From the NCBI RefSeq assembly GCF_001468265.1, contig NZ_LNRZ01000004.1:310001-374000 (forward strand): a stretch of DNA of 64,000 nucleotides, written 5' to 3'. Positions 1-64,000 of the stretch are shown here, one piece after another. This stretch comes from Sphingopyxis sp. H050. GTDB taxonomy: Bacteria; Pseudomonadota; Alphaproteobacteria; Sphingomonadales; Sphingomonadaceae. Each line of letters opens with the position of its first letter. The first letter of the stretch is position 1. Made by a program: the position numbers and the translations under genes. Under the pieces are notes generated by a model. It ran no database searches and was not told the DNA's origin. It worked only from the letters and a program-made list of their open reading frames with translations.

Positions 1-97
1 GACGCCCGCTTTGCCTTCCCGCCTTCCCGATCAAAAAAGGGGAGCGGCGCCATGCGGCACCACTCCCGCGAACCTGCCCCTTCAACAGCGCATCGCC

Positions 98-259
98 TTA
101 TTGCCAGCCTGCCTGTTCGGCCTGACGCAGCGCCCGATTGCACCGCTTCAGCCTCTTCTCAGCGGCCCTTAATTCGGCTTCGATCTGCCGCCGTTCTCCC
201 GCGTCATCGCACCATGAAAGCTCCGCGCGAAGCTCCTCGATCTGTTGTTCAACCGACAT
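98..259 (-). CDS. Small charged helical protein, 53 aa
   Basis: A short leftward reading frame starts with ATG at 259 behind a strong ribosome binding site (AGGAGG, 6 nt upstream) and ends with TAA at 98-100. The product is rich in Glu, Arg, Ala and Leu (it begins MSVEQQIEELRAEL) and looks like one long amphipathic helix or short coiled coil. It lies downstream of the DUF736 gene on the same strand. Small proteins of this type are common beside DUF736 in sphingomonad elements, but I know no function. The good start signal and the biased composition support it as a real gene. Confidence 0.55.
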   Translation of the reverse strand: MSVEQQIEELRAELSWCDDAGERRQIEAELRAAEKRLKRCNRALRQAEQAGWQ

Positions 260-591
260 CTCATCCTCCTGATACAAGCGAAAGATGAGCCATCGCCCGG
301 CGGGGAGCGGGCGGGGTCAACCACCGCGCAGCGGCCGCGAAGCGGGCGACGGGGGAGCCGATTTTCTCGTCGCCGGAGTGGAGCGAAGCGGAACGCAGGT
401 GGCGTGAAAATTGGGGGAACCGTCGATGGTTGAGGCGGTCCGTTCGCCGCCGGATACTCGGTGCTTGCTGAGCGGATTTCTTCCTCTCTGCAGGCCCGCA
501 AGCGCGTTCCGGTGCAGGAAAAGGCCCACGCCAAGCCCTCAAGGCATGAGGAAAGCCCCGCGCCGGGTGACCGGCGCGGGGCCGATCCGGC
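260..591. other. Gene-free GC-rich spacer
   Basis: I see no convincing gene here. The stretch contains the word GGAGCGAAGCGG (around 371-385), and GAGCGAAGCGG or close variants recur in the next spacer (around 1010-1050). This looks like low-complexity spacer typical of these elements. The overlapping reading frames have no start signal and no recognisable product. Confidence 0.5.
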
Positions 592-912
592 TCAGTCGCC
601 GGGGTTCCAGATAACGGCGAACGCGTCGTCGTCGTCCTGCCCGGCGGCGCGGCCGAGATTGGCGTAGAGGGTGCGGCCGCCAAGTTCGGGGGCCGACATG
701 GCGAGGCGGACATATTCGCGCTGGCTCACCTCGCCGGTGCGGATCCAGCCGCCGCCCAGTTCGACGCCGTTCGACAGCACGCGGTAGTCGGGCTGGTCCC
801 CGGTCTTACTGCGGTTGGGGATGATGGCGATCTCGGCATTGACCGAAAGCGTCTTCAAGGCGCCCCGGAACGAACCGTCGTTCTGGCGCTGGACATGACC
901 GATTGAGGGCAT
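592..912 (-). CDS. DUF736 family protein
   Basis: This 106-aa protein has the DUF736 signature: an N-terminal G-x-V/F-x(3)-DGSF-G strand (MPSIGHVQRQNDGSFRG), a central PDYRVLSNGVELGGGW block and a C-terminal YANLG strand. DUF736 proteins are small soluble proteins found almost only on plasmids, ICEs and symbiosis islands of alphaproteobacteria; their function is unknown. ATG at 912 has an AGGAG site 9 nt upstream. It is the most downstream clearly conserved gene of the leftward backbone in this window and supports a mobile-element origin. Confidence 0.88.
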   Translation of the reverse strand: MPSIGHVQRQNDGSFRGALKTLSVNAEIAIIPNRSKTGDQPDYRVLSNGVELGGGWIRTGEVSQREYVRLAMSAPELGGRTLYANLGRAAGQDDDDAFAVIWNPGD

Positions 913-1272
913 TTCTCGTCTCCTTGCACATTCGCCCGACCCGATGCCGGGCGATGGGCGGACCGAAGGGACGGCCCTTGAGCGCGCTGCGAACCGCAGG
1001 CCGAAGCGAAGCGGAGGACCGGAAGCGCGGGGCTGATTTGGAGCGAAGCGGCCGCGAGGAGCGCCGCCAAAGCGGCGCGGGGAAATCAGTTCCGCGCGAT
1101 GGTTTCGCGAGGCGCGCGGCCGTCCCAGGTCATGCGCCCAAGGAGCCGGCGACGGGTTGGTGAGACACGAAAGGACGAGATGCGCGCGCGGACAGGAAGC
1201 CCAGTCCGGCGTCTTTCCGGGAAGCCATGATTGCTTTCGCGGCCACGAGGCCGCGGCTATAGCCTCACGGCG
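913..1272. other. Gene-free GC-rich spacer
   Basis: No supported gene. The sequence holds repeated words built on GAAGCGGAGG and GGAGCGAAGCGGCCGCGAGG, related to those in the spacer at 260-591. The leftward DUF736 gene and the rightward Cys-rich gene both begin at its edges, so promoters are expected here. I cannot identify clear -35/-10 boxes. Confidence 0.45.
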
Positions 1273-1500
1273 ATGAACGAAGGAACGACGATTGCGGGGC
1301 AGATCGAACGGCTGATCGTGCGGCTGGACGGCGCGGCGGTGTGCGATGCCTGCGTGACTGACCGGCTCAACCTGTCGGTTACCGCACAGGCCAATGTCGT
1401 CACCTGCGCGCTCGGCGGCACGCGCGGATTCGAGCGGCAGAAGGACGAATGCACGTTATGCGGAAGCGCCCGGACGGTGATCCGCCGCACCGCCCGGTAG
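1273..1500 (+). CDS. Small CxxC-CxxC protein, 75 aa
   Basis: This is the only rightward gene in the left backbone. It has two Cys pairs (CDAC about residue 24, CTLC about residue 60) with another Cys between them, suggesting a structural zinc knuckle. The N-terminal half looks like a short helix (IAGQIERLIVRL) followed by a helix-turn-helix-like stretch. A DNA- or RNA-binding accessory role is possible but unproven. A TTG 42 nt upstream at 1231 is an alternative start; ATG at 1273 is preferred because the extra residues are low complexity. No ribosome binding site stands out. Confidence 0.5.
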   Translation: MNEGTTIAGQIERLIVRLDGAAVCDACVTDRLNLSVTAQANVVTCALGGTRGFERQKDECTLCGSARTVIRRTAR

Positions 1501-1553
1501 GTCAGGCGGCAGGGGTTTTCGGCACGCGAGCGCGCAGTGCGGCGCGATTTGGG

Positions 1554-2057
1554 CTAGTTGCCGTCGCCCGCGAGCGCGCGCGACAGCGCCTCGTTGGTCG
1601 CGTCGATCTCGATGCGGTCTGCGAAAATCGCGCACCAGCCGCCACCGAACTCCCCGATGCGGGGCTTGGAACAGGTCATGGCCCATTCAAAGCCGATCGG
1701 CCCCTTGGCGAGCGTTTCGGGGCAACATCGCTGGATCACCACCGCGATGGCAGCGGCATCGAAATCGTCCATGCTGGCGAAACACACGATCCGCGCGGAT
1801 GGATCGTCGGGGCAGGTTTCAGCGATGAAATCGGCTCCGATGGTGGGAAATTCGGGATCGTTGAACGCCTCGCGAAACCCGCTCCACCGCGCGTTCGCAT
1901 CGTCCGGCGGAAAGGCTGCGAGCAGCGCCGCGCTCGGCGGATCGGGCGCGTCGTCATTCGCTAGCGCGTAGCCAGCGTTTGCGACTTCCTCGATCAGCGC
2001 GCACTCGGCGGCGGTGCAGCGAAAGGCGAAGCTGCCCTGAATCCAGATGTCAGCCAT
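1554..2057 (-). CDS. Conserved hypothetical protein, 167 aa
   Basis: An acidic soluble protein with no signal peptide or membrane segment, beginning MADIWIQGSFAF. I do not recognise a domain. Its ATG at 2057 lies inside the stop of the preceding gene (8-nt overlap ATGGCTGA), so the two are translationally coupled. Composition and operon position fit the accessory genes that sit downstream of parB-like genes in sphingomonad elements. The alternating charged and aromatic pattern suggests a folded cytoplasmic protein. Function unknown. Confidence 0.7.
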   Translation of the reverse strand: MADIWIQGSFAFRCTAAECALIEEVANAGYALANDDAPDPPSAALLAAFPPDDANARWSGFREAFNDPEFPTIGADFIAETCPDDPSARIVCFASMDDFDAAAIAVVIQRCCPETLAKGPIGFEWAMTCSKPRIGEFGGGWCAIFADRIEIDATNEALSRALAGDGN

Positions 2058-2517
2058 TGCTCGCCTCCTCCCGTTCGGGCGTGATGACAAGCGGGGGCAC
2101 CGCGAAGTCGGCCGCATCGAAATGCGCGATGATCGCCGCATAGCTGCCCAATCGCTCGGCGGTGCAGCGCCCCATGAGGATATAGTCGTCCTCGTCGGCA
2201 GCGTAGCTTTGCGGTTCGCCGCTGCCGGTGAACACGGTGCGTTCCGCACCCCACTGGCAGGCATAGGCGCCCGACCAGCGCGCGAAGAAAAGCCCATGCG
2301 CGATGCAGAAGGCTTCGAGTCCCTCGAACCGCCCCCAGGCGACCTCGTGCGCCATGAGCGCCAAGGGCTCGCCCTCGGGCAGATCGCCGAGCGCGAAGGG
2401 TTCGCCGTCCCATTCGGTGGACAGCCCTTCGTTCGCGATGGCCTCGGCGAAGGCGGGAAGCTGGCTGGCGGGGAGCGTCCCGCCGATGGTGATGGATGCC
2501 GAAACACGGTCGGCCAT
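2050..2517 (-). CDS. Conserved hypothetical protein, 155 aa
   Basis: A soluble acidic protein (begins MADRVSASITIGG), with ATG at 2517 and AGGAG 7 nt upstream. It resembles its downstream neighbour in length, charge and opening residues, and both contain a region that may bind a small ligand or partner, but I know no family function. It is coupled to the next gene by an 8-nt overlap. It lies 110 bp downstream of the ParB-like gene on the same strand and belongs to the accessory part of the ICE backbone. Confidence 0.7.
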   Translation of the reverse strand: MADRVSASITIGGTLPASQLPAFAEAIANEGLSTEWDGEPFALGDLPEGEPLALMAHEVAWGRFEGLEAFCIAHGLFFARWSGAYACQWGAERTVFTGSGEPQSYAADEDDYILMGRCTAERLGSYAAIIAHFDAADFAVPPLVITPEREEASNG

Positions 2518-2627
2518 GACAAGTCTCCTGTCTGAAATCCGCGCCGCGAGGGCCGCTTGCGGCCGAGCGGCGCGGCGATTTTATGGGGGACGGAACGGGC
2601 GGCGGGTGCGCCGCCGCCCGTCCAGTT

Positions 2628-4439
2628 TCATGCGGCTTCGCGCTCGGGCTGTTCCTGCGGCTCGGCCTTGGCAGGGGCCGGAAGCGCAATCACCGCGCCG
2701 GGGCCGGTCGGTTCCGGCTCGCGGTCGGGGCGCGCCGCGAGCACCTTGGCATGAGCCGCGACGGTGCCGACGCCGCCGCGCGCCGTATAGGTAGCGGGCG
2801 GGAACGCCATCCATTTCGGCACCCAACCCTCGACCTTGGGCCGCCCGTTCGCACCCTCCAGATGGTCGCGGACGATGCGCTTCAAGACCTTGCCCGGTTC
2901 CTTCGCATTGGCGGCGGCGACAGGTTCGCCCGCCACCTCGGCGACGATGCGGGTCAGCACCTCCTTGTCGCGGACACACTCGAAAAAGGCGTCGTCGGCC
3001 TGCCAGTAGCGGGCCATATCGACGCCGATCTCGCCGCCGACCGCCTCGATGGCGGCGCTGCCGCTGGCGAGCGTTTCGCCCATGACGATGACGATCACGT
3101 CCATTACGGCGCGGTCGGGCACGTCGAGCAAGCGCAGGAACACGCCGACCAGTCCGAAGTCGTCGCCGTTGCCGCCTGTGACGGTCGGTTCCTCGGGCGA
3201 GAAGCCGAGAAGGTCCAATACGGCGCGGCGCTTCGCGTCGAAGTCGGTTTCCGCGCGGCAAGTTTCGACGCTTTCGCGCACATCGTCGTTGCGCGCGGTC
3301 TGCGGCTCGGGCTTGACCGTCCACAGTGGCGACCCGACGATGACATGGGCGACCATCAAGCGCAGCGCGACCTTGGGATGACGGGTCAGCGAGGCGCGGA
3401 CAGCGGCATGACGGTGCAGGTTGATATAGGTCTGCATCGTGCTCGTCACTTCGGGGCGCGGCACTTTGGGGCCGGTTTCGATTGCCTCGCCGCGTTCGAG
3501 CCGCTTGGCCTCCTTGCTCGTCACATAGCCTTCGTGGACCTCGACCTCGCCGCTTTCGCGCACATCTATATACACGCGCCCGCCCTTGCGCTTGGGTGCC
3601 TTGGCGAACTCATAGCGGTAGAAATATTCGCCGGGCGGGACGATCACCACGTCGAACCATCCGGCATCCAGATAGTCCTCCTTGCGCGCGTCGATTACGG
3701 CGTTCTGCGCGGTCCAGAACGCGTCGGCATCTGCAAAATAGCGGTCTTCGCCGAACAGATCGGCGACGATCGCAAGGCCGCTCGCATCGACGTCGAACAG
3801 GGCATGTTCGACCTTGATCGACTGCCCGCCGAACAGCCATGCCTTCAATTGCTGGCCGGTCGGGCAATAGGCGTCGTCATCGTCGTAGAGCGCCAGCCAT
3901 GCCTTCTGCTGCTGCTTGCTCGCCAGCGTCAGATGCCGGACGGTCGCCGCGTTGATCTTCTCCTTGCGGTAAAGATCGCGGATGCGCGGAAGCAGGTTGC
4001 CGAGCGCTAGGATACGCTTCACGCCAAGCTCGGGAATGCCGAACGTCGCGGAGATATCCGCAATGTCGCGGCCCTCCTTGACCAGCCGTGCGAAGGTTTC
4101 CCATCGCGTCACCTCGTCGGGATCGAGCCGGGTGTTCTCGAGAAGCGATGCCTCGATGGCGTCGGCGTCGTCCCCGGCGTCGAGGATGGCGACGGGAAGC
4201 GGGCCGTGGTCGATGCCCTCGACAAGCGCGATGGCGTTCGCCGTCCAGCGCCGCCGCCCGGCGACGATTTCGTGGACGCCATTATCGTTGCCCGCCTGCG
4301 GGCGCACGATCAGCGGCACGATGACACCGCGCTTGCGGATCGAGGGCAGAATGTCGCCCACGTCCGGGGGCTTGGGTCCGTGCCGCATGTTCACCTTGGA
4401 CGGAACCAGCTTGCTATGGTCGATAAAGTCGAGTTTCAT
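2628..4439 (-). CDS. ParB/RepB/Spo0J-type DNA-binding protein (603 aa)
   Basis: The N-terminal ParB/sulfiredoxin-like domain (about residues 1-110) shows IVAGRRRW (residues 58-65) and LLENTR (99-104), the two conserved blocks of ParB nuclease/CTPase-fold proteins. A helix-turn-helix follows (about 127-150). The C-terminal 400 residues are acidic, without a family I recognise. Chromosomal ParB is about 300 aa, so this is the long plasmid/ICE type. ATG at 4439 has AGGAG 9 nt upstream. No parA lies nearby, so a role in transcriptional control or DNA processing of the element is as likely as partition. Confidence 0.88.
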   Translation of the reverse strand: MKLDFIDHSKLVPSKVNMRHGPKPPDVGDILPSIRKRGVIVPLIVRPQAGNDNGVHEIVAGRRRWTANAIALVEGIDHGPLPVAILDAGDDADAIEASLLENTRLDPDEVTRWETFARLVKEGRDIADISATFGIPELGVKRILALGNLLPRIRDLYRKEKINAATVRHLTLASKQQQKAWLALYDDDDAYCPTGQQLKAWLFGGQSIKVEHALFDVDASGLAIVADLFGEDRYFADADAFWTAQNAVIDARKEDYLDAGWFDVVIVPPGEYFYRYEFAKAPKRKGGRVYIDVRESGEVEVHEGYVTSKEAKRLERGEAIETGPKVPRPEVTSTMQTYINLHRHAAVRASLTRHPKVALRLMVAHVIVGSPLWTVKPEPQTARNDDVRESVETCRAETDFDAKRRAVLDLLGFSPEEPTVTGGNGDDFGLVGVFLRLLDVPDRAVMDVIVIVMGETLASGSAAIEAVGGEIGVDMARYWQADDAFFECVRDKEVLTRIVAEVAGEPVAAANAKEPGKVLKRIVRDHLEGANGRPKVEGWVPKWMAFPPATYTARGGVGTVAAHAKVLAARPDREPEPTGPGAVIALPAPAKAEPQEQPEREAA

Positions 4440-4524
4440 TGGTCTGCTCCTTCTGGAGCGCCGGTCCCGTTTGTCTTGCTGGATGGGCGGGACCGGCACT
4501 CAATGCGGCGAAACGCGCCGCGCG

Positions 4525-4959
4525 TCATCCGGCCCCTCGATCATCAAGAGGCGGCGGAAGCTCGTTGCCGTTCCGGCTATCGGTGATGCGGCGAAGTTCG
4601 GCTTCGGCCAGAACGATTGCACCCATGCGCCGCGCGGTATCGGACCATAGCGAAAGCGGGGCCAGCGGCTCGAAATGCTCGTCGCGCTCGATGAACAGGC
4701 CGAAGGGCAAGCGGACGCCCGCAATCTCGGTAAGCGAGAACACGCCCATTTCCGGGCATCCGAACCCCAAGTCGGCGAGGCCGAACAGCGTGTCTCCATC
4801 GTCGTAAAGCTCGGTGGCGATCCACGTCGCCGCGCCGACCGGATTGAAGAATTTGACCACCGGGAACGGGTCGAACCGTTCGTCGCGCTGCTCGTGGAGG
4901 CGGCTGGCGCGCGCATTCGCGCGCAGCGCCGAAAGGATCGCATGGGGGAGCGTAATCAT
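4525..4959 (-). CDS. DUF2958 domain protein
   Basis: A 144-aa soluble protein with the DUF2958 pattern: N-terminal helix, then DPFPVVKFFNP, then a block with TELYDDGDTLFGLADLGFGCPEMG. Such proteins are almost always encoded next to ArdC genes on conjugative elements; their activity is unknown. The start (ATG at 4959) overlaps the stop of ardC by 4 nt (ATGA), giving translational coupling. The 85-nt gap to the ParB-like gene leaves room for a separate ribosome binding site but no obvious promoter. Confidence 0.88.
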   Translation of the reverse strand: MITLPHAILSALRANARASRLHEQRDERFDPFPVVKFFNPVGAATWIATELYDDGDTLFGLADLGFGCPEMGVFSLTEIAGVRLPFGLFIERDEHFEPLAPLSLWSDTARRMGAIVLAEAELRRITDSRNGNELPPPLDDRGAG

Positions 4960-5927
4960 GCCGCTTCCCTCCCTTCGTCCTGCGTCTCGGCGTAGCGGGC
5001 AAGCAGCCAATCGGCGGCCTTGCTCGCCTGACTGGCCGCGCGAAAGATCGCGCGATTGTCCTCGCGCAGCACGTCGAGCCATGATGCCAGATAATCGGCG
5101 TGACGAACGGTCGGCACGATGCCGAGCGCGGCGCAAAGGAAGGCCGATCCCATCTCGGCGATCAATTCTTCGCGCGCATAGTCCTTGCTGCCGAACGCAT
5201 TGCGCAGATTGCGATTGAGGCGCGACGGGTGGCCGCTGGCATGACAGAGTTCGTGCAGCGCCGTCCGGTAGAAATTGATCTGTTCGTGGAAGGCCGGTTG
5301 CGGGGGCACCTGCACATAGTCGGCGCTCGGGACATAGTAGGCCTTGTCCCCACCGATGCGGAAATCGACGCCCGATGCCGCAATGACCGCTTCGGCGATC
5401 GGCACGACTTGGCGTTCGGGAAGCGGTGCGGGGTCGGTGGCAAGGCCGGGGCGCAAGCCTTCGCACTGTGCGACGTTGAACACGGTGAAGCGTTTGAGGA
5501 ACGGCACCGCGCGGGCTTCGCCGCCGGTCTGGCGCGCGCGTTCCTTCTCGGCTTCGGGGGTGAAGCGGTCGGCATAGACAACCCTTGTCCCGCGCTCGCC
5601 TTTCCTGACATTGCCGCCCGCCTCCAAGGCTTGGCGGAAGGTCAGCCACGATTGCGACGGATAGCCGTTCTCGATCACTGCTCCCCACAGGATCAGGACA
5701 TTGACGCCGCTGTAATTGCGGCTGGTGAGCCCGTTGCGCGGGAGGCCGGGGGCGGCGGAGAAGCCTTGACCATTGGGGCGGCCCCAAGGCTGGACCCAAG
5801 GGAAGCGGCCCGCCTCAAGTTCGGAAACAATGCGGCCCGTCACCTCGTCGTAAAGATTGGCGCGCTCCGCCGGGGGCTGGCGTTTGCTGCCCTCTGCGCG
5901 CGCGCGTTGGCTGCCGGTCTGGTGCAT
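4956..5927 (-). CDS. ardC: ArdC-type antirestriction protein
   Basis: A 323-aa protein with two parts. The N-terminal ssDNA-binding (DUF1738) domain covers about residues 22-150, with the NYSGVNVLIL block. The C-terminal zincin-like metallopeptidase domain has HELCH at 225-229 and a likely third ligand in the later EELIAEMGSAF helix. ArdC proteins protect incoming single-stranded DNA from restriction in the recipient; that role is inferred here from family and context. ATG at 5927 has GGAGGA 5 nt upstream. It heads the ardC-DUF2958 pair (4-nt overlap). Confidence 0.92.
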   Translation of the reverse strand: MHQTGSQRARAEGSKRQPPAERANLYDEVTGRIVSELEAGRFPWVQPWGRPNGQGFSAAPGLPRNGLTSRNYSGVNVLILWGAVIENGYPSQSWLTFRQALEAGGNVRKGERGTRVVYADRFTPEAEKERARQTGGEARAVPFLKRFTVFNVAQCEGLRPGLATDPAPLPERQVVPIAEAVIAASGVDFRIGGDKAYYVPSADYVQVPPQPAFHEQINFYRTALHELCHASGHPSRLNRNLRNAFGSKDYAREELIAEMGSAFLCAALGIVPTVRHADYLASWLDVLREDNRAIFRAASQASKAADWLLARYAETQDEGREAA

Positions 5928-6442
5928 GGCTATCCTCCAATGCCGCCCCAAAAACCCCAGGGCCTCCCCCGGAGCGGGGGTGGGCGGCGAATTGCGACCT
6001 GCCGGGCGCGGCCAGGAGGCGGTCCGCACCCGCAGGGCCGAAATGCAATGGAGGAGCCGGACCCGAGCGCAGTCGAAGGCCGGCTTGCGGGACGCCGGGC
6101 CGGGCCCAGAAGGGAGCGCCGCCCACCCGCGCGACGAGGGGAAGGCCCAACGAAAAATGCCGCCGCGCCGGTCAGGCGCGGCGACGACAGGCCGGAGCAA
6201 GGCTCCGGCATCCCGCCAGTCCGATCGTCACCTTTGGCCGGGACGCGCGAAGCGTGGCCCGGTGGAGCTTGGCGAACGGATGTGAGCCTAGCGGAATAGA
6301 GCGGCGGTCGCGCCGCAGGCGCGAGGCGCCTGAAAACCCGGATGCGTCAGGTCAGACCCTGCCGTCTTGAAGCACTCTCGTCGTGGTCGCCATGCGCGCG
6401 GTGACACGAGGAGCGAGCACTCGGCCCACTGGCCCCAACAGA
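5928..6442. other. Gene-free GC-rich spacer with a perfect hairpin
   Basis: No gene is supported over about 515 bp. A perfect 8-bp inverted repeat with a 3-nt loop (GCCGGAGC, AAG, GCTCCGGC) lies at 6191-6209 but has no T-tract, so it is not a clear terminator. The ardC promoter should lie near 5930-6000. The composition (proline-, arginine- and glycine-coding in every frame) matches the other spacers of this element. Confidence 0.5.
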
Positions 6443-6898
6443 TCAACCGTGCAGCGGGGATCCGTTCGAACCGGTGCAAGCGGTCATCGCGGGCAACAGG
6501 CTCATCATGGCGGCACCGGCGATGATGATCGCGCCGACCGCCGCGGCGATGCCGGTCGCGGTCGGCCCCGCACCGCCGAGCTGCATCAGGCTGGAGACGA
6601 CACTGCCGCCGGCGATCCCGGCGGGCACGGCGAAGAGAAGCGCGATCGCTCCGCGAAGCGGAACGGGCAACCGCGACGCGATGAGCATGCGTCCGATCAG
6701 CAAGACCGCGACGCCGACGACGAGGCCGAGAAGCAGACCGAGCAACGGCCCCAGTTCGCCACCCCCCGCCCACAGAAATGCGGCCGCACCGAGCCCGACC
6801 GGGAGTGCGAAGACGGCGAGCCGGAACATCGCCCAGGCGAAGAGGACGATGCCGGTGGCGGACAGGATCAGACCGAGCAACATCACGACCAACTCCAT
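6443..6898 (-). CDS. Integral membrane protein, 151 aa
   Basis: Almost the whole protein is hydrophobic, with about four to five predicted membrane helices separated by short Gly-rich loops (for example GPLLGLLLGLVVGVAVLLIG). I do not recognise a family. It lies 54 bp downstream of the lytic transglycosylase gene on the same strand, so a role in the conjugation channel or envelope is a reasonable guess. The start is uncertain: ATG at 6898 (MELVVMLLG) gives the cleaner membrane start; a GTG at 6922 would add 8 residues. Neither has a strong ribosome binding site. Confidence 0.6.
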   Translation of the reverse strand: MELVVMLLGLILSATGIVLFAWAMFRLAVFALPVGLGAAAFLWAGGGELGPLLGLLLGLVVGVAVLLIGRMLIASRLPVPLRGAIALLFAVPAGIAGGSVVSSLMQLGGAGPTATGIAAAVGAIIIAGAAMMSLLPAMTACTGSNGSPLHG

Positions 6899-6952
6899 AG
6901 GCTCGGAACATAGCAGAAACACGATTCGGCATGAAGCCCCGATCGGCTCGCA

Positions 6953-7594
6953 CTATGGGCGGTCTGGCGCGTTCTTCTCGGGCGACGTCGATCGCAGCGC
7001 GACGAACAGCGTGGCCGCACCGGCTTCGCTCCGGCCGGCAGGGGGCCGGTCGCCGATCGCGAAGAAGATGGCATTGACGGTACGCGGCGTTGCACTGGCG
7101 GCCGTGACAGCCGACCGGGAATTGACGGGCACTCCGGCGACGCTCGCGAGATAGGCGCGGGTCTCACCGGGCAGCGCGCGGCCGGTCCGCACGTGCTCGG
7201 CATAGCGTGCCGGTCCCGCGTTATAGGCTGCGAACAGTCCGGGATAACCGAAGCGGTCATACATCAGACGAAGATAGAGCGTCCCCGCCAATATGTTGTC
7301 GCGCGGGCTATGGGGATCACGTCCGAGCCCGAGCCGCGCGCGCATTTCGGACCAGGTGCCGGGCATGAGCTGCATCAGTCCCATCGCGCCGGCGTGGCTG
7401 GTAATCGGGCGCCCGTCCAGCACCGTGCGCCCGCCGCTCTCGGCGCGCATGACGCGCTCGATCCATTCTACCGGCACGCCGAAACGCGCCGAGGCTGCCT
7501 CGATATAGGGCCGCCAGTGAACGACCGACTGCGCGTCAGCCGGTGCCGCCGCCAGCAGCGCCAGGGCGGTGATGGCGACCCTCAGCCCAGCCAC
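6953..7594 (-). CDS. Lytic transglycosylase (SLT/VirB1-type)
   Basis: A 213-aa secreted protein with an N-terminal signal peptide (about residues 1-20, ending APADA). The SLT domain has the catalytic Glu in RAESGG, then GLMQLMPGTW and YNAGPARY, the standard motifs of family 1 lytic transglycosylases. It would cut peptidoglycan locally for the conjugation machinery. The start is GTG at 7594, overlapping the traF-type gene by 13 nt, with GAGG about 11 nt upstream. The order excisionase-S26 peptidase-transglycosylase is typical of alphaproteobacterial ICEs. Confidence 0.85.
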   Translation of the reverse strand: MAGLRVAITALALLAAAPADAQSVVHWRPYIEAASARFGVPVEWIERVMRAESGGRTVLDGRPITSHAGAMGLMQLMPGTWSEMRARLGLGRDPHSPRDNILAGTLYLRLMYDRFGYPGLFAAYNAGPARYAEHVRTGRALPGETRAYLASVAGVPVNSRSAVTAASATPRTVNAIFFAIGDRPPAGRSEAGAATLFVALRSTSPEKNAPDRP

Positions 7595-8103
7595 AGCAGT
7601 CGCACCTCGCCGATGACGTCGCCGCGCGATGTCGGTCCGAAATAACGCCCATCGAACGAATCCGGGCTGTCCATCAGCAGGAACAATGCGCCCGAACGCA
7701 ACATCACGCAGCCATTCCACCACGGCATCGGACGGTCGCGGCCATCGGCTTCGCGGCGTTCGGCCACCGGGTGGCCGTTGACATAGATCTCCCGCCCGCG
7801 CGCACAGACGCGATCGCCGGGCGCGGCCGCGACGCGCTTGACCAGCGGGATATTGATCGGAATGTAGCGCCGCTCGGCGGCGAGCCGGCGCCAGCGGTCG
7901 GGCACCCGGACCAGCACCATGTCGCCCGATGCGATGTCCTGCCGTCCGCTGACGGCATAGAGACCGATCGGCGCGCTGGCCGATGCGTTCCAGACCAGCC
8001 ACGGCGTTGGCGGCAGCGCGATCGTGGTCGCCAGCGCGGCCGCGCCGAGACCGATCAGCGCGGTGGGTTTAGCCGGCAGACGGGAGGGTAGCAGCCTAGC
8101 CAT
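7582..8103 (-). CDS. traF: TraF-type S26 conjugative signal peptidase
   Basis: A 173-aa protein with one N-terminal membrane segment, then the signal peptidase I fold of the TraF group. The catalytic Ser is in SASAPIGLY and the general-base Lys in PLVKRVAAAPGD. A C-terminal DSPDSFDGRYFGP block completes the site. In RP4-type systems TraF processes and cyclises pilin. ATG at 8103 overlaps the stop of the excisionase-like gene (8 nt, ATGGCTAG), so excision factor and transfer peptidase are co-translated. The gene symbol follows family usage. Confidence 0.88.
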   Translation of the reverse strand: MARLLPSRLPAKPTALIGLGAAALATTIALPPTPWLVWNASASAPIGLYAVSGRQDIASGDMVLVRVPDRWRRLAAERRYIPINIPLVKRVAAAPGDRVCARGREIYVNGHPVAERREADGRDRPMPWWNGCVMLRSGALFLLMDSPDSFDGRYFGPTSRGDVIGEVRLLWLG

Positions 8104-8407
8104 TGCCTCCCTCCCGCATGTTCGCGCGCGACCAGGCCTCGATATCGTCGATATGGTAGCGCCAGACGGTGCCATGCTTTCGGCACGGCGGGCCGCGCCG
8201 CTCCCGGCGCATCTTCTTGAGCGTGTCCCCCGCGAGACCGAGATGGAACGCGGCCTGCTTGGTTGTCAGAAACGGGCAATGCTCGCGTGCCCGCCGAGCG
8301 CGCTCCGCGGCCGACGACGCCGTGGCTCCACCGTCCACAGCGGATGAATCCGCCTCGATCCGTGTTCGCGCGCCGCCGCCTGCTTCGGGGTTTGGATCGT
8401 GTGTCAT
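8096..8407 (-). CDS. RdfS-like excisionase / helix-turn-helix protein
   Basis: A 103-aa protein. The first 40 residues are low-complexity; the rest is a winged HTH of the AlpA/Xis type: FLTTKQAAFHLGL, then TLKKMRRERRGPPCRKHG and WRYHIDDIEAW. In ICEMlSym of Mesorhizobium, the recombination directionality factor RdfS is a small protein of this type encoded directly upstream of traF. The 8-nt overlap with the traF-type gene here gives the same arrangement. It should bind attachment-site DNA and bias the integrase to excision, or regulate the transfer operon; this is inferred from family and context. Confidence 0.75.
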   Translation of the reverse strand: MTHDPNPEAGGGARTRIEADSSAVDGGATASSAAERARRAREHCPFLTTKQAAFHLGLAGDTLKKMRRERRGPPCRKHGTVWRYHIDDIEAWSRANMREGGNG

Positions 8408-8437
8408 GAGTGCAGCGCCCGGTCCGACGAACCCGCG

Positions 8438-9313
8438 TTACCCGCCGATCAGGCCCGCACGCGCGGCTTCCTGTTCGGCGACATAGGCATCCAGCATGTC
8501 GGCCTGGCCGGGGAGCAGCGCGTCGATCGCAGGGAGGCCGTCGATATCGTCCCGGTGAAGCAGCACGGACGGGCACTGGCCTTCGACATTGCCGAGATTG
8601 GGGCGATGCTGGGCATAGCCGATGAGCGCGGCCAGATCGGGATCGAACGCTCGAGCGATGGCGGGCGGATAGACGAGATACTGATTCTCGAACGTCCGCA
8701 GCCATCCGAGGCAATAGGAGGTGATGACCGCGCGGCGCACATGATCGGACTGGTTAGCGCCGGCACCATGCAGGATCGATCCGAGGAACAGCAGCGCGGA
8801 GCCGGGTGGCATTTCGGCGGCGACCGGACGTGCATCGCCCGGTTGCGATGCCGCATCGTGATGGCTGCCCGGCCAGACCAGCGTCGCGCCACTCTCCAGC
8901 GTGAACGGATCGATCGGCCAGATGACGTTGATCTGATAGTGCATCCCGGTCTTGACGCCGCCCCAGAGATCCTGGTCGCGGTGCGGCACCTGCGCGAGCG
9001 CGCCGGGATGGATTTCGATCGCCTGGGTGAGGTTGAGAACGATACGATCGCACCATTCCCCGAGCACCGTTTCGGCGATACCGCGGATGATCGGGTGCAG
9101 CACAAGGCCGGCGATATGCCGTGAACGCCGCAACAACGCGCCAAAGCGCTTGGTGCGGGCTCCGTAGAATCCGCCTTCGCAAAAGGGCGTGGCGACGAAG
9201 CGCGGTGCGAGTTCGGCTTCGAGCGCGGTGATTAGCTCGGTCGGCACGGCGTTATCGACAATGACATAACCGTCGGCGAGCAGCATCGCGGCGAGGCGGG
9301 CGGGGTCGTGCAT
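8438..9313 (-). CDS. Phytanoyl-CoA dioxygenase (PhyH) family protein
   Basis: A 291-aa Fe(II)/2-oxoglutarate dioxygenase-like protein. The iron ligands are visible as H-x-D in PHRDQDLWGG and the distal His in LHGAGANQSDH, with a C-terminal Arg (VRRAV) that could bind 2-oxoglutarate. It starts 11 nt after the luxI stop, so the two are co-transcribed. I recall PhyH-like genes next to luxI in several sphingomonads, which suggests a role linked to quorum sensing, for example modifying the signal or a response metabolite. The substrate is unknown. Start ATG 9313 is preferred over 9319 because AAGGG is correctly spaced only for 9313. Confidence 0.82.
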   Translation of the reverse strand: MHDPARLAAMLLADGYVIVDNAVPTELITALEAELAPRFVATPFCEGGFYGARTKRFGALLRRSRHIAGLVLHPIIRGIAETVLGEWCDRIVLNLTQAIEIHPGALAQVPHRDQDLWGGVKTGMHYQINVIWPIDPFTLESGATLVWPGSHHDAASQPGDARPVAAEMPPGSALLFLGSILHGAGANQSDHVRRAVITSYCLGWLRTFENQYLVYPPAIARAFDPDLAALIGYAQHRPNLGNVEGQCPSVLLHRDDIDGLPAIDALLPGQADMLDAYVAEQEAARAGLIGG

Positions 9314-9324
9314 CGCCATTCCCT

Positions 9325-9939
9325 TCACGCGGCTCTTGCCGCCGCATCGGGAGTGATCGCACCCGGTACATAGATGCCGTTCGACGCCAGCAGCGCAGGC
9401 GTACCGGCGCAGATCTCGATGCGGAACGCTCCAAGGAACGCGCCATCGATGCGGCGCGCGGGGCCGAGCGGCGCTGCGCGCCAGCCCATCGCCAAAACCT
9501 CCTCGCGAAAAGCAGCGGTCACGACGCCGGTTAGCATGGTGATTCCGCTGCCGAGCGCATGATCGACCATCGCCGAGATGAGCCGGTTGCGGACACGCAG
9601 GCGTCCGGGGGCGCCCAATCGTTGCGGCAGGCAAAGTCGCGTAATCTCGCGAACCTGCTCCCCCCGGGGCGCATCGCACTCGCAGAGCGACGCGAAACGA
9701 TCGGCGAGAAGATGTGCGCCCTCTGTCGATAGCAGCCGCATCGACCCCTGGTGAATGCAGCCATCGTCGGTGGCGATCAGATAGACCGCCTTGTCGCCGT
9801 CATAGCTGTCGATTTCATAGCGGCCGCCGACGACCGGAACATCCCAGCCCAGCAGATCGACGAACAGGGTCTTGCGGTCCTCGAACATCGAGGCGGCGCG
9901 CGCATCGGTAAGCGAGCACCCTTTGACAATATGGATCAT
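9325..9939 (-). CDS. luxI: LuxI-family acyl-homoserine-lactone synthase
   Basis: A 204-aa protein with the autoinducer synthase pattern: an early Arg and Phe-Val (RKTLFVDLLGW), Tyr-Glu-x-Asp-x-Tyr-Asp (YEIDSYDGDKAVYLI), GSMRLLST and a C-terminal ITMLTGVV region. LuxI enzymes join S-adenosylmethionine and an acyl group to make AHL signals. The gene is 92 bp downstream of luxR and 11 nt upstream of the PhyH-like gene, all leftward. ATG at 9939 has GGGAG 8 nt upstream. A 13-bp palindrome sits immediately before the ribosome binding site. The acyl chain specificity cannot be read from sequence. Confidence 0.9.
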   Translation of the reverse strand: MIHIVKGCSLTDARAASMFEDRKTLFVDLLGWDVPVVGGRYEIDSYDGDKAVYLIATDDGCIHQGSMRLLSTEGAHLLADRFASLCECDAPRGEQVREITRLCLPQRLGAPGRLRVRNRLISAMVDHALGSGITMLTGVVTAAFREEVLAMGWRAAPLGPARRIDGAFLGAFRIEICAGTPALLASNGIYVPGAITPDAAARAA

Positions 9940-9952
9940 GGCAGTAGCTCCC

Positions 9953-9965
9953 GTTCAAATTGAAC
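9953..9965. promoter_or_regulatory. 13-bp palindrome upstream of luxI
   Basis: GTTCAAATTGAAC is a perfect 13-bp dyad 14-26 nt before the luxI start codon, just upstream of the ribosome binding site. It could be an operator for the LuxR or XRE protein. It does not look like the classic 20-bp lux box, so the assignment is tentative. Confidence 0.4.
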
Positions 9966-10031
9966 AGTCGCGAAGGGAGCAGAGATGAAGGGCTCAAACA
10001 GTCGTCAATATTGAGGATGCGGCGATCCCGC

Positions 10032-10778
10032 TCAGAACCGCGGGACGATCTCCTCGATGCAGACGATTCCGCAGGCGAGCGCGATCGCCGGGAGCTGCGC
10101 GCGGGAATAGATTCCGAAATGTTCGCGCAGGTCACGCATGTAGGTGCGCACTGTCGTCGGGGCGATGTTCATCATGATCCCGATCTCGACGTCGCTCTTG
10201 CCCATCGCCGCCAAGCGAAAGCATTCGAGCCGCTTTGGGCTGAGATGGGGTAATTTCAGCGGGCGCGCCGGAAAGCCGTGCAAGCGCCGCGCCTCGGTAA
10301 ACGCCTCGCTCGCCATCAGCGTCGCGATCCGGCAGATATGCGATGGCGGCAATTGCCCGTCGCGCGTTGCGAACGTACAGCATCCGGGCGGCTCGCCGGC
10401 GACGCCAATCGGAACGGTGAGGCCGTTGCGCAGGCCATGACGCGCGGCTTCGCGCACGATGCGCGCCTGTCGCCGCGTGAAGCCGCCCAGCAGTCGCTCC
10501 ATTTCGTGCCAGCAGAACGCCCGGCTTGTCGAGCGCGCCGCGAGCAAGGCGGGATCGTCGCGGTAATAGCCTTCGGCGACGAAAACGTCGCCCCAGCTCT
10601 GGAAATTGTCCATGCGGAAATATCGCCCACCGGGCTGAAAGAAGGCCATGCTCTGGACGATCGCGAGCCATGGGAGGCCGAGCTGGCGTGCGGCGGCCTC
10701 GCTGCAACTGAACAGCTCGCGATCACTGTTCGCGCGCCTGGCCTGCTTAATATAGGCATCGAGGTCGCGAAACGGCAC
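10032..10778 (-). CDS. luxR: LuxR-family autoinducer-binding regulator
   Basis: A 248-aa regulator. Residues about 20-165 form an autoinducer-binding domain with several conserved Trp, Tyr and Asp residues (FRMDNFQSWGDVFVAEGYY). Residues about 180-240 form a LuxR helix-turn-helix (LSPKRLECFRLAAMGKSDVEIG, with IAPTTVRTYMRDLREHFG as recognition region). It starts with GTG at 10778 behind AGGAG. It lies upstream of luxI on the same strand, giving a luxR-luxI-phyH order, and probably responds to the LuxI product. Control of the adjacent excisionase/traF genes is suggested by position only. Confidence 0.9.
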   Translation of the reverse strand: MPFRDLDAYIKQARRANSDRELFSCSEAAARQLGLPWLAIVQSMAFFQPGGRYFRMDNFQSWGDVFVAEGYYRDDPALLAARSTSRAFCWHEMERLLGGFTRRQARIVREAARHGLRNGLTVPIGVAGEPPGCCTFATRDGQLPPSHICRIATLMASEAFTEARRLHGFPARPLKLPHLSPKRLECFRLAAMGKSDVEIGIMMNIAPTTVRTYMRDLREHFGIYSRAQLPAIALACGIVCIEEIVPRF

Positions 10779-10864
10779 CGAGGGGCACTCCTTTCGACGC
10801 GCGCGTTGCGGGCGCGTCTATCGGGCGCGTGGTTCCAGCCCACGCGCGTGCAGCCCCCGATGAT

Positions 10865-11191
10865 TTACTTGGTCTTGCTCGGCCGCCCCGTCGGCTTGTG
10901 CGGATGGCGCCGGAGCGTCACCGCCGGGCGCGCCAGTATCGCGCCGATTTCCAGTTCGTCGTCCGAAACGATCGAGATCGATATCCGGCCGGACAAGAGA
11001 TAGACGGCATTAACGCCGAGTGCCTTCGCGAGCCGCTCCATTGCTTTCAGCGTCGGGCTCGACCGGCCATTTTCGATCGCACTCAGATAAGAGCTGCTCG
11101 TGCCCGCATCATGGGCGAGCGCTTCTTGCGTGATGCGCATCGCAAGCCGCAATTTCCTGAGATTCAAACTGAAGGACTTCGACGCATCCAT
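10865..11191 (-). CDS. XRE-family HTH regulator
   Basis: A 108-aa protein with a classic Cro/CI helix-turn-helix at about residues 8-62 (ITQEALAHDAGTSSSYLSAIENGRSSP). The C-terminal tail is basic (RRHPHKPTGRPSKTK) and may add DNA contacts. It lies 86 bp upstream of luxR on the same strand and is the last backbone gene before the cargo. Small XRE proteins often keep ICE transfer genes repressed; that role is inferred. ATG at 11191; an inverted repeat 30 nt upstream could be its own operator. Confidence 0.85.
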   Translation of the reverse strand: MDASKSFSLNLRKLRLAMRITQEALAHDAGTSSSYLSAIENGRSSPTLKAMERLAKALGVNAVYLLSGRISISIVSDDELEIGAILARPAVTLRRHPHKPTGRPSKTK

Positions 11192-11678
11192 AAGGGCGTA
11201 AGTTCACGCCCTGCGACCATTACTCCACACTGGATACAGGTTGGAGTTATTATCTATATTATTACGTTTTTACAAATATTTAAATGAGATTCCCGAACAA
11301 CGCGCACTCAACTCTGATGCGGATTCTCAGGCGCGCCAAAAGACCGCATTCGGACGGTCGAATCGGTCGATGACCGAAGCCCTCACGCCAGGACATTGGC
11401 CGTGGACGCCGCAGTGGAAATCCCATCGGCGTCGTCACATCCGGGGCGAGCATTGATTTCAAGCGCCGAGCGAATCACGATGCGAACAACGTCCCGTGGA
11501 CACGTCCGCAATCGCCGTTCCGGCGTGGCGTACAGGAATCATCGGATAGTTTGACGTGCCTGTGTGTCGTTGTCTCCTTTGATTTGAATGCAGCGCAGCG
11601 AAGCGGAGCGTCGCATTGGTTCATAGTTATGAAATCACCGTTCGTGTCGGGCCGCTGGCCGCCCACCATGCCAACCGA
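11192..11678. other. Intergenic, AT-rich junction between backbone and cargo
   Basis: About 490 bp without a supported gene. Positions 11240-11290 are strikingly AT-rich for this genome (TATCTATATTATTACG). Short overlapping reading frames have no start signals or recognisable products. This is the natural place for the boundary between the conjugative backbone and the catabolic cargo, and it could hold remnants of the insertion event, but I find no insertion-sequence ends or target duplications. Confidence 0.5.
11222..11247. promoter_or_regulatory. Inverted repeat upstream of the XRE gene
   Basis: ACTCCA (11222-11227) and TGGAGT (11242-11247) form a 6-bp dyad with a 14-bp spacer, 31-56 bp upstream of the XRE start and next to AT-rich promoter-like sequence. 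It may be an autoregulatory operator. Short arms make this weak. Confidence 0.35.
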
Positions 11679-12824
11679 CTACTCGCAACAGTCGGTTCTG
11701 GCGGTAATCCCGCAGCGGTCCGGTTTGCTCCAGCCCCGCCGAATTGTACTCGGATCTTCATGATGCAGCGGGATCGGTCCGGGGATCGGTAGTGACGAGC
11801 CCGAAAAACGTGGCGCCGGCATTGCCTGGAGGATATTGTCGATCTCCCGATAGACGCCTCGCGCTGCCATATGAGGATGGCGCGCCGCTTCGTCCGGATC
11901 AAGCACGGGGGCAAAGCAGGCATCGCTGCCTTCCAGCAGTGTGCGCCATTCTTCCCGTGTCCGCATGGCGAATATCTCGCTAAAACGCTGCTTGAGCTCG
12001 GGCCAGGCATCACGATCATAGCCGTCGTCAAAACTGCTATCGCCGGCCAACCCCAGCTTTTTGCAAAGCAGCGCATAGAACTTGGGCTCGAGTGATCCGA
12101 CTGAGATGAAATTCCCGTCGGCGCACCGATAGGTCGAGTACCAGTGAGGGCCGTCAAGGATGCTGCAGCCGCGTATGCTGGCAACCTGGCCGGCGGCCTT
12201 CAGGCTCAGGAGCAAGTTCATCATGTGAGCGCTCCCATCGACGATCGCGGCGTCAACCACTTGCCCATTCCCGGTATCCCGCGCGTGCATTGCCGCTGCG
12301 AGGACGCCGATGGCCAAATAGAGCGCTCCACCCCCAATATCGCCTACCAGGCTTGGCGGCGCCATTGGCGGTTCACCGGGATGCCCAGCATACCAAAGGG
12401 CTCCTGACAGCGCGATATAGTTGATGTCATGGCCGGCCGCTTGGGCGAGAGGTCCCTGCTGCCCCCAACCCGTCATGCGACCGAATACAAGGCGGGGGTT
12501 ACGCGCTAGGCAAACCTCGGGACCAAGGCCGAGCCTCTCCATCACCCCAGGCCGCATGCCTTCGATCAGTACATCGCCCCTTTGGACGAGATCCAGGACA
12601 TGCGCGACGCCTTCGGGGGACTTCAGATCCAAGGCAATTACACGTTTCCCGCGGTTCACAATGGCGCCGCTGCCAAGATCGATATTTTCGGAGTTAGGGC
12701 TTACGCGTTCAATGACGACGACATCGGCGCCAAGGTCGGCCAACAGCATTCCGCAAAACGGCGCCGGGCCGATGCCCGCAATTTCGAGTATTTTGAGGCC
12801 TGCAAGCGGACCAGTTTTCGTCAT
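11679..12824 (-). CDS. Alpha-methylacyl-CoA racemase (CaiB/BaiF family)
   Basis: A 381-aa CoA-transferase-fold protein. It starts PLAGLKILEIAGIGPAPFC and has MTGWGQQGP followed by the AMACR block GHDINYIALSG, where His and the later Asp of VGDIGGG correspond to the catalytic pair of alpha-methylacyl-CoA racemase. Such enzymes interconvert (R)- and (S)-2-methylacyl-CoA so branched chains can enter beta-oxidation. It is transcribed away from the lysR gene and has one copy of the 42-bp motif upstream, so it belongs to the cargo regulon. This gene is the best clue that the substrate is methyl-branched. Confidence 0.85.
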   Translation of the reverse strand: MTKTGPLAGLKILEIAGIGPAPFCGMLLADLGADVVVIERVSPNSENIDLGSGAIVNRGKRVIALDLKSPEGVAHVLDLVQRGDVLIEGMRPGVMERLGLGPEVCLARNPRLVFGRMTGWGQQGPLAQAAGHDINYIALSGALWYAGHPGEPPMAPPSLVGDIGGGALYLAIGVLAAAMHARDTGNGQVVDAAIVDGSAHMMNLLLSLKAAGQVASIRGCSILDGPHWYSTYRCADGNFISVGSLEPKFYALLCKKLGLAGDSSFDDGYDRDAWPELKQRFSEIFAMRTREEWRTLLEGSDACFAPVLDPDEAARHPHMAARGVYREIDNILQAMPAPRFSGSSLPIPGPIPLHHEDPSTIRRGWSKPDRCGITARTDCCE

Positions 12825-12951
12825 TCAGGCATACCTGCGTCTGAGACCTTGGCGCTTTGATCCAGGCCGTTTCGCCGCTCCAGATTTCGAGACGGGTTGC
12901 AGTCGTGCTGGGCGGCAGTGTCGAAAGTAAGATTGGCAAAATGACCTTGAT

Positions 12952-12993
12952 TCGCCTAATTCATTCTCTGGAGCAATTATTCCTGTGGGGCAT
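12952..12993. promoter_or_regulatory. 42-bp shared operator motif, copy D (AMACR/lysR)
   Basis: This is the most divergent of four copies. It keeps TCG at the left, AATTCA in the middle-left, TATTCCT in the middle-right and CAT at the end, at the same spacing as the others. It lies between the divergent AMACR and lysR genes and reaches the lysR start region, as expected for an autoregulated LysR-type operator. Confidence 0.65.
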
Positions 12994-12997
12994 GTCC

Positions 12998-13906
12998 ATG
13001 CTCGATTCTCGCCTCAAGCATGCCGTCGCGGTTGGTCAGCTTCGTTCCTTCTCCAGGGCAGCGGATGCGGTTGGTGTCACGCAGTCGGCGGTGACCAAGA
13101 GTGTCGCTGAACTCGAACGGCATCTTGGCTATTCCCTTTTCCATCGGACCTCACGGGGCGCGATGCCGACAGAGGAGGGACGCGAATTTATTGATCGCGC
13201 AGCGCGCTTGCTTGCCGACGCAGCTGAACTACTCGGAGATACAGCCCGCCGCGCCGACGCCTATGCGGGCCCGCTTCGAATCGGACTGTTCCCAGGGTCA
13301 ATCGACTGGTTGCTCACCCAACCTCTGGTTTCTTTGCTGCGGCGCCATCCGGCAGTGCGCGTCGAAGTCGTTTCGGGCAACAGCGAAAGGGGCGTGCGAC
13401 TCCTGTCGCGCGGCGATATCGATGTCGCCTTTGGACTTGAAGCGGCCTTTGCACGCTGGCCGGAATTCAAGTGCGAGCGGGTCGCCTCGATCGAAATACT
13501 GCCTTTTGTGCGGAACAATCATCCCATTCTGGGGATAAACCCGACCAGCAAGGAGCCGCTGGTCCAGTTCGAATTCGTAGTGCCCTCATCTTCCGAACCC
13601 TACACATCGATCATTCAGCAGATGTACGAAAAAAGCGGTAAGCGTCCCGCTGACTGGATCCACATGACAGACTATTTTCAATTGGTTCGACGGATCGTTG
13701 CCACATCCGATGCTATCGGGATGGTTGCAAAACAGTTCACCGAGAACTCATGGTTTCGCGCCAATTTCGTGGCCTTGGAGGGAATCGGTTTATTCGATCC
13801 ATTGACGCTTTGTTATGCTGTGCGTAGCCGCTGGCAGGTAAAACCGGCTGGCCGTGCGCTCGTCAGCCTTGTTCGTCAGGCATGGCGCACCGCATCATCG
13901 GATTAA
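12998..13906 (+). CDS. LysR-family transcriptional regulator
   Basis: A 302-aa LysR protein. The N-terminal winged HTH (about residues 1-60) contains AVAVGQLRSFSRAADAVG and VTQSAVTKSVAELERHLG; the rest is a periplasmic-binding-like effector domain. It is the only rightward gene in the cargo and is divergent from AMACR, the standard LysR layout. Copies of the 42-bp motif in front of this gene and three other units make it the best candidate for the regulon regulator. Start 12998 is preferred because GGGG is 7 nt upstream; ATG 12992 would add two residues. Confidence 0.9.
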   Translation: MLDSRLKHAVAVGQLRSFSRAADAVGVTQSAVTKSVAELERHLGYSLFHRTSRGAMPTEEGREFIDRAARLLADAAELLGDTARRADAYAGPLRIGLFPGSIDWLLTQPLVSLLRRHPAVRVEVVSGNSERGVRLLSRGDIDVAFGLEAAFARWPEFKCERVASIEILPFVRNNHPILGINPTSKEPLVQFEFVVPSSSEPYTSIIQQMYEKSGKRPADWIHMTDYFQLVRRIVATSDAIGMVAKQFTENSWFRANFVALEGIGLFDPLTLCYAVRSRWQVKPAGRALVSLVRQAWRTASSD

Positions 13907-13957
13907 CGGCAAGGGGGCGGGGTGCGATCGGAAATCCGCTGCATCCGTCGCGATCAG

Positions 13958-14011
13958 CTAGAGCATTTCGCGCAGAAGTGGGAACCGGCTTTCCGGCAGG
14001 AAATGCTCTAG
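13958..14011. repeat. 54-bp palindromic intergenic repeat
   Basis: CTAGAGCATTT at the left and AAATGCTCTAG at the right form perfect 11-bp arms, with a partly complementary middle containing GGGAACCGGCTTTCCGGC. This matches a type of dispersed palindrome I recognise from many alphaproteobacterial genomes. It lies between the convergent lysR and TonB-receptor genes, where the RNA hairpin could end transcription from both sides. Confidence 0.75.
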
Positions 14012-14070
14012 CAAATTGATCTTGGGCATTTTCCGAGTTGGCGGGTGATTCCACTCGCCTCGAAAATGGC

Positions 14071-16233
14071 CTAGAAGCTAATCGCCACTTCTCCGCCGAT
14101 GACGCGCCCCCTGTTTAGCGGTGAAAGGCTTGCACCCGTGCCCCCGAAGGCCGCCGGCAAAGGTGTATCGCCGCCAATCGTCACCTCATTCAGGAGGTTT
14201 CGGCCATAGATGGAGAAGCGCCAGTGCTTGTTGTCGGTCGCCAATGTGAGGCTCGCATCGAGCATATCGGCGCCCTGAAGGAAGCCGACGTTGTTGTCGG
14301 TGAATGCCGCCTTGTCGCGATGCGTGAAGCTGACACGCGCCGTTGCTGTCCCCAATTCGCCAAGCTGCTGATCATAAGTCAGCCCCACGCCATAGGTCCA
14401 TGGCGACAGCCTTGGCAATTTGAGCGCACGATCCACATCGTTGATGACGCCATCACCGCTGAGGTCGAACTGGACGTTGCGATACTGGCCATTCACGTAG
14501 CCGAGCTGACCCGAAATCACGAGGTTGGACAAAAGAAAAAACTGCCCCTCGGCCTCGACGCCTTTGATTGTGGCGTCGGCGGTGTTCCGTATGACCTGGC
14601 TGAGGCCAAGCGGTCCGGGCAGGTTGATCTCGCGCTGCAGGTCCTTCATGCGATTGTAGAAGGCCGCCAGGTTGATCCGGTGGCGCCCGAATTGCTTCTT
14701 GGCGCCGAGTTCGAAACTGTCCTGGGTCTCTTGATTGAATGGCCCCGGCGGCACAGCGGGATCGGTGTTGCGCAAATTATATCCGCCGCTGCGGAACCCG
14801 CGCGTGTAAAGGCCATAAATCTGCGTGTCGTCATCCGGCTTCCACTGAAGGCCGATTTTCGGCGTAAACCCTCGCCATTTTGCCGCGTCGGCGAAATTGG
14901 TTGCACAGATCAGCGTGTCTAGATTGCAACCATTTGCGCGTAAGGCCGAGACCCGAACGGCTTTGCGTTCCCAACTATACCGCGCGCCGAGATTCAAGGT
15001 CAGCGTATCGGTGAAATGCCAGTCGGTCGAAGCAAAAATGCCCCATGTTGTCTGGTCTTGCGTACCCCCACCGGAAACGATCCGAGCACCGCCCAAAAGA
15101 TTCCGCAGCTCGGCGTAACGAAGATCCTGGGAAAAATAGTATAGACCGGTTGTCAATTCGACGTCACCGAACCTTCCGGCATAACGAAGTTCGTCGCTGA
15201 GTTGATCCTGGTCGATTTCGAAAAAGGCATGAAAGAAGGACTGTGGTGTTCCATCGATATCAGCGCCCGCGGAGGATCGGAATTTCCGATAGCCAGCGAT
15301 GTTGGTGAAGACGCCTTCGCCCAGACCAACATCGATGTTGGTTTCCACGATCGCCTGGTCCCATTTGGCATCATAGAAACCTGGGAAATTGATCGAAAAC
15401 CTGAAGCTGTCGCGGGGAAACAGCGCGTGACTCTGGACAGGGGCTCCATCGCTTTCGACATCGCCATGCTCATAGCGGAGATCCATTCGGAAGCGGTCGC
15501 CACCCTTGAGCGAAAGTGCCGGGCGAATGATAAGGTCATGTGATTTACCGAAGCTGCGATTGTCGAAGCGGTTGCGAAACCAGCCATTGTCGTCGCTGTA
15601 GTAGACGGCCAATTTGGCAGCCAAAACGTCATCGACGATAGGTCCGGTAACCGTGCCGCTTACGGTCTTTTTCAGTCCCGTTTCAATGGATAGCTTGGCT
15701 TTGGCTCCAAAATCGAAGCTGGGCCGCGTGGTCCGCACAACCACGGCACCGCCGGTAACGTTGCGACCGAAAAGCAAGCCTTGCGGTCCACGCAGAACTT
15801 CGATCCCCTCAAGGTCGAAGTTGTCCAGCACGACACCAGCGTTGATGCCGAGGTAAATACCGTCAGTGAAAACGCCTACGGTGGGGTCGATCGATGGGAT
15901 CGTGCTGTTGATGCCGAGGCCCCGGATAGTGAAATTGGCATAGCCCGGTGCCGTACCCACATCCTCGAGCTGGACGTTGGGAACGTCGTAGCTCAGACTT
16001 TGAAGATTCTGGACGAACTTGGCATCCAGCTGCGCTTCACCAAAAGCCGTGACCGCCATCGGTACTTTCTGCACGCTTTCGCCATAGCCCTTTTTGGTGG
16101 CGGTAACGACAATGTCCTCAGCCAGCGCTTCCGTGGCGCTCCCGGTTTGGTCGTTCGCCCAGGGCGTTGCTTCCTGGGCAAATGCTGTTCCCGAGCACAA
16201 CAACGCGGCAGAAGCCAATAGACATCCTCTCAT
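14071..16233 (-). CDS. TonB-dependent receptor 1
   Basis: A 720-aa outer-membrane receptor. A signal peptide covers residues 1-19 (cleaved after GTAFA), the TonB box is EDIVVTA at about 39-45, then comes a plug domain with FTIRGLGIN and EVLRGPQGLLFGRN, and a 22-strand barrel ending in the usual C-terminal Phe (VAISF). It should import a substrate using TonB energy. The 42-bp motif lies 64 bp upstream, so it is probably its own transcription unit in the cargo regulon. Start ATG 16233 is chosen for the signal peptide and the AGAGAGGA site upstream. Confidence 0.93.
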   Translation of the reverse strand: MRGCLLASAALLCSGTAFAQEATPWANDQTGSATEALAEDIVVTATKKGYGESVQKVPMAVTAFGEAQLDAKFVQNLQSLSYDVPNVQLEDVGTAPGYANFTIRGLGINSTIPSIDPTVGVFTDGIYLGINAGVVLDNFDLEGIEVLRGPQGLLFGRNVTGGAVVVRTTRPSFDFGAKAKLSIETGLKKTVSGTVTGPIVDDVLAAKLAVYYSDDNGWFRNRFDNRSFGKSHDLIIRPALSLKGGDRFRMDLRYEHGDVESDGAPVQSHALFPRDSFRFSINFPGFYDAKWDQAIVETNIDVGLGEGVFTNIAGYRKFRSSAGADIDGTPQSFFHAFFEIDQDQLSDELRYAGRFGDVELTTGLYYFSQDLRYAELRNLLGGARIVSGGGTQDQTTWGIFASTDWHFTDTLTLNLGARYSWERKAVRVSALRANGCNLDTLICATNFADAAKWRGFTPKIGLQWKPDDDTQIYGLYTRGFRSGGYNLRNTDPAVPPGPFNQETQDSFELGAKKQFGRHRINLAAFYNRMKDLQREINLPGPLGLSQVIRNTADATIKGVEAEGQFFLLSNLVISGQLGYVNGQYRNVQFDLSGDGVINDVDRALKLPRLSPWTYGVGLTYDQQLGELGTATARVSFTHRDKAAFTDNNVGFLQGADMLDASLTLATDNKHWRFSIYGRNLLNEVTIGGDTPLPAAFGGTGASLSPLNRGRVIGGEVAISF

Positions 16234-16297
16234 GGCTGATCCTCTCTTCCCAGGAGATATTGTGTAGTTCATGCCGTTTGGCGGCATTTGAGGGCCG

Positions 16298-16339
16298 TCG
16301 TCCAATTCAATTCGCTGCAGAACTATTCCTGCTGCTCAT
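16298..16339. promoter_or_regulatory. 42-bp shared operator motif, copy A (TonB receptor 1)
   Basis: One of four gapless copies. On the plus strand it opens TCGTCCAATTCAATT and closes CTATTCCTGCTGCTCAT. It ends 64 bp upstream of the receptor start. Its first 14 bases are identical to copies B and C. Confidence 0.75.
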
Positions 16340-16415
16340 CGATATCTGGCGGCAGCACGACGCCATCGGCAGCCCGACGGCCGCTCAAAAATATCATGGT
16401 AATTCATCGGGTTGA

Positions 16416-17318
16416 TTACGCTCTCAGCGCCCGTTCTACCGCCTCAAGGCTGTCATTCAGCCCGAGCGGGTGCTCGGCATCCGTGAAGTCGACAATTCTA
16501 CCCCAGTGCCGGGCGACATCATCGAGCGTGAACGCCCTGTCCGCTCCGAAGGCGTGCCCAAGCGCGCGCTCCCACCTAAGCTTGGCGATATAGCCGGCTC
16601 CAACTTCAAAAAGCCCTTTGGTTTCGCTGCAATTCTCGTGCGCAAGCCAACCGACCAATGGACTGATCGCTTCCGCTCTGAGATTGGCGAGAAACTCTTG
16701 TGGAAAGGCAGTCGCGGTCATACGCGATGCGGCGATTGGGGCGATCGTATTAACCTGGATGTTTCTGGACCGCCCCTCCTCCGCCAGCGCGTTCGCAAGC
16801 CCCAATATTCCGAGCTTGGCTGCGGCATAGTTGGCCTGACCGAAGTTGCCGTAGATTGCGGCTGCAGACGTGGTCATGACGATGCGGCCATAGCCCTTGT
16901 CGCGCAGTATCGGCCATGCTGCCTGCGTCACTGCCCGCGTCCCATTCAGATGGACCCGCTGAAGCAGTGTCCAGTCTTCGTCGGTCATTTTGTGGAAGCT
17001 CACATCGCGCAGGATGCCGGCATTGTTGATGACGACGTCAACGGTTCCGAAGTTGTCAACCGCGGCTTGGATGATCAGCGCGCCCTCCTCGACCGACGCA
17101 TAATTTGCCACCGCCTGACCGCCCGTGGCTCGAATTTCGTCGACCACATTGTCAGCGGCTGTGGAGCAGCTGCCGCTCCCTTTCTCGTCGCCACCCAGAT
17201 CATTCACCACCACCTTGGCTCCGCGCCCGCCAAACATCAGCGCGTACTGGCGCCCAAGTCCGCCTCCGGCTCCGGTCACAACCACTACCCTGCCATCGAA
17301 ACGAAGCTCTTCGTCCAT
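16416..17318 (-). CDS. SDR, 3-hydroxyacyl-CoA dehydrogenase (MFE-2-like)
   Basis: A 300-aa short-chain dehydrogenase resembling the N-terminal domain of peroxisomal multifunctional enzyme type 2. The cofactor loop is VVTGAGGGLGRQYAL followed by NDLGGD (an NAD-type acidic residue), then NNAGI, and the catalytic Ser and Y-x(3)-K in TTSAAAIYGNFGQANYAAAK. It would oxidise 3-hydroxyacyl-CoA to 3-oxoacyl-CoA. It is the last gene of the ligase-crotonase-thiolase-ACAD-SDR unit. ATG 17318 is used; 17351 would add 11 basic residues. Confidence 0.85.
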   Translation of the reverse strand: MDEELRFDGRVVVVTGAGGGLGRQYALMFGGRGAKVVVNDLGGDEKGSGSCSTAADNVVDEIRATGGQAVANYASVEEGALIIQAAVDNFGTVDVVINNAGILRDVSFHKMTDEDWTLLQRVHLNGTRAVTQAAWPILRDKGYGRIVMTTSAAAIYGNFGQANYAAAKLGILGLANALAEEGRSRNIQVNTIAPIAASRMTATAFPQEFLANLRAEAISPLVGWLAHENCSETKGLFEVGAGYIAKLRWERALGHAFGADRAFTLDDVARHWGRIVDFTDAEHPLGLNDSLEAVERALRA

Positions 17319-17423
17319 CGCTTGTCTGCCTCTTTTACCTGAGCGACGCATCTGCGCATTTGATCCTGTGCGAGTCAGGCACGCGGCTCCATTTCCGTCG
17401 ACGCTGTCGTTTTCGTCTGAGCC

Positions 17424-18569
17424 TTACCGAAAGGCTTGAATGCCGGTCAGGGCGCGCGAAACAACAAGCTTTTGAATCTCCGTCGTGCCATCGGGGATGG
17501 GGCAAATGATCGCCTCACGCACCAGCCGCTCAACGATGAATTCGCGGGTGACGCCGTTGCCGCCATGGATCTGAAGCGCATCGCGCGTCGCTTCGATCGC
17601 CATTTCGGTGGCGTACCACTTGGCCATCGAGCATTCCGTCTCTGCGCGCGTGCCCGCCTGGACGAGGGATATTGCCCGGTGCGTCAACAGACGGGCTGCG
17701 TCGATCTTGGTCGCCATGATGGCGATCTTGTCGGCGATCAGCTGATGGCCGGCGATCTTCTTGCCATGCTGCGCGCGATCGCGAGCGTACGCGATCGCCT
17801 CATCCATTGCTCGCCGTGCGATGCCGATACTCCACATCGCCATATGGCAGCGGGCAATCTCGAACACTTGCAACGTATTGCGCAATCCATCGCCGACCCG
17901 GCCGATCGTGTTTGCCACCGGTACGCGGCAATCGGACAGGAATATCTGTGCAGTCGATTGGCCGTTGAGCGCCATCTTCTGGATATCGCGCACCTCATAC
18001 TCACTCTCGTCACGATCGACCAGGATGTGAGTGACTTCATTTTCGCCAGTCTTGCACGTACAGATGAAGATGTCCGAGTAGGCTCCGTTGGTGATCCAGG
18101 TCTTTTCGCCATTGATGACCCAGAAATCGCCGTCTCGTACGGCGCGTGTCTTGATGGCGGCGACGTCCGAGCCGACATCGGGCTCCGAGATGCCGAGCGA
18201 AACGAACTTCTCGGCCGCGACGAGGTCGGCAAGATAGCGTTGCTTGATCGTCTCCGGGGCGAAGCGGCGGATGAGTTCTGCGCCAACCGCGTTGATGAAG
18301 CCGGGTATGGCCACATCGAGCGAGGAATAGGCGATCTCCTCGAAAATGAGCAGATGAGTGAGCCATCCCATATCAAGCCCGCCCCATTGCTCCTGATGCG
18401 GTGCGGTAATATGGCCATAGCCGGTCAGTGCTTGAGTCCATTCCTTCATGAGCGGTTTGGGGATGAATCGCTCCCCATGCCGGCGGATTTCCGGCTCAAG
18501 CTTGTTGTCGAGAAAGCGGCGGACGGTTTCCACCGCCATGCGTTGTTCATCGGACAGCTCAAAGTTCAT
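17424..18569 (-). CDS. Acyl-CoA dehydrogenase
   Basis: A 381-aa flavoprotein with the three ACAD domains. FVSLGISEPDVGSD and WVINGEKTWITNG are the standard FAD/substrate blocks, and QIHGGNGVTREF lies in the C-terminal helical domain. It would form trans-2-enoyl-CoA. The position that carries Glu (Y-E-G-T) in medium-chain enzymes reads PIPDGTTEIQ here, so the catalytic base may be Asp or lie elsewhere, as in some branched-chain and long-chain types. It lies 37 bp downstream of the thiolase gene. Confidence 0.9.
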   Translation of the reverse strand: MNFELSDEQRMAVETVRRFLDNKLEPEIRRHGERFIPKPLMKEWTQALTGYGHITAPHQEQWGGLDMGWLTHLLIFEEIAYSSLDVAIPGFINAVGAELIRRFAPETIKQRYLADLVAAEKFVSLGISEPDVGSDVAAIKTRAVRDGDFWVINGEKTWITNGAYSDIFICTCKTGENEVTHILVDRDESEYEVRDIQKMALNGQSTAQIFLSDCRVPVANTIGRVGDGLRNTLQVFEIARCHMAMWSIGIARRAMDEAIAYARDRAQHGKKIAGHQLIADKIAIMATKIDAARLLTHRAISLVQAGTRAETECSMAKWYATEMAIEATRDALQIHGGNGVTREFIVERLVREAIICPIPDGTTEIQKLVVSRALTGIQAFR

Positions 18570-18606
18570 ATCGTGACCCCGTGTTTCCCTAGGCGCGCTC
18601 TGACAA

Positions 18607-19845
18607 CTACCGGCCCAGGATCGTGACGGCGACCACCGCCTCTTCCACCCCGATGACACCTCCGCCGTTCTGCGCGATCGCGAACCGGGCATTCGGAACC
18701 TGTCGATCTTCCGCCTCGCCGCGCAATTGCAGCGCAAGCTCGTAGATTTGGCCGAGCCCGGTGGCGCCGATCGGATGTCCCTTGCATTCAAGCCCGCCCG
18801 ACGTGTTTACCGGAATACGCCCACCCAGCGCCGTCTCACCGCGCTCTGCCGCGAGTCCGCCCTCGCCAGGCGGCGTCAGGCCGAGCGCCTCGATTTCAAT
18901 GATCTCGCCAACCGCCGTGGCGTCATGCACCTCCGCGACGCCAATATCTTCTGGCCCCACGCCGGCCATCGCATAGGCCCGGTTCGCCGCAAGGCGGCTG
19001 ACATGGTGGTCATAATCAAAGGGATCGCGCGCGGCGCCGGTTTGCAGCACAGACGCCAGGATTCTTAGCGCCCTGTCCGGGGCTGCCGACAGTTTGCGCC
19101 GACCGGCTTCGCTGCAGATGATCGCAGCGGCGGCGCCGTCGCTGATCGGGGAGCACATCGGCAGTGTGAACGGGTAAACGATCGGAGGCGCAGCGAGTAC
19201 ACTTTCGACGGTATATGGGAGGCGATACTGGGCAAGCAGATTGCGCGTCGAATGCATGTGATTTTTCGCCGAGACGGCCGCGATTTGCGCTTGCGTCGAG
19301 CCGTAGGTCTTCATGTGCGCGCGTGCCATCGCGGCGTATACATCCATGAAAACGCTGTAAGGCTGACTCGATGTCGTTCCTTCCGGAACATCGACGCCAT
19401 TGCCCATGGCCAGCAGCTGCGCGCGGCCCGACTCGGTTTCATGCACGTCCCAAGCGCCATCGAATGCACTGAACATGAGCGCCTTGTCGGGCGAGTACAT
19501 CTTCTCCGCGCCGAGCGCGAGTACGACATCCGCTGCCCCCGATCGAACATAGGCGGCGGCCATGTGCAAGGCCGTGGAAGCCGTCGCACATGCGTTTTCG
19601 ACATTCACCACGGGAACGCTTGAGATGCCCATCGCTCGCGCCACGATTTCGCCGCGGATCATGTCCTGGCCCTCCATATGCCCCTGGACGCAATTGCCGA
19701 AGAAGATGGCTTCGACATCGCCGGCGGTGCATCCTGCGTCGGAAAAGGCCTGCGACGAAGCTTCGGCGCAGAGCATTTTCAGGCTCTTGTCGAACTGTTT
19801 TCCGAACGGGGTCATCCCAACCCCCATGACGAATATGTCGGTCAT
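18607..19845 (-). CDS. Thiolase (SCP2-thiolase-like)
   Basis: A 412-aa protein of the SCP-x/SCP2-thiolase type without an SCP2 domain. The nucleophilic Cys is in VNVENACATASTAL. VHDATAVGEI replaces the usual HDCF block, and GHPIGATG supplies the catalytic His. The second catalytic Cys (in HDCF or in C-x-G) is not seen; the C-terminal loop is QNGGGVIG. It probably cleaves 3-oxoacyl-CoA, possibly branched, but a lyase or aldolase-like role is possible. ATG 19845 is preferred over 19857. It is separated from the crotonase gene by 43 bp. Confidence 0.85.
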   Translation of the reverse strand: MTDIFVMGVGMTPFGKQFDKSLKMLCAEASSQAFSDAGCTAGDVEAIFFGNCVQGHMEGQDMIRGEIVARAMGISSVPVVNVENACATASTALHMAAAYVRSGAADVVLALGAEKMYSPDKALMFSAFDGAWDVHETESGRAQLLAMGNGVDVPEGTTSSQPYSVFMDVYAAMARAHMKTYGSTQAQIAAVSAKNHMHSTRNLLAQYRLPYTVESVLAAPPIVYPFTLPMCSPISDGAAAAIICSEAGRRKLSAAPDRALRILASVLQTGAARDPFDYDHHVSRLAANRAYAMAGVGPEDIGVAEVHDATAVGEIIEIEALGLTPPGEGGLAAERGETALGGRIPVNTSGGLECKGHPIGATGLGQIYELALQLRGEAEDRQVPNARFAIAQNGGGVIGVEEAVVAVTILGR

Positions 19846-19888
19846 TCGTTGATCCATTCTTCCAATGTGTTCCGCATCCGATCAGGTC

Positions 19889-20683
19889 TCACCGGTCGGA
19901 AAAATCGGGCTTCCGCTTCTCCCGGAATGCCGCCAGTCCTTCGACAATGTCGTTGGACAAGGCGTAAGCAGCCATGGTTTCGAGTTCCTGACGCAGCCCG
20001 ACTTCGAGCGAGCTATCCTGCGCAGCGCGGACTAGCTGCTTCATGTAGGCGAGCCCTGGCCGGCTCTTTTCTGCAAGAGATTCTACCAGCGCTTGCGCTG
20101 CCGCAATGAGATCCTCGGGAGCAACCAGTTGGGTCACGAGTCCGGCTTCCTTCATCTCGGCAGCCGAGATGGTCCCGCCGGTCATCATCAGATGTTTCGC
20201 ACGCGCTTCGCCGATCTTCCTAGGGAGTCGAACCGACCCTCCACCGCCGGGCAACAGGCCGTAATTTGCATGGGCGTCGCCAAATCTGGCCGGGTGCGCG
20301 GCAATGACGAGATCACAGCACAACACCAGTTCCAAGCCGCCGGCGAGCGTAAGGCCGTTGACCGCCGCAATTATCGGAAGGCGCGACGTCTCGATCCTGT
20401 TAAAAGCCTGACCGAGCGGCGGCAGAAACAGATTTAAGCGTTCGGCGAGAGTTTGTCCGCCTGTTCCATCGCCAATTGCGAGCAGATCCGCGCCAGCGCA
20501 AAACGCCCGTCCGGCGCCGGTAAGAATGCAAGCGCGCACCGTCGCATCTGCTTCCGCTGCCTCGATCGCTGCGGCGAGTTCCTCGGCCAAAGCCAACGAC
20601 AGACTGTTCAACGCTGCCGGCCGGTTGAGGGTCACCCAAAGCGCTGGGCCGCGTTGCTCAACCAGGATGTATTCATAGTCCAT
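19889..20683 (-). CDS. Enoyl-CoA hydratase/isomerase family protein
   Basis: A 264-aa crotonase. The oxyanion-hole segments GRAFCAGADL and LAGGLEL are present, and the Glu of GGLEL aligns with catalytic Glu144 of rat hydratase. The second catalytic Glu (164, in FGxPE) is replaced: the segment reads FGDAHANYG. It may therefore be an isomerase, hydrolase or atypical hydratase rather than a standard hydratase. It lies between the ligase and thiolase genes. ATG 20683 follows GGGAGA. Confidence 0.88.
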   Translation of the reverse strand: MDYEYILVEQRGPALWVTLNRPAALNSLSLALAEELAAAIEAAEADATVRACILTGAGRAFCAGADLLAIGDGTGGQTLAERLNLFLPPLGQAFNRIETSRLPIIAAVNGLTLAGGLELVLCCDLVIAAHPARFGDAHANYGLLPGGGGSVRLPRKIGEARAKHLMMTGGTISAAEMKEAGLVTQLVAPEDLIAAAQALVESLAEKSRPGLAYMKQLVRAAQDSSLEVGLRQELETMAAYALSNDIVEGLAAFREKRKPDFSDR

Positions 20684-20749
20684 TGCAGTCTCCCGCGCGC
20701 CGGCAGGCGGTCACCGGAATAGAGGATGTGGCTAGGATGGCTGCGTCGG

Positions 20750-22294
20750 TCATGCCCCCGAAATGCGCCGGTCCTGGCCCGCCCAATAGGGCTCTCGAAG
20801 CTTTGAACGAAGCACCTTTCCGACATTGCTCAACGGCAGTGGCTCGGCGGTAAAAACGACCTTGCTTGGCTTTTTTGCGGAGCCCAGACGCTGGCGCACC
20901 AAATCTATTATCTCGGTCTCCGTGATTTGTGCTCCGGGCTTGACACGCACCATTGCAAGCGGCGTTTCACCCCATTTTTCATGGGGCACGCCAAAGACCG
21001 CGACCTCGAGTACACCGGGATGGTCGGCAATTACGTTTTCGATTTCGGTGGGATAGATATTGAAGCCGCCTGACACGATCATGTCGTTGTTGCGATCGAG
21101 CAGATACAAAAATCCGTTTGTGTCGATCATGCCGACATCGCCGGTTTTGACCCAGCCATCTTCCATGCGCCGGGCGGTTTCCTCCGGATCGTTCCAGAAT
21201 TCCTCCATCTGGCCATTTTCGAACCGTGCGACGATCTCGCCGGGCTCGTTTGGTCCCAGCACCTTTCCGTCCTCGTTACGGATTTCGATATCGGCGCCAC
21301 TCATGGGACGTCCGACCGCCCGAATTGGGGCAGAACCTTCAAATTCGCCGAACCACTCGTTGGGCCCCATAGACGCGATGGGCAGGATTTCGGTCTGTCC
21401 ATAGCCCGAATGAAGAACATGATTCCCGAATATCTGGCACGACTTGCGAAGCGTCGGCTCGGAGATCGGCGCTGAAGCACTCAGCAGAAACTTCAAATTC
21501 GGAAAGTGGCGGCCATATGCCCCGTCGTGATGCACTATGGCATTGAGCATGGTGGGGGCTACAAAGGCATGGCTGATCCGTTCCTGCTCGAGAGTGTCAA
21601 GAAAGGACGCTGGATCGAAGCCGTCCATCATCACGTTGCGGGCGCCGCAATACCAGGCCGGCACGAACAGGAAGCCCGATGCATGGGACAACGGGCCGAC
21701 ATGCAGAATGGCATCCCCTGGGGCCACTTGGGGGCCGATGCTGAAAAATGCGGCGGAGATCGTCATCCATGAACGGTGCCGATAGGCAACGCCCTTGGGT
21801 TTGCCCGTCGTGCCGCCGGTGTGGCGGATGACACAATAGTCCTCCGGCGCGACGACGGGATCAGGATCCCGGTCCGAGGCTGTCGCCAACCAATTCTCAT
21901 AGTTGTGATCGCGGATAATGATCCGCTCAAGCGTCGGAGCTTGGGCATCCAGCCCCGCCAACTCCGAAGCCAATGCCTCATCGACCAGCGCCAACCGAGA
22001 TCCGGTACTCGCGATCATATGGGCGTGCGCTTCACATCGGTTGCGCGCATAGAGAGGAACACGCGTATAGTTTCCAATGGCAGCCGCCAGTATGATGTCG
22101 GCGGCCTCGATGGAGTTCTTCTCCAGCGTAGCAATCCGGTCACCCGGTTGAAGGCCGCACTCCGCAAGAGCATTTGCGAGCTTCACGCCACGCAACCAGG
22201 CTTCCGAGAAAGTCAACCGCCTGTGGCCGTGAACGAGAGCCTCTTGCTGGGCGAAATAACGTGCGGCGCGACGTATTTGCGTACGGACGTCCAT
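20750..22294 (-). CDS. Acyl-CoA ligase (AMP-forming)
   Basis: A 514-aa ANL-family enzyme. The phosphate loop is TGGTTGKPKG (159-168), followed by SGYGQTE, KTGDVGMID and SGGFNIYPTEIEN. The acyl-adenylate Lys is in SNVGKVLRSK near the C-terminus. It activates a carboxylic acid to its CoA thioester, linking the oxidised alcohol to beta-oxidation. It heads the five-gene unit running down to the SDR, and the 42-bp motif lies 120 bp upstream. Substrate unknown; PegE of polyethylene-glycol degradation is a comparable enzyme. Confidence 0.9.
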   Translation of the reverse strand: MDVRTQIRRAARYFAQQEALVHGHRRLTFSEAWLRGVKLANALAECGLQPGDRIATLEKNSIEAADIILAAAIGNYTRVPLYARNRCEAHAHMIASTGSRLALVDEALASELAGLDAQAPTLERIIIRDHNYENWLATASDRDPDPVVAPEDYCVIRHTGGTTGKPKGVAYRHRSWMTISAAFFSIGPQVAPGDAILHVGPLSHASGFLFVPAWYCGARNVMMDGFDPASFLDTLEQERISHAFVAPTMLNAIVHHDGAYGRHFPNLKFLLSASAPISEPTLRKSCQIFGNHVLHSGYGQTEILPIASMGPNEWFGEFEGSAPIRAVGRPMSGADIEIRNEDGKVLGPNEPGEIVARFENGQMEEFWNDPEETARRMEDGWVKTGDVGMIDTNGFLYLLDRNNDMIVSGGFNIYPTEIENVIADHPGVLEVAVFGVPHEKWGETPLAMVRVKPGAQITETEIIDLVRQRLGSAKKPSKVVFTAEPLPLSNVGKVLRSKLREPYWAGQDRRISGA

Positions 22295-22414
22295 CAGCCG
22301 CGCTCCTCTAAGGCGCTCGCCCACAATGGCGCAGTCGACACATAATAAACTGACATGCGATAGGCCTCTCCGGACTTCTTTTCGTAAGCATCTGTGTCTG
22401 CAGCATTGATCCAA

Positions 22415-22456
22415 TCGTCCAATTCAATATTCTGCGATGCTATTCTTGCTGCTCAT
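22415..22456. promoter_or_regulatory. 42-bp shared operator motif, copy B (ligase unit)
   Basis: This copy overlaps the 3' end of the GMC oxidoreductase gene and lies 120 bp upstream of the ligase start. It opens TCGTCCAATTCAATA and closes CTATTCTTGCTGCTCAT. Its presence inside a coding end argues that it is kept for regulation. Confidence 0.72.
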
Positions 22457-24058
22457 ATTATCGTGCCGGATCATGTCGGCGGCTTTCTCGCCGATCATGA
22501 TGCAGGTTGCATTGGTGTTGCCGTTGACGACTGATGGCATGATCGAGGCATCGGCCACGCGGATATTTGCGAGGCCGTGAACGCGCAGGCGGTTGTCGAC
22601 CACCGCCATCTCGTCGGTGCCCATCTTGCATGTTCCCACCGGATGATAAGCATGATTGGCTTCTGCCCGGATATAGGCGTCGATCTCTTCATCAGTTTCA
22701 AGGTAGCGGTCAGGATAGAGAGGCCGTTTCATCATCGCCTTCATGCGATCCGAATGCAGGATCTCCTGCACGACACGGAAGGCATTGCGCAACGTCTTGA
22801 GGTCGTCGGGATGACTCAAGAGATTGAGGTCCATCTTGGGATCGGATTCGGGGTTTGAGTCATGTAAGGCAACCCAGCCGCGGCTCTTTGGGCGCCCAAT
22901 ATTGAGAATGATCGTATAGCCCCATTTCGTCATCAGCTTGTAGTCGCGCGCATGGTCGCGATAGGCGAGCGGCACGACATGGACCTGGCAGTCCGCCCGG
23001 TTCTGCCCCGGCGCGGATCGCAAGAAACCGCCTGCAGCCGTGGGCGGCGATGCCAGCCAGCTTTTCCTTTGCGTGAGATACTGGAATAGGTCTCGCACGG
23101 TCTTGAGCGCGCCAACGACATTGAGTGCGATCCCGAGCCGCTTCTTCGACTGGTAGATCAGCATCAGGTCAGGATGGTCGTGAAGATTCTGGCCGACACC
23201 GGGAATATCATGAATCACTTCGATTCCATGCTTCTCCAACTCATCACGCGGTCCGATACCGGAAAGCATCAACAGTTGGGGCGAATTATAGGCGCCGCCG
23301 CTGACAATGACTTCCTTTTCGCACGGGATCGTCTTCAACTGCCCGTCCTGGGAATACTCGACTGCCACCGCGCGGTTGCCCTCAAACCTGATACGATGGA
23401 CGCGGGCATGTACTTCGACGCGGAGGTTGCCGCGCCTGCCCATCACCGGATCAAGGTAACACGCCTTCACGCTGGCGCGCTTCCCGTCCTTCACGGTAAA
23501 CTGATAGATGCCGACACCTTCCTGGCTGGCACCATTGAAGTCCGGATTGGCTTGATGGTCCAGTCCAGTCGCCGCCTCGATGAAAGCATCATAGACATCG
23601 AATTCGCGCTTGCCGTTGGATACGTGAAGCGGTCCCGACGAGCCGTGAAACTCATCCTCACCGCGCTCATTATTCTCAGCCTTGCGGAAATAGGGCAGGA
23701 CATCGTTGTAACCCCAGCCGTCGTTGCCGAGTTCGGCCCAGTGGTCGAAATCCGACCGGTCGCCGCGGATATAGACCATCCCGTTCATACCGCTCGATCC
23801 ACCCAGCATCTTCCCGCGCGGATTGTAGAGGCGGCGGTCGTTGAGCGCCTTTGAAGGGTCGGTGTTGAACCGCCAGTTGAGCGTATTGATCCGATAGTCT
23901 TGGATCAGCGCCCCAAAAGCGCCGGGCGTGGACACAAGCGGCGAGGTGCCTGGGCCGCCTGCCTCGAGCAGGCAAACGGTGACATCGGGGTCCTCGGACA
24001 ACCGGCTGGCGATAACGCCGCCCGACGACCCACCTCCAATAATTACATAGTCAGCCAT
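22424..24058 (-). CDS. GMC-family alcohol oxidoreductase
   Basis: A 544-aa FAD enzyme of the glucose-methanol-choline family. It has the N-terminal FAD loop IIGGGSSGG (residues 6-14), the GMC signature GKMLGGSSGMNGMVYIRG, the second signature GGAYNSPQLLMLSGIGP, the catalytic His in HAYHPVGTCKMG and an Asn partner in NGNTNAT. It would oxidise a primary alcohol to an aldehyde. Length and family match PegA, the polyethylene-glycol dehydrogenase. It is downstream of the ALDH gene in the TonB receptor 2 unit. Confidence 0.9.
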   Translation of the reverse strand: MADYVIIGGGSSGGVIASRLSEDPDVTVCLLEAGGPGTSPLVSTPGAFGALIQDYRINTLNWRFNTDPSKALNDRRLYNPRGKMLGGSSGMNGMVYIRGDRSDFDHWAELGNDGWGYNDVLPYFRKAENNERGEDEFHGSSGPLHVSNGKREFDVYDAFIEAATGLDHQANPDFNGASQEGVGIYQFTVKDGKRASVKACYLDPVMGRRGNLRVEVHARVHRIRFEGNRAVAVEYSQDGQLKTIPCEKEVIVSGGAYNSPQLLMLSGIGPRDELEKHGIEVIHDIPGVGQNLHDHPDLMLIYQSKKRLGIALNVVGALKTVRDLFQYLTQRKSWLASPPTAAGGFLRSAPGQNRADCQVHVVPLAYRDHARDYKLMTKWGYTIILNIGRPKSRGWVALHDSNPESDPKMDLNLLSHPDDLKTLRNAFRVVQEILHSDRMKAMMKRPLYPDRYLETDEEIDAYIRAEANHAYHPVGTCKMGTDEMAVVDNRLRVHGLANIRVADASIMPSVVNGNTNATCIMIGEKAADMIRHDNMSSKNSIAEY

Positions 24059-24134
24059 TTGCTTCCCTTGTCATTCGACCCATGCTGGCGACCCGGCGTC
24101 ATGCAACATGCCAGCATCAACCGCCGCAGCCACG

Positions 24135-25559
24135 TCAGAGGATCTTTTCGAAGATGTTGAGTAGTCCTTCGGTCTTGCTCGAATAGGGTGGCAGAAGTTG
24201 ACCAAGCAGGCTGAGTTTCGGCTGAGAGAACACCGGCTTGTAATGAGTGAAGCGCTCGAAACTGGCGACGCCGGTATAGGCACCGATGCCGCTCTGTCCG
24301 ATGCCACCGAAAGGCAGCCGGCGCTGGAAGACGTGCATGACCGTGCCGTTGAGAGTCACGCCGCCAGCGTGCGTTTCGGAAATGATCTTGCGCCGTTCCT
24401 CACTTTCGTCGCCAAAATAATAGAGCGCCAGCGGGCGCTCATGCCGGTTTACGTAGCGAATGAGCTCGTCTTCGGAGCGATATGGCATGATCGGCAGGAT
24501 CGGTCCGAAAATCTCCTCCTGCATCATCGCCATGTCATCGGTAACGTCGAGAACCGCCAACGGCACGATCCGATGCCGTTCAGGAAGCGTTCCATCGCCG
24601 TTGTCCGAGAGGTTGAGCACCGTCGCGCCCTTGGCTTCGGCATCATCGAGCAAACCTTGGAGCCGCGCGAACTGTCGGTCATTGATGATACTGGTGAAAT
24701 CGGGGTTGCTTGCCGCGTTGGGGTAGCATTTGGCAACCTGAGCGCGGAGTGCGGCGACGAAGCTTTCCATCTGATCGACATGGACGAAGGCATAGTCAGC
24801 GGCGATGCAGGTCTGGCCGGCGTTGAGCAGCTTGCCGAACACTAAGCTTTCACAGACTTGTGCAAGCGATGCACCCTTGCCCACGATGGCAGGGCATTTG
24901 CCGCCAAGTTCCAGAGTAACAGGTGTAAGGTTGGCAGCCGCCGCTTCATAGACTTTGCGGCCAACCGCGGGTGAACCGGTGAAGAGAATATGGTCGAAAG
25001 GTAGGGCCGTCATCGCCTGTGCCATGTCGGGCCCGCCCTGGACAATCGCGAATTCCTCTTCGGCGAAATACCGGCGCACAAGCCGCTCGCTGGCTTCGGC
25101 GGCGTTGGCGGAAACTTCGCTCGGCTTTGCGATCACGCGGTTGCCGGCCGCCAATGCACCGGCCGCGCCAACGAATATGGTGCCGAGCGGATAGTTCCAC
25201 GTGCCGAGAACGCCCACCACACCTAGGGGCTGGGGGACCAGGCGCGATGAACCGGGAAGGCCGAAGATGTCAGTCTTCACCCGCCGCGGCCTCAGCCACG
25301 TCTTCAGATTGCGGCGCGCAAATTTAATTTCCGATATGCCAAGCATCAGGTCGAGCAGGATAGTCTCGTAGCGGGATCGAATGCCGAAATCGGCGGCAAC
25401 GGCATCGACCAATTCGTCTCTGTGCTGCTCAAATATCCGGCCAAGGCGCCCGAGCAGGTCCATGCGTTCTTCGTAGCTGCGCGAAACCTGCTCACGCGTC
25501 CCTTCGCGTTGGGTCGCGAAAATTCGTTCCAGCTCAGTTCTGTTCCGAGACGCATCCAC
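24135..25559 (-). CDS. Aldehyde dehydrogenase (class 3 / coniferyl-type)
   Basis: A 474-aa NAD(P)-dependent dehydrogenase. It has the cofactor-region block GVVGVLGTWNYP, the catalytic Glu in LELGGKCP and the catalytic Cys in NAGQTC, with FGPILPI and LPFGGIGQSGIG later. Its lack of an N-terminal extension and its Arg-rich early helices suit the class 3 fatty/coniferyl aldehyde group. It starts with GTG at 25559, one nucleotide after the stop of the 47-aa ORF, so translation is probably coupled. It would convert the aldehyde from the GMC enzyme to the acid used by the ligase. Confidence 0.9.
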   Translation of the reverse strand: MDASRNRTELERIFATQREGTREQVSRSYEERMDLLGRLGRIFEQHRDELVDAVAADFGIRSRYETILLDLMLGISEIKFARRNLKTWLRPRRVKTDIFGLPGSSRLVPQPLGVVGVLGTWNYPLGTIFVGAAGALAAGNRVIAKPSEVSANAAEASERLVRRYFAEEEFAIVQGGPDMAQAMTALPFDHILFTGSPAVGRKVYEAAAANLTPVTLELGGKCPAIVGKGASLAQVCESLVFGKLLNAGQTCIAADYAFVHVDQMESFVAALRAQVAKCYPNAASNPDFTSIINDRQFARLQGLLDDAEAKGATVLNLSDNGDGTLPERHRIVPLAVLDVTDDMAMMQEEIFGPILPIMPYRSEDELIRYVNRHERPLALYYFGDESEERRKIISETHAGGVTLNGTVMHVFQRRLPFGGIGQSGIGAYTGVASFERFTHYKPVFSQPKLSLLGQLLPPYSSKTEGLLNIFEKIL

Positions 25560-25560
25560 G

Positions 25561-25704
25561 TTAAATCGTCCGGAGGCGCGCTGGCCGCTCGGCGCTGCTC
25601 GCCTGGGCGGTGCTTTCAGCTGCGCCGATCTCAGTGATCACAGCGCGCTCGATTCTGTACGCCGTGCCGATGAATGAGGGACCGTTGCCGGTGGAACGTA
25701 TCAT
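25561..25704 (-). CDS. Small ORF between TonB receptor 2 and ALDH, 47 aa
   Basis: A leftward frame starts at ATG 25704 with GAGGAG 5 nt upstream and ends TAA at 25561-25563. Only one base separates the stop from the GTG start of the aldehyde dehydrogenase. The peptide (begins MIRSTGNGPSFIGTAYRI) has no signal peptide, membrane segment or family I know. It may be a real small protein, a leader that couples ALDH translation to the receptor gene, or a remnant of a lost gene (the peg operon has other genes in this area). Confidence 0.55.
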   Translation of the reverse strand: MIRSTGNGPSFIGTAYRIERAVITEIGAAESTAQASSAERPARLRTI

Positions 25705-25790
25705 GGATGCTCCTCGGTCTGAAAGTCAGGTCGAAAAAATCGGGGGCAGCGGGCGGGAGAGGATGCCCGCCGCCCCCGTCGCAGCAGCGA

Positions 25791-28400
25791 TCAGAACTTG
25801 ACTGTCGCTTCGACGCCATAAGTGCGCGGCATGCCGCGGTTCAGATAATCGTAGCCGAACACGTTGATGTTGAGGCCGTAGGTGTAGTAATATTTGTCGA
25901 ACAGATTCTTCGCCCACAAGCTAACCGACATATTGTCGTGCGCATAGGTTAATCGCGCATTGGCGAGCCAGTAGCCCGGATTTGCGCATGTAATCGCCTT
26001 ACCCGCGAGCGTTATGTTCGATCCCGCTGGGGGTGTATCGCACGGTGTCTGCCCATAATTCTTGAACGGATCAAAATAGTACTTGCCCATGTAGGACGCA
26101 TCACCGCGCAAGGTCAGCTTGTTGGTGCCGTCATCGATCATATCCCAGTCGAATCCGGCCTGGAACGTAACCTCCGGCGCGTTCGGGAAGGGATTGCCGT
26201 TGACGTTCAATGTCGGGCCGGCCGGGTTTGCCGGATCGATCACATTGCCTTTGTACTTGCTGTTGAGATAGCCCAGCGAAGCATCGAAACGCAACGTATC
26301 GGCCACCTGCCAGGCGAGTTCGGCCTCGCCACCGAACAGGCGACCATTGGCGCTGCGCGTGAAGGTTGTAGCGCCGACCACCTGCGTTACTTGGTGATTC
26401 GAATACTCGTAGTAGAAGCCCGCGAGGTTAAGTTGGACGCGGCGATCGAACAGCCGGGTTTTGAGCCCCGCCTCATATGCATTCACCTTTTCAGGCTGGA
26501 TATAATAGACTTGATTGACGCCCTGATAGGCAAGCCCGTTGAAGCTGCCGCTGCGGTAACCGCGACTGTACTGGAGATAGCCCATGATATCATCGGCGAA
26601 CTCATAGCTGACATTGATACGGCCGGTTAGCCTGTTTGCCTTTTCGCGCTGCTCAAGCGGCGCGAGATTGGGGTTGTATGGATTGCTGTAGGGGATCAGG
26701 TTGACAACCGGCGTCGTACCGTCGAGCGCATAGAGGAAAGTGCTGCCGTTAAGGTAATTGACCTTATCCTGGGTGTAGCGTGCACCCACCGCCACGGTCA
26801 GCCGCTCGGTCGCTTTCCAGGTTACGTCGCCGTAGATCGCCTTCGAGGGGCGCGACACGTCAAAACGCTGTTCGCCGAGGATCGGGGTGAACGGAGGCGC
26901 GCCTGCCCCGGCGCAGCCCGCCGAAAAGCTACCCCCCATGCCGCCATTGCCCGTATTATTGATCGCGATGTCGGTCTGGAGTGCAATCAGCGAGCGTGCA
27001 TCAAGGAAGCCGTTGGGATTGATCTCGATCGCGTCGCAGAATCCGGCATCGCCAGGCCCCAACGCCGGATTGGCGGCAAAGGCTGGGATATAGCGGATCG
27101 CGTCGGGCGTTCCGATTGCGGCGTTATTGTAGCTGCCCGGAAGACCGGCGCCAAGCAGCAGCGGCCTCAGCGCCCCGAAAAAGTCCGGGTAGTTGACCGT
27201 CTTGACCTTGTCCCTGCCATAATAAAGGCCGGCAATGATATCGAGGCGGTCGTTCGAATAGCTGAAACGCAGGTCCTGGTTGAAATTCTTGCTCGTCGAC
27301 GTGAGGCCGATCGAGCAGAGATCGGCTGGGCCGCCATCGCAATCATCAGGATTGTTGATATAGTCGCCGGTGTCGTAGCCGGTAATCGAGGTGACGGAGA
27401 ATTGGTCGCTGACATCCCATTTGATGTTGAGGGCTATCCCTTTCGACTTGCTGATGTTCTTACCTACCCGATCAACTGCGACCTCATTGTCACGCAGCAA
27501 CCGCCCGCCTAGGAAAGGTTGCGGATCGTAACGCGAATAGCCGAGCGCATCCTGCCCGCCCGCGAGTTGACCACCTGCATAGGGCGCGGTGCCCCATGGA
27601 TCGTCCTTCGCGGCATAGAGCTTCAAATTGATGTCGAGATCGGGATCGGGCCGGAAGCGGATCGAGATGCGACCGCCGATCGTATCGGTGGTCCCTAGGT
27701 CGCGCTCATTCCCAGGCAGTACATTGCGCTGCCAACCATCCCCTTTTGCAAAAGTACCGGCGACGCGGACGCCCAAGATGTCGGGAACCAGCGTCGCTTC
27801 AGCGGCGCCCTGCACCGTGAAAGTGTCGTAATTGGCATAGCCGGCGGTCAGATAGCCATTGGCCTCTCCCAGATCCGGCTTGCGCGTGAAGAAGCTGATC
27901 GCGCCACCCGTGGTGTTGCGACCGTAGAGTGTTCCTTGCGGTCCGCGCAGTACCTCGACCCGGTCGATGTCATAGAGTTGCAGGCCATGGCTCGCCCGGA
28001 AGCTCTGATAGACTTCATCGACATAGACGCCAACCGGCGACGCAGTGGAGGCGGAAAATTCGTTCGCCACTGAAATCCCGCGCAGCGAGAAATTCGGTTG
28101 GGTGCGACCATAGGGAGTGGTGACTTGCAGGCTGGGGATCGCGCCCATCAAGTCTGAGGTCTCCGTGATGCCGCGCGTGCGCAGCGTCTCGCCGCCTATG
28201 GCGGAAACGGCGGCTGGAACATCCTGCAAATTCTGTTCGCGCTTCTGCGCCGTGACGACGATTGTCTCAAGGCCACCTTCCTGCGCCTCGGGCTTTTCGC
28301 CCTGCGATGCAGCGTCCTGGGCATGTGCCGGCACTGCAAGCGCACACGCGATCGATAGCGCGGTGGCACAAAGCAAATTTGTCCTAAAGGCTGTGACCAT
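25791..28400 (-). CDS. TonB-dependent receptor 2
   Basis: An 869-aa outer-membrane receptor. The signal peptide covers residues 1-27 (ending VPAHA), the TonB box ETIVVTA is at 45-51, a plug follows with FSLRGISV and EVLRGPQGTLYGRNTTGG, and the barrel ends in Phe (VEATVKF). It is longer than receptor 1 and of the type used by sphingomonads for hydrophobic substrates and polymers. It is first in the unit receptor-small ORF-ALDH-GMC. The 42-bp motif ends 58 bp upstream. Start 28400 is set by the signal peptide and a GGAGGA site. Confidence 0.94.
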   Translation of the reverse strand: MVTAFRTNLLCATALSIACALAVPAHAQDAASQGEKPEAQEGGLETIVVTAQKREQNLQDVPAAVSAIGGETLRTRGITETSDLMGAIPSLQVTTPYGRTQPNFSLRGISVANEFSASTASPVGVYVDEVYQSFRASHGLQLYDIDRVEVLRGPQGTLYGRNTTGGAISFFTRKPDLGEANGYLTAGYANYDTFTVQGAAEATLVPDILGVRVAGTFAKGDGWQRNVLPGNERDLGTTDTIGGRISIRFRPDPDLDINLKLYAAKDDPWGTAPYAGGQLAGGQDALGYSRYDPQPFLGGRLLRDNEVAVDRVGKNISKSKGIALNIKWDVSDQFSVTSITGYDTGDYINNPDDCDGGPADLCSIGLTSTSKNFNQDLRFSYSNDRLDIIAGLYYGRDKVKTVNYPDFFGALRPLLLGAGLPGSYNNAAIGTPDAIRYIPAFAANPALGPGDAGFCDAIEINPNGFLDARSLIALQTDIAINNTGNGGMGGSFSAGCAGAGAPPFTPILGEQRFDVSRPSKAIYGDVTWKATERLTVAVGARYTQDKVNYLNGSTFLYALDGTTPVVNLIPYSNPYNPNLAPLEQREKANRLTGRINVSYEFADDIMGYLQYSRGYRSGSFNGLAYQGVNQVYYIQPEKVNAYEAGLKTRLFDRRVQLNLAGFYYEYSNHQVTQVVGATTFTRSANGRLFGGEAELAWQVADTLRFDASLGYLNSKYKGNVIDPANPAGPTLNVNGNPFPNAPEVTFQAGFDWDMIDDGTNKLTLRGDASYMGKYYFDPFKNYGQTPCDTPPAGSNITLAGKAITCANPGYWLANARLTYAHDNMSVSLWAKNLFDKYYYTYGLNINVFGYDYLNRGMPRTYGVEATVKF

Positions 28401-28838
28401 GACTGTCCTCCCCACGGCATTTTTTGATTTGGCGCCATTTGCCGCGCCTTGGGGCTCATCGTCCAATTCAATTTGTTGGCGAACTATTCCTCCCACTCAT
28501 TGATTAAGGACTGATGAGCCTGCACCGCTGACGCTTCGTGGCGACGCAAATAACCCCATATATTTCATTGAATTAGTCACGCTGAGCGCGTCCATCGGGA
28601 CGGATGCGCGCGTTCTGCTCGCCCCAATCGAGCCCTTCCAGACGATGTATCGGCGTAATTGGCGGTCCCGGCGGTTTCCCTTGTCGAGTTGCAAGGGGAA
28701 TCAGCTATGATGAGATGTAGTGAGATACGGTTTCTTGGAGTTCATTCTACTATTCGCGGATGCATCTAAGTAGCTGATATTTCTAACAACTATGGCAGAA
28801 AACCGCGCCTCTAAATCGGCGGTTCTGACTTTTGAGGC
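28401..28838. other. Promoter region of TonB receptor 2, otherwise gene-free
   Basis: About 440 bp between the receptor and the integrase, holding copy C of the shared motif. Near 28799-28826 a short dyad (AACCGC and GCGGTT) is followed on the minus strand by TTTT and could end integrase transcription. The right part is AT-rich for this genome. I see no gene. Confidence 0.5.
28459..28500. promoter_or_regulatory. 42-bp shared operator motif, copy C (TonB receptor 2)
   Basis: It opens TCGTCCAATTCAATT and closes CTATTCCTCCCACTCAT, 58 bp upstream of the receptor start. It is the copy nearest a start codon, close to where a -35 region would be expected. Confidence 0.75.
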
Positions 28839-30164
28839 TCATCGCGAAGCCGCCCGAAGGGGGCGTTGCCAATACGGCTGTCTCTGGTCGCTTGGTGGCA
28901 GGTGCTGGATGGGAGCGGAACAGCGCATGAATTGTGAGAACTCGATAGGATTCTTCTCGACATTCGACACTGCGGTTGCCGCGTCGATCACGTCGGCCCA
29001 GTCTTGGAGCATCCGCCTTCGCGGTGTGAGATAGAGCGCACTGTTGTAAGCGCCGCGCACCTCATCCTCGTCCTCGTGAGCGAGCGCCATCTCGATCCAA
29101 TCCGGCTTGTAGCGTTCGGCTTCGTTCGCCCAGGTCGAGCCGAGCCCCCTAAACCCATGTACCGTCTGCCGATGGAGATACCCCATCCGATAACAGGCAT
29201 AGATCATGGTGTTCTCGGAAATAGACTTTCCAGGCTTGGCTCCGGGAAAGAGGAACGCATCGTTCGTCGCCTGCAAGCGGCGCTGAACGATCATTGCGGC
29301 CTGGCGGGACAGCGGAACAAGATGCTCACGTTCCATCTTCATGCGCTCCGGCGACAGACGCCATAGCGGGTTCGGTCCATAGAGATCCTCGAACTCGTCC
29401 CTGGCCGCGAAGCGGGTTTCGCTGGTTCGGACCCATGTGAGCAAGGTGAACAGCAGCGCGTCACGGGTGATCTCGCGGCGGCGCGGCGTGTCCTCGCCGT
29501 CATAGGCGAAGATCGCTCGCACCAGCTTCGGAAACTCCGCGAGCGGCACGCGCGCCATGTGCCTGACGGGCGGCTTGGGCTTGAGCGCATCGTTGAGGCC
29601 GAGCGTCGGATCGATGGTCGCCCAGCCGCTCGCGATCGCGAAGCGATAGATCTGGCTGACGTTCTGCTTGAGGCGACGGGCGATATCGAGGGCGCCGCGC
29701 GCTTCGACCGCGCGGATCATCTCGAGAATCTCGGGCGGGTCGATTTCCGTGATCGGACGCTTCCCGATGACCGGAAAGACGTCGCGCTCCATCCGGTTGA
29801 TGACGCGCAGGGCATGGGCCGAGTCCAGCCCTTCAATACGATTGGCGTGCCAGGCCCGCGCAATCTCTTCGAACAGCTTGAGCGCGGCCCTCTGCTTCTT
29901 CGCCCGCTTCCTGGCCTCGGCGGGGTCCTCACCCTGATCGAGCAGCCGCTTGGCTTCGGTCCGCTTCTCGCGGGCGATCGCCAGCGTGACGGTCGGATAT
30001 TTGCCGAAGCTCAGCAGTTTTTCCTTGCCGTCGAAGCGGTATTTCAGGCGCCAGAGCTTCGATCCGTTCGGCTGGACGAGCAGGTGCAGGCCTTCTCCAT
30101 CGGACAGCTTGTAGGGGCGCTGCCGCTTGGTGGCGTATTTGACCTCAAGTTCTTTCAAAGCCAT
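28839..30164 (-). CDS. int: Tyrosine integrase (P4 type, DUF4102 N-terminus)
   Basis: A 441-aa site-specific recombinase. Residues about 1-90 form the DUF4102 arm-binding domain (YKLSDGEGLHLLV, LSFGKYPTVTLAIAR). The catalytic domain shows Arg246 in WVRTSET, HxxR at 336-339 (HGFR), His363 in LAHE and the Tyr nucleophile in AYNSALY (about 373). These integrases insert elements into tRNA 3' ends. It lies 190 bp from a tRNA-Met and is read away from it. ATG 30164 is the start; the longer frame upstream is not supported. Confidence 0.93.
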   Translation of the reverse strand: MALKELEVKYATKRQRPYKLSDGEGLHLLVQPNGSKLWRLKYRFDGKEKLLSFGKYPTVTLAIAREKRTEAKRLLDQGEDPAEARKRAKKQRAALKLFEEIARAWHANRIEGLDSAHALRVINRMERDVFPVIGKRPITEIDPPEILEMIRAVEARGALDIARRLKQNVSQIYRFAIASGWATIDPTLGLNDALKPKPPVRHMARVPLAEFPKLVRAIFAYDGEDTPRRREITRDALLFTLLTWVRTSETRFAARDEFEDLYGPNPLWRLSPERMKMEREHLVPLSRQAAMIVQRRLQATNDAFLFPGAKPGKSISENTMIYACYRMGYLHRQTVHGFRGLGSTWANEAERYKPDWIEMALAHEDEDEVRGAYNSALYLTPRRRMLQDWADVIDAATAVSNVEKNPIEFSQFMRCSAPIQHLPPSDQRQPYWQRPLRAASR

Positions 30165-30166
30165 CT

Positions 30167-30218
30167 GGGGGTATCGCCTGTTTTGGGGACAGCCGAAAAA
30201 TACCCCCAAAATACCCCC
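30167..30218. repeat. GGGGGTAT inverted/direct repeats upstream of the integrase
   Basis: One GGGGGTAT (30167-30174) faces two tandem ATACCCCC copies (30200-30207 and 30211-30218, 11 bp apart, about one helical turn). They lie between the integrase start and the tRNA. Likely roles are integrase arm-binding sites or an autoregulatory operator. Confidence 0.5.
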
Positions 30219-30354
30219 AATCCAAATCGCCGTGGGTGGCCGCAGCCGGTCGCACCGGGACGCCGGCGTACGCAACGGGACGCGAAAAATATTTGATTTT
30301 CCTCGAAAAATGTCTGCCAGTGGCCTCAGTGGGTCACTGGTGGACAATCCGGGT

Positions 30355-30431
30355 TGGTAGCGGAGGAGGGACTCGAACCCCCGACACGCGGATTATGATT
30401 CCGCTGCTCTAACCTGCTGAGCTACTCCGCC
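30355..30431 (-). tRNA. tRNA-Met (CAT), elongator type
   Basis: Read on the minus strand, the 77-nt sequence folds as a full cloverleaf: acceptor GGCGGAG with CTCCGCT (one G-T pair), D arm starting TAGCTCAGC, anticodon stem GCGGA/TCCGC with loop ATCATAA (anticodon CAT), T loop TTCGAGT, discriminator A and encoded CCA. The acceptor differs from initiator tRNA, so elongator Met is the best call; a lysidine-modified Ile tRNA is the alternative. Its 3' end faces the integrase and is the probable attachment site. Confidence 0.95.
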
Positions 30432-30492
30432 CCGAAAGGCCGCCCCGGTGGGCGAGCAGCGCCTATAGGCATGGCTGCTGCGCCGGTCAATA

Positions 30493-31044
30493 TCATCTGC
30501 GCGGCGCGCGAAATTTGCGCGCGAAGGCGGGTTCCCATGGGCCGCCGCGATAGTGCCAGGCAGCAAGGCCGACGATGTCGAGCGGGCGCGGTCGGAAATC
30601 GGCGGCGAGTTCGGCGAGTACCGCCTTCGCCTCCCCCGCCGATACCTTGTTCTGCACGGTGATGTGCAACCGCGGGACGCCCTGATCCTGCGCGGTGAGC
30701 AGGCCGTGGAAATGGCCGGCAATCCGCGCGCGGATGGCGAGCAGTTCGGGACTGTCGATCCGGTAGGCGACCCCTTTGCCGAGCGAATAGACCTCGCGGA
30801 TCGTCGCCGCGGGCGGCGGGGCGGCCGTCAGGACGCGCAGCAGCCCGTCGAGTTCGTCCAGCGCCGACGGCGGCAGGTGGTGGAAGAGCGTGATGTGCGC
30901 GCGCAGGACATTGCGTTCGGGCGGGAAATGCCTGGTTCGCAGATCGTCGAAGTGGCGCTGGTCTGCCGCACCCATCATCGCGGTAAGGATGACAGGCGCG
31001 GCGCCAGTGGCCCGGTAGGGAGGGGGAAAGGCCCGGGTCACCAT
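30493..31044 (-). CDS. 2'-5' RNA ligase family protein
   Basis: A 183-aa protein of the 2H phosphoesterase group with the two H-x-T motifs, AHITLF and LHITVQN, about 80 residues apart. Family members hydrolyse or ligate 2',5' or cyclic phosphodiester bonds in RNA. It is the first chromosomal gene beyond the tRNA. The start is uncertain: ATG 31044 gives a typical length, but no strong ribosome binding site is seen. Confidence 0.85.
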   Translation of the reverse strand: MVTRAFPPPYRATGAAPVILTAMMGAADQRHFDDLRTRHFPPERNVLRAHITLFHHLPPSALDELDGLLRVLTAAPPPAATIREVYSLGKGVAYRIDSPELLAIRARIAGHFHGLLTAQDQGVPRLHITVQNKVSAGEAKAVLAELAADFRPRPLDIVGLAAWHYRGGPWEPAFARKFRAPRR

Positions 31045-31205
31045 GGGCGAGACGGGTTCGAAACAGCGGCCAAGGGGGACATGCCGCGAAAGATCGAACA
31101 ATGCATCTCGTCGCGCGCATATATGGCCGACATGCTGATTACGATCCAATCGATTAATCGGGTCACTATGATCGACCTTGGCGATGACTTCGCGATTTCC
31201 GGTGG

Positions 31206-31955
31206 TTAGAGGCCGTTCCAGAAGCTGTGCAGCGCGGCGGCGACGGCATCCGGTCGCTCGGCGATCGCCCAATGGCCTGCCCCTTCGATCACGGTCAGCG
31301 GCGTTCCGGTGCGCGACGAGAAGCGCTGCGCGACCGACAGTTCGACATAGGGATCGCCCTCGCCCCAGACGAGCATGCCCTTTGCCGGCAATTTGCCGAT
31401 ATCGCGCGCCCAGTCATGTTCGAAGCTAAGCCCCTTCGCCGAGCGATAGAGTTTCAGGATCGCGCGGCGCTTGTCCTTGAGCGCCCATTGCGCGGCCTCT
31501 TCCTCGGCGATGTCGGCGGGCACCCCTTGCGCCGCGAGACCCTCCGCGAGCTTTGCCGGTTTGCTGAGCGCCATGAAGAGCTCGCCGAGGATCGGGGTGT
31601 TCCAGATGCGCGCGAGGCGATGGCCGCGATAGTCGGGATCGATCACCGCGTTGGACACCGCCCAGCTGCGGAACAGGTCCGGCCGCAGCATCGCAGCGCG
31701 CTGCGCGATGAGCGCGCCCCAGTCGTGGCCAGCGATGTCGATCGGGCCATGCTCGGCGAACAGCGCCTCGGCCTGCCCCACCGCCCAGTCGGCATACGCC
31801 TCCTTGGTGGCGGGAAAGCCGGCCGTGAGCGGCGCGGTAAAGCCCGGAAGCGCCGGGACCGCCACCGGCGTGTCACCGAGATCGAGCGCGGCGAGCAGCG
31901 GCTGCCAGATCGCGGGGCTGTCCGGAACGCCGTGGAGGAAAAGCTTTGCGGTCAT
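31206..31955 (-). CDS. Alpha/beta hydrolase (dehalogenase/epoxide-hydrolase-like)
   Basis: A 249-aa alpha/beta hydrolase. The HG motif is FLHGVPDSP; the nucleophile elbow AGHDWGAL carries Asp, as in haloalkane dehalogenases and epoxide hydrolases; the catalytic His is in GAGHWAI. Without the halide-binding Trp after HGxP, epoxide hydrolase or related C-O hydrolysis seems likelier than dehalogenation. ATG 31955 follows GGAGAG. It lies 33 bp downstream of mltG. Confidence 0.82.
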   Translation of the reverse strand: MTAKLFLHGVPDSPAIWQPLLAALDLGDTPVAVPALPGFTAPLTAGFPATKEAYADWAVGQAEALFAEHGPIDIAGHDWGALIAQRAAMLRPDLFRSWAVSNAVIDPDYRGHRLARIWNTPILGELFMALSKPAKLAEGLAAQGVPADIAEEEAAQWALKDKRRAILKLYRSAKGLSFEHDWARDIGKLPAKGMLVWGEGDPYVELSVAQRFSSRTGTPLTVIEGAGHWAIAERPDAVAAALHSFWNGL

Positions 31956-31988
31956 GTCTCTCTCCGTCGCCCCCGCGTGCATCGCGGC

Positions 31989-32930
31989 CTATTCGATTTC
32001 GCCGCGCTCGCGGCGGAGCGCATACCATTTCTGGACGTTCGCATTGTGCTCGGACAATGTGCGCGCGAAGATGTGGCCGCCGTCGCCCTTGGCGACGAAG
32101 AAGAGATAATCATTGGCCTCGGGGTCGAGCACCGCGGCGATCGACGCCTTGCCGGGGTTGGCGATCGGCCCCTTGGGCAGGCCGGTCATGCTGTAGGTGT
32201 TATAGTCGTTCACCGCGAGAATCTCGGAGCGCAGGATACGACGACCTAGCGGTTTGCCCTTGGTGATCGGATAGATGATCGTCGGATCCGCCTGCAGCCG
32301 CATGCCGACCGCGAGCCGGTTGGTGTAGACTCCCGCGACGGTGCGGCGTTCGGACGGGACGCCGGTTTCCTTCTCGACGATGGAGGCGAGCGTGATCGCT
32401 TCGTTGCGGTCCTTCGCGGCGGTCCGCGGGCTGCGCTTCGCCCAGAGTTCGGCGAACGCCTTGTTCATCGCCGTCTGCATGCGCTTGACGACGGCGGCGC
32501 GGCTTTCGCCGGTGGTGAAGGCATAGCTGTCGGGCAGGATGCTGCCTTCGGCCGGGACCGGGATTTCGCCCTTCAGCCGCGGTTCGGCCATCAGCCGCTC
32601 CCAGACCATGATCGAGGGCATCCCCTCGGGGATCATCACGAGCCGCTGGATCGTCTTTCCCGACTGGAACAGTTCGAGGATATCGCCCGCGTCCATCCCC
32701 TTTTCGATCTTATACTCGCCGGGCTTGATCGGATCGTCCGACCCGAAGAAGCGCGCCTCGTTGCGGAAGCTGGATGCCGAAACCACACCCTTCGCCTCGA
32801 GAATCTCCCCCGCCTTCGCGATGCTCGCGCCGGGCGGGATGACGACCTCGGTATCGTTCGGCGCGCTGCCCGAGCAGGCGGCGAGCGACAATGCGATAAT
32901 CGCGATCGTCAGCCAGCGGAACGGATGCAA
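31989..32930 (-). CDS. mltG: Endolytic murein transglycosylase MltG
   Basis: A 313-aa YceG/MltG protein. The N-terminus is a short hydrophobic segment ending LAAC (Cys19), so it may be lipidated rather than a membrane anchor as in E. coli. The LysM-like domain is followed by the catalytic block ASIVEKETGVPSER with the essential Glu, and by ADPTIIYP and YNTYSMTGLPKGPI. It cuts glycan strands at the septum or side wall. It follows fabF on the same strand, as often in alphaproteobacteria. Confidence 0.93.
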   Translation of the reverse strand: MHPFRWLTIAIIALSLAACSGSAPNDTEVVIPPGASIAKAGEILEAKGVVSASSFRNEARFFGSDDPIKPGEYKIEKGMDAGDILELFQSGKTIQRLVMIPEGMPSIMVWERLMAEPRLKGEIPVPAEGSILPDSYAFTTGESRAAVVKRMQTAMNKAFAELWAKRSPRTAAKDRNEAITLASIVEKETGVPSERRTVAGVYTNRLAVGMRLQADPTIIYPITKGKPLGRRILRSEILAVNDYNTYSMTGLPKGPIANPGKASIAAVLDPEANDYLFFVAKGDGGHIFARTLSEHNANVQKWYALRRERGEIE

Positions 32931-33073
32931 CCTAATCTCTCCAATCGACGCTTAAGGAGACAAAAGATACGCACAGGCGCATCGAAACTGTCTCCTTTGT
33001 CGCCTTAGCGCCAGTCACCCGGCAGGCTCAGCCGAGGGGTAAAGCATGGCGGGATAATGTAGGAAAGGCTTTT

Positions 33074-33213
33074 ATCCTCCCTGTGGCGAAGCCATGGAGA
33101 GGTGCCAGCGCGCAGCGCTGACGGAGGGGCGATTGCGCCGACGTCGCCGGCCCCTCCACCACTTGCTTCGCAAGCGGTCCCCTCCCCATGGCCTTTGGCC
33201 ACAGGGAGGATTG
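33074..33213. repeat. 140-bp palindromic intergenic repeat, copy 1
   Basis: ATCCTCCCTGTGGC (33074-33087) and GCCACAGGGAGGAT (33200-33213) are perfect 14-bp terminal inverted repeats. Inside is a smaller palindrome with GGAGGGGCGA, GACGTCG and CCCCTCC. A related copy lies at 51613-51752. It looks like a dispersed non-coding element of this genus, possibly a MITE or transcript-end structure. Confidence 0.75.
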
Positions 33214-33218
33214 GAGCG

Positions 33219-34478
33219 TCAGTCGACCGCCTTGACGATCAGGCTGGCGTTGGTGCCGCCGAAGCCGAAGCTGTTGTTGAGCGCGGCGCGCACCTTGCGC
33301 TTTTTCGCGACCTTGGGGACCAGGTCGGCGCCCTCCGTGCCTTCATCGGGATTGTCGAGGTTGAGCGTCGGCGGGACGACCTGATCGCGGATCGCGAGGA
33401 TGCAGAAGATCGTTTCGACCGCGCCGGCGCCGCCGAGCAGGTGGCCGATCGCCGATTTGGTCGAGCTCATCGAGACATTGCTCATCGCGTCACCGAACAG
33501 GCGCTTCACCGCGCCGAGTTCGATCGTGTCGGCCATGGTCGAGGTGCCGTGGGCGTTGATATAGTCGATGTCGGCGGGGGTCATGCCCGCCTTCTTCAGC
33601 GCCGCGCTCATCGAGCGGAACGCGCCGTCCATTTCGGGATCGGGCGCGGTCACGTGATAGGCGTCGCCCGACAGGCCGTAGCCGACGACCTCGGCGTAGA
33701 TCTTCGCGCCGCGCGCCTTGGCATGCTCATATTCCTCGAGCACGACGACGCCCGCGCCCTCGCCCATCACGAAACCGTCGCGGTCCTTGTCATAGGGGCG
33801 GCTCGCCTGTTCGGGGCGATCGTTATAGCTCATGTTCAGCGCGCGCGCCTGTGCGAAGCCGGCGATGCCGATCGGGCAGATCGTCGCCTCGGCGCCGCCC
33901 GCGAGCATGATGTCGGCGTCGTCGTCCTTGATCATGCGCGCGGCGTCGCCGATCGAGTGCGCGCCAGTCGAGCAAGCGGTGACGACGGCGTGGTTGGGAC
34001 CCTTGAGGCCATATTTGATGCTGACCTGGCCCGAGATCAGGTTGATCAGGCGACCGTGAACAAAGTGCGGCGAGACGCGGCCGGGACCCTTTTCGGCAAG
34101 CAGCAGGCTCTCGCTCTCGATGCCCGGCAAGCCGCCGATGCCCGACCCGATCGAGCAGCCGGCGCGCACCTTCTGTTCTTCGGTGAGGTCGGTCAGGCCG
34201 GCGTCCTCGAGCGCTTGGCCCGCGGCGTCGATGCCGAAGATGATGAAGGGATCGACCTGGCGCTGGACCTTGTGATCGACGCGCTTGCCGGGGTCGAAAC
34301 CATATTCATGGTCCGGGCCCTTCACCTCGCACGCGATCGTGCATTTCTGGTCCGAGGCATCGAAATGGGTGATCGGACCCGCGCCCGATTTGCCGGCGAT
34401 CAGATTTTTCCACGTGGTTTCCACGTCGGCGCCCAGCGGCGTCACCAAACCCAAACCCGTCACCACAACCCGGCGCAT
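33219..34478 (-). CDS. fabF: Beta-ketoacyl-ACP synthase II
   Basis: A 419-aa condensing enzyme with the Cys-His-His triad: TACSTGAHS, INAHGTST and SAIGHLLGG. It elongates acyl-ACP with malonyl-ACP in fatty acid synthesis. It lies downstream of acpP with a terminator-like hairpin between them and is followed by mltG. ATG 34478 is chosen because AAGGA lies 7 nt upstream; 34484 would place the site directly against the start. Confidence 0.96.
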   Translation of the reverse strand: MRRVVVTGLGLVTPLGADVETTWKNLIAGKSGAGPITHFDASDQKCTIACEVKGPDHEYGFDPGKRVDHKVQRQVDPFIIFGIDAAGQALEDAGLTDLTEEQKVRAGCSIGSGIGGLPGIESESLLLAEKGPGRVSPHFVHGRLINLISGQVSIKYGLKGPNHAVVTACSTGAHSIGDAARMIKDDDADIMLAGGAEATICPIGIAGFAQARALNMSYNDRPEQASRPYDKDRDGFVMGEGAGVVVLEEYEHAKARGAKIYAEVVGYGLSGDAYHVTAPDPEMDGAFRSMSAALKKAGMTPADIDYINAHGTSTMADTIELGAVKRLFGDAMSNVSMSSTKSAIGHLLGGAGAVETIFCILAIRDQVVPPTLNLDNPDEGTEGADLVPKVAKKRKVRAALNNSFGFGGTNASLIVKAVD

Positions 34479-34541
34479 AGTCATTCCTTTCGTCGGCCCT
34501 GCCCCGCAGGCGTCCGTGTGTCACTCAACGCGATCCCAAGA

Positions 34542-34588
34542 AAAAGGCTTCCCGGTCACAGCGCGTAAAGCTCTGGACCGGGAAGCCG
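34542..34588 (-). terminator. Rho-independent terminator after acpP
   Basis: On the minus strand GGCTTCCCGGTC pairs perfectly with GACCGGGAAGCC around an 18-nt loop and is followed by TTTTTCTT. It lies 52 bp downstream of acpP and before fabF, so it probably ends or attenuates acpP transcription. Confidence 0.85.
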
Positions 34589-34640
34589 GAAACGCGTGGG
34601 CGGCGTCGCCGCCGCGTCCGGCTATGCCGGACGGGCCATG

Positions 34641-34877
34641 TCAGCCCTTGTTCGCTTCGATATAGTCGATCGCATCCTTGACGGTGGCGATCTTTTCCGC
34701 CGCGTCGTCGGGAATTTCGACGCCGAATTCTTCTTCGAACGCCATCACCAGTTCGACGATGTCGAGGCTGTCGGCGCCCAGATCGTCGATGAAGCTCGCT
34801 TCTTCGGTGACCTTATCGGCTTCGACGCCCAGATGTTCGACGACGATCTTTTTAACCTTTTCGGCCGAATCGCTCAT
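34641..34877 (-). CDS. acpP: Acyl carrier protein
   Basis: A 78-aa acidic protein with the phosphopantetheine attachment site [11 protein letters not shown]. It carries growing acyl chains in fatty acid synthesis. It is followed by a strong terminator and fabF. ATG 34877 follows AAGGAA. Confidence 0.98.
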
Positions 34878-34922
34878 GCACAGTTCCTTTTTCTGACTAT
34901 GTCGTGAATGTTGGGATTTGCC

Positions 34923-36119
34923 CTAGTGCCCGTCGGCGGGGCTGGCAAGAGGGCTGGCGTCAGTCGGTGGGCGGAGCGCTTTGTCGACCAGTCTTTCTTC
35001 TGCGGCGCTGTAGGCCGAACGATCCCCTTTCTGCCCCTCCGGCACCTGCGTGACGAAATAGGCAATGCCATTGCCCGCTTCAAGGTCGAACCATAATCCC
35101 GAGCGCAGGCCATAGGCATCGCCCGAATGGCCGAGCCGCAGACGGCCGTCGCCGAACAGGTCGTCGCGGCACGCCGGATCGGCGAGCGCCGGCCCGCCCG
35201 TGCTGTGCATCGCCGCGCCATATTCGCAGAAAAGGCCGCCGGTCCCCTCGCCGCTCACCGGATGGACGCGCGCCATCGCCTCTAGCCGGGCCAGACTCTG
35301 CGGCTTCAAAAAGCCGTCGCCACCGCGCAGCAGCATGACGCCGATGCGCGCGAGGCCGTTCGCCGAGATGCGCAGCCCGCCCTGCGGGCTGAACCCCGCA
35401 CCATGGCGCGCGAGGCGGTAGGTCGACAAGTCGCAGCTGCCGTCGGCAGCCGGGACGACGGGGCATTCGGGCCGCTTGCCGCCCAGATCGTCGCGCTGAA
35501 CCATGCCGTCCGCGCCGTAAAGCACCACGGCGCGGGCGAGCGCGGCGTCGCTGCACGCCGGCCAGTTGAAGCAAGCGTCGAGGCCGAGCGGCTTGAAGAC
35601 CAGCCGCTGCATCGCCGCGTCGAACCGCTCGCCGGTCGCGCCCTCGATCGCCGCGGCGATCACGGGATAGTTCATATTGGCATAAGCGAAATCGCCGCCG
35701 GGCGGTCGGGCACCGTCCCACGCGGCGGTATCGGCGAGCGTCTTTTCCAGATCGGCGTCGAGCGGCAGCGCATAATTGACGTCGTCGGTCAGTCCCGCGC
35801 GATGGCCGAGCAATTGGGCGAGCGTGACCGGGCGATTGGGGAAGGCCGGATGGCGCAGCCGCCAGCCGAGATAGTCCGACACGTCGCGATCGAGATCGAG
35901 CTTGCCCGCCTCGACGAGGCGCAGGACGCCCAGCGCGACGACGAGTTTCGAGACCGAGGCAATGCGAACCGGGTCGTCGGCGGTCACGGTCCGGCCGCGC
36001 CCAACGTCGGCGAGCCCCTCGGCGACGCGGGTTTCGACCGTGCCCGCGCGGTCGAACCGCACCGCGACCGCCGCGGGCGGCGGTGCGATCGACGTCAGGA
36101 GGAACAGGACCAGCGACAT
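34923..36119 (-). CDS. Serine hydrolase, beta-lactamase class C fold
   Basis: A 398-aa secreted protein with a short N-terminal signal segment. The S-x-x-K motif is ASVSKLV (Ser55-Lys58), the Y-x-N motif is YANMNY and the third motif is HSG in GHSGDAYG. Such proteins act as D-aminopeptidases, esterases or penicillin-binding enzymes; I cannot choose among them. Its start lies 31 bp from the end of the winged-helix/TPR gene, so they may be co-transcribed. Confidence 0.82.
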   Translation of the reverse strand: MSLVLFLLTSIAPPPAAVAVRFDRAGTVETRVAEGLADVGRGRTVTADDPVRIASVSKLVVALGVLRLVEAGKLDLDRDVSDYLGWRLRHPAFPNRPVTLAQLLGHRAGLTDDVNYALPLDADLEKTLADTAAWDGARPPGGDFAYANMNYPVIAAAIEGATGERFDAAMQRLVFKPLGLDACFNWPACSDAALARAVVLYGADGMVQRDDLGGKRPECPVVPAADGSCDLSTYRLARHGAGFSPQGGLRISANGLARIGVMLLRGGDGFLKPQSLARLEAMARVHPVSGEGTGGLFCEYGAAMHSTGGPALADPACRDDLFGDGRLRLGHSGDAYGLRSGLWFDLEAGNGIAYFVTQVPEGQKGDRSAYSAAEERLVDKALRPPTDASPLASPADGH

Positions 36120-36150
36120 CAGATCAGCGTCGCCGCCGATGCGCCGAAGG

Positions 36151-37917
36151 TCAAGAGGCCAGCGCGGTCACGACCCCGGAATCGCGCAGCGCCGCCGCCG
36201 ACCGCGTGATCACGACGGGCGAGATGACGAACTGCTGCAGCACTTTTTCGGGCGATGCGTCCTTCGGCTGTTTCGTATAGGCGACCAGCCGCCGCCAAAG
36301 CGCCCGCGCTTCGGGCAGCCGCCCCTGCCGCGCCAGGACGATCGCGCGCACCATGACGAATTGCGGCTCGCGCGTGCTGGTCGATGGAACGCGGTCGAGA
36401 ATCGCCATCGCCGCATCTTGGTCGCCGCCCTGCGAGCGAATGAAGGCAAGCGTCACCGCCGGCACGCCGGGATAGGACGCGTCGAGATCGAGCGAGCGCT
36501 GGAGCAGCGCCGCGCCCGCTTCGGGCTGGTCGCAGGCGAGCTTGAAGAGCCCGAGAAAACCGGCGAGATCGGAATCATAGGGATTGAGCCGCGCCGCCGC
36601 CTCGCCCATCGCGACGCCGCCGGCGCAATTGCCGGAATAGAAATTGGCGCGCGCCATCGCGAACTGTCCCGCGGCGCTGCCCGATCCGTTTTCATAAGCG
36701 CGCTCGGCGAGCGACCGCGCCTCGGCAAATGCGGCGGCGCCCGCGGGCGTACCGCGCAGCTGCTGCCAGTCGCCGAAGCGAAGCAGCGACAGGGCGTTGA
36801 GCGCGACCGGATCGTGCGGATTGCGGTCGAGAGTGGCGCGCAGGCAGGCCTCGATCTGGCGCGCATTGGTCGTCGTGCGCATCTGGCGCATCCGGTTGAA
36901 CTGCGCGAGGCAGGCGAAGCCCGGGGCAAAATTGTCGGGATGGCGCTGCAACTGGTCGCGGACGATCACGCCGTAGTCGCCGGCGATCTGGGCAATGGCG
37001 GTGTCGACGGCCTCGAAACGGGGCATCTGGTTGCCCACGAGATCGAATTGCTGCGACCAGATCGTGCGCTGGTCGGCGACGCGATTGAGGACAAGCGTCA
37101 CCTCCGCCCGCTCGGCCTCAAGCTGACGGACGATCGACACGTCGAGGCGATAGTCGGCGCGGTCGGCGGCCGGCGTATTCGCGGGGGCTCGCGCACTGCG
37201 CAGATCGACGAGGTCAAAGCGGCGCAGCCCATCGCGCAGACGGCCGTCGAGACCACGGGCGATCGCACGCGAAGGCGCGGTCTCTCCCGACGACGGCGTG
37301 CTGACTTCCAGCAGCGGCATCGGCACCAGATCGCTTCCGAACAAGCGGCCGCGATTGTCCGACACCCACCAGGCCGCACCGATCAGCAATATCGCCACGA
37401 GCAGAAGCGTCAGCCAGCGCCACACGGGACGCCCGCCGGGAGCCGCCTGAACGCCAGCGCGCGCGGGCGGCGGCGCGACCGCCCCGGCGGGCGTCGTCGA
37501 TGGCATGACGTCACCGGCTTCGACCGTCTCCTCGCCCGAGCGAGCCGCCGGCGGCGCGGCGCGATGCTGCACGACAATCTCGTAACTTCCCTGCGGCACC
37601 CGTAACCGGTGGACCCAGGCGGTTTCGGCATAATAGCGGTCGAGCAGCGTGCGGAGACGGCCGACCATCACGCGCGGATAGCTGTCGACCGCGGGATCGA
37701 AATCGGCGCTCCGGCCGAGCGCCTCGGTCGCGATCGCATAAGCCTTGGGCGCACTGCGCCCGCCGCGCAGACGATGCTCGACCAGAAACTGCAGCAAACG
37801 CGACAGCACCGGAGAACGCGTGAACAGCGGCGACGCGATCAGCCGCTCATATTCTTCCGCAATAATCCGGTCGGTGTCGGCCGTATCCGGTACGTCATTC
37901 GCTGTGATACGGTCCAT
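36151..37917 (-). CDS. Membrane protein: winged-helix-like domain, TM helix, TPR
   Basis: A 588-aa protein in three parts. The N-terminal 115 residues match the domain found at the start of many TPR/adenylate-cyclase-like proteins (SPVLSRLLQFLVEHRL, LGRSADFDPAVDSYPRVMVGRLR), probably a winged DNA-binding fold. One membrane helix is at about 166-185 after a Pro/Ala linker. The C-terminal region is alpha-helical with TPR-type repeats. The layout resembles CadC-type membrane regulators. Target unknown; a 13-bp palindrome lies 79 bp upstream. Confidence 0.72.
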   Translation of the reverse strand: MDRITANDVPDTADTDRIIAEEYERLIASPLFTRSPVLSRLLQFLVEHRLRGGRSAPKAYAIATEALGRSADFDPAVDSYPRVMVGRLRTLLDRYYAETAWVHRLRVPQGSYEIVVQHRAAPPAARSGEETVEAGDVMPSTTPAGAVAPPPARAGVQAAPGGRPVWRWLTLLLVAILLIGAAWWVSDNRGRLFGSDLVPMPLLEVSTPSSGETAPSRAIARGLDGRLRDGLRRFDLVDLRSARAPANTPAADRADYRLDVSIVRQLEAERAEVTLVLNRVADQRTIWSQQFDLVGNQMPRFEAVDTAIAQIAGDYGVIVRDQLQRHPDNFAPGFACLAQFNRMRQMRTTTNARQIEACLRATLDRNPHDPVALNALSLLRFGDWQQLRGTPAGAAAFAEARSLAERAYENGSGSAAGQFAMARANFYSGNCAGGVAMGEAAARLNPYDSDLAGFLGLFKLACDQPEAGAALLQRSLDLDASYPGVPAVTLAFIRSQGGDQDAAMAILDRVPSTSTREPQFVMVRAIVLARQGRLPEARALWRRLVAYTKQPKDASPEKVLQQFVISPVVITRSAAALRDSGVVTALAS

Positions 37918-37995
37918 GCAACCCTCTATAGCCCTCTTGCGAGGCTGGGCGGTAGATACGCGAAACGACCAGCACGACCAGCCAATTCGCTACCA

Positions 37996-38008
37996 TGTAA
38001 CGGTTACA
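37996..38008. promoter_or_regulatory. 13-bp palindrome TGTAACGGTTACA
   Basis: A perfect dyad 79 bp upstream of the winged-helix/TPR gene, with an extra half-site (TGTAAC) at 38121. It could be an autoregulatory site for that protein. The binding factor is unknown. Confidence 0.45.
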
Positions 38009-38421
38009 AGCGGCGGCGACCTTGTAGCAGACTCGCGCCTCCGCACCAAATAGCCCGGAAAACAAAGCAAAATGATGAATAAATGGTTGCCAGATGGCTA
38101 CACACCGCGACGCCACCTATTGTAACTGACATCTTCCGCACGCCCGTGGGAATGTCCAATTGTCGCGACGCGCCTCGTGCCGTCGTGGTCTGGGCTGGGC
38201 ATCCGCCCGGGTTGGACGAATGAGGCCGAAAGATCGAAAAGTGCGAGCTGGTCCCTGGCGCTTTTCAATCCGTCTTCCGACCTCATAAACAGTGACTTCG
38301 CCGGGCGGGATTGTAGCCCCACCTACACCCCGCCCGGCAAGTCCGCTCTCCCCTTTCCCGAATATGCTGGCACGATGCGACTGTGCGCAGAGCCCCTTGT
38401 CGTCGCGCGCCATCTCAAAGG

Positions 38422-38449
38422 AAAAGGGCGCCGGTTCGCACCGACGCCC
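38422..38449 (-). terminator. Rho-independent terminator after the DUF3617 gene
   Basis: On the minus strand GGGCGTCGG pairs with CCGGCGCCC (one G-T pair) around a 6-nt loop and is followed by TTTTCCTTT. It lies 31 bp downstream of the lipoprotein gene. Confidence 0.8.
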
Positions 38450-38480
38450 TCCCCGATCTGTTCGATGCGAGCCTTTTGGA

Positions 38481-38996
38481 TCAGGTGGTCGCGCCGGTCT
38501 TGCAGGGGCCGGTGTGGGTGCTGGTCATCTGCAGCACCATTTCCATCGCGCCCTGACCGGTCGGCATCTTGCCCTTGGTCGTGATCGTGACGTCGGTCTT
38601 CTTGGCCTCCATCGTACCGGCCATCGTCATGTCGACGGTCTGGCCGTTCGCGGTGCAAGTGCCCGCGACGTCGATCTTGCCGCCAGCGACTTCCTTCTTG
38701 GACCATTTGCACTCGCCGCCGTTGCCGGGACCCTTCGACAGTTCGGACGCGATGTCTTCCTTGTCGACCTGTTCCTGCGTGAAGCACTGGTCCATGCCGC
38801 TGGCGCCTTCCATCATCTTCGCCATGCCGTCCTTCATTTCGGGCGGCATGCCGGGGACGTCGAATTTCACCAGCTTGACGTCGGTCTTCCAGTTGCCGGC
38901 CTCGCGTTTGACGGTGCCTCCCGCGTTTTCGCTCTTGCCGCAGCCCGACACCGCCAACGCCACGCCGAGAGCGGCGATCGTCATAAATTTCTTCAT
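38481..38996 (-). CDS. DUF3617 lipoprotein
   Basis: A 171-aa exported protein with a lipobox VSGC (Cys19). The mature part has the DUF3617 pattern: an early REAGNW strand, Cys pairs (DQCFT, GECKW, AGTCTANG) that may form disulfides, and a C-terminal mutated-looking beta sheet rich in Thr and Met. Such proteins are common in sphingomonads; function unknown. A terminator follows. Confidence 0.8.
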   Translation of the reverse strand: MKKFMTIAALGVALAVSGCGKSENAGGTVKREAGNWKTDVKLVKFDVPGMPPEMKDGMAKMMEGASGMDQCFTQEQVDKEDIASELSKGPGNGGECKWSKKEVAGGKIDVAGTCTANGQTVDMTMAGTMEAKKTDVTITTKGKMPTGQGAMEMVLQMTSTHTGPCKTGATT

Positions 38997-39091
38997 ACCC
39001 AGTCTCCTGTGACTTTTAGTGACTCTCAATCGTGTTCCGTTCGGATTCATTGCGATTGTGGACCCGCGCCATCGATACCATATTGGCAGCG

Positions 39092-41278
39092 ATGGCAATT
39101 CAGATTCGTACATCGCTCGATGAAATCGACACGGCGGAGGGCTATGTCCCGCATCGCCCGGCGCGCCCCGACAAGGTCGAAGGCGGCAAGCGATTTGAAC
39201 TGGTTAGCGACTATGAGCCCGCCGGCGACCAGCCGACCGCGATCCGCGAGCTGGTCGATACCGCGCTGGCCGGCGAGCGCGATCAGGTGCTGCTGGGCGT
39301 CACCGGATCGGGCAAGACCTTCACCATGGCGAAGGTCATCGACGAACTGCAACGTCCCGCGCTGATCCTGGCCCCAAACAAGATCCTCGCGGCGCAGCTT
39401 TACGGCGAATTCAAGAGCTTCTTCCCAAACAACGCGGTCGAATATTTCGTCAGCTATTACGACTATTACCAGCCCGAGGCCTATGTCCCGCGGTCCGACA
39501 CCTATATCGAGAAAGAAAGCTCGGTAAACGAGGCGATCGACCGGATGCGCCATTCGGCGACGCGCGCGCTGCTCGAACGTGACGACGTGATCATCGTCGC
39601 GTCGGTGTCGTGCCTTTACGGTATCGGGTCGGTCGAGACCTATTCGGCGATGATCTTCGACCTCAAAAAGGGCCAGGTCGTCGACAATCGCGAGATCATC
39701 CGCAAGCTCGTCGCGCTCCAGTATAAGCGCAACGATCAGGCATTCGCGCGCGGCAATTTTCGCGTGCGCGGCGACAGTCTGGAAATTTTTCCGTCGCATT
39801 ATGAGGATATGGCGTGGCGCGTCAGCTTCTTCGGCGACGAGATCGAGGAGATTACCGAGTTCGACCCGCTGACCGGCAAGAAGATCGCCAACCTCAACTA
39901 TGTCCGCGTCTATGCGAACAGCCACTATGTGACCCCCGGCCCGACGCTGAAACAGGCGTCCGAAGCCATCAAGCATGAGCTTGCCGAGCGGCTGAAGGAA
40001 CTTGAGGCCGAGGGCCGGCTGCTCGAGGCGCAGCGGCTCGAACAGCGCACCAATTTCGACCTCGAAATGATCGCCGCGACGGGCAGCTGTGCCGGGATCG
40101 AGAATTACAGCCGTTTCCTGACCGGCCGCCTGCCCGGCGAGCCGCCGCCGACCCTGTTCGAATATCTGCCCGACAACGCGCTGCTCTTCGTCGACGAAAG
40201 CCACCAGACGATCCCGCAGATCGGCGCGATGTCGAAGGGCGACCATCGCCGCAAGATCACCCTCGCCGAATATGGCTTCCGCCTGCCGAGTTGCATCGAC
40301 AACCGGCCGCTGCGCTTCGCCGAATGGGACATGATGCGCCCGCAGACCGTCAGCGTGTCGGCGACGCCGGGCACCTGGGAAATGGACCGCACGCAAGGTG
40401 TCTTCGCCGAACAGGTGATCCGCCCCACCGGGCTGATCGACCCGCCGGTCGAGATCAAGCCGGTCGAGGAACAGGTCGACGACCTGATCGCCGAGGCCAA
40501 GAAGACCGCGGCGGCAGGATACCGCACCCTCGTCACGACGCTGACCAAGCGTATGGCCGAGGATCTTACCGAATTCCTCCACGAAGCGGGCCTCAAAGTC
40601 CGCTACATGCATTCGGACGTCGAGACGCTCGAACGCATCGAGATCATCCGCGATCTACGTTTGGGCGTGTTCGACGTGCTCGTCGGGATCAACCTGCTCC
40701 GCGAAGGGCTCGACATCCCTGAATGCGGGCTTGTTGCGATCCTCGATGCCGACAAGGAAGGGTTCTTACGTAGCGAAACCAGCCTCGTCCAGACGATCGG
40801 CCGCGCGGCGCGCAACGTCGACGGCCGCGTCATCCTCTACGCCGACCGCATCACCGGCAGCATGGAACGCGCGATGCGCGAAACCGACCGCCGCCGCGAA
40901 AAGCAAAAGGCGTATAACGAGGAGCACGGCATTACGCCGACAACGATCAAGCGCAACATCGGCGACATCATCGCGCATGTCGCGTCGAAGGACGGCGTCG
41001 TCATCGACATCGGCGAAGACAAGCCCGCGCATATGGTGGGCCACAATCTGCGCGCCTATATCGCCGACCTCGAAAAGAAGATGCGCGACGCCGCCGTCGA
41101 CCTCGAATTCGAGGAAGCTGGCCGCCTGCGCGACGAAATCCGCCGGCTCGAAGCCGACGAACTCGGCCTGCCCGCCGACGAACAGGTCGCGCCCCGCGTC
41201 GGGCGCTCGAACGAGGGCAAGCCGGGGACAAGGAAGGGGCGGTTCGGAAAGCAGAGCAAGACGAAGTGGGGGCGGTGA
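39092..41278 (+). CDS. uvrB: Excinuclease ABC subunit B
   Basis: A 728-aa DNA-repair helicase. Walker A GVTGSGKT is at 69-76, the damage-probing beta-hairpin region is [12 protein letters not shown], the DEAD-like box is VDESH, and helicase motif VI is QTIGRAARN. The C-terminal UVR motif ([17 protein letters not shown]) binds UvrC. A basic tail ends KTKWGR. It works with UvrA and UvrC in nucleotide-excision repair. ATG 39092 gives [10 protein letters not shown]; the frame upstream is not needed. Confidence 0.97.
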
Positions 41279-41374
41279 GCTTCCCTTCGACGAAACCCTG
41301 ACTGTAACCGACAAGCAGCCTTGTCCCCTCTCCGCGCGCTGCATAGGGTTTACGCCTCAACCGGGGAGAACATC

Positions 41375-42880
41375 ATGAAATCGGGTCTGTCGCTGATCGC
41401 GCTGGCGCTTGCCGTCGCTGCACCTTCGATCACTTACGCGCAGGATGCGTCCGCCGACAAGGCGAAGGCCGAAAAGCCGGTAGAATACGAGCCGCAGGTC
41501 CGTACCACCAAGCTCAGCGGCACTTTCGGCGGCCAGCGGATCAACTATGCCGCGACGATCGGCGAGACGATCATCAAGAACAAGGACGGCGTCCCAGAGG
41601 TTGCGGTCGTTACCACCTCCTACGTCAAGGAGCCGCGCGATCCGAACCGGCCGGTGACCTTCCTGTTCAACGGCGGCCCGGGGTCGGGCACCGTCTGGTT
41701 GATGATGGGGGCGTTCGGGCCGAAGCGCGTCGCCATCCCCAGCGATGCCCGTGACGACGGCGCCCCGCCCTACCCGCTCGTCGACAATCCTGATGCGCTG
41801 CTCGACGTCACCGATGTCGTGTTCATCGATCCGCCGGGCACGGGCTTTTCGCACCTGATCGGCAAGGCGGACCCTAAGGATTATTACGGGGTGACGCAGG
41901 ACGCGAAGCTGGTCGCCGAGGTGATCCGGCTGTGGCTGAACAACAATGGCCGCTGGAACAGCCCCAAATTTCTGGGCGGCGAAAGCTATGGCACGACGCG
42001 CTCGGCGGCGGTCGCGAACCAGCTGATGAACGTCACCTACAACGACGTCGCGCTGAACGGCATCATCCTGATTTCGACCGTGCTCGATTTCGCGGCGGGC
42101 GCCGACACGCCGGGCAACGAGCTCAGCTACATCACCAACCTGCCCTCGATGGCGGCGACGGCGATGTTCCACGGCAAGGCAAGCGGATCGTCGACCGAGG
42201 CGTTCGTCGAGGAGGCGCGGCAGTGGGCGATCGGCCCCTATGCGTCGGCGCTGCTGAAGGGACAGAAGCTGCAGGGCGAGGAGCGTGCGGCGATCCGCCG
42301 CGACCTCGCGCGTTTCACGGGCTTGTCCGAAACCTATCTCGAAAGCGCCGACCTGCGCGTGACGCCCGGCCGCTTTTACAAGGAACTGCTGCGCGACCGC
42401 GGTCTGACCGTCGGGCGCCTCGACAGCCGCTATACGGGCAAGGATTATGACAGCGCGGGCGAGGAGCCCGATAACGATCCCAGCTTCTATGGCATTGACG
42501 CGAGCTATACCGCGGCGATCAACAGCTGGAGCCGCGATGTCCTGGGCTTCAAGACCGACCGCGAATATCAGTCGATCGGCGGCATCGGGGGCCAATGGGA
42601 CTGGCGCATCGGCGGGCGCGACACCAACGCCTATATGAACGTCACGCCCTACATTGGGCAGGCGATGCGCGAAAATTCAGGGCTGCGGGTGTTCGTCGGC
42701 CAGGGCTATTACGACTTCGCAACGCCGTTTTTCGCGGCCGAATATGCGCTGTCGCGCACCGGCATCCCGCAGGACCGGATCGAGTATAGATATTATGGCG
42801 CGGGCCACATGATGTATATCCGCGATGAGGATCGCCATAAATTGTCGGCCGATATCCGCGCCTTCATCCGCGCGCGATAA
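41375..42880 (+). CDS. S10 family serine carboxypeptidase-like protein
   Basis: A 501-aa secreted protein. The signal peptide covers about residues 1-22 (ending ITYA). The S10 features are NGGPGSGTVWL, the nucleophile in GGESYGTTRS, the acid in GQGYYDFATPF and the His in YGAGHMMY. It should act in the periplasm on peptides. Sphingomonads often have several such genes. ATG 41375 has GGGGAG 7 nt upstream. Confidence 0.9.
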   Translation: MKSGLSLIALALAVAAPSITYAQDASADKAKAEKPVEYEPQVRTTKLSGTFGGQRINYAATIGETIIKNKDGVPEVAVVTTSYVKEPRDPNRPVTFLFNGGPGSGTVWLMMGAFGPKRVAIPSDARDDGAPPYPLVDNPDALLDVTDVVFIDPPGTGFSHLIGKADPKDYYGVTQDAKLVAEVIRLWLNNNGRWNSPKFLGGESYGTTRSAAVANQLMNVTYNDVALNGIILISTVLDFAAGADTPGNELSYITNLPSMAATAMFHGKASGSSTEAFVEEARQWAIGPYASALLKGQKLQGEERAAIRRDLARFTGLSETYLESADLRVTPGRFYKELLRDRGLTVGRLDSRYTGKDYDSAGEEPDNDPSFYGIDASYTAAINSWSRDVLGFKTDREYQSIGGIGGQWDWRIGGRDTNAYMNVTPYIGQAMRENSGLRVFVGQGYYDFATPFFAAEYALSRTGIPQDRIEYRYYGAGHMMYIRDEDRHKLSADIRAFIRAR

Positions 42881-43067
42881 GGATAGTGGCGAGCGGTCGG
42901 AAGCCCAATTTCCGCTCCCCTCCCCGCGGCGCAACAACAGCAGTAGGCGACGTCATCGCGATGTCGTACCCATACCGGCCCTATCACCGGAATAGCGGCA
43001 TGGTGCGGATCCACTGTCCTTGCGTCGCTGTCTCAATATCGGTGCCTGACCGTCTGGCGGCGACGCG

Positions 43068-44009
43068 CTATCTCGCGAACACCCGTTTGAGCCACGCATC
43101 GACGGTCGCCGTCGGCGCATAGGCGGGGTCGCCCAATCGCCGGTTTATCTCGGCATGGCCTTGCAGGCCCTCGCCGGGGAAGCTGCCATGTTCGACGCGG
43201 CTGCCGCCTGCCTCCAGCGCGGCGCCGAGCGCCTTCGCCTGCCGCACGCCGTCCGCGCGCTGGACGTAGAGCAGCAGGAATTGCGGCGCATTGGGAGCGC
43301 CCGCCTGCAGCGTCGGCGACAACGCTCGCTGCCGCGCGGGATCGGTTCCGAACGCCTGCTTGTAGGTCGCCTGCATGATCTGCGGCCCCTCCTTCATCTG
43401 CGCCGGAACATCATAGGCCGCGCCATCGATCGGGATCACGCCCGCAATATCGGCAAAGCTCAGCCCGGCGCCCTTCAGATAGCGTTCGTCGCCGCCGACC
43501 AGCGCCACCAGATGCGCTCCCGCGCTGTGGCCCATGATCACAATCCGTCGCCGGTCGATGCCGAGGCTGCCCGCGCGCTCGATGAGCGCCTTCACCGCGC
43601 CCGCGACGTCGGCGGCCTGCTGTTCGACCGTCGCGTCGGGAACGAGCCGATAGTTGATCGACGCGAAGGCATAGCCCTCGCCCGGATAATGCGCCGGCTT
43701 ATACTGCCCCGTCGCATTGTCCTTGCTTCCGCGCTTCCAGCCGCCGCCATGGACGAACAGGACGAGCGGCGCCGGCCCCTTGACGTCCTTCGCGCGCCAG
43801 AAATCGAGGTTTTGCAGTGTATTGCTGCCATAGGAAATTGTCTCGCCGCCCGGCGCCTTCGGTCCCTCGTCGGCGCCCATGCGCTCCGCAAGGCGCTCGC
43901 GCAGCCGATCGCGCATCTTCTCGCGCCCGTCGGCAAAGGGCGCCGGCACCGTCACGCTCACGACCGCAAAGGCCAACAGCCCCGCAAATCCAACCCAGTT
44001 TCGTTTCAT
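43068..44009 (-). CDS. Alpha/beta hydrolase (HSL/esterase type)
   Basis: A 313-aa exported esterase-like protein. After a hydrophobic N-terminus come the oxyanion motif FVHGGGW and the nucleophile in [10 protein letters not shown]-terminal His in LQGHAEI could complete the triad. BD-FAE/hormone-sensitive-lipase group. It is divergent from purA. ATG 44009 is used; the adjacent ATG 44012 has a less suitable spacing. Confidence 0.85.
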
Positions 44010-44149
44010 CATCGCCCTTCTCCGCTGTCCTGGCCGTGCAGCTTTTGCCCGCAATTGTCGCAAAATCATCCCGCCTTGACTTGCCTCTCCGCCCAAATCG
44101 GTTAAGGCCGCGCCGGGCTTTTTCGCGCCCGTTTCTGCAGGACAGCATC

Positions 44150-45439
44150 ATGGCAAATGTCACCGTCATCGGGTCGCAATGGGGCGACGAGGGCAAGGGC
44201 AAGATCGTCGACTGGCTCGCCAGCCGGGCCGACGCGGTCGTCCGCTTTCAGGGCGGTCACAACGCCGGCCATACGCTCGTCGTCGGCGAGCAGGTGTACA
44301 AGCTGTCGCTGCTGCCGTCGGGCATTGTCACCGGCACGCTGTCGATCATCGGCAACGGCGTCGTCCTCGATCCGTGGGCGCTCCGCGACGAGATGGCGAA
44401 GCTGCGCGACCAGGGCGTCGAGATCAACGCCGACAATTTCGCGATCGCCGACAATTGCGCGCTGATCCTGCCCTTCCACCGCGATCTCGACGCGCTGCGT
44501 GAAACCGCCGCGGGCGCGGGCAAGATCGGCACCACCGGCCGCGGCATCGGCCCCGCCTATGAGGACAAGGTCGGCCGCCGCGCGATCCGCGTCTGCGACC
44601 TTGCGCACCTCGACAAGCTGGGTCCGCAACTCGACCGCCTGACCGCGCACCACGATGCACTCCGCGCCGGTTTCGGTCAGCCGCCGATCGACCGCGACAA
44701 GCTGGTCGCCGATCTCTCCGAAATCGCCGATTTCGTGCTCGAATATGCCCAGCCGGTGTGGAAGCGCCTGAAGAAGGTCCGCAAGGCGGGTGCGCGCATA
44801 TTGTTCGAGGGCGCGCAGGGGGTGCTGCTCGACGTCGATCACGGCACCTATCCCTTCGTCACCAGCTCGAACACGGTGAGCGGCACCGCCGCCAGCGGCT
44901 CGGGGCTCGGCCCCAGCGCCGTAGGATTCGTGCTCGGCATCGCCAAAGCCTACACGACGCGCGTCGGCAGCGGGCCTTTTCCCACCGAGCTCGAGGATGC
45001 GGTCGGCCAGCGGCTCGGCGAGCGCGGCCATGAATTCGGCACCGTCACCGGGCGCAAGCGGCGCTGCGGCTGGTTCGACGCAGTGCTCGTGCGCCAGAGC
45101 TGCGCGGTGTCGGGCGTCACCGGCATCGCGCTTACCAAGCTCGACGTGCTCGACGGCTTCGACACCATCCGCATCTGCACCGGCTATCGCCTGCGCGGCA
45201 AGATCCTCGACTATTTCCCGGCGCATTCGGCCGATCAGGCCGAGGTCGAGCCGATCTACGAGGAAATGGACGGCTGGCACGAATCGACCGCGGGCGCGCG
45301 CAGCTATGCCGACCTCCCCGCGCAGGCGATCAAATATATCCAGCGCGTGCAGGAACTGATCGAAACCCCGATCGCGCTCGTCTCGACCAGCCCCGAACGC
45401 GAAGACACGATCCTGATCCGCGATCCGTTCAGCGATTAG
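44150..45439 (+). CDS. purA: Adenylosuccinate synthetase
   Basis: A 429-aa GTP-dependent enzyme joining IMP and aspartate in AMP synthesis. The P-loop and IMP site is [14 protein letters not shown], followed by [24 protein letters not shown] and the C-terminal GPVGKR-like region [11 protein letters not shown]. Full length, ATG 44150. A TTGAC at 44076 with GGTTAA about 18 bp later could be the promoter. Confidence 0.97.
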
Positions 45440-45448
45440 GGTCAGGAC

Positions 45449-46045
45449 CTAGGCGAGGCGGCGGTAGCGGCCGATCAGCCGCAGCCGCCCGATCAGCAGC
45501 AGCAACAGCGCGAGCTGGATCAGCCCGGTAGCGAGGATCAGCGTGCCGTCGGGTCCGCCGAGCGCCGGTAGCGCGCGCAGCAGGCTGGCGGTCGTCGAGA
45601 CGCCGATCGCGATGGCGGCGAAAACCAGCGGCGCGCGCATATCCGACCCTGATTGCGAACGCCCGCGCCGCCACGCGACAATCAGCGCCGCCGCGCCGAT
45701 CAGAAAGCCTGTCCCGTCGGCCAGGCTCAGCAGCGTCGGACGAGCAAACGGATCGAACCCCAGCTGCATCGAACGCCAGCGCATGAACAGGAAGGTCGCG
45801 AGCGCCAGCCAGCCCGCGACGGTCAACGTCTGCCGCAACCGCTTCGGCAGCGCGGCGCTGGCATAGGAGCGCGCGATATCCTGCACGTCGCCGAAGCGCC
45901 GTTCGGCCTCGTCGCGGGCCAGTCCCGCATCGGCCATCTCGTCCAGATATTCGGCGAGGTCTTCGCGCGCGCGGTCGGCGAGCTGGCGGTCGAAGCCGAG
46001 TTCGCGCTCCAGCGCGCCGGCATAGTCGCCCGTCACGCGGCCCAT
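45449..46045 (-). CDS. Membrane protein with N-terminal HAAS/DUF1700-like domain
   Basis: A 198-aa protein. The first 65 residues form a helical domain (LAEYLDEMADAGLARDEAERRFGD) typical of proteins encoded after PadR regulators. Three to four membrane helices follow. It overlaps the PadR gene by 13 nt. In this common pair the membrane protein acts downstream of or with the PadR regulator; the signal is unknown. Confidence 0.8.
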   Translation of the reverse strand: MGRVTGDYAGALERELGFDRQLADRAREDLAEYLDEMADAGLARDEAERRFGDVQDIARSYASAALPKRLRQTLTVAGWLALATFLFMRWRSMQLGFDPFARPTLLSLADGTGFLIGAAALIVAWRRGRSQSGSDMRAPLVFAAIAIGVSTTASLLRALPALGGPDGTLILATGLIQLALLLLLIGRLRLIGRYRRLA

Positions 46046-46371
46046 GGCTTGTCGGGCTCCAGAAACACGCCGACCGCGCGCGAAAATTCGGCCCAGCCCT
46101 CGCGGCGTTCCTTCAGCGCCTTCTTACCTGTCGGGGTCAGCGTATAGACCCGTTTGCGCCGTCCCGCGTCCGGAGTCACCCAGTCGCTCGCAAGCAGCCC
46201 GGCAAGTTCGAGCCGATGGAGCGCCGGATAGACGGTCCCTTCGGGCAGGTTGAAACTTCCCCTGCTCCGGCGCCGTATCTCTTCGATAACCGCATAGCCG
46301 TGCGCGGAACCCTGCTCGAGCGTCGCGAGAATCACATTGTCCAAGTGACCTTTGAGCATTTCAGCGTTCAT
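46033..46371 (-). CDS. PadR-family transcriptional regulator
   Basis: A 112-aa winged-helix protein with the PadR blocks HGYAVIEEIRRRS, NLPEGTVYPALHRLE and GRRKRVYTLTPTGKKAL. It is translationally coupled to the membrane protein gene and divergent from a ferric-reductase-like gene. The dyad at 46413-46429 between them is the likely operator. ATG 46371. Confidence 0.92.
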   Translation of the reverse strand: MNAEMLKGHLDNVILATLEQGSAHGYAVIEEIRRRSRGSFNLPEGTVYPALHRLELAGLLASDWVTPDAGRRKRVYTLTPTGKKALKERREGWAEFSRAVGVFLEPDKPWAA

Positions 46372-46412
46372 GCCGGGAAATTACCCCTTGCCTTGCTAGG
46401 GGTCAAGATATA

Positions 46413-46429
46413 ACCTAGCGTCACTAGGT
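46413..46429. promoter_or_regulatory. Probable PadR operator
   Basis: ACCTAG and CTAGGT form a perfect 6-bp dyad with a 5-bp spacer in the 72-bp gap between padR and the divergent membrane gene. A second CTAGG (about 46396-46400) lies 17 bp left. The layout fits PadR repression of both genes. Confidence 0.6.
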
Positions 46430-46443
46430 ATATGGAGGGAATT

Positions 46444-47043
46444 ATGGCAACAAAAGCGAGAGGCGGGATCGAAGGCGGACGATTGTGGCTGTTGCTGGCG
46501 GCCGGAGTGACCGTGATGGTCGCGATCATTCTCGCGACGGACAGCGGCGTCGAGGGCATCCGCCTGGCTGTCCGCGCCACGGCCCGCACCTCCTTCGCGA
46601 TGTTCATGATCGCCTTCACCGCCAGCTCGCTCGTCCGACTGTGGCCCGGCGAGACGACGCGGTGGCTCGTGCGCAACCGCCGCTGGTTCGGCCTCGGCTT
46701 CGCCTGGTCGCATCTGCTCCATCTGCTCGCGATCCTGTGGCTGTTCGGAAACTATGCCGGACAAGTCCCCGCGCCGCCGATGGCGACGATCGTCGGGGGC
46801 GGCATCGCCTATGTCTTCATCGCGGCGATGGCGGCGACCTCGTTCGACGGCGCGGTGCGCTGGATGGGCGCGAAGAATTGGCAGCGGCTGCACAAGACCG
46901 GCGTCTGGTATGTCTGGATCGTCTTCATGACGAGCTATGGCAAGCGCGCGCTCGTCATGCCCGAATATATCCCGCCCGTCCTGCTGCTGATCGCCGCCGC
47001 GGCGCTGCGCTTTTCCTGGAAGCGGGCGCGAACGCCTGCCTAA
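46444..47043 (+). CDS. Ferric-reductase-like transmembrane protein
   Basis: A 199-aa protein with about six membrane helices and His residues placed as heme ligands (WSHLLHLLAIL and LHKTGVWYVW), as in the ferric reductase/YedZ group. It probably moves electrons across the membrane. ATG 46444 follows GGAGGG. Its stop overlaps the convergent dehalogenase gene by 4 bp. Its promoter is shared with padR. Confidence 0.78.
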   Translation: MATKARGGIEGGRLWLLLAAGVTVMVAIILATDSGVEGIRLAVRATARTSFAMFMIAFTASSLVRLWPGETTRWLVRNRRWFGLGFAWSHLLHLLAILWLFGNYAGQVPAPPMATIVGGGIAYVFIAAMAATSFDGAVRWMGAKNWQRLHKTGVWYVWIVFMTSYGKRALVMPEYIPPVLLLIAAAALRFSWKRARTPA

Positions 47044-47924
47044 CGCGCCGCCGCGACGTCGCGGATCGCCGCCACGAAACCCGCGGGGTCGTCCTCCTGG
47101 ATGAAGTGGCCGCCCCTCAGCGTGCGATGCGCCATCCTCTCGGTTCCCGAAACCCGGCCGGTGAACAGCGCATCGCCGCCGCGGGTGATCGGATCGCCGT
47201 CGGAGAAGCAGCAGAGGAAGGGCTTGTCGAACGCCTCGAGCGCCGCCCAGGCGCGCTTCTGGTCGGGCACCGCGACATTGTCGCCAAGCGGCACAAAGCA
47301 CGGATAGACGCGCGCCGCGACCTTCGAGGCGCGCGTCGGAAAGGGCGCGTCGTACGCCGCGATCTCTTCGGCACTGAGGTCCCGTTTCGCCCCCGCATTG
47401 ACGATCCTGCCGATCGGGAAGACGGGGCTGTAGCGCGAAAAGGCGCGCCAGATCGCAAAGGCGCGCGGCGCCCGCTGCCCTTCGGGAAGTCCGCCGTTCG
47501 ACAGCGCGACGCCCGCGAACCGCCCGGGCATTTCGGCGACGAGGCGCAGGCCGATCAGCGAGCCCCAGTCCTGACAGGCGAGGATGATGTTCCGAAGGTC
47601 CAGCGCCTCGATCCATTGCCGCATCCACGCAACCTGCCCGGCATAGCTATAGGCCTTGCGATCCAGCGGCTTGTCCGAGCGGCCGAAACCGACAAGGTCG
47701 GGGGCGACGACGCGAAAGCCGGCCTCGACCACCGGGCCGATCATATGGCGATAGAGATAGGACCATGTCGGCTCGCCGTGCAGCATCAGCACCGGCTGGG
47801 CGGTTGCCGTTCCTTCGTCGATATAATGGACGCGCAGCCCGCCCGCGATGTCCCGATAGTTCGGCTTGTACGGCCAGTCGGGCAGCCCTTCGAAGCGCGC
47901 GTCCGGCGTGCGATAGATCCGCAT
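47040..47924 (-). CDS. Haloalkane dehalogenase-like alpha/beta hydrolase
   Basis: A 294-aa protein matching subfamily I haloalkane dehalogenases. It has HGEPTWSYLYR (with the halide-binding Trp), the nucleophile Asp in CQDWGSLIG, an acid in FSDGDPITRGG and His in RGGHFIQED. It should hydrolyse carbon-halogen bonds, though natural substrates are unknown. ATG 47924. It is convergent with the ferric-reductase gene. Confidence 0.88.
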   Translation of the reverse strand: MRIYRTPDARFEGLPDWPYKPNYRDIAGGLRVHYIDEGTATAQPVLMLHGEPTWSYLYRHMIGPVVEAGFRVVAPDLVGFGRSDKPLDRKAYSYAGQVAWMRQWIEALDLRNIILACQDWGSLIGLRLVAEMPGRFAGVALSNGGLPEGQRAPRAFAIWRAFSRYSPVFPIGRIVNAGAKRDLSAEEIAAYDAPFPTRASKVAARVYPCFVPLGDNVAVPDQKRAWAALEAFDKPFLCCFSDGDPITRGGDALFTGRVSGTERMAHRTLRGGHFIQEDDPAGFVAAIRDVAAAR

Positions 47925-48028
47925 AGTGTCCCCCCTCTTCCCGTCGGCAGCTTAACGCGCGGCGCGGCCTTGTCCATGCGCGCGCCGCGACTAAGATGGC
48001 GGGACATGATCACCCCGAAGGAATTCCG

Positions 48029-48619
48029 ATGCCGCGCCACATCCTCGTCTTCTATGGCAGCTATCGCCGCGACCGGCAGGGCATCAAGCTCGCGCGCTGG
48101 CTGGTCGATGCAATCGCCGCGCGCGGTGACAGCGCCGAACTGATCGACGCCAAGGCGGTCGACCTGCCGATGCTCGACCGCATGTACAAGGAATATCCGA
48201 AGGGCGAGGCACCGCCCGCGATGGAAGAACTGGCGGACAAGATCCGCACCGCCGACGGCTTCCTGTTCGTCACCGGCGAATATAATTGGGGGCCGCAGCC
48301 GGGGCTCAAGAATCTGACCGACCATTTCCTCGAAGAGTGGTTCTGGCGGCCCGCGGCGATCGCCTGTTATTCCGCAGGACCGTTCGCAGGCGTGCGATCG
48401 ATGATGGGCTGGCGCGACATTTTGGGCGAGATGGGCATGGCGGTGACCAGCTCGATCCTGCCCGTGGGACGGATCGGCGGCGCTTTCGACGCGGGCGGCC
48501 AGCCGGCTGGCGAGGACGGGGCGCGGCTGGCGAAGAGCTTCCCGCGCTTTGCCGACGACCTCAACTGGTGGATCGACGCCGCCAAGGCCCAGCGCGCGCG
48601 CCAGGACCCGCCTTACTAA
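48029..48619 (+). CDS. NADPH-dependent FMN reductase
   Basis: A 196-aa flavodoxin-fold enzyme. The phosphate loop GSYRRDRQG and the flavin-contact block FVTGEYNWGPQPGLKNLTDH match the FMN_red family. It reduces FMN or quinones with NADPH. ATG 48029 follows GAAGGAA. Its stop overlaps the convergent MFS gene by 4 bp. Confidence 0.9.
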   Translation: MPRHILVFYGSYRRDRQGIKLARWLVDAIAARGDSAELIDAKAVDLPMLDRMYKEYPKGEAPPAMEELADKIRTADGFLFVTGEYNWGPQPGLKNLTDHFLEEWFWRPAAIACYSAGPFAGVRSMMGWRDILGEMGMAVTSSILPVGRIGGAFDAGGQPAGEDGARLAKSFPRFADDLNWWIDAAKAQRARQDPPY

Positions 48620-49932
48620 CCCGACTTCAGCTCGCGGCCGAGCCGCAGGCTGGCGCGCCAGAAGAAGAAGGCCGGGATCAGCCCGAGCCACGCCGCGCCG
48701 TAGAGGACGTATCGGACGCTCTCCTGCCCATAGGTCGGGGCGAGCTGATCGGACAGCACGCCGAACAGGAACGGCCCGAAGCCCAGCCCGATGAGATTCT
48801 GTCCGAACAACATGATCGACGCCGCGACCGCGCGTGCTTGCGGGCGGACCAGTCCCTGAACGCACGCGTAGGCAGGCCCGTAATAGGCGGAGTTGAGGAT
48901 CGTCGGGATGATCAGCAGCGCGACGGCGACGCGCCAGTCCTCCATATAATAGCCGAGGAACAGGATCGGCGCCGCGACGGCCATGCCATAGGCGGGAAAG
49001 GTCAGAATATGCCGCTTGTCGCGCGCACCGAACCGGTCGGCCATTTTGCCGCCAAGCCAGGTGCCGAACACGCCGGCGAGGCCCAGGACCACCGCCATCG
49101 AGAGCCCCGCCTCGGTCGTCGACAGCCCGTGGCTGCGGATGAAGAAGCTGATCGTCCACAGCGCCTTGCCATAGCCGAGGAAGGCGACGACCGACGACGC
49201 GATCAATATGTAAACGAACGCGCGCGACGCGAAGATTTCGCGCATCGCCTCACCCGTCGACAGCCGGGTCACTGCGGCGGCGGTCGCGACGGCTTCGGCG
49301 GTGCGGCTGTGCCGCGGCTCGCGCATCACGAACAGCACGACGAGCGCGAGCAGCAACCCCGGTGCGCCGACGAGCATCAGCGCAACGCGCCAGCCGTAAA
49401 GATCGTTGATGATTCCGCCGATAATCAGCCCGAGCAGCGACCCGATCGGCACGCCGAGCCCGTAGAAGGCGATCGCCGACGAGCGCTTCTCGGGCGCGAC
49501 GCTGTCCGAAATCAGTGAGTGCGCGGCGGGCGTGCAGCCGGCCTCACCCACGCCGACACCGATGCGCGCGAACAGCAGTTGCACAAAATTCTGCGCAAGC
49601 CCGCAGACCGCGGTCATCGCCGACCAGATAGCGAGCGCGAGAGCGATCAGGCGGACGCGGTTCGTGCCGTCCTTGTCGGCATAGCGCGCGATCGGGATGC
49701 CGAGCAGCGCATAGAAGACCGCGAAGGCCGGGCCCGCGAGCAGACCGAGTTCGGTATCGCTGAGTCCCAGATCGGCCTTGATCGGCTCGGCAAGGATGTT
49801 GACGATCTGCCGGTCGAGAAAGTTGAAGATGTAGACGATCAGCAGAATCCACAGCATCGTCCGCGTGTGCGCGGCGGCGCTGTCGGAGGGCGGCGAGCCG
49901 ATGCCGGCGGCAAGGGCAGGTTTATCCGTCAT
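48616..49932 (-). CDS. MFS transporter (spinster/sugar-phosphate-like)
   Basis: A 438-aa protein with about twelve membrane helices. The MFS loop after TM2 is GIPIARYADKDGTNRVR, and the early NFLDRQIVNIL motif is typical of the spinster-like group common in sphingomonads. The family exports or imports organic anions; substrate unknown. ATG 49932. It is divergent from the amidase gene, with 111 bp between starts. Confidence 0.9.
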   Translation of the reverse strand: MTDKPALAAGIGSPPSDSAAAHTRTMLWILLIVYIFNFLDRQIVNILAEPIKADLGLSDTELGLLAGPAFAVFYALLGIPIARYADKDGTNRVRLIALALAIWSAMTAVCGLAQNFVQLLFARIGVGVGEAGCTPAAHSLISDSVAPEKRSSAIAFYGLGVPIGSLLGLIIGGIINDLYGWRVALMLVGAPGLLLALVVLFVMREPRHSRTAEAVATAAAVTRLSTGEAMREIFASRAFVYILIASSVVAFLGYGKALWTISFFIRSHGLSTTEAGLSMAVVLGLAGVFGTWLGGKMADRFGARDKRHILTFPAYGMAVAAPILFLGYYMEDWRVAVALLIIPTILNSAYYGPAYACVQGLVRPQARAVAASIMLFGQNLIGLGFGPFLFGVLSDQLAPTYGQESVRYVLYGAAWLGLIPAFFFWRASLRLGRELKSG

Positions 49933-50043
49933 TTTTCTCTCCCAGACGGCCAAGGTGCAGACCACAGCGCAGCCTGTCAACGCCGCCAAGGCGCGGCGCA
50001 ACAAGGCACTTGCAATTGCCGCTACGGCTGCCAGCCTGCGGCC

Positions 50044-51615
50044 ATGCAGAAAATTTTCCTCGCCGCCGCCATATCGCTTCTCGCTCTCGCGCCCGCTGCG
50101 GCGTTGCCGCCGCCGCTGCCCGAGGTCGAAGGCAAGGACGCGGCAACGCTGCGCGCCGAAATGGACAATGGCCAGATTTACGAAGGCCTGATCGCTCTCG
50201 TCTATCTCAACCGGATTGGGCGGATCGACGATTATGGCCCGAAACTCGACGCCGTCATCGCGACCGCGTCGCAAACCGATCTGAGTGCCGAGGGGAAGCG
50301 GCTTTATGATGAGCGCATGGCCGGGAAAGCGCGCGGTCCGCTGCATGGCATCCCGATCCTGATCAAGGATAATATCGAGGTCGCGGGGCCATGGCCGACG
50401 ACGGCTGGCTCGCTGGCCCTGAAGGACAATGTGACCGGTCGCGATGCCCCGATCGTAGCGAGACTACGCGAGGCGGGCGCAGTGATCCTGGGCAAGACCA
50501 ACCTCAGCGAGTGGGCCAATATCCGCTCGAACGATTCGACGAGCGGCTGGAGCGCGGTCGGCGGGCTGACCAAAAATCCGCACGCGCTGAACCGCAACAG
50601 CTGCGGCTCGTCGTCGGGCAGCGGTGCGGCGGTCGCCGCCAGCCTCGCCCCGATCGCGATCGGGACGGAGACCGACGGCTCGATCACCTGCCCTGCCGGG
50701 GTCAACGGCATCGTCGGCTTCAAGCCGACGGTCGGCCTCGTCAGCCGCACCTTCATCGTACCGATCAGCCATAGCCAGGACACCGCCGGGCCGATGGCGC
50801 TGACGGTGCGCGACGCCGCGGCCGTGCTTGGTGTCATCGCCGGAAGCGACCCGGCGGATCCTGCAACCGCCGAGGCCGATGCGCGCAAGACCGACTATGT
50901 CGCGAAGCTGTCGCCCGACGCCCTGACGGGCAAGCGCATCGGCGTGCTGCGCGACCGGATCGGCGGCCGCGCCGATATCGCCGCGCTGTTCGATGCAGCG
51001 CTGAAAACGATGGAAGGCGCGGGTGCGACCCTCGTCGAGATCAAGGACAGCAGGGCCGGCCTCGATGGTCTGGGCGATGCAGAGTTCGAGATTTTGATGA
51101 CCGAGCTCAAGGCCGACATGGCGGCCTATCTGGCTGCGCTGCCCGCGAAGGACGGCCCCAAGACGCTCGCCGATTTGATCGCTTTCAACAAGGCGCATCC
51201 GGAAGAGCTGCGCTGGTTCGACCAGTCGCTGTTCGAACTCGCCGAGACCAAGGGCGGGCTCGACAGCAAGCCCTATCTCGATGCCAAGGCCAAGGCGGGC
51301 CGGCTAGCCGGGCCGGAGGGAATCGACCGGCTGCTCAAGGAGAATAAGGTCGATTTCCTCGTCGGGGTGACCAACGGCCCGGCATGGACGACCGATTTGG
51401 TCAATGGCGACCATTATACCGGACCGAGCGTCAGCCAGTTGCCCGCGGTCGCGGGCTATCCCCACCTGACCGTGCCGATGGGCGCAGTCGAGGACCTGCC
51501 GATCGGTCTGTCGATCATCGGCACCAAATGGAGCGACGCCGACGTGCTGGCGGCCGGCTATGCCTATGAGCAGGTCAGCCGGAAACGGGTAGCGCCGACG
51601 TACAGGCCGCAATGA
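50044..51615 (+). CDS. Secreted amidase (amidase signature family)
   Basis: A 523-aa enzyme with a signal peptide (about residues 1-20, ending PAAA). The Ser-cisSer-Lys triad is visible: Lys in GIPILIKDNIEV, the signature GSSSGSGAAVAAS and the nucleophile in GTETDGSITCPAG. It hydrolyses amide bonds in the periplasm. ATG 50044. It ends in the palindromic repeat at 51613-51752. Confidence 0.92.
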   Translation: MQKIFLAAAISLLALAPAAALPPPLPEVEGKDAATLRAEMDNGQIYEGLIALVYLNRIGRIDDYGPKLDAVIATASQTDLSAEGKRLYDERMAGKARGPLHGIPILIKDNIEVAGPWPTTAGSLALKDNVTGRDAPIVARLREAGAVILGKTNLSEWANIRSNDSTSGWSAVGGLTKNPHALNRNSCGSSSGSGAAVAASLAPIAIGTETDGSITCPAGVNGIVGFKPTVGLVSRTFIVPISHSQDTAGPMALTVRDAAAVLGVIAGSDPADPATAEADARKTDYVAKLSPDALTGKRIGVLRDRIGGRADIAALFDAALKTMEGAGATLVEIKDSRAGLDGLGDAEFEILMTELKADMAAYLAALPAKDGPKTLADLIAFNKAHPEELRWFDQSLFELAETKGGLDSKPYLDAKAKAGRLAGPEGIDRLLKENKVDFLVGVTNGPAWTTDLVNGDHYTGPSVSQLPAVAGYPHLTVPMGAVEDLPIGLSIIGTKWSDADVLAAGYAYEQVSRKRVAPTYRPQ

Positions 51616-51752
51616 TCCGCCCCGTGCCGCAGGCCTGGGGAGGTGGCAACGCGAAGCGCTGATGGAGGGGAGATAACGCGACGTCGCAAAGCCCCTCCAC
51701 CATCCGCTTCGCGGACGGTTCCCCTCCCCATCGCTGCGCGACAGGGAGGATC
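51613..51752. repeat. 140-bp palindromic intergenic repeat, copy 2
   Basis: A related copy of the element at 33074-33213: GGAGGTGGCAACGCGAAGCG, TGATGGAGGGGAGA, GACGTCGCAAAGCCCCTCCA and CCCCTCCCCATC align with it in the same order, ending ACAGGGAGGAT. The terminal inverted repeats are more decayed here. It fills the gap after the amidase gene. Confidence 0.72.
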
Positions 51753-51758
51753 GGCGTG

Positions 51759-52241
51759 TCAGCGCCGCCCCTGACGCTTCTTCCAGCCCATTTCCTCGAG
51801 TTCGAGCAGCTCCATGGGGACATGGATCGTGCGGATCGCGAGCCGCACCTCGATCAGGAACAGCGCGAGCGACAGCAGCAGCAACAGCATCGCCACCGCA
51901 AAGACCCATGCCGCCGCGAGGCCGAGGTCGAAACCCGCGACCGCCTGCGTGAACAGCAGGGCGACAAGCAGGCAGACGACGATCCCGCACGCGACGGCCG
52001 CCGCGATCGAATTGTTGATCACGTCGATGCGCCGGTCGACGACGCGCAGCTCGGCGACGACGCGCGCATGCTCCTGCCCCTCTGTCTCGCCCCACAGCGC
52101 GATCAGCGCGCGCGAGCGGTCGACGACGCGCGCGAGCCGGCCGGTGAAGACGTTGAGCAGGCTGCCGGTCGCGACCAGCAGGAACACCGGCGTCACCGAC
52201 AGCTGGATCGTCTCGGCAATCGCGCCGAGCCCGGACGCCAT
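51759..52241 (-). CDS. DUF2721 membrane protein
   Basis: A 160-aa protein with three membrane helices and the DUF2721 block ATGSLLNVFTGRLARVVDRSR after the first helix. A long charged segment links TM1 and TM2. Function unknown. It shares one base with the aminotransferase gene (TGATG), so the two are translationally coupled. Confidence 0.85.
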   Translation of the reverse strand: MASGLGAIAETIQLSVTPVFLLVATGSLLNVFTGRLARVVDRSRALIALWGETEGQEHARVVAELRVVDRRIDVINNSIAAAVACGIVVCLLVALLFTQAVAGFDLGLAAAWVFAVAMLLLLLSLALFLIEVRLAIRTIHVPMELLELEEMGWKKRQGRR

Positions 52242-53455
52242 CAGCCGCCCGCCGCGACCGACGGCGTGTTCACGCCGTGCATCTGGAGGAATTTGCGAAT
52301 GTTGCGCGCGGCCTGGCGGATGCGCTGCTCATTCTCGACCATCGCGATGCGGACATAGCCCTCGCCGTCCTCGCCATAGCCGACGCCGGGCGCCACGGCG
52401 ACCTTGGCGTGGGTCAGGAGCTGCTTCGAGAATTCGAGGCTGCCCATTTCCTTAAGCGCGGGCGGCAGCGGCGCCCAGGCGAACATCGACGCGGGCGGGC
52501 TGGGGATGTCCCAGCCGGCGCGCGCGAAGCTCTCAACCATCACGTCGCGGCGCTTCTGATACAGCTCGCGGTTCTTCTGGACGATGTCCTGCGGCCCGTT
52601 GAGCGCCGCGCAGGCCGCGGCCTGGATCGGGGTGAAGGCGCCATAGTCGAGGTACGATTTCACGCGCGTCATCGCCGCGATCAGCCGCTTGTTGCCGACC
52701 GCGAAACCCATGCGCCAGCCCGCCATCGAATAGGTCTTCGACATTGAGGTGAATTCGATCGCGACATCCTTCGCGCCCGGCACCTGCAGGATCGAAGGCG
52801 TCGGATTGCCGTCGTAATAAAGTTCCGAATAGGCAAGGTCGCTGAGCACCCAGACCTTGTTCTCCTTCGCCCAGGCGACGAGGCGCTCGTAAAAGGCGAG
52901 ATCGACGGCTTCGGCGGTAGGGTTCGACGGGTAGTTGACGACCAGGATCGACGGGCGCGGCACGGTGAAGGCCATCGCGCGGTCGAGCGCGCGCCAGTAA
53001 TTCTCGTCGGGCGTCGTCGGCACACTGCGGATCGTCGCGCCGGCGATGATGAAGCCGAAGGTGTGGATCGGATAGCTGGGGTTCGGCGCCAGCACGACGT
53101 CGCCGGGGCCGGTGATCGCGGTCGCGAGGCTGGCGAGGCCTTCCTTCGACCCCATCGTCACCACGACCTCGCTTTCGGGGTCGAGTTCGACGTTGAAGCG
53201 ACGCGCGTAATAATTGGCCTGCGCGCGGCGGAGACCCGGAATGCCTTTCGACTGCGAATAGCCGTGCGCGTCGGGCTTGGCCGCGACTTCGCACAATTTG
53301 TCGATCACATGCTGCGGCGGGGGCAGGTCGGGGTTGCCCATCCCCAGGTCGATGATGTCCTCTCCCGCGGCGCGGGCGGCCGCACGCATCGCATTGACTT
53401 CGGCGATGACATAGGGCGGCAGGCGCTTGATGCGATAGAATTCATCTTCGGACAT
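52241..53455 (-). CDS. Pyridoxal-phosphate aminotransferase (AlaC-like)
   Basis: A 404-aa class I/II aminotransferase. The PLP Lys is in SMSKTYSMAGWRMGF, with IDLGMGNPDLPPP at the N-terminus and PSNPTAEA later. Its similarity pattern is that of AlaC/LL-diaminopimelate-aminotransferase-type enzymes that make alanine or glutamate. It is divergent from phaC. ATG 53455. Confidence 0.9.
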   Translation of the reverse strand: MSEDEFYRIKRLPPYVIAEVNAMRAAARAAGEDIIDLGMGNPDLPPPQHVIDKLCEVAAKPDAHGYSQSKGIPGLRRAQANYYARRFNVELDPESEVVVTMGSKEGLASLATAITGPGDVVLAPNPSYPIHTFGFIIAGATIRSVPTTPDENYWRALDRAMAFTVPRPSILVVNYPSNPTAEAVDLAFYERLVAWAKENKVWVLSDLAYSELYYDGNPTPSILQVPGAKDVAIEFTSMSKTYSMAGWRMGFAVGNKRLIAAMTRVKSYLDYGAFTPIQAAACAALNGPQDIVQKNRELYQKRRDVMVESFARAGWDIPSPPASMFAWAPLPPALKEMGSLEFSKQLLTHAKVAVAPGVGYGEDGEGYVRIAMVENEQRIRQAARNIRKFLQMHGVNTPSVAAGG

Positions 53456-53582
53456 GGGAAACTAGAACAACTCCTTTTCGTTATGCGAGGGTCAGACGCT
53501 AGGTTGACGCGAGCGGCAGTCTCGCCAGCCGCATCGCGGCTCGTTATAGGCATAATATCCGCACTGACCAGCAGGAACCAGC

Positions 53583-55355
53583 ATGAGCGATACGGGCCAG
53601 AACGACACGACCGAAGCGCCGAATCCCTTCGTGCCGTCGCCCGACGATCTGCAGCATTGGGCCAGCGTCATGGGCCGCGCGCAGCAGATGATGCTCGATT
53701 ATGCGCTGGGGCAAGCGAACCAGGGCAACAGCGCCGCGGCGGGCCTGTTCGATCCCGCAAGCTGGCTGCAAAATCCGACGACGCAGGCCTGGGCCGAACA
53801 GTCGGCGAAAATGTGGGAGCAAGGCGTCACCTTCTGGACGTCGATGGCGACGCTGCAACCGCCGTTCGCGCCGGCTGCCGACGTGCCGCAGGACAAGCGG
53901 TTCGCCGACCCCGACTGGACGCAGAACCCCGTTTTTGCGCTGATCCGGCAGACCTATGGCCTGCTGACCGAGCAGTTGCTGACCACGACGCGGACGATGC
54001 AGGGGCTTGACGAGAACGCCCGCGCGAAAATGGAATTCGCCGCGAAGACGATGGCCGAGGCATTGTCGCCTTCGAACCTCGCGATCACCAATCCGCAGGT
54101 GATCAAGCGCGCGGTCGAAACGCGCGGCGAGAGTCTGCTCAAGGGCCTGAAGCATATGCTGACCGACCTGTCGCGCGGACAGCTCAGCCACGTCGATCCC
54201 GACGCCTTCGAGGTCGGCGTGAACATCGCGACGACCCCCGGGAAGGTGATCCACGAGACCGACCTTTACCAGCTGATCCAATATGAGCCGGCGACCAAGG
54301 ACGTCTTCACGGTTCCGCTCGTAATCTTCCCGCCGTGGATCAACCGCTTCTACATCCTCGACCTCAACCCCGCCAAAAGCTTCGTCAAATGGGTGGTCGA
54401 ACAGGGCCTGACCGTCTTCATGGTGTCGTGGAAGTCGGCTGACGCGTCGATGAGCGAGATCGTCTGGGACGATTATATCGCGGCCCAAGTGGATGCGATC
54501 GACACGGTGCGCGAGCTGCTCGACGTTCCCGCGGTGCACACGATCGGTTATTGCGTCGCCGGCACCACGCTTGCCGCGACGCTGGCGATGCTCGCGGCCC
54601 GGCAAGAAGCCGACAAGGTCCGATCGGTGACCTTCTTCACCGCGCAGGTCGATTTCGAACTCGCGGGCGACCTCAAGATGTTCGTCGACGACAGCTATCT
54701 TACCCTGTTGCAGCAATTGTCGGCGGGCGGTTTTCTCGACGGGCGTTATATGGCCGCGACGTTCAATTCCTTGCGCGGCCGCGACCTCATCTGGAACTAT
54801 GTCGTCGGCAATTATCTGCTCGGCAATGACTATCCGCCGTTCGACCTGCTCTATTGGAACGGCGACACCACCAACCTGCCCGCCAAATGGCACCGGCAAT
54901 ATCTGGTCGACCTCTATCGCGACAATCGTCTGGTGATCCCGAATAGCCTGTCGGTGATGGGCACCCCGATCGACCTCAAGAAGATCAAGACGCCGGCGTA
55001 CATCCAGGCCGGCCGCGAGGATCATATCGCGCCGCTCGCGAGCGTGTGGCGGCTGATGGATCATTTGTCGGGGCCGAAGACCTTCCTGCTCGCGGGCTCG
55101 GGTCATATTGCGGGCGTGGTCAACCCCCCGGCGGCGGGCAAATATCAATATTGGACCGGCGACAACGACGCCGCGACGCTCGACGACTTCATCGCGAGCG
55201 CCAGCGAGACCAAGGGTAGCTGGTGGCCGCACTGGATCGGCTGGATTTCGGCACAGGATGGCGCAAAGACGCCCGCCAAGGGCTCGCGCATCCCCGGAAA
55301 GGGCGCAAAAAAGGCGATCGAGGACGCGCCCGGCCGCTATGTCAAACAGCGGTAA
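53583..55355 (+). CDS. phaC: Class I poly(3-hydroxyalkanoate) synthase
   Basis: A 590-aa enzyme that polymerises 3-hydroxyacyl-CoA. The lipase-like box has Cys324 in GYCVAGTT, the acid is in AGREDHIAP and the His in GSGHIAGVVNPP. WINRFYILDLNP is the conserved class I block. A phasin gene follows, so the strain probably stores PHA. ATG 53583. Confidence 0.96.
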   Translation: MSDTGQNDTTEAPNPFVPSPDDLQHWASVMGRAQQMMLDYALGQANQGNSAAAGLFDPASWLQNPTTQAWAEQSAKMWEQGVTFWTSMATLQPPFAPAADVPQDKRFADPDWTQNPVFALIRQTYGLLTEQLLTTTRTMQGLDENARAKMEFAAKTMAEALSPSNLAITNPQVIKRAVETRGESLLKGLKHMLTDLSRGQLSHVDPDAFEVGVNIATTPGKVIHETDLYQLIQYEPATKDVFTVPLVIFPPWINRFYILDLNPAKSFVKWVVEQGLTVFMVSWKSADASMSEIVWDDYIAAQVDAIDTVRELLDVPAVHTIGYCVAGTTLAATLAMLAARQEADKVRSVTFFTAQVDFELAGDLKMFVDDSYLTLLQQLSAGGFLDGRYMAATFNSLRGRDLIWNYVVGNYLLGNDYPPFDLLYWNGDTTNLPAKWHRQYLVDLYRDNRLVIPNSLSVMGTPIDLKKIKTPAYIQAGREDHIAPLASVWRLMDHLSGPKTFLLAGSGHIAGVVNPPAAGKYQYWTGDNDAATLDDFIASASETKGSWWPHWIGWISAQDGAKTPAKGSRIPGKGAKKAIEDAPGRYVKQR

Positions 55356-55399
55356 TATCTAGCGATCATATCGCGGTCGGGACGGCGCTCCGATAATTT

Positions 55400-55463
55400 T
55401 TGTGCACTGCACAATTTTTTCCTTGAAATCGCCGATCCGCTCCTATATTGTGCAGTGCAACAT
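55400..55463 (+). promoter_or_regulatory. Phasin promoter with two PhaR-type sites
   Basis: TTGTGCACTGCACAA (55400-55414) is a perfect 15-bp palindrome, and a close copy TTGTGCAGTGCAACA (55448-55462) overlaps a TATATT -10-like box (55444-55449). The TGCACTGCA core is the kind of site used by PhaR repressors in alphaproteobacteria. PHA-responsive repression of the phasin gene is therefore likely. Confidence 0.7.
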
Positions 55464-55478
55464 AAAGGAGTTGTCCCG

Positions 55479-56222
55479 ATGGCTACCAAGATGGATAGTG
55501 CCGAAAAGGCTTTCGAAGCCGCGACGCTGGAAACCGCCGCCAAGCCGGCGGCCGCTCCTGCCGCCCCGGTCGTCGAAGCTGCTCCCGCAGTGAAGGCCCC
55601 GGCGCCCGCAAAGACCAAGATCGTCAAGGCCAAGGCCAAGCCGGTCCAAAAGAAAGCCGCAAAGCCGGCAGCCAAGAAGGTCGCCCCCAAGAAGGCGGCC
55701 GCAAAGACCATTGCCCCCAAGCCCACGAAGGCTGCGCCGAAGCCGGCAGCCGTCGTTACCAAAGGAATCAAGACCATGAACGACACCGTCAAGAAGTTCG
55801 CCGACGAAGCCAAGACCCGCGCCGAGACCCTGACCGCCGATTTCCAGGCGCGTTCGAAGGACGCTCTCGCCAAGTCGAGCAAGCTTGCCGAGGAAGCCGT
55901 CGAATTCAACAAGGCGAACGTCGAAGCGCTCGTCGAAGCCGGCAAGATCGCTGCCAAGGGCATCGAAACGCTGGGCCAGGAAGGCGTCGCCTTCGCTCGC
56001 AAGAGCTTTGAAGACACGTCGGCCGCGCTGAAGGGCTACACCGCCGTCAAGACCCCGGCCGACTTCTTCAAGCTCTATGCCGAAAACAGCAAGAAGGCGT
56101 TCGACGCCGCTGTTGCGCAGACCTCGAAGACCAGCGAGCTTGTCGTCAAGCTGACGAACGACAGCTTCGCGCCGATCTCGAACCGCGTTTCGGTCATCAC
56201 CTCGAAGCTGAAGGCAGCCTAA
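55479..56222 (+). CDS. Phasin family protein
   Basis: A 247-aa protein. Residues about 15-110 are a Lys/Ala/Pro-rich low-complexity tail similar to histone H1, and the C-terminal half is the helical phasin domain ([24 protein letters not shown]). It coats PHA granules; the basic tail may bind DNA and spread granules at division. ATG 55479 follows AGGAG. A terminator follows. Confidence 0.93.
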
Positions 56223-56285
56223 GGCCTTCATCTTCCCGTTGGCGCGGGCATCCCCCCTCCTCCCCGCCTGCGCCGACACCCCAAG

Positions 56286-56324
56286 ACCGCTCGCTTCCAC
56301 CGGAAGCGGGCGGTTCTTGTTTTT
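56286..56324 (+). terminator. Rho-independent terminator after the phasin gene
   Basis: ACCGCTCGCTTCC pairs with GGAAGCGGGCGGT (one G-T pair) around a 3-nt loop and is followed by TCTTGTTTTT. It lies 63 bp after the phasin stop. Confidence 0.88.
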
Positions 56325-56437
56325 CGCGCGCCATGAAAAGGGGGTTAATGGCCCCCGACCCTCTTGCGATTCTGTCCCGGCTTGCGATATTCCCCATAAT
56401 GATGCTTCCCGCTTCCATCCCTCACATCGTCCGCGCC

Positions 56438-56764
56438 ATGGCGGGCAAGGAAGACGACGCTTCCGGCACCCCGGGCGTCGGCATCGCGACGCGCACGCGC
56501 GCGAAGCCCAAAAAGCCGTCGATGTACAAGGTGCTGCTCCTCAACGACGATTACACGCCGATGGAATTCGTCGTGATGGTGTTGCAGCGCTTCTTCAACA
56601 TGGACATCGAACAGGCGACGCAGGTGATGCTGCACGTCCACCAGCAGGGCGTCGGCGTCTGCGGCGTGTTCAGCTATGAAGTCGCCGAAACCAAGGTCAA
56701 TCAGGTGATGGACGCCGCCCGGCAGAACCAGCATCCGTTGCAGTGCACGCTGGAAAAGGCGTAA
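56438..56764 (+). CDS. clpS: ATP-dependent Clp protease adaptor ClpS
   Basis: A 108-aa protein. The N-degron binding fold is visible: [20 protein letters not shown] (hydrophobic pocket) and [13 protein letters not shown]. It delivers N-end-rule substrates to ClpAP. ATG 56438 gives a usual length with a short flexible tail; ATGs at 56399 and 56402 are alternatives. Confidence 0.93.
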
Positions 56765-56775
56765 TCTAAGCTGTC

Positions 56776-56795
56776 ATCCCGGCGGAGGCCGGGAT
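56776..56795. repeat. Short palindromic repeat after clpS
   Basis: ATCCCGGC and GCCGGGAT form a perfect 8-bp stem around GGAG. The same CCCGGC...GCCGGG type recurs at 57331-57390. No T-tract follows. Confidence 0.5.
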
Positions 56796-56816
56796 CTCGA
56801 TTGGATAGGGTTTGGC

Positions 56817-57308
56817 CTATGCTCCTGCGCGCGCTGCCTGCTCGGCCTTGAGCGCCGCAGACGGCTCCCCCTTCAGATCGCCATAGCGCAGCGGTTCGCC
56901 GCACCCCGGACAGACCGTCGACGTCCCGACGTCGGCGCCGCAGGCGCGATGCGTATAGCGCACTGCCGGTCCGACAATCTCGCCCTCTTCATAAGCCCAG
57001 CGCTCGGCCCAGTTACGCATCGCATAGAGGACGTCGAACAGGTCCTTTCCCTTCGCGGTCAGCCGATATTCGTGGCGCGGCGGGCGTTCCTGATAGGCGT
57101 GGCGCTCGACCACCCCCTGCTCTTCCATGAGCTTGAGCCGCGCCGATACGAGTTGCGGGCCAAGGCCGGTGTTCGTTGCGATCGCCTCGAACCGGCGGCG
57201 CCCGAAAAACAGGTCACGCAGGATCAGCAGCACGGCGCGGTCGCCGAGCAATTCGGCCGAGCGCCCGACGGGGCAGAAAGTATCCGACAGATCGGTGCGT
57301 CTGGGCAT
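56817..57308 (-). CDS. HxlR-family regulator
   Basis: A 163-aa winged-helix protein: CPVGRSAELLGDRAVLLILRDL, RRRFEAIATNTGLGPQLVSARL and HEYRLTAKGKDL are HxlR signatures. The C-terminal part has Cys pairs (ACGAD and CPGCGEP) that may bind zinc. It is divergent from an SDR gene across a perfect 17-bp palindrome. ATG 57308. Confidence 0.88.
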   Translation of the reverse strand: MPRRTDLSDTFCPVGRSAELLGDRAVLLILRDLFFGRRRFEAIATNTGLGPQLVSARLKLMEEQGVVERHAYQERPPRHEYRLTAKGKDLFDVLYAMRNWAERWAYEEGEIVGPAVRYTHRACGADVGTSTVCPGCGEPLRYGDLKGEPSAALKAEQAARAGA

Positions 57309-57330
57309 AGGCGTGGCCAACTCCTCGTGC

Positions 57331-57390
57331 TCCCCGGCGAAAGTCGGGGCCTCTGGCGGCACAACGGGACCCCGGCCTTCGCCGGGGATC
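57331..57390. repeat. Palindromic repeat region in the HxlR/SDR gap
   Basis: Two CCCCGGC/GCCGGGG-type inverted repeats lie back to back (CCCCGGCGAAAGTCGGGG and CCCCGGCCTTCGCCGGGG). They look like dispersed palindromes of this genome rather than regulatory sites. Confidence 0.5.
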
Positions 57391-57413
57391 ACATTGCGCA
57401 AAAATCGCTTGTC

Positions 57414-57430
57414 ACTATGATTATCATAGT
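57414..57430. promoter_or_regulatory. 17-bp palindrome, probable HxlR operator
   Basis: ACTATGATTATCATAGT is a perfect 17-bp palindrome 30 bp upstream of the SDR start, in the gap with the divergent HxlR gene. It is the best candidate for the HxlR binding site. Confidence 0.7.
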
Positions 57431-57459
57431 TACTATCGGGCGCAAGAGGAGAGTCGCCG

Positions 57460-58191
57460 ATGCCTAACCCCGCAGCCGTCATCATCGGAGCCGGCGACGC
57501 CACGGGCGGCGCCATTGCCCGCGCCTTTGCCGCCGAGGGCCTGACCGCCTGCGTCAACCGCCGCGAACGCAATGCCGACGCGTTGGAAGCGCTCGCCCAG
57601 TCGATCCGCGAAGACGGTCATCAGGCGCGCGCCTTCCCTGGCGACGCGCGCGACGAAGCGGCGATGATCGCGCTGTTCGACCAGGTCGAGGCCGAGGTCG
57701 GTCCGGTCGAGGTCGCGGTTTTCAACATCGGCGCCAATGTGAACTTCCCGATCGCCGAGACGACGGTGCGCGTTTACACCAAGGTCTGGGAAATGGCCTG
57801 CCTCGGCGGCTTCCTGACGGGCCGCGAAGCCGCCAAACGGATGATCCCGCGCGGCCGCGGCACGATCCTCTTCACTGGTGCGACCGCCAGCTTGCGCGGC
57901 GGGTCGGGCTTCTCGGCCTTCTCGGGCGCCAAGGGCGCGCTCCGCATGCTCGCGCAATCGATGGCGCGCGAATTGGGGCCCAAGGGCGTCCACGTCGCAC
58001 ACACGATCATCGACGGCGCGATCGACACCGAATTCATCAAGGGCCGTCATCCCGATTTCGACAATGCGAAGGCGCAGGATCTGATCCTCAATCCGGGGGC
58101 CATCGCGGCCAATTATGTGATGCTCCACAAGCAGCCCAGAAGCGCGTGGACGCACGAACTCGACCTCCGTCCCTGGGGAGAGAAATGGTGA
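57460..58191 (+). CDS. Short-chain dehydrogenase/reductase, atypical active site
   Basis: A 243-aa SDR with the cofactor loop IIGAGDATGGAIA. The segment that should hold Y-x(3)-K reads FSAFSGAK, so the catalytic Tyr is replaced by Phe; the Ser in ATAS remains. It may be a non-classical SDR or a binding protein. The stop overlaps the isomerase start (ATGGTGA), so the two are co-translated. Probably repressed by the divergent HxlR. Confidence 0.82.
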   Translation: MPNPAAVIIGAGDATGGAIARAFAAEGLTACVNRRERNADALEALAQSIREDGHQARAFPGDARDEAAMIALFDQVEAEVGPVEVAVFNIGANVNFPIAETTVRVYTKVWEMACLGGFLTGREAAKRMIPRGRGTILFTGATASLRGGSGFSAFSGAKGALRMLAQSMARELGPKGVHVAHTIIDGAIDTEFIKGRHPDFDNAKAQDLILNPGAIAANYVMLHKQPRSAWTHELDLRPWGEKW

Positions 58192-58787
58192 GCAAAACCC
58201 TCGAACTGATCTTCGATTTCGGCAGCCCCAATGCCTATCTCACGCTGAAGGTGCTCCCCGAGCTGCTCGACCGCACCGGCGCCGACCTGATCATCACCCC
58301 ATGCCTGCTCGGCGGCATCTTCAAGGCGACGGGCAACAAGGCGCCGATGGTGCAATATGCCGATGCTCCGGCGAAGCTCGCATACGAAAATCTCGAGATG
58401 CGCCGTTTCATCGCACGCCACGGCCTGACCAAATTCCGCATCAATCCGCACTTCCCGGTCAACACGCTCACCATCATGCGCGGCGCGATCGTCGCCGAGG
58501 ATGAGGGCGTGCTCGACGACTATGTCGACGCGGTGAACCGCGCGATGTGGGAAGATGGGGTCAAGATGGACGACCCCGAAGCGGCGGCTAGCTTCCTGTC
58601 CGCCAACGGCTTCGACGGCGCCGCGCTGCTGGCGCGTACGCTGGAGCCGGAGATCAAGGCGAGGCTGGTCGCCAACACCGAAGCCGCGGTTGCGCGCGGC
58701 GTGTTCGGCATCCCGACCTTTTTCGTCGGCGATCAGATGTTCTTCGGAAAGGACAGGCTCGGTCAGATCGAAGAGGCACTCGCCTGA
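58185..58787 (+). CDS. 2-hydroxychromene-2-carboxylate isomerase-like protein
   Basis: A 200-aa DsbA-fold/GST-kappa-like protein: FDFGSPNAYL at the N-terminus with the active Ser and GIPTFFVGDQMFFGKDRL near the C-terminus. Relatives isomerise chromene acids in aromatic degradation or act as glutathione transferases. It is coupled to the SDR gene and followed by a terminator. Confidence 0.87.
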   Translation: MVSKTLELIFDFGSPNAYLTLKVLPELLDRTGADLIITPCLLGGIFKATGNKAPMVQYADAPAKLAYENLEMRRFIARHGLTKFRINPHFPVNTLTIMRGAIVAEDEGVLDDYVDAVNRAMWEDGVKMDDPEAAASFLSANGFDGAALLARTLEPEIKARLVANTEAAVARGVFGIPTFFVGDQMFFGKDRLGQIEEALA

Positions 58788-58796
58788 CCCTTAACT

Positions 58797-58830
58797 CGCC
58801 GCCCCTGCCGTGCGGGGGCGGCGGTTTTCT
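58797..58830 (+). terminator. Rho-independent terminator after the isomerase gene
   Basis: CGCCGCCCCTGC pairs with GCGGGGGCGGCG (one G-T pair) around CGT and is followed by GTTTTCT. It lies 9 bp after the isomerase stop. Confidence 0.85.
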
Positions 58831-58881
58831 GATCTAGGGGGATGGAAGAGCTTTACGTCGCTCCCCCACCCAAAAAGGCGC

Positions 58882-59319
58882 TTAGCGCAGCACGCCTCTC
58901 GACGCTTGCGCACGGGCGTAGAGATAAAGGGCGATCAGAATTACCCAGATGATCGCGGTGAAGATCGTCGGGAAGTTGCCGAACAGGCGCGTCAGATCGC
59001 TGTAATGTAGGCCGAACTGATAGATGCAGCTGATGGCCAGGCCGACCAGCGAGATCAGGAAGGCAGTAACCGCATGACGGCTGCGGATCAGAAGCAGGAT
59101 GGACCCCAGCATCGAACCCCAGACGCCGAGCGCCCAGCCGATGTTCGCCCAGAGCGGAAAACCGGCGAACCACGCCTGCTGTTCTGCCGAGAAGGCCGCG
59201 AGATATCCGGGATCCTTTATTTTGGTCATGACATAGTCGAACGCGCCCACGGCGTTCCACAATAGCGAGACGACCCCGACCACCCAAAGGTGCCACGGCG
59301 TCTTGACGGCATCGGTCAT
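58882..59319 (-). CDS. Conserved membrane protein, 145 aa
   Basis: Four predicted membrane helices. It opens MTDAVKTPWHLWVVGVVSLLWN and has a LWANIGWALGVWGSMLGS second region. This is a common sphingomonad membrane protein of unknown role. It is convergent with the isomerase gene. ATG 59319 follows GGAGGG. Confidence 0.78.
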   Translation of the reverse strand: MTDAVKTPWHLWVVGVVSLLWNAVGAFDYVMTKIKDPGYLAAFSAEQQAWFAGFPLWANIGWALGVWGSMLGSILLLIRSRHAVTAFLISLVGLAISCIYQFGLHYSDLTRLFGNFPTIFTAIIWVILIALYLYARAQASRGVLR

Positions 59320-59562
59320 AGGCTTTCCCCCTCCAGAAAGATCAGATCATGCTATCAGATTTTGCGCGGGCGATCAACGAAGTGATATAGTCGCGCAATA
59401 CAGCAGGATCGCGACCTTGGTGGCCGTGCGCTCGACGGCGAGGTCGCGATGATCGAGGGCAGACGTGAAGCGGGCGGCCGTCCCGGTGGAACGACCGCCC
59501 TGAATTTCCGGATCGGCTGAAGCCAATCCGTCGCCCCCGCGGAGGCGGGGCGCGACGAGCTC

Positions 59563-60111
59563 TTACTTCGGCGCGATCACCATGACCATCTGGCGACCTT
59601 CAGTGCGCGGATGGGCCTCGACCTTGGCGATTTCGGCGGTCATCTCGGCGACGCGCTGGAGCACGTTGAGACCGAGCTGGGTGTGGCTCATTTCGCGGCC
59701 GCGGAAGCGCATGGTCATCTTGACCTTGTCGCCTTCGCCCAGGAAGTCGAAGACCTTCTTCATCTTCACGTCGAAATCATGATCGTCGATGTTCGGACGC
59801 ATCTTGATCTCTTTGATTTCCTGCGTCTTCTGGCTCTTGCGAGCGAGGTTCGCTTTCTTCTGGGCTTCGTATTTGAACTTGCCCACGTCGAGGAATTTGC
59901 ACACCGGCGGATCGGCGTTGGGGGAGACTTCGACCAGGTCGAGGCCGACTTCAGCCGCCTGTTCGATCGCTTCGGCAGTCAGCATTACGCCCAGATTTTC
60001 CCCTTCCTCGTCGATCACGCGGACCTTCGGAGAGGAAATGAACTCATTGTATCGCGGGCCGTTTTTGGGCGGCACGGGCGCCATCGAGCGGCGGGTCATG
60101 GGCGGTGGTAT
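59563..60111 (-). CDS. infC: Translation initiation factor IF-3
   Basis: IF-3 has an N-terminal domain ([23 protein letters not shown]), a linker helix and a C-terminal domain with KIKMRPNI-like [16 protein letters not shown] and [13 protein letters not shown]. It blocks subunit joining and checks start codons. I place the start at ATA 60111, in frame, with AGGAGA 7 nt upstream; the first ATG (60099) has no ribosome binding site. Rare start codons allow IF-3 to repress its own translation, as AUU does in E. coli. Confidence 0.9.
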
Positions 60112-60257
60112 AGCTGTATCTCCTGGTCGTTTACGATAGGCGCGCGGAATCGACGCAATCGCGGCGCGCCATGCCCATATAGTGAACGCGGGCGCTGCGT
60201 AAAGGCTGCCCCGGTCACAAAGATGACGCTTTTCGCCGCGCTGTGGCGGTTATGCCA

Positions 60258-61457
60258 CTACCATTTGGTCGGCGCAGGATCGACGACGCGGAAACCGCCG
60301 GCCCCGATCTCGCTGACCTCGAGCGCGCGCGTGGCGATGCCGCGGTTGTTGAAGCGGAAAATGCCGTCGATGCCGCCGAAGCCATCGGCGGCAAGCAGGC
60401 GCGACGCTGGGAAGGTCGTCCCCGGCTTCCACTCGCGCGCGATGCGCACCGTCAGCAGCACCGAGTCGTAACCAAGGCTGGCGAGCCGGTATGGCGCCTT
60501 GCCGAAGCGGGCGCGGTATTTGGACGCGAGCTGGCCATAGAGGCCGTCCGAAACGGAAGCGAACCACGAGCCGCGCATCGCGGCGTTGCCGCCGAGCGAG
60601 GCGTCGGTGTTCCACAGCTCGGTGCCGAGGATCTGCCGGTTGCCGGTGCCCTTGACGATCGGGACCGCGCGCACGGCGTTGCCGCCCGAGTCGGCGATCA
60701 ACACCGCATCCATCGCGCCGGCGTTGGCGAGGCGGCGCGCCGCGCCGGTGAGCGCGGTCGCGCTGCGGTCGTAGCTTTCGACCGCGACGAGGGTGCCACC
60801 GGCTTCGGCAACCGCGGCGCGGAAGGCCGCGGCCGAGCGGTCACCATAAACGGTCTTGGGCACGAGCGCGCCGAAGCGCTGATGTCCCTTGGCGCGCGCG
60901 AAGGCGACGACGCGCTCGACCGACTGGCCAGGAACGAAGCCCATGATGAAGACGCCGTTGCCGGCGACGCTGCTGTCGTTCGAGAAGCTGAGGACAGGCA
61001 CCTTCGCATCGCGCGCCACGGGAGCGACGGCGGCGACATCCTCGCTGAGCAGCGGCCCCAGGATCAGCTTGTTGCCGTCGGCGACCGCCTGCCGCGCCGC
61101 CGCGGCGGCGCCGAGCGCGGTGTCATAGGTGGTGATGCGAACCTTTTCGGTGCGCGAGTCGAGCAGCGCGAGCGTCGTCGCATTGGCGATCGCCATGCCG
61201 ACGTCGGCGTTGGGACCGGTCTGCGGCACCAGCAGCGCGACGCGGTGGCGGTCGGTGTCGGTGGGCAGGCCGGGGCCGACATTGTCGGTCGGGGTTTCGG
61301 GCGGCGGCGCGGTCGCGGGGCCGTTGGCTTTGGGCACCATCTGGCACGCCGCGAGCAGACCGCCGAGCGCCAGCGTCGCCATGCCGCGCAGCATTCGGCG
61401 CCGCGACGACGCATTCGCTTGGCGCTGGGCAGCAGTTTCTGCCATTTTCGGCTTCAT
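60258..61457 (-). CDS. LpoA-like / periplasmic-binding lipoprotein
   Basis: A 399-aa lipoprotein with a lipobox LLAAC (Cys38). The rest is a type I periplasmic-binding fold (VALLVPQTGPNADVGMAIANA, GNKLILGPLLSEDVAAVAPVA). In alphaproteobacteria this position next to rsmI-yraN holds a penicillin-binding-protein activator, the counterpart of E. coli LpoA. It is divergent from rsmI, with the two start codons overlapping. Alternative starts lie at 61475, 61472 and 61445. Confidence 0.85.
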   Translation of the reverse strand: MKPKMAETAAQRQANASSRRRMLRGMATLALGGLLAACQMVPKANGPATAPPPETPTDNVGPGLPTDTDRHRVALLVPQTGPNADVGMAIANATTLALLDSRTEKVRITTYDTALGAAAAARQAVADGNKLILGPLLSEDVAAVAPVARDAKVPVLSFSNDSSVAGNGVFIMGFVPGQSVERVVAFARAKGHQRFGALVPKTVYGDRSAAAFRAAVAEAGGTLVAVESYDRSATALTGAARRLANAGAMDAVLIADSGGNAVRAVPIVKGTGNRQILGTELWNTDASLGGNAAMRGSWFASVSDGLYGQLASKYRARFGKAPYRLASLGYDSVLLTVRIAREWKPGTTFPASRLLAADGFGGIDGIFRFNNRGIATRALEVSEIGAGGFRVVDPAPTKW

Positions 61458-62316
61458 GCCGGATTCGACCATCACAAAATCTCCCTTACCCGGACTCTAT
61501 ATCGTCGCGACGCCGATCGGCAACCTCGGCGACATCAGCGCCAGGGCCGCCGCGACGCTGGCCGCCGCCGATGTCATCGCGGCGGAGGACACGCGCGTGA
61601 CCGCGAAACTTCTGTCGCACCTGGGTTTGCGCGTTCCGATGACCCCCTATCATGACCATAGCGACGAACGCACCCGCGCTACCCTGGTTGCGCGCATGGC
61701 GAGCGAAGTTGTCGTTTTGGTGTCGGACGCCGGCACGCCGTTGATTTCGGATCCCGGCTACAAGCTGGTCCGCGATGCGCGCGCGGCGAGACGGCATGTC
61801 GCCACCCTGCCCGGCCCCTGCGCGGCGATCGCGGGAATCACCCTGTCGGGTTTGCCGAGCGACCGTTTCCTCTTCGCGGGTTTCCTGCCGAACAAGGCAA
61901 AGGCGCGCGCCGACACGATCGCCGAGTTTGCAGGGCTGCGGGCGACATTGGTTTTCTACGAAAGCGGCCCGCGCCTCTCCGCCGCGCTCGGCGCGCTGGC
62001 CGAAGGTCTGGGCGATCGCGAGGCGGCCGTCGCGCGCGAGATCAGCAAGCTGTACGAAGAATGCGTGACCGGCACGCTCAGCGAGCTTTCCGCGCGCTAT
62101 GCCGATGCACCGCCCAAGGGGGAGATCGTCGTGATCGTCGGGCCGCCCGGGGAGCCGGTGGCCGAGGACGCCGACGAAGCGACGATCGACGCAGCGCTGC
62201 GCAAGGCGATGGCCGACAAGCCTGTTGCGCAGGCCGCAAAGGCCGTTGCCAAGCAATATGGCCTCGACCGGCACGACCTTTATGCCCGTGCGCTTGGCCT
62301 GAAAGAGCAGGCTTGA
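61456..62316 (+). CDS. rsmI: 16S rRNA (cytidine1402-2'-O)-methyltransferase
   Basis: A 286-aa SAM enzyme: LYIVATPIGNLGDIS at the start, AEDTRVT, SDAGTPLISDPGYKLV and FYESGPRL are the RsmI motifs. It methylates C1402 in the decoding centre. It overlaps yraN by 4 nt (TTGA) and shares a start region with the divergent lipoprotein gene. Confidence 0.95.
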   Translation: MPDSTITKSPLPGLYIVATPIGNLGDISARAAATLAAADVIAAEDTRVTAKLLSHLGLRVPMTPYHDHSDERTRATLVARMASEVVVLVSDAGTPLISDPGYKLVRDARAARRHVATLPGPCAAIAGITLSGLPSDRFLFAGFLPNKAKARADTIAEFAGLRATLVFYESGPRLSAALGALAEGLGDREAAVAREISKLYEECVTGTLSELSARYADAPPKGEIVVIVGPPGEPVAEDADEATIDAALRKAMADKPVAQAAKAVAKQYGLDRHDLYARALGLKEQA

Positions 62317-62663
62317 ACCGCGCCGCCGCCGAAGCGCGCGGCCGCAGGGCCGAACGGCGCGCCGCCTGGTGGCTGCGCCTCCATGGCTGGCGCATTCTGG
62401 GCGAGCGGCTGCGCGTGCCCGTCGGCGAGGTCGACCTCGTCGCGCGGCGCGGCCGCACGGTCGCCTTCATCGAGGTCAAATGGCGCGACCGCGCCGCCGA
62501 TCTCGACCTGGCCATCGACCAGTACCGCCTGCGCCGCGTCGCGGCCGCGGCCGAAATGCTGAGCCCACGCTTCGCCGGTCCGCGCGACGACATCCGGATC
62601 GACGTGATGCTGCTTGCGCCAAGGCGCCTGCCGCGCCATCTGGTCCACGTCTGGCAGCCGTAA
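62313..62663 (+). CDS. yraN: UPF0102 (YraN) family protein
   Basis: A 116-aa predicted nuclease-fold protein with GEVDLVARRGRTVAFIEVK carrying the conserved E-x-D and E-x-K residues. Function unproven. It starts with TTG overlapping the rsmI stop and is followed by gshB 20 bp later, the usual order. Confidence 0.92.
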   Translation: MNRAAAEARGRRAERRAAWWLRLHGWRILGERLRVPVGEVDLVARRGRTVAFIEVKWRDRAADLDLAIDQYRLRRVAAAAEMLSPRFAGPRDDIRIDVMLLAPRRLPRHLVHVWQP

Positions 62664-62683
62664 CGGCGCCCAAGGAGAAGAAG

Positions 62684-63634
62684 ATGACCCTGCGCGCCGC
62701 CGTGCAAATGGACCCGATGGACGGGATCAACATCAACGGGGACAGCAGTTTCCACCTGATCCTGAAGGCGCTCGAGCGCGGCTATGAGCTCTATCATTAC
62801 GACGTGCGCGGGTTGACGTGGGAGGCCGGGCGGCTGACGACCAAGGCGCACCGAATTCTCGACGCGAAGCGCGAGGCTGGTGCCCATTACAGCTTCGGCG
62901 ATCTGGTGACGCTCGACCTTGGCCGCGATATCGACGTCGTGCTGATGCGGCAGGACCCGCCCTTCGACCTCGGCTATCTGACCGGCACCTGGCTGCTCGA
63001 GCGGTTGGCCGGACAGACCTTGGTCGTCAACGACCCCGTCTCGGTCCGCAACGCGCCCGAAAAGGTGTTCGTACTCGATTTCCCCGAGTTCATGCCGCCG
63101 ACGATGGTCACCCGCGATCTGGACGCGGTGAAGGATTTCCAGGCACGGTACGGCGCCGTGGTGATCAAGCCGCTGCACGGCAACGGCGGCAAGGCGGTGT
63201 TCCGCGTCGAGGCCGACGGCAGCAATCTCGGCGCGCTGGTTGAATTGTTCGGCCAGGTCTGGCCCGAACCCTTCATGGTCCAACAATTCCTGCCCAGCGT
63301 GAGCCAGGGCGACAAGCGCATCGTCCTGGTCGACGGCGAGGTCGCCGGCGCGATCAACCGCAAGCCCGGCGAAGGCGAATTTCGCTCGAATCTGGCGGTC
63401 GGCGGCTATGCCGAGGCGACCGAGCTAACCCCGCGCGAACAGGAAATTTGCGATGTGCTCGGCCCGCGGCTGCGCGAACGCGGGCTCGTCTTCGTCGGGA
63501 TCGACGTGATCGGCGGCGAATGGCTCACCGAAATCAACGTCACCTCGCCCACCGGGATCGTCGCGATCGACCGTTTCAACAACAGCGATACGGCAGGCAT
63601 GATCTGGGATGCAATTCTGCGGCGGATCGGCTGA
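62684..63634 (+). CDS. gshB: Glutathione synthetase
   Basis: A 316-aa ATP-grasp ligase joining glycine to gamma-glutamylcysteine. It begins AAVQMDPMDGININGDSSFHL; the ATP site is VVIKPLHGNGGKAVFRV and the metal/product site INVTSPTGI. ATG 62684 follows AAGGAG. End of the rsmI-yraN-gshB run. Confidence 0.96.
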   Translation: MTLRAAVQMDPMDGININGDSSFHLILKALERGYELYHYDVRGLTWEAGRLTTKAHRILDAKREAGAHYSFGDLVTLDLGRDIDVVLMRQDPPFDLGYLTGTWLLERLAGQTLVVNDPVSVRNAPEKVFVLDFPEFMPPTMVTRDLDAVKDFQARYGAVVIKPLHGNGGKAVFRVEADGSNLGALVELFGQVWPEPFMVQQFLPSVSQGDKRIVLVDGEVAGAINRKPGEGEFRSNLAVGGYAEATELTPREQEICDVLGPRLRERGLVFVGIDVIGGEWLTEINVTSPTGIVAIDRFNNSDTAGMIWDAILRRIG

Positions 63635-63656
63635 CGCGCCCGCGCGTTCTACCCCT

Positions 63657-64000
63657 ATGACCGACTTCATTCTCGATCTGATTCAGGGCTGGGGCTATCT
63701 CGGCATCTTCGTGCTGATGTTCCTCGAAAATGTGTTCCCGCCGATCCCGTCGGAAGTCATCATGGGCCTTGGCGGCATCGCGGTTGCCAAGGGCCATTTC
63801 GACTTCTGGACGCTCATCGCGGTGGCGGTCGCGGGCACCACCGCAGGCAACTGGGTCTGGTACGGCATCGGCCGCTGGATCGGATATGAGCGGCTGAAGC
63901 CCTTCATTGACCGCCACGGCCGCTGGCTGACGCTCGACTGGGCCGAGGTCGAGCGGCTGCACAATTTCTTCCTGAAATATGGTCCCGCGATCGTTTTCGT
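63657..64000 (+). CDS. DedA-family membrane protein (truncated by the window)
   Basis: The first 114 residues of a DedA/SNARE-associated protein: FVLMFLENVFPPIPSEVIMGLGG is the DedA signature loop, and GTTAGNWVWYGIGRWIG and FFLKYGPAIVF continue it. These proteins move lipids such as undecaprenyl phosphate across the membrane. The gene runs past position 64000. ATG 63657, 23 bp after gshB. Confidence 0.88.
   Translation, partial: MTDFILDLIQGWGYLGIFVLMFLENVFPPIPSEVIMGLGGIAVAKGHFDFWTLIAVAVAGTTAGNWVWYGIGRWIGYERLKPFIDRHGRWLTLDWAEVERLHNFFLKYGPAIVF

What the first reader, a model, noticed from the sequence alone, without database searches (positions are those of the whole stretch)
60097..60124. infC probably starts at AUA
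The first ATG (60099) has no ribosome binding site, whereas an in-frame ATA at 60111-60109 lies 7 nt after AGGAGA. IF-3 rejects non-standard starts, and infC in E. coli uses AUU for autoregulation. An AUA start would be a similar circuit and automatic annotation may have missed it.
Basis: partly seen in the sequence, partly recalled or inferred. Interest (0 to 1): 0.5.

Follow-up and report, generated by a model that had tools for sequence, protein, structure and literature searches.

The report
IF3 gene starts at AUA codon
The gene for the protein that polices start codons very probably begins at an unusual AUA codon here and in its relatives, which would let the protein limit its own production; this is a known kind of control found in a new place, so it is mainly an annotation correction with strong comparative support.

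Summary
In a Sphingopyxis-like genome, infC (minus strand) has an in-frame ATA at 60111-60109, 7 nt after AGGAGA (60124-60119). The first ATG (60099) has no Shine-Dalgarno (SD) match, and no ATG/GTG/TTG lies upstream in the open frame.

One genome alone does not exceed chance, but comparison does. Among 56 distinct Sphingopyxis-type loci the ATA is kept in 56; the 60099 ATG is lost in 8. ATA is only 2 of 409 Ile codons in those gene bodies. Among 356 distinct infC loci across Pseudomonadota, 340 have an in-frame ATH (ATA, ATC or ATT) with an SD. In 91 no ATG/GTG/TTG exists between the upstream stop and the IF3 core; all 91 have the ATH (none of these 91 is in the genus or named sets). The signal is frame-specific.

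Best explanation: translation starts at AUA, and IF3's discrimination against it gives negative feedback, as with E. coli AUU. The start is strongly supported; the feedback is inferred. Known kind: AUU (E. coli, Xanthomonas), AUC (Streptomyces), AUA (S. aureus). New member; modest interest.

The parts
60120..60124 (-). Shine-Dalgarno sequence AGGAG (AGGAGA to 60119), serving the AUA
   Evidence: in 56 Sphingopyxis-type loci the four GGAG columns have a mean major-base frequency of 0.99, against 0.54 for the 23 columns further upstream
60109..60111 (-). Proposed AUA start codon of infC
   Evidence: ATA in 56 of 56 distinct Sphingopyxis-type loci; in-frame ATH with SD in 340 of 356 distinct infC loci; frame-specific
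59563..60111 (-). infC coding sequence read from AUA (182 codons plus stop): translation initiation factor IF-3
   Evidence: TIGR00168 equivalog 224.8 bits against a cut-off of 60; Pfam IF3_N and IF3_C for the 178-aa form
60097..60099 (-). First ATG of the frame, the start that an ATG/GTG/TTG-only gene finder would offer; rejected as the main start
   Evidence: SD match only 2 pairs; not ATG in 8 of 56 close relatives
60250..60252 (-). In-frame stop upstream; no ATG/GTG/TTG between it and the AUA
60258..61475 (-). Neighbouring upstream gene, LppC/LpoA-like lipoprotein (Peripla_BP_6, LppC)

Best explanation
infC is translated from the AUA at 60111-60109, directed by the AGGAG 8 nt upstream, giving an IF-3 four residues longer at the N-terminus than the ATG-based reading. 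fMet-tRNA pairs with AUA with a third-position mismatch. IF-3 destabilises 30S complexes on such codons, so abundant IF-3 lowers its own synthesis and scarce IF-3 raises it: the feedback known for the E. coli AUU start. Shown here by sequence: the AUA, its SD, their conservation, and the absence of an alternative start in many wider relatives. Inferred: initiation at AUA in this organism, and the feedback.
For: (1) Only ATA 60111 has an SD, and no NTG lies upstream in the frame. (2) ATA in 56/56 close relatives; the ATG at 60099 is lost in 8/56. (3) Not a plain Ile codon: Ile in the same 56 gene bodies is ATC 386, ATT 21, ATA 2; 5 of the 6 Ile-only columns vary; 17 of 165 third positions are invariant. 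(4) 340 of 356 distinct Pseudomonadota infC loci have in-frame ATH plus SD; 8 of 356 have NTG plus SD without it; 91 of 356 have no NTG between upstream stop and IF3 core and all 91 have ATH plus SD. (5) Codon-blind scan: the best SD-positioned codon is ATH in 275 of 356, NTG in 3, another codon in 78. (6) Frame control, ATH with SD of 5 or more pairs: genus set 32/33 in frame, 0 and 0 in the other frames; other alphaproteobacterial loci 215/253, against 18 and 19; other Pseudomonadota 59/70, against 7 and 4; NTG in the 253: 27, 22, 15. (7) An in-frame stop directly before the ATH in 20, and within 6 codons in 93, of 340. (8) AUA start of infC seen by Ribo-Ret in S. aureus (PMC13009471, passages). 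(9) Positive control: an E. coli RefSeq infC is annotated from ATT shortly after an SD and before the IF3 core, and the method picks that ATT in the near relative L297.
Against: No peptide, ribosome-profiling or reporter data for this organism. In Caulobacter (same class, by general knowledge) only 24.6% of starts are preceded by an SD (PMC4117421, passages), so lack of an SD at ATG 60099 does not by itself exclude initiation there; the ATG is kept in 48 of 56 relatives. None of the 33 genus and 62 named loci is free of a downstream or upstream NTG, so in the closest relatives a canonical start is never strictly impossible. 32 of 356 loci also have an NTG with an SD, 24 of them beside the ATH; 16 of 356 lack the ATH plus SD. 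The feedback was not tested, and two residues of IF-3 (E. coli Y107 and R116, aligned by eye) are F and D here. The 16S rRNA end of this genome could not be found, so the anti-SD is assumed.
Confidence: 0.8

Rival explanations
1. Translation starts at ATG 60099 without an SD; the ATA and AGGAG are incidental.
For: ATG is the first NTG of the frame; kept in 48 of 56 relatives; SD-less starts are common in Caulobacter.
Against: Lost in 8 of 56 relatives while the ATA is kept; 21 of 66 order-level and 46 of 125 class-level loci have no NTG at all in the region, all with ATH plus SD; between ATA and ATG columns +3, +6, +7, +9 and +10 are invariant while +4, +5, +8 and +11 vary, as in a coding stretch.
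Confidence: 0.03
2. The mRNA is leaderless: the conserved TATACC is a -10 promoter box and the transcript begins at ATG 60099.
For: TATACC ends 7 nt before the ATG, which would suit a leaderless gene (read).
Against: No sigma-70-like site found by a simple consensus scan (0 in 59300-60400; other promoter types not covered); an SD is conserved upstream; the base before ATH is not conserved over the wider set (C 157, T 138, A 31, G 14 of 340); ATG lost in 8 of 56.
Confidence: 0.02
3. AUA is an ordinary internal Ile codon of a longer protein started upstream.
For: The frame is open to 60252.
Against: No NTG upstream of the ATA in this genome nor in 28 of 56 close relatives; ATA is 2 of 409 Ile codons in the body; stops within 6 codons upstream in 93 of 340 loci.
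Confidence: 0.01
4. AUA is the start but only sets a low level of synthesis; IF-3 feedback is weak or absent in this lineage.
For: No feedback data for alphaproteobacteria were seen in the passages read; two IF-3 residues differ from E. coli.
Against: The SD-positioned codon is ATA/ATC/ATT and rarely an NTG across Pseudomonadota, which a mere weak start (GTG or TTG, or a poorer SD) would not require; R99, K110, R129, R131, R133 (E. coli numbering) are conserved (read by eye).
Confidence: 0.14

Closest known systems
E. coli infC (AUU start, IF3 autoregulation; Butler et al. 1987, known from citing passages in PMC5559785 and PMC5472188)
   Same: IF-3 gene; non-canonical ATH start; SD just upstream; start 15 codons (E. 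coli-like L297) or 21 codons (here) before the conserved Asn of the IF3 core
   Different: AUA instead of AUU; E. coli infC lies directly after thrS, here the gene upstream is an LppC/LpoA-like gene and the next sizeable ORF downstream (58882-59319) has no Pfam match; feedback untested here
Staphylococcus aureus infC (AUA, Ribo-Ret; PMC13009471, passages)
   Same: AUA start of infC; autoregulation called likely by those authors
   Different: Firmicute; start site shown experimentally there, by comparison here
Streptomyces infC (ATC; PMC5472188) and Xanthomonas infC (ATT, peptide-supported; PMC5559785)
   Same: non-canonical ATH start of infC; annotation reported wrong in most Streptomyces and in that Xanthomonas genome
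   Different: other third base; other lineages
Rhodobacter sphaeroides pifC (Babic et al. 1997)
   Same: alphaproteobacterial IF-3 gene; I recall an AUA start for it
   Different: recalled only: the paper is not held, so its start codon is unverified here

Membership tests
infC genes with a non-canonical start under IF3 feedback | encodes translation initiation factor IF-3 | tested here: met
   TIGR00168 equivalog 224.8-224.9 bits, cut-off 60; IF3_N and IF3_C
infC genes with a non-canonical start under IF3 feedback | start codon is AUU/AUC/AUA at SD distance, in frame | tested here: met
   sequence and comparison only; no protein evidence
infC genes with a non-canonical start under IF3 feedback | no canonical start can replace it | tested here: inconclusive
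   in this genome ATG 60099 and 60084 exist downstream without SD; 0 of 33 genus and 0 of 62 named loci, but 91 of 356 loci overall, have no NTG
infC genes with a non-canonical start under IF3 feedback | translation from this codon is repressed by IF-3 and relieved when IF-3 is low | not testable with these tools
   needs a reporter experiment
infC genes with a non-canonical start under IF3 feedback | change to AUG abolishes the feedback | not testable with these tools
   needs a reporter experiment

The most novel reading that the evidence does not exclude
The particular third base is under selection: AUA (not AUC or AUU) is held in Sphingopyxis although ATA is almost unused elsewhere in the gene. 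In the class draw alphaproteobacteria favour AUA (63 of 94), while the other sampled Pseudomonadota favour AUC/AUU (58 of 69); 17 further same-class loci from the phylum draw mostly use AUU (14), so the choice follows lineage. The whole device is dropped mainly in small-genome lineages. The start codon would then be a tunable set-point of the IF-3 feedback that evolves with lineage and is lost on genome reduction.
Probability: 0.45. Interest if true: 0.45.

Novelty: new member of a known kind. Interest (0 to 1): 0.28.

Why it matters
It corrects the N-terminus of an essential factor for a genus and probably for most alphaproteobacteria (271 of 286 distinct loci sampled have the same layout). 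It shows that a start codon which the gene's own product is expected to reject is retained in nearly all loci sampled in the phylum. That makes the IF-3 feedback testable in lineages outside E. coli, and the lineage-specific choice of third base offers a natural series of set-points.

Tried and rejected
Single-genome statistics: not significant alone (5 of 71 AGGAG sites). Leaderless/promoter reading of TATACC: rejected. RNA structure at the start: none beyond chance (z 0.99 and 1.87, i.e. less stable than shuffles); no Rfam family there at gathering score (only a tRNA elsewhere in the window). Anti-SD of this genome: no 16S found by pattern or by RF00177, so assumed. One search compared gene bodies with a misplaced anchor (39/38/8 invariant columns); it was redone with a motif anchor, and only its upstream/SD/spacer figures are used. 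One search's line labelled '60087 equivalent' is codon +8, not the second ATG (60084, codon +9); I did not use it.

Papers: 10 searches. Among the titles and abstract starts listed I saw no survey of infC start codons in alphaproteobacteria and none for Sphingopyxis; some searches listed 3 of 4, 12 of 19, 12 of 14 and 12 of 46 papers. The library is open-licence only, and an arXiv item on genes preferring non-AUG starts (seen only in a reference list) was not read. PMC5487733 held no mention of infC or IF3. PMC4117421 (Caulobacter ribosome profiling) has no 'infC' in its main text and 'IF-3' only in a reference. PMC6199135 and PMC2268962, seen as passages, mention R. sphaeroides IF-3 but not its start codon.

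Samples left out: of 60 genus genomes matched 36 were fetched; of 110 phylum matches 12 were not fetched; 2 of 70 order and 5 of 115 class genomes had no match. 378 loci became 356 after dropping the duplicate L001 and identical stretches.

The field covers start plus feedback, so it now reads 0.8; I hold the start alone at 0.93. The no-feedback rival moved from 0.15 to 0.14 to fit.

Full report
What is in the sequence. On the minus strand infC (IF-3) ends at 59563. Its first ATG is at 60099-60097. Four codons upstream, in frame, is ATA (60111-60109), 7 nt after AGGAGA (60124-60119). The protein is IF-3 (TIGR00168, 224.9 bits against a cut-off of 60; IF3_N and IF3_C). The nearest named records are Sphingopyxis (up to 98% protein identity), so I call the genome Sphingopyxis-like. 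The open frame runs back to a stop at 60252, and within it there is no ATG, GTG or TTG upstream of the ATA. Of the in-frame NTG, CTG or ATH codons (ATH = ATA, ATC or ATT) from 60060 to that stop, only ATA 60111 has an SD match (5 pairs, aligned spacing 7); ATG 60099, ATG 60084 and GTG 60075 have 2 pairs each. The stretch around the AUA is predicted to be little structured. In one genome this could be chance: 5 of 71 AGGAG sites of the window have an ATH codon at that distance, this one included.

Close relatives. I took the genus loci fetched here (36 of 60 genomes matched) and 40 named GTDB loci (L032-L071, mostly Sphingopyxis). They gave 56 distinct stretches. The codon is ATA in 56 of 56. 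The codon equivalent to ATG 60099 is ATG in 48, ACG in 6, ACC in 1 and GCC in 1. In 28 of 56 there is no NTG upstream of the ATA in the open frame. Conservation starts abruptly at the SD: 23 columns upstream have a mean major-base frequency of 0.54, GGAG 0.99, the spacer 0.95, ATA 1.00. If the ATA were an ordinary Ile codon it should drift: in the same 56 gene bodies Ile is ATC 386, ATT 21, ATA 2; five of six Ile-only columns vary; and 17 of 165 third positions are invariant. Against a strict proof in the genus: in none of these close relatives are all NTG codons missing between the upstream stop and the IF3 core (0 of 33 genus and 0 of 62 named loci).

Wider comparison. I added loci from the order (66), the class (108) and the phylum (87 distinct), giving 356 distinct stretches with the genus (33) and named (62) sets. 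An in-frame ATH with an SD of at least 4 pairs at aligned spacing 4-10 is present in 340 of 356 (271 of 286 alphaproteobacterial and 69 of 70 other loci). NTG with such an SD is present in 32, 24 of them beside the ATH and 8 without it; 8 have neither. In 91 of 356 there is no ATG, GTG or TTG between the upstream stop and the IF3 core, so a canonical start is impossible on the sequence as given; all 91 have the ATH with SD. A scan that does not look at codon identity picks ATH as the best SD-positioned codon in 275 of 356, NTG in 3 and another codon in 78, many of these being the codon just before the ATH and others lying elsewhere in the frame. The signal is confined to the IF3 frame: 32 of 33 genus loci against 0 and 0 in the other frames, 215 of 253 other alphaproteobacterial loci against 18 and 19, and 59 of 70 other Pseudomonadota against 7 and 4. 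NTG shows little such enrichment (27, 22, 15 in the 253). Aligned spacing is 5-8 in 338 of 340 and 7 in 196. A stop codon directly precedes the ATH in 20 and lies within 6 codons upstream in 93.

Control. An E. coli RefSeq record annotates infC from ATT after GGAGGAATAAGGT; the same pipeline picks the corresponding ATT in a near relative, L297.

Which codon where. ATA/ATC/ATT counts: genus 33/0/0; named 53/9/0; order 53/12/0; class 63/22/9; same-class loci from the phylum draw 2/1/14; other Pseudomonadota 11/39/19. Exceptions in the class draw: 14 of 108, in genomes of 0.6-2.4 Mb, against a median of 2.7 Mb for the other 94 (one-sided Mann-Whitney P = 1.4e-5, no phylogenetic correction, some genomes incomplete); 13 of 46 genomes of at most 2.0 Mb and 0 of 53 above 2.4 Mb. 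Some of these (e.g. L247, whose frame runs off the fetched stretch, and L167, with an ATT plus 4-pair SD 56 codons up) may be limits of the method. One exception lies in a larger genome of the order draw (L118, about 3.2 Mb) and one outside the class (L298).

Mechanism. AUA pairs with the initiator anticodon CAU with a third-base mismatch. [quoted passage not shown] AUA/CAU was not in the passages I saw (PMC10158994). In E. coli the AUU start of infC is the basis of IF-3 autoregulation (Butler et al. 1987, cited in passages of PMC5559785, and PMC5472188). In S. aureus, Ribo-Ret density marks an AUA start of infC, and AUA/AUU reporters of three other genes gave about 10% of AUG expression in poor medium (PMC13009471, passages). 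By analogy the Sphingopyxis AUA makes infC synthesis low and IF-3-sensitive. Aligned by eye to the solved chain 8jsg_A, residues Y75, R99, K110, R129, R131 and R133 are conserved, Y107 is F and R116 is D; that some of these affect codon discrimination is recalled.

Comparison with the known. Non-canonical infC starts are established: AUU in E. coli, in Xanthomonas (peptide support) and in Yersinia (peptides upstream, PMC3091656, passages), and stated for B. subtilis (PMC1805508, passages); ATC in Streptomyces; AUA in S. aureus. I recall an AUA start for Rhodobacter sphaeroides pifC, but that paper is not held. So this is a new member of a known kind. What the present survey adds is the retention in 271 of 286 sampled alphaproteobacterial loci, the fixity of AUA in one genus whose Ile codon in this gene is nearly always ATC, and the losses in small genomes. 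I saw no survey of this in the ten searches named in Tried and rejected, in an open-licence library only.

Verdict. The start at AUA is strongly supported (0.93); start plus IF-3 feedback 0.8, the feedback being inferred. Interest is modest because the principle is textbook.

Noticed in passing
L155, L157, L167, L217, L223, L247, L257, L266, L267, L268, L280, L284, L288, L289 (class draw): The ATH plus SD start is missing in 14 of 108 class-draw loci, all in genomes of 0.6-2.4 Mb; several appear to start at ATG, GTG or TTG. It suggests loss of the feedback on genome reduction.
   Followed up: partly
L118 (G062:C1, same order, about 3.2 Mb): Lacks the ATA at the expected place (TTC TCC there); an ATG about ten codons further up, without a good SD, may have taken over. 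A possible natural loss of the non-canonical start.
   Followed up: partly
60112-60119 and equivalents in Sphingopyxis-type loci: The spacer between SD and AUA is itself nearly fixed (mean major-base frequency 0.95 over 8 columns) while the sequence further upstream is not (0.54); no reason known.
   Followed up: no
same-class loci of the phylum draw (e.g. L331, L342, L371, L372, L374): 14 of 17 use ATT rather than ATA: the third base looks lineage-specific.
   Followed up: partly
G000: No 16S rRNA gene found in the assembly by pattern or covariance model although it is rated 99.99% complete.
   Followed up: partly
61129-62316 (+) and 60258-61475 (-): An rsmI-type methyltransferase ORF (TP_methylase, RsmI_C) on the plus strand overlaps, as listed from its first GTG, the LppC/LpoA-like ORF on the minus strand; its domain begins at residue 123, so the true rsmI start is probably further in.
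   Followed up: no
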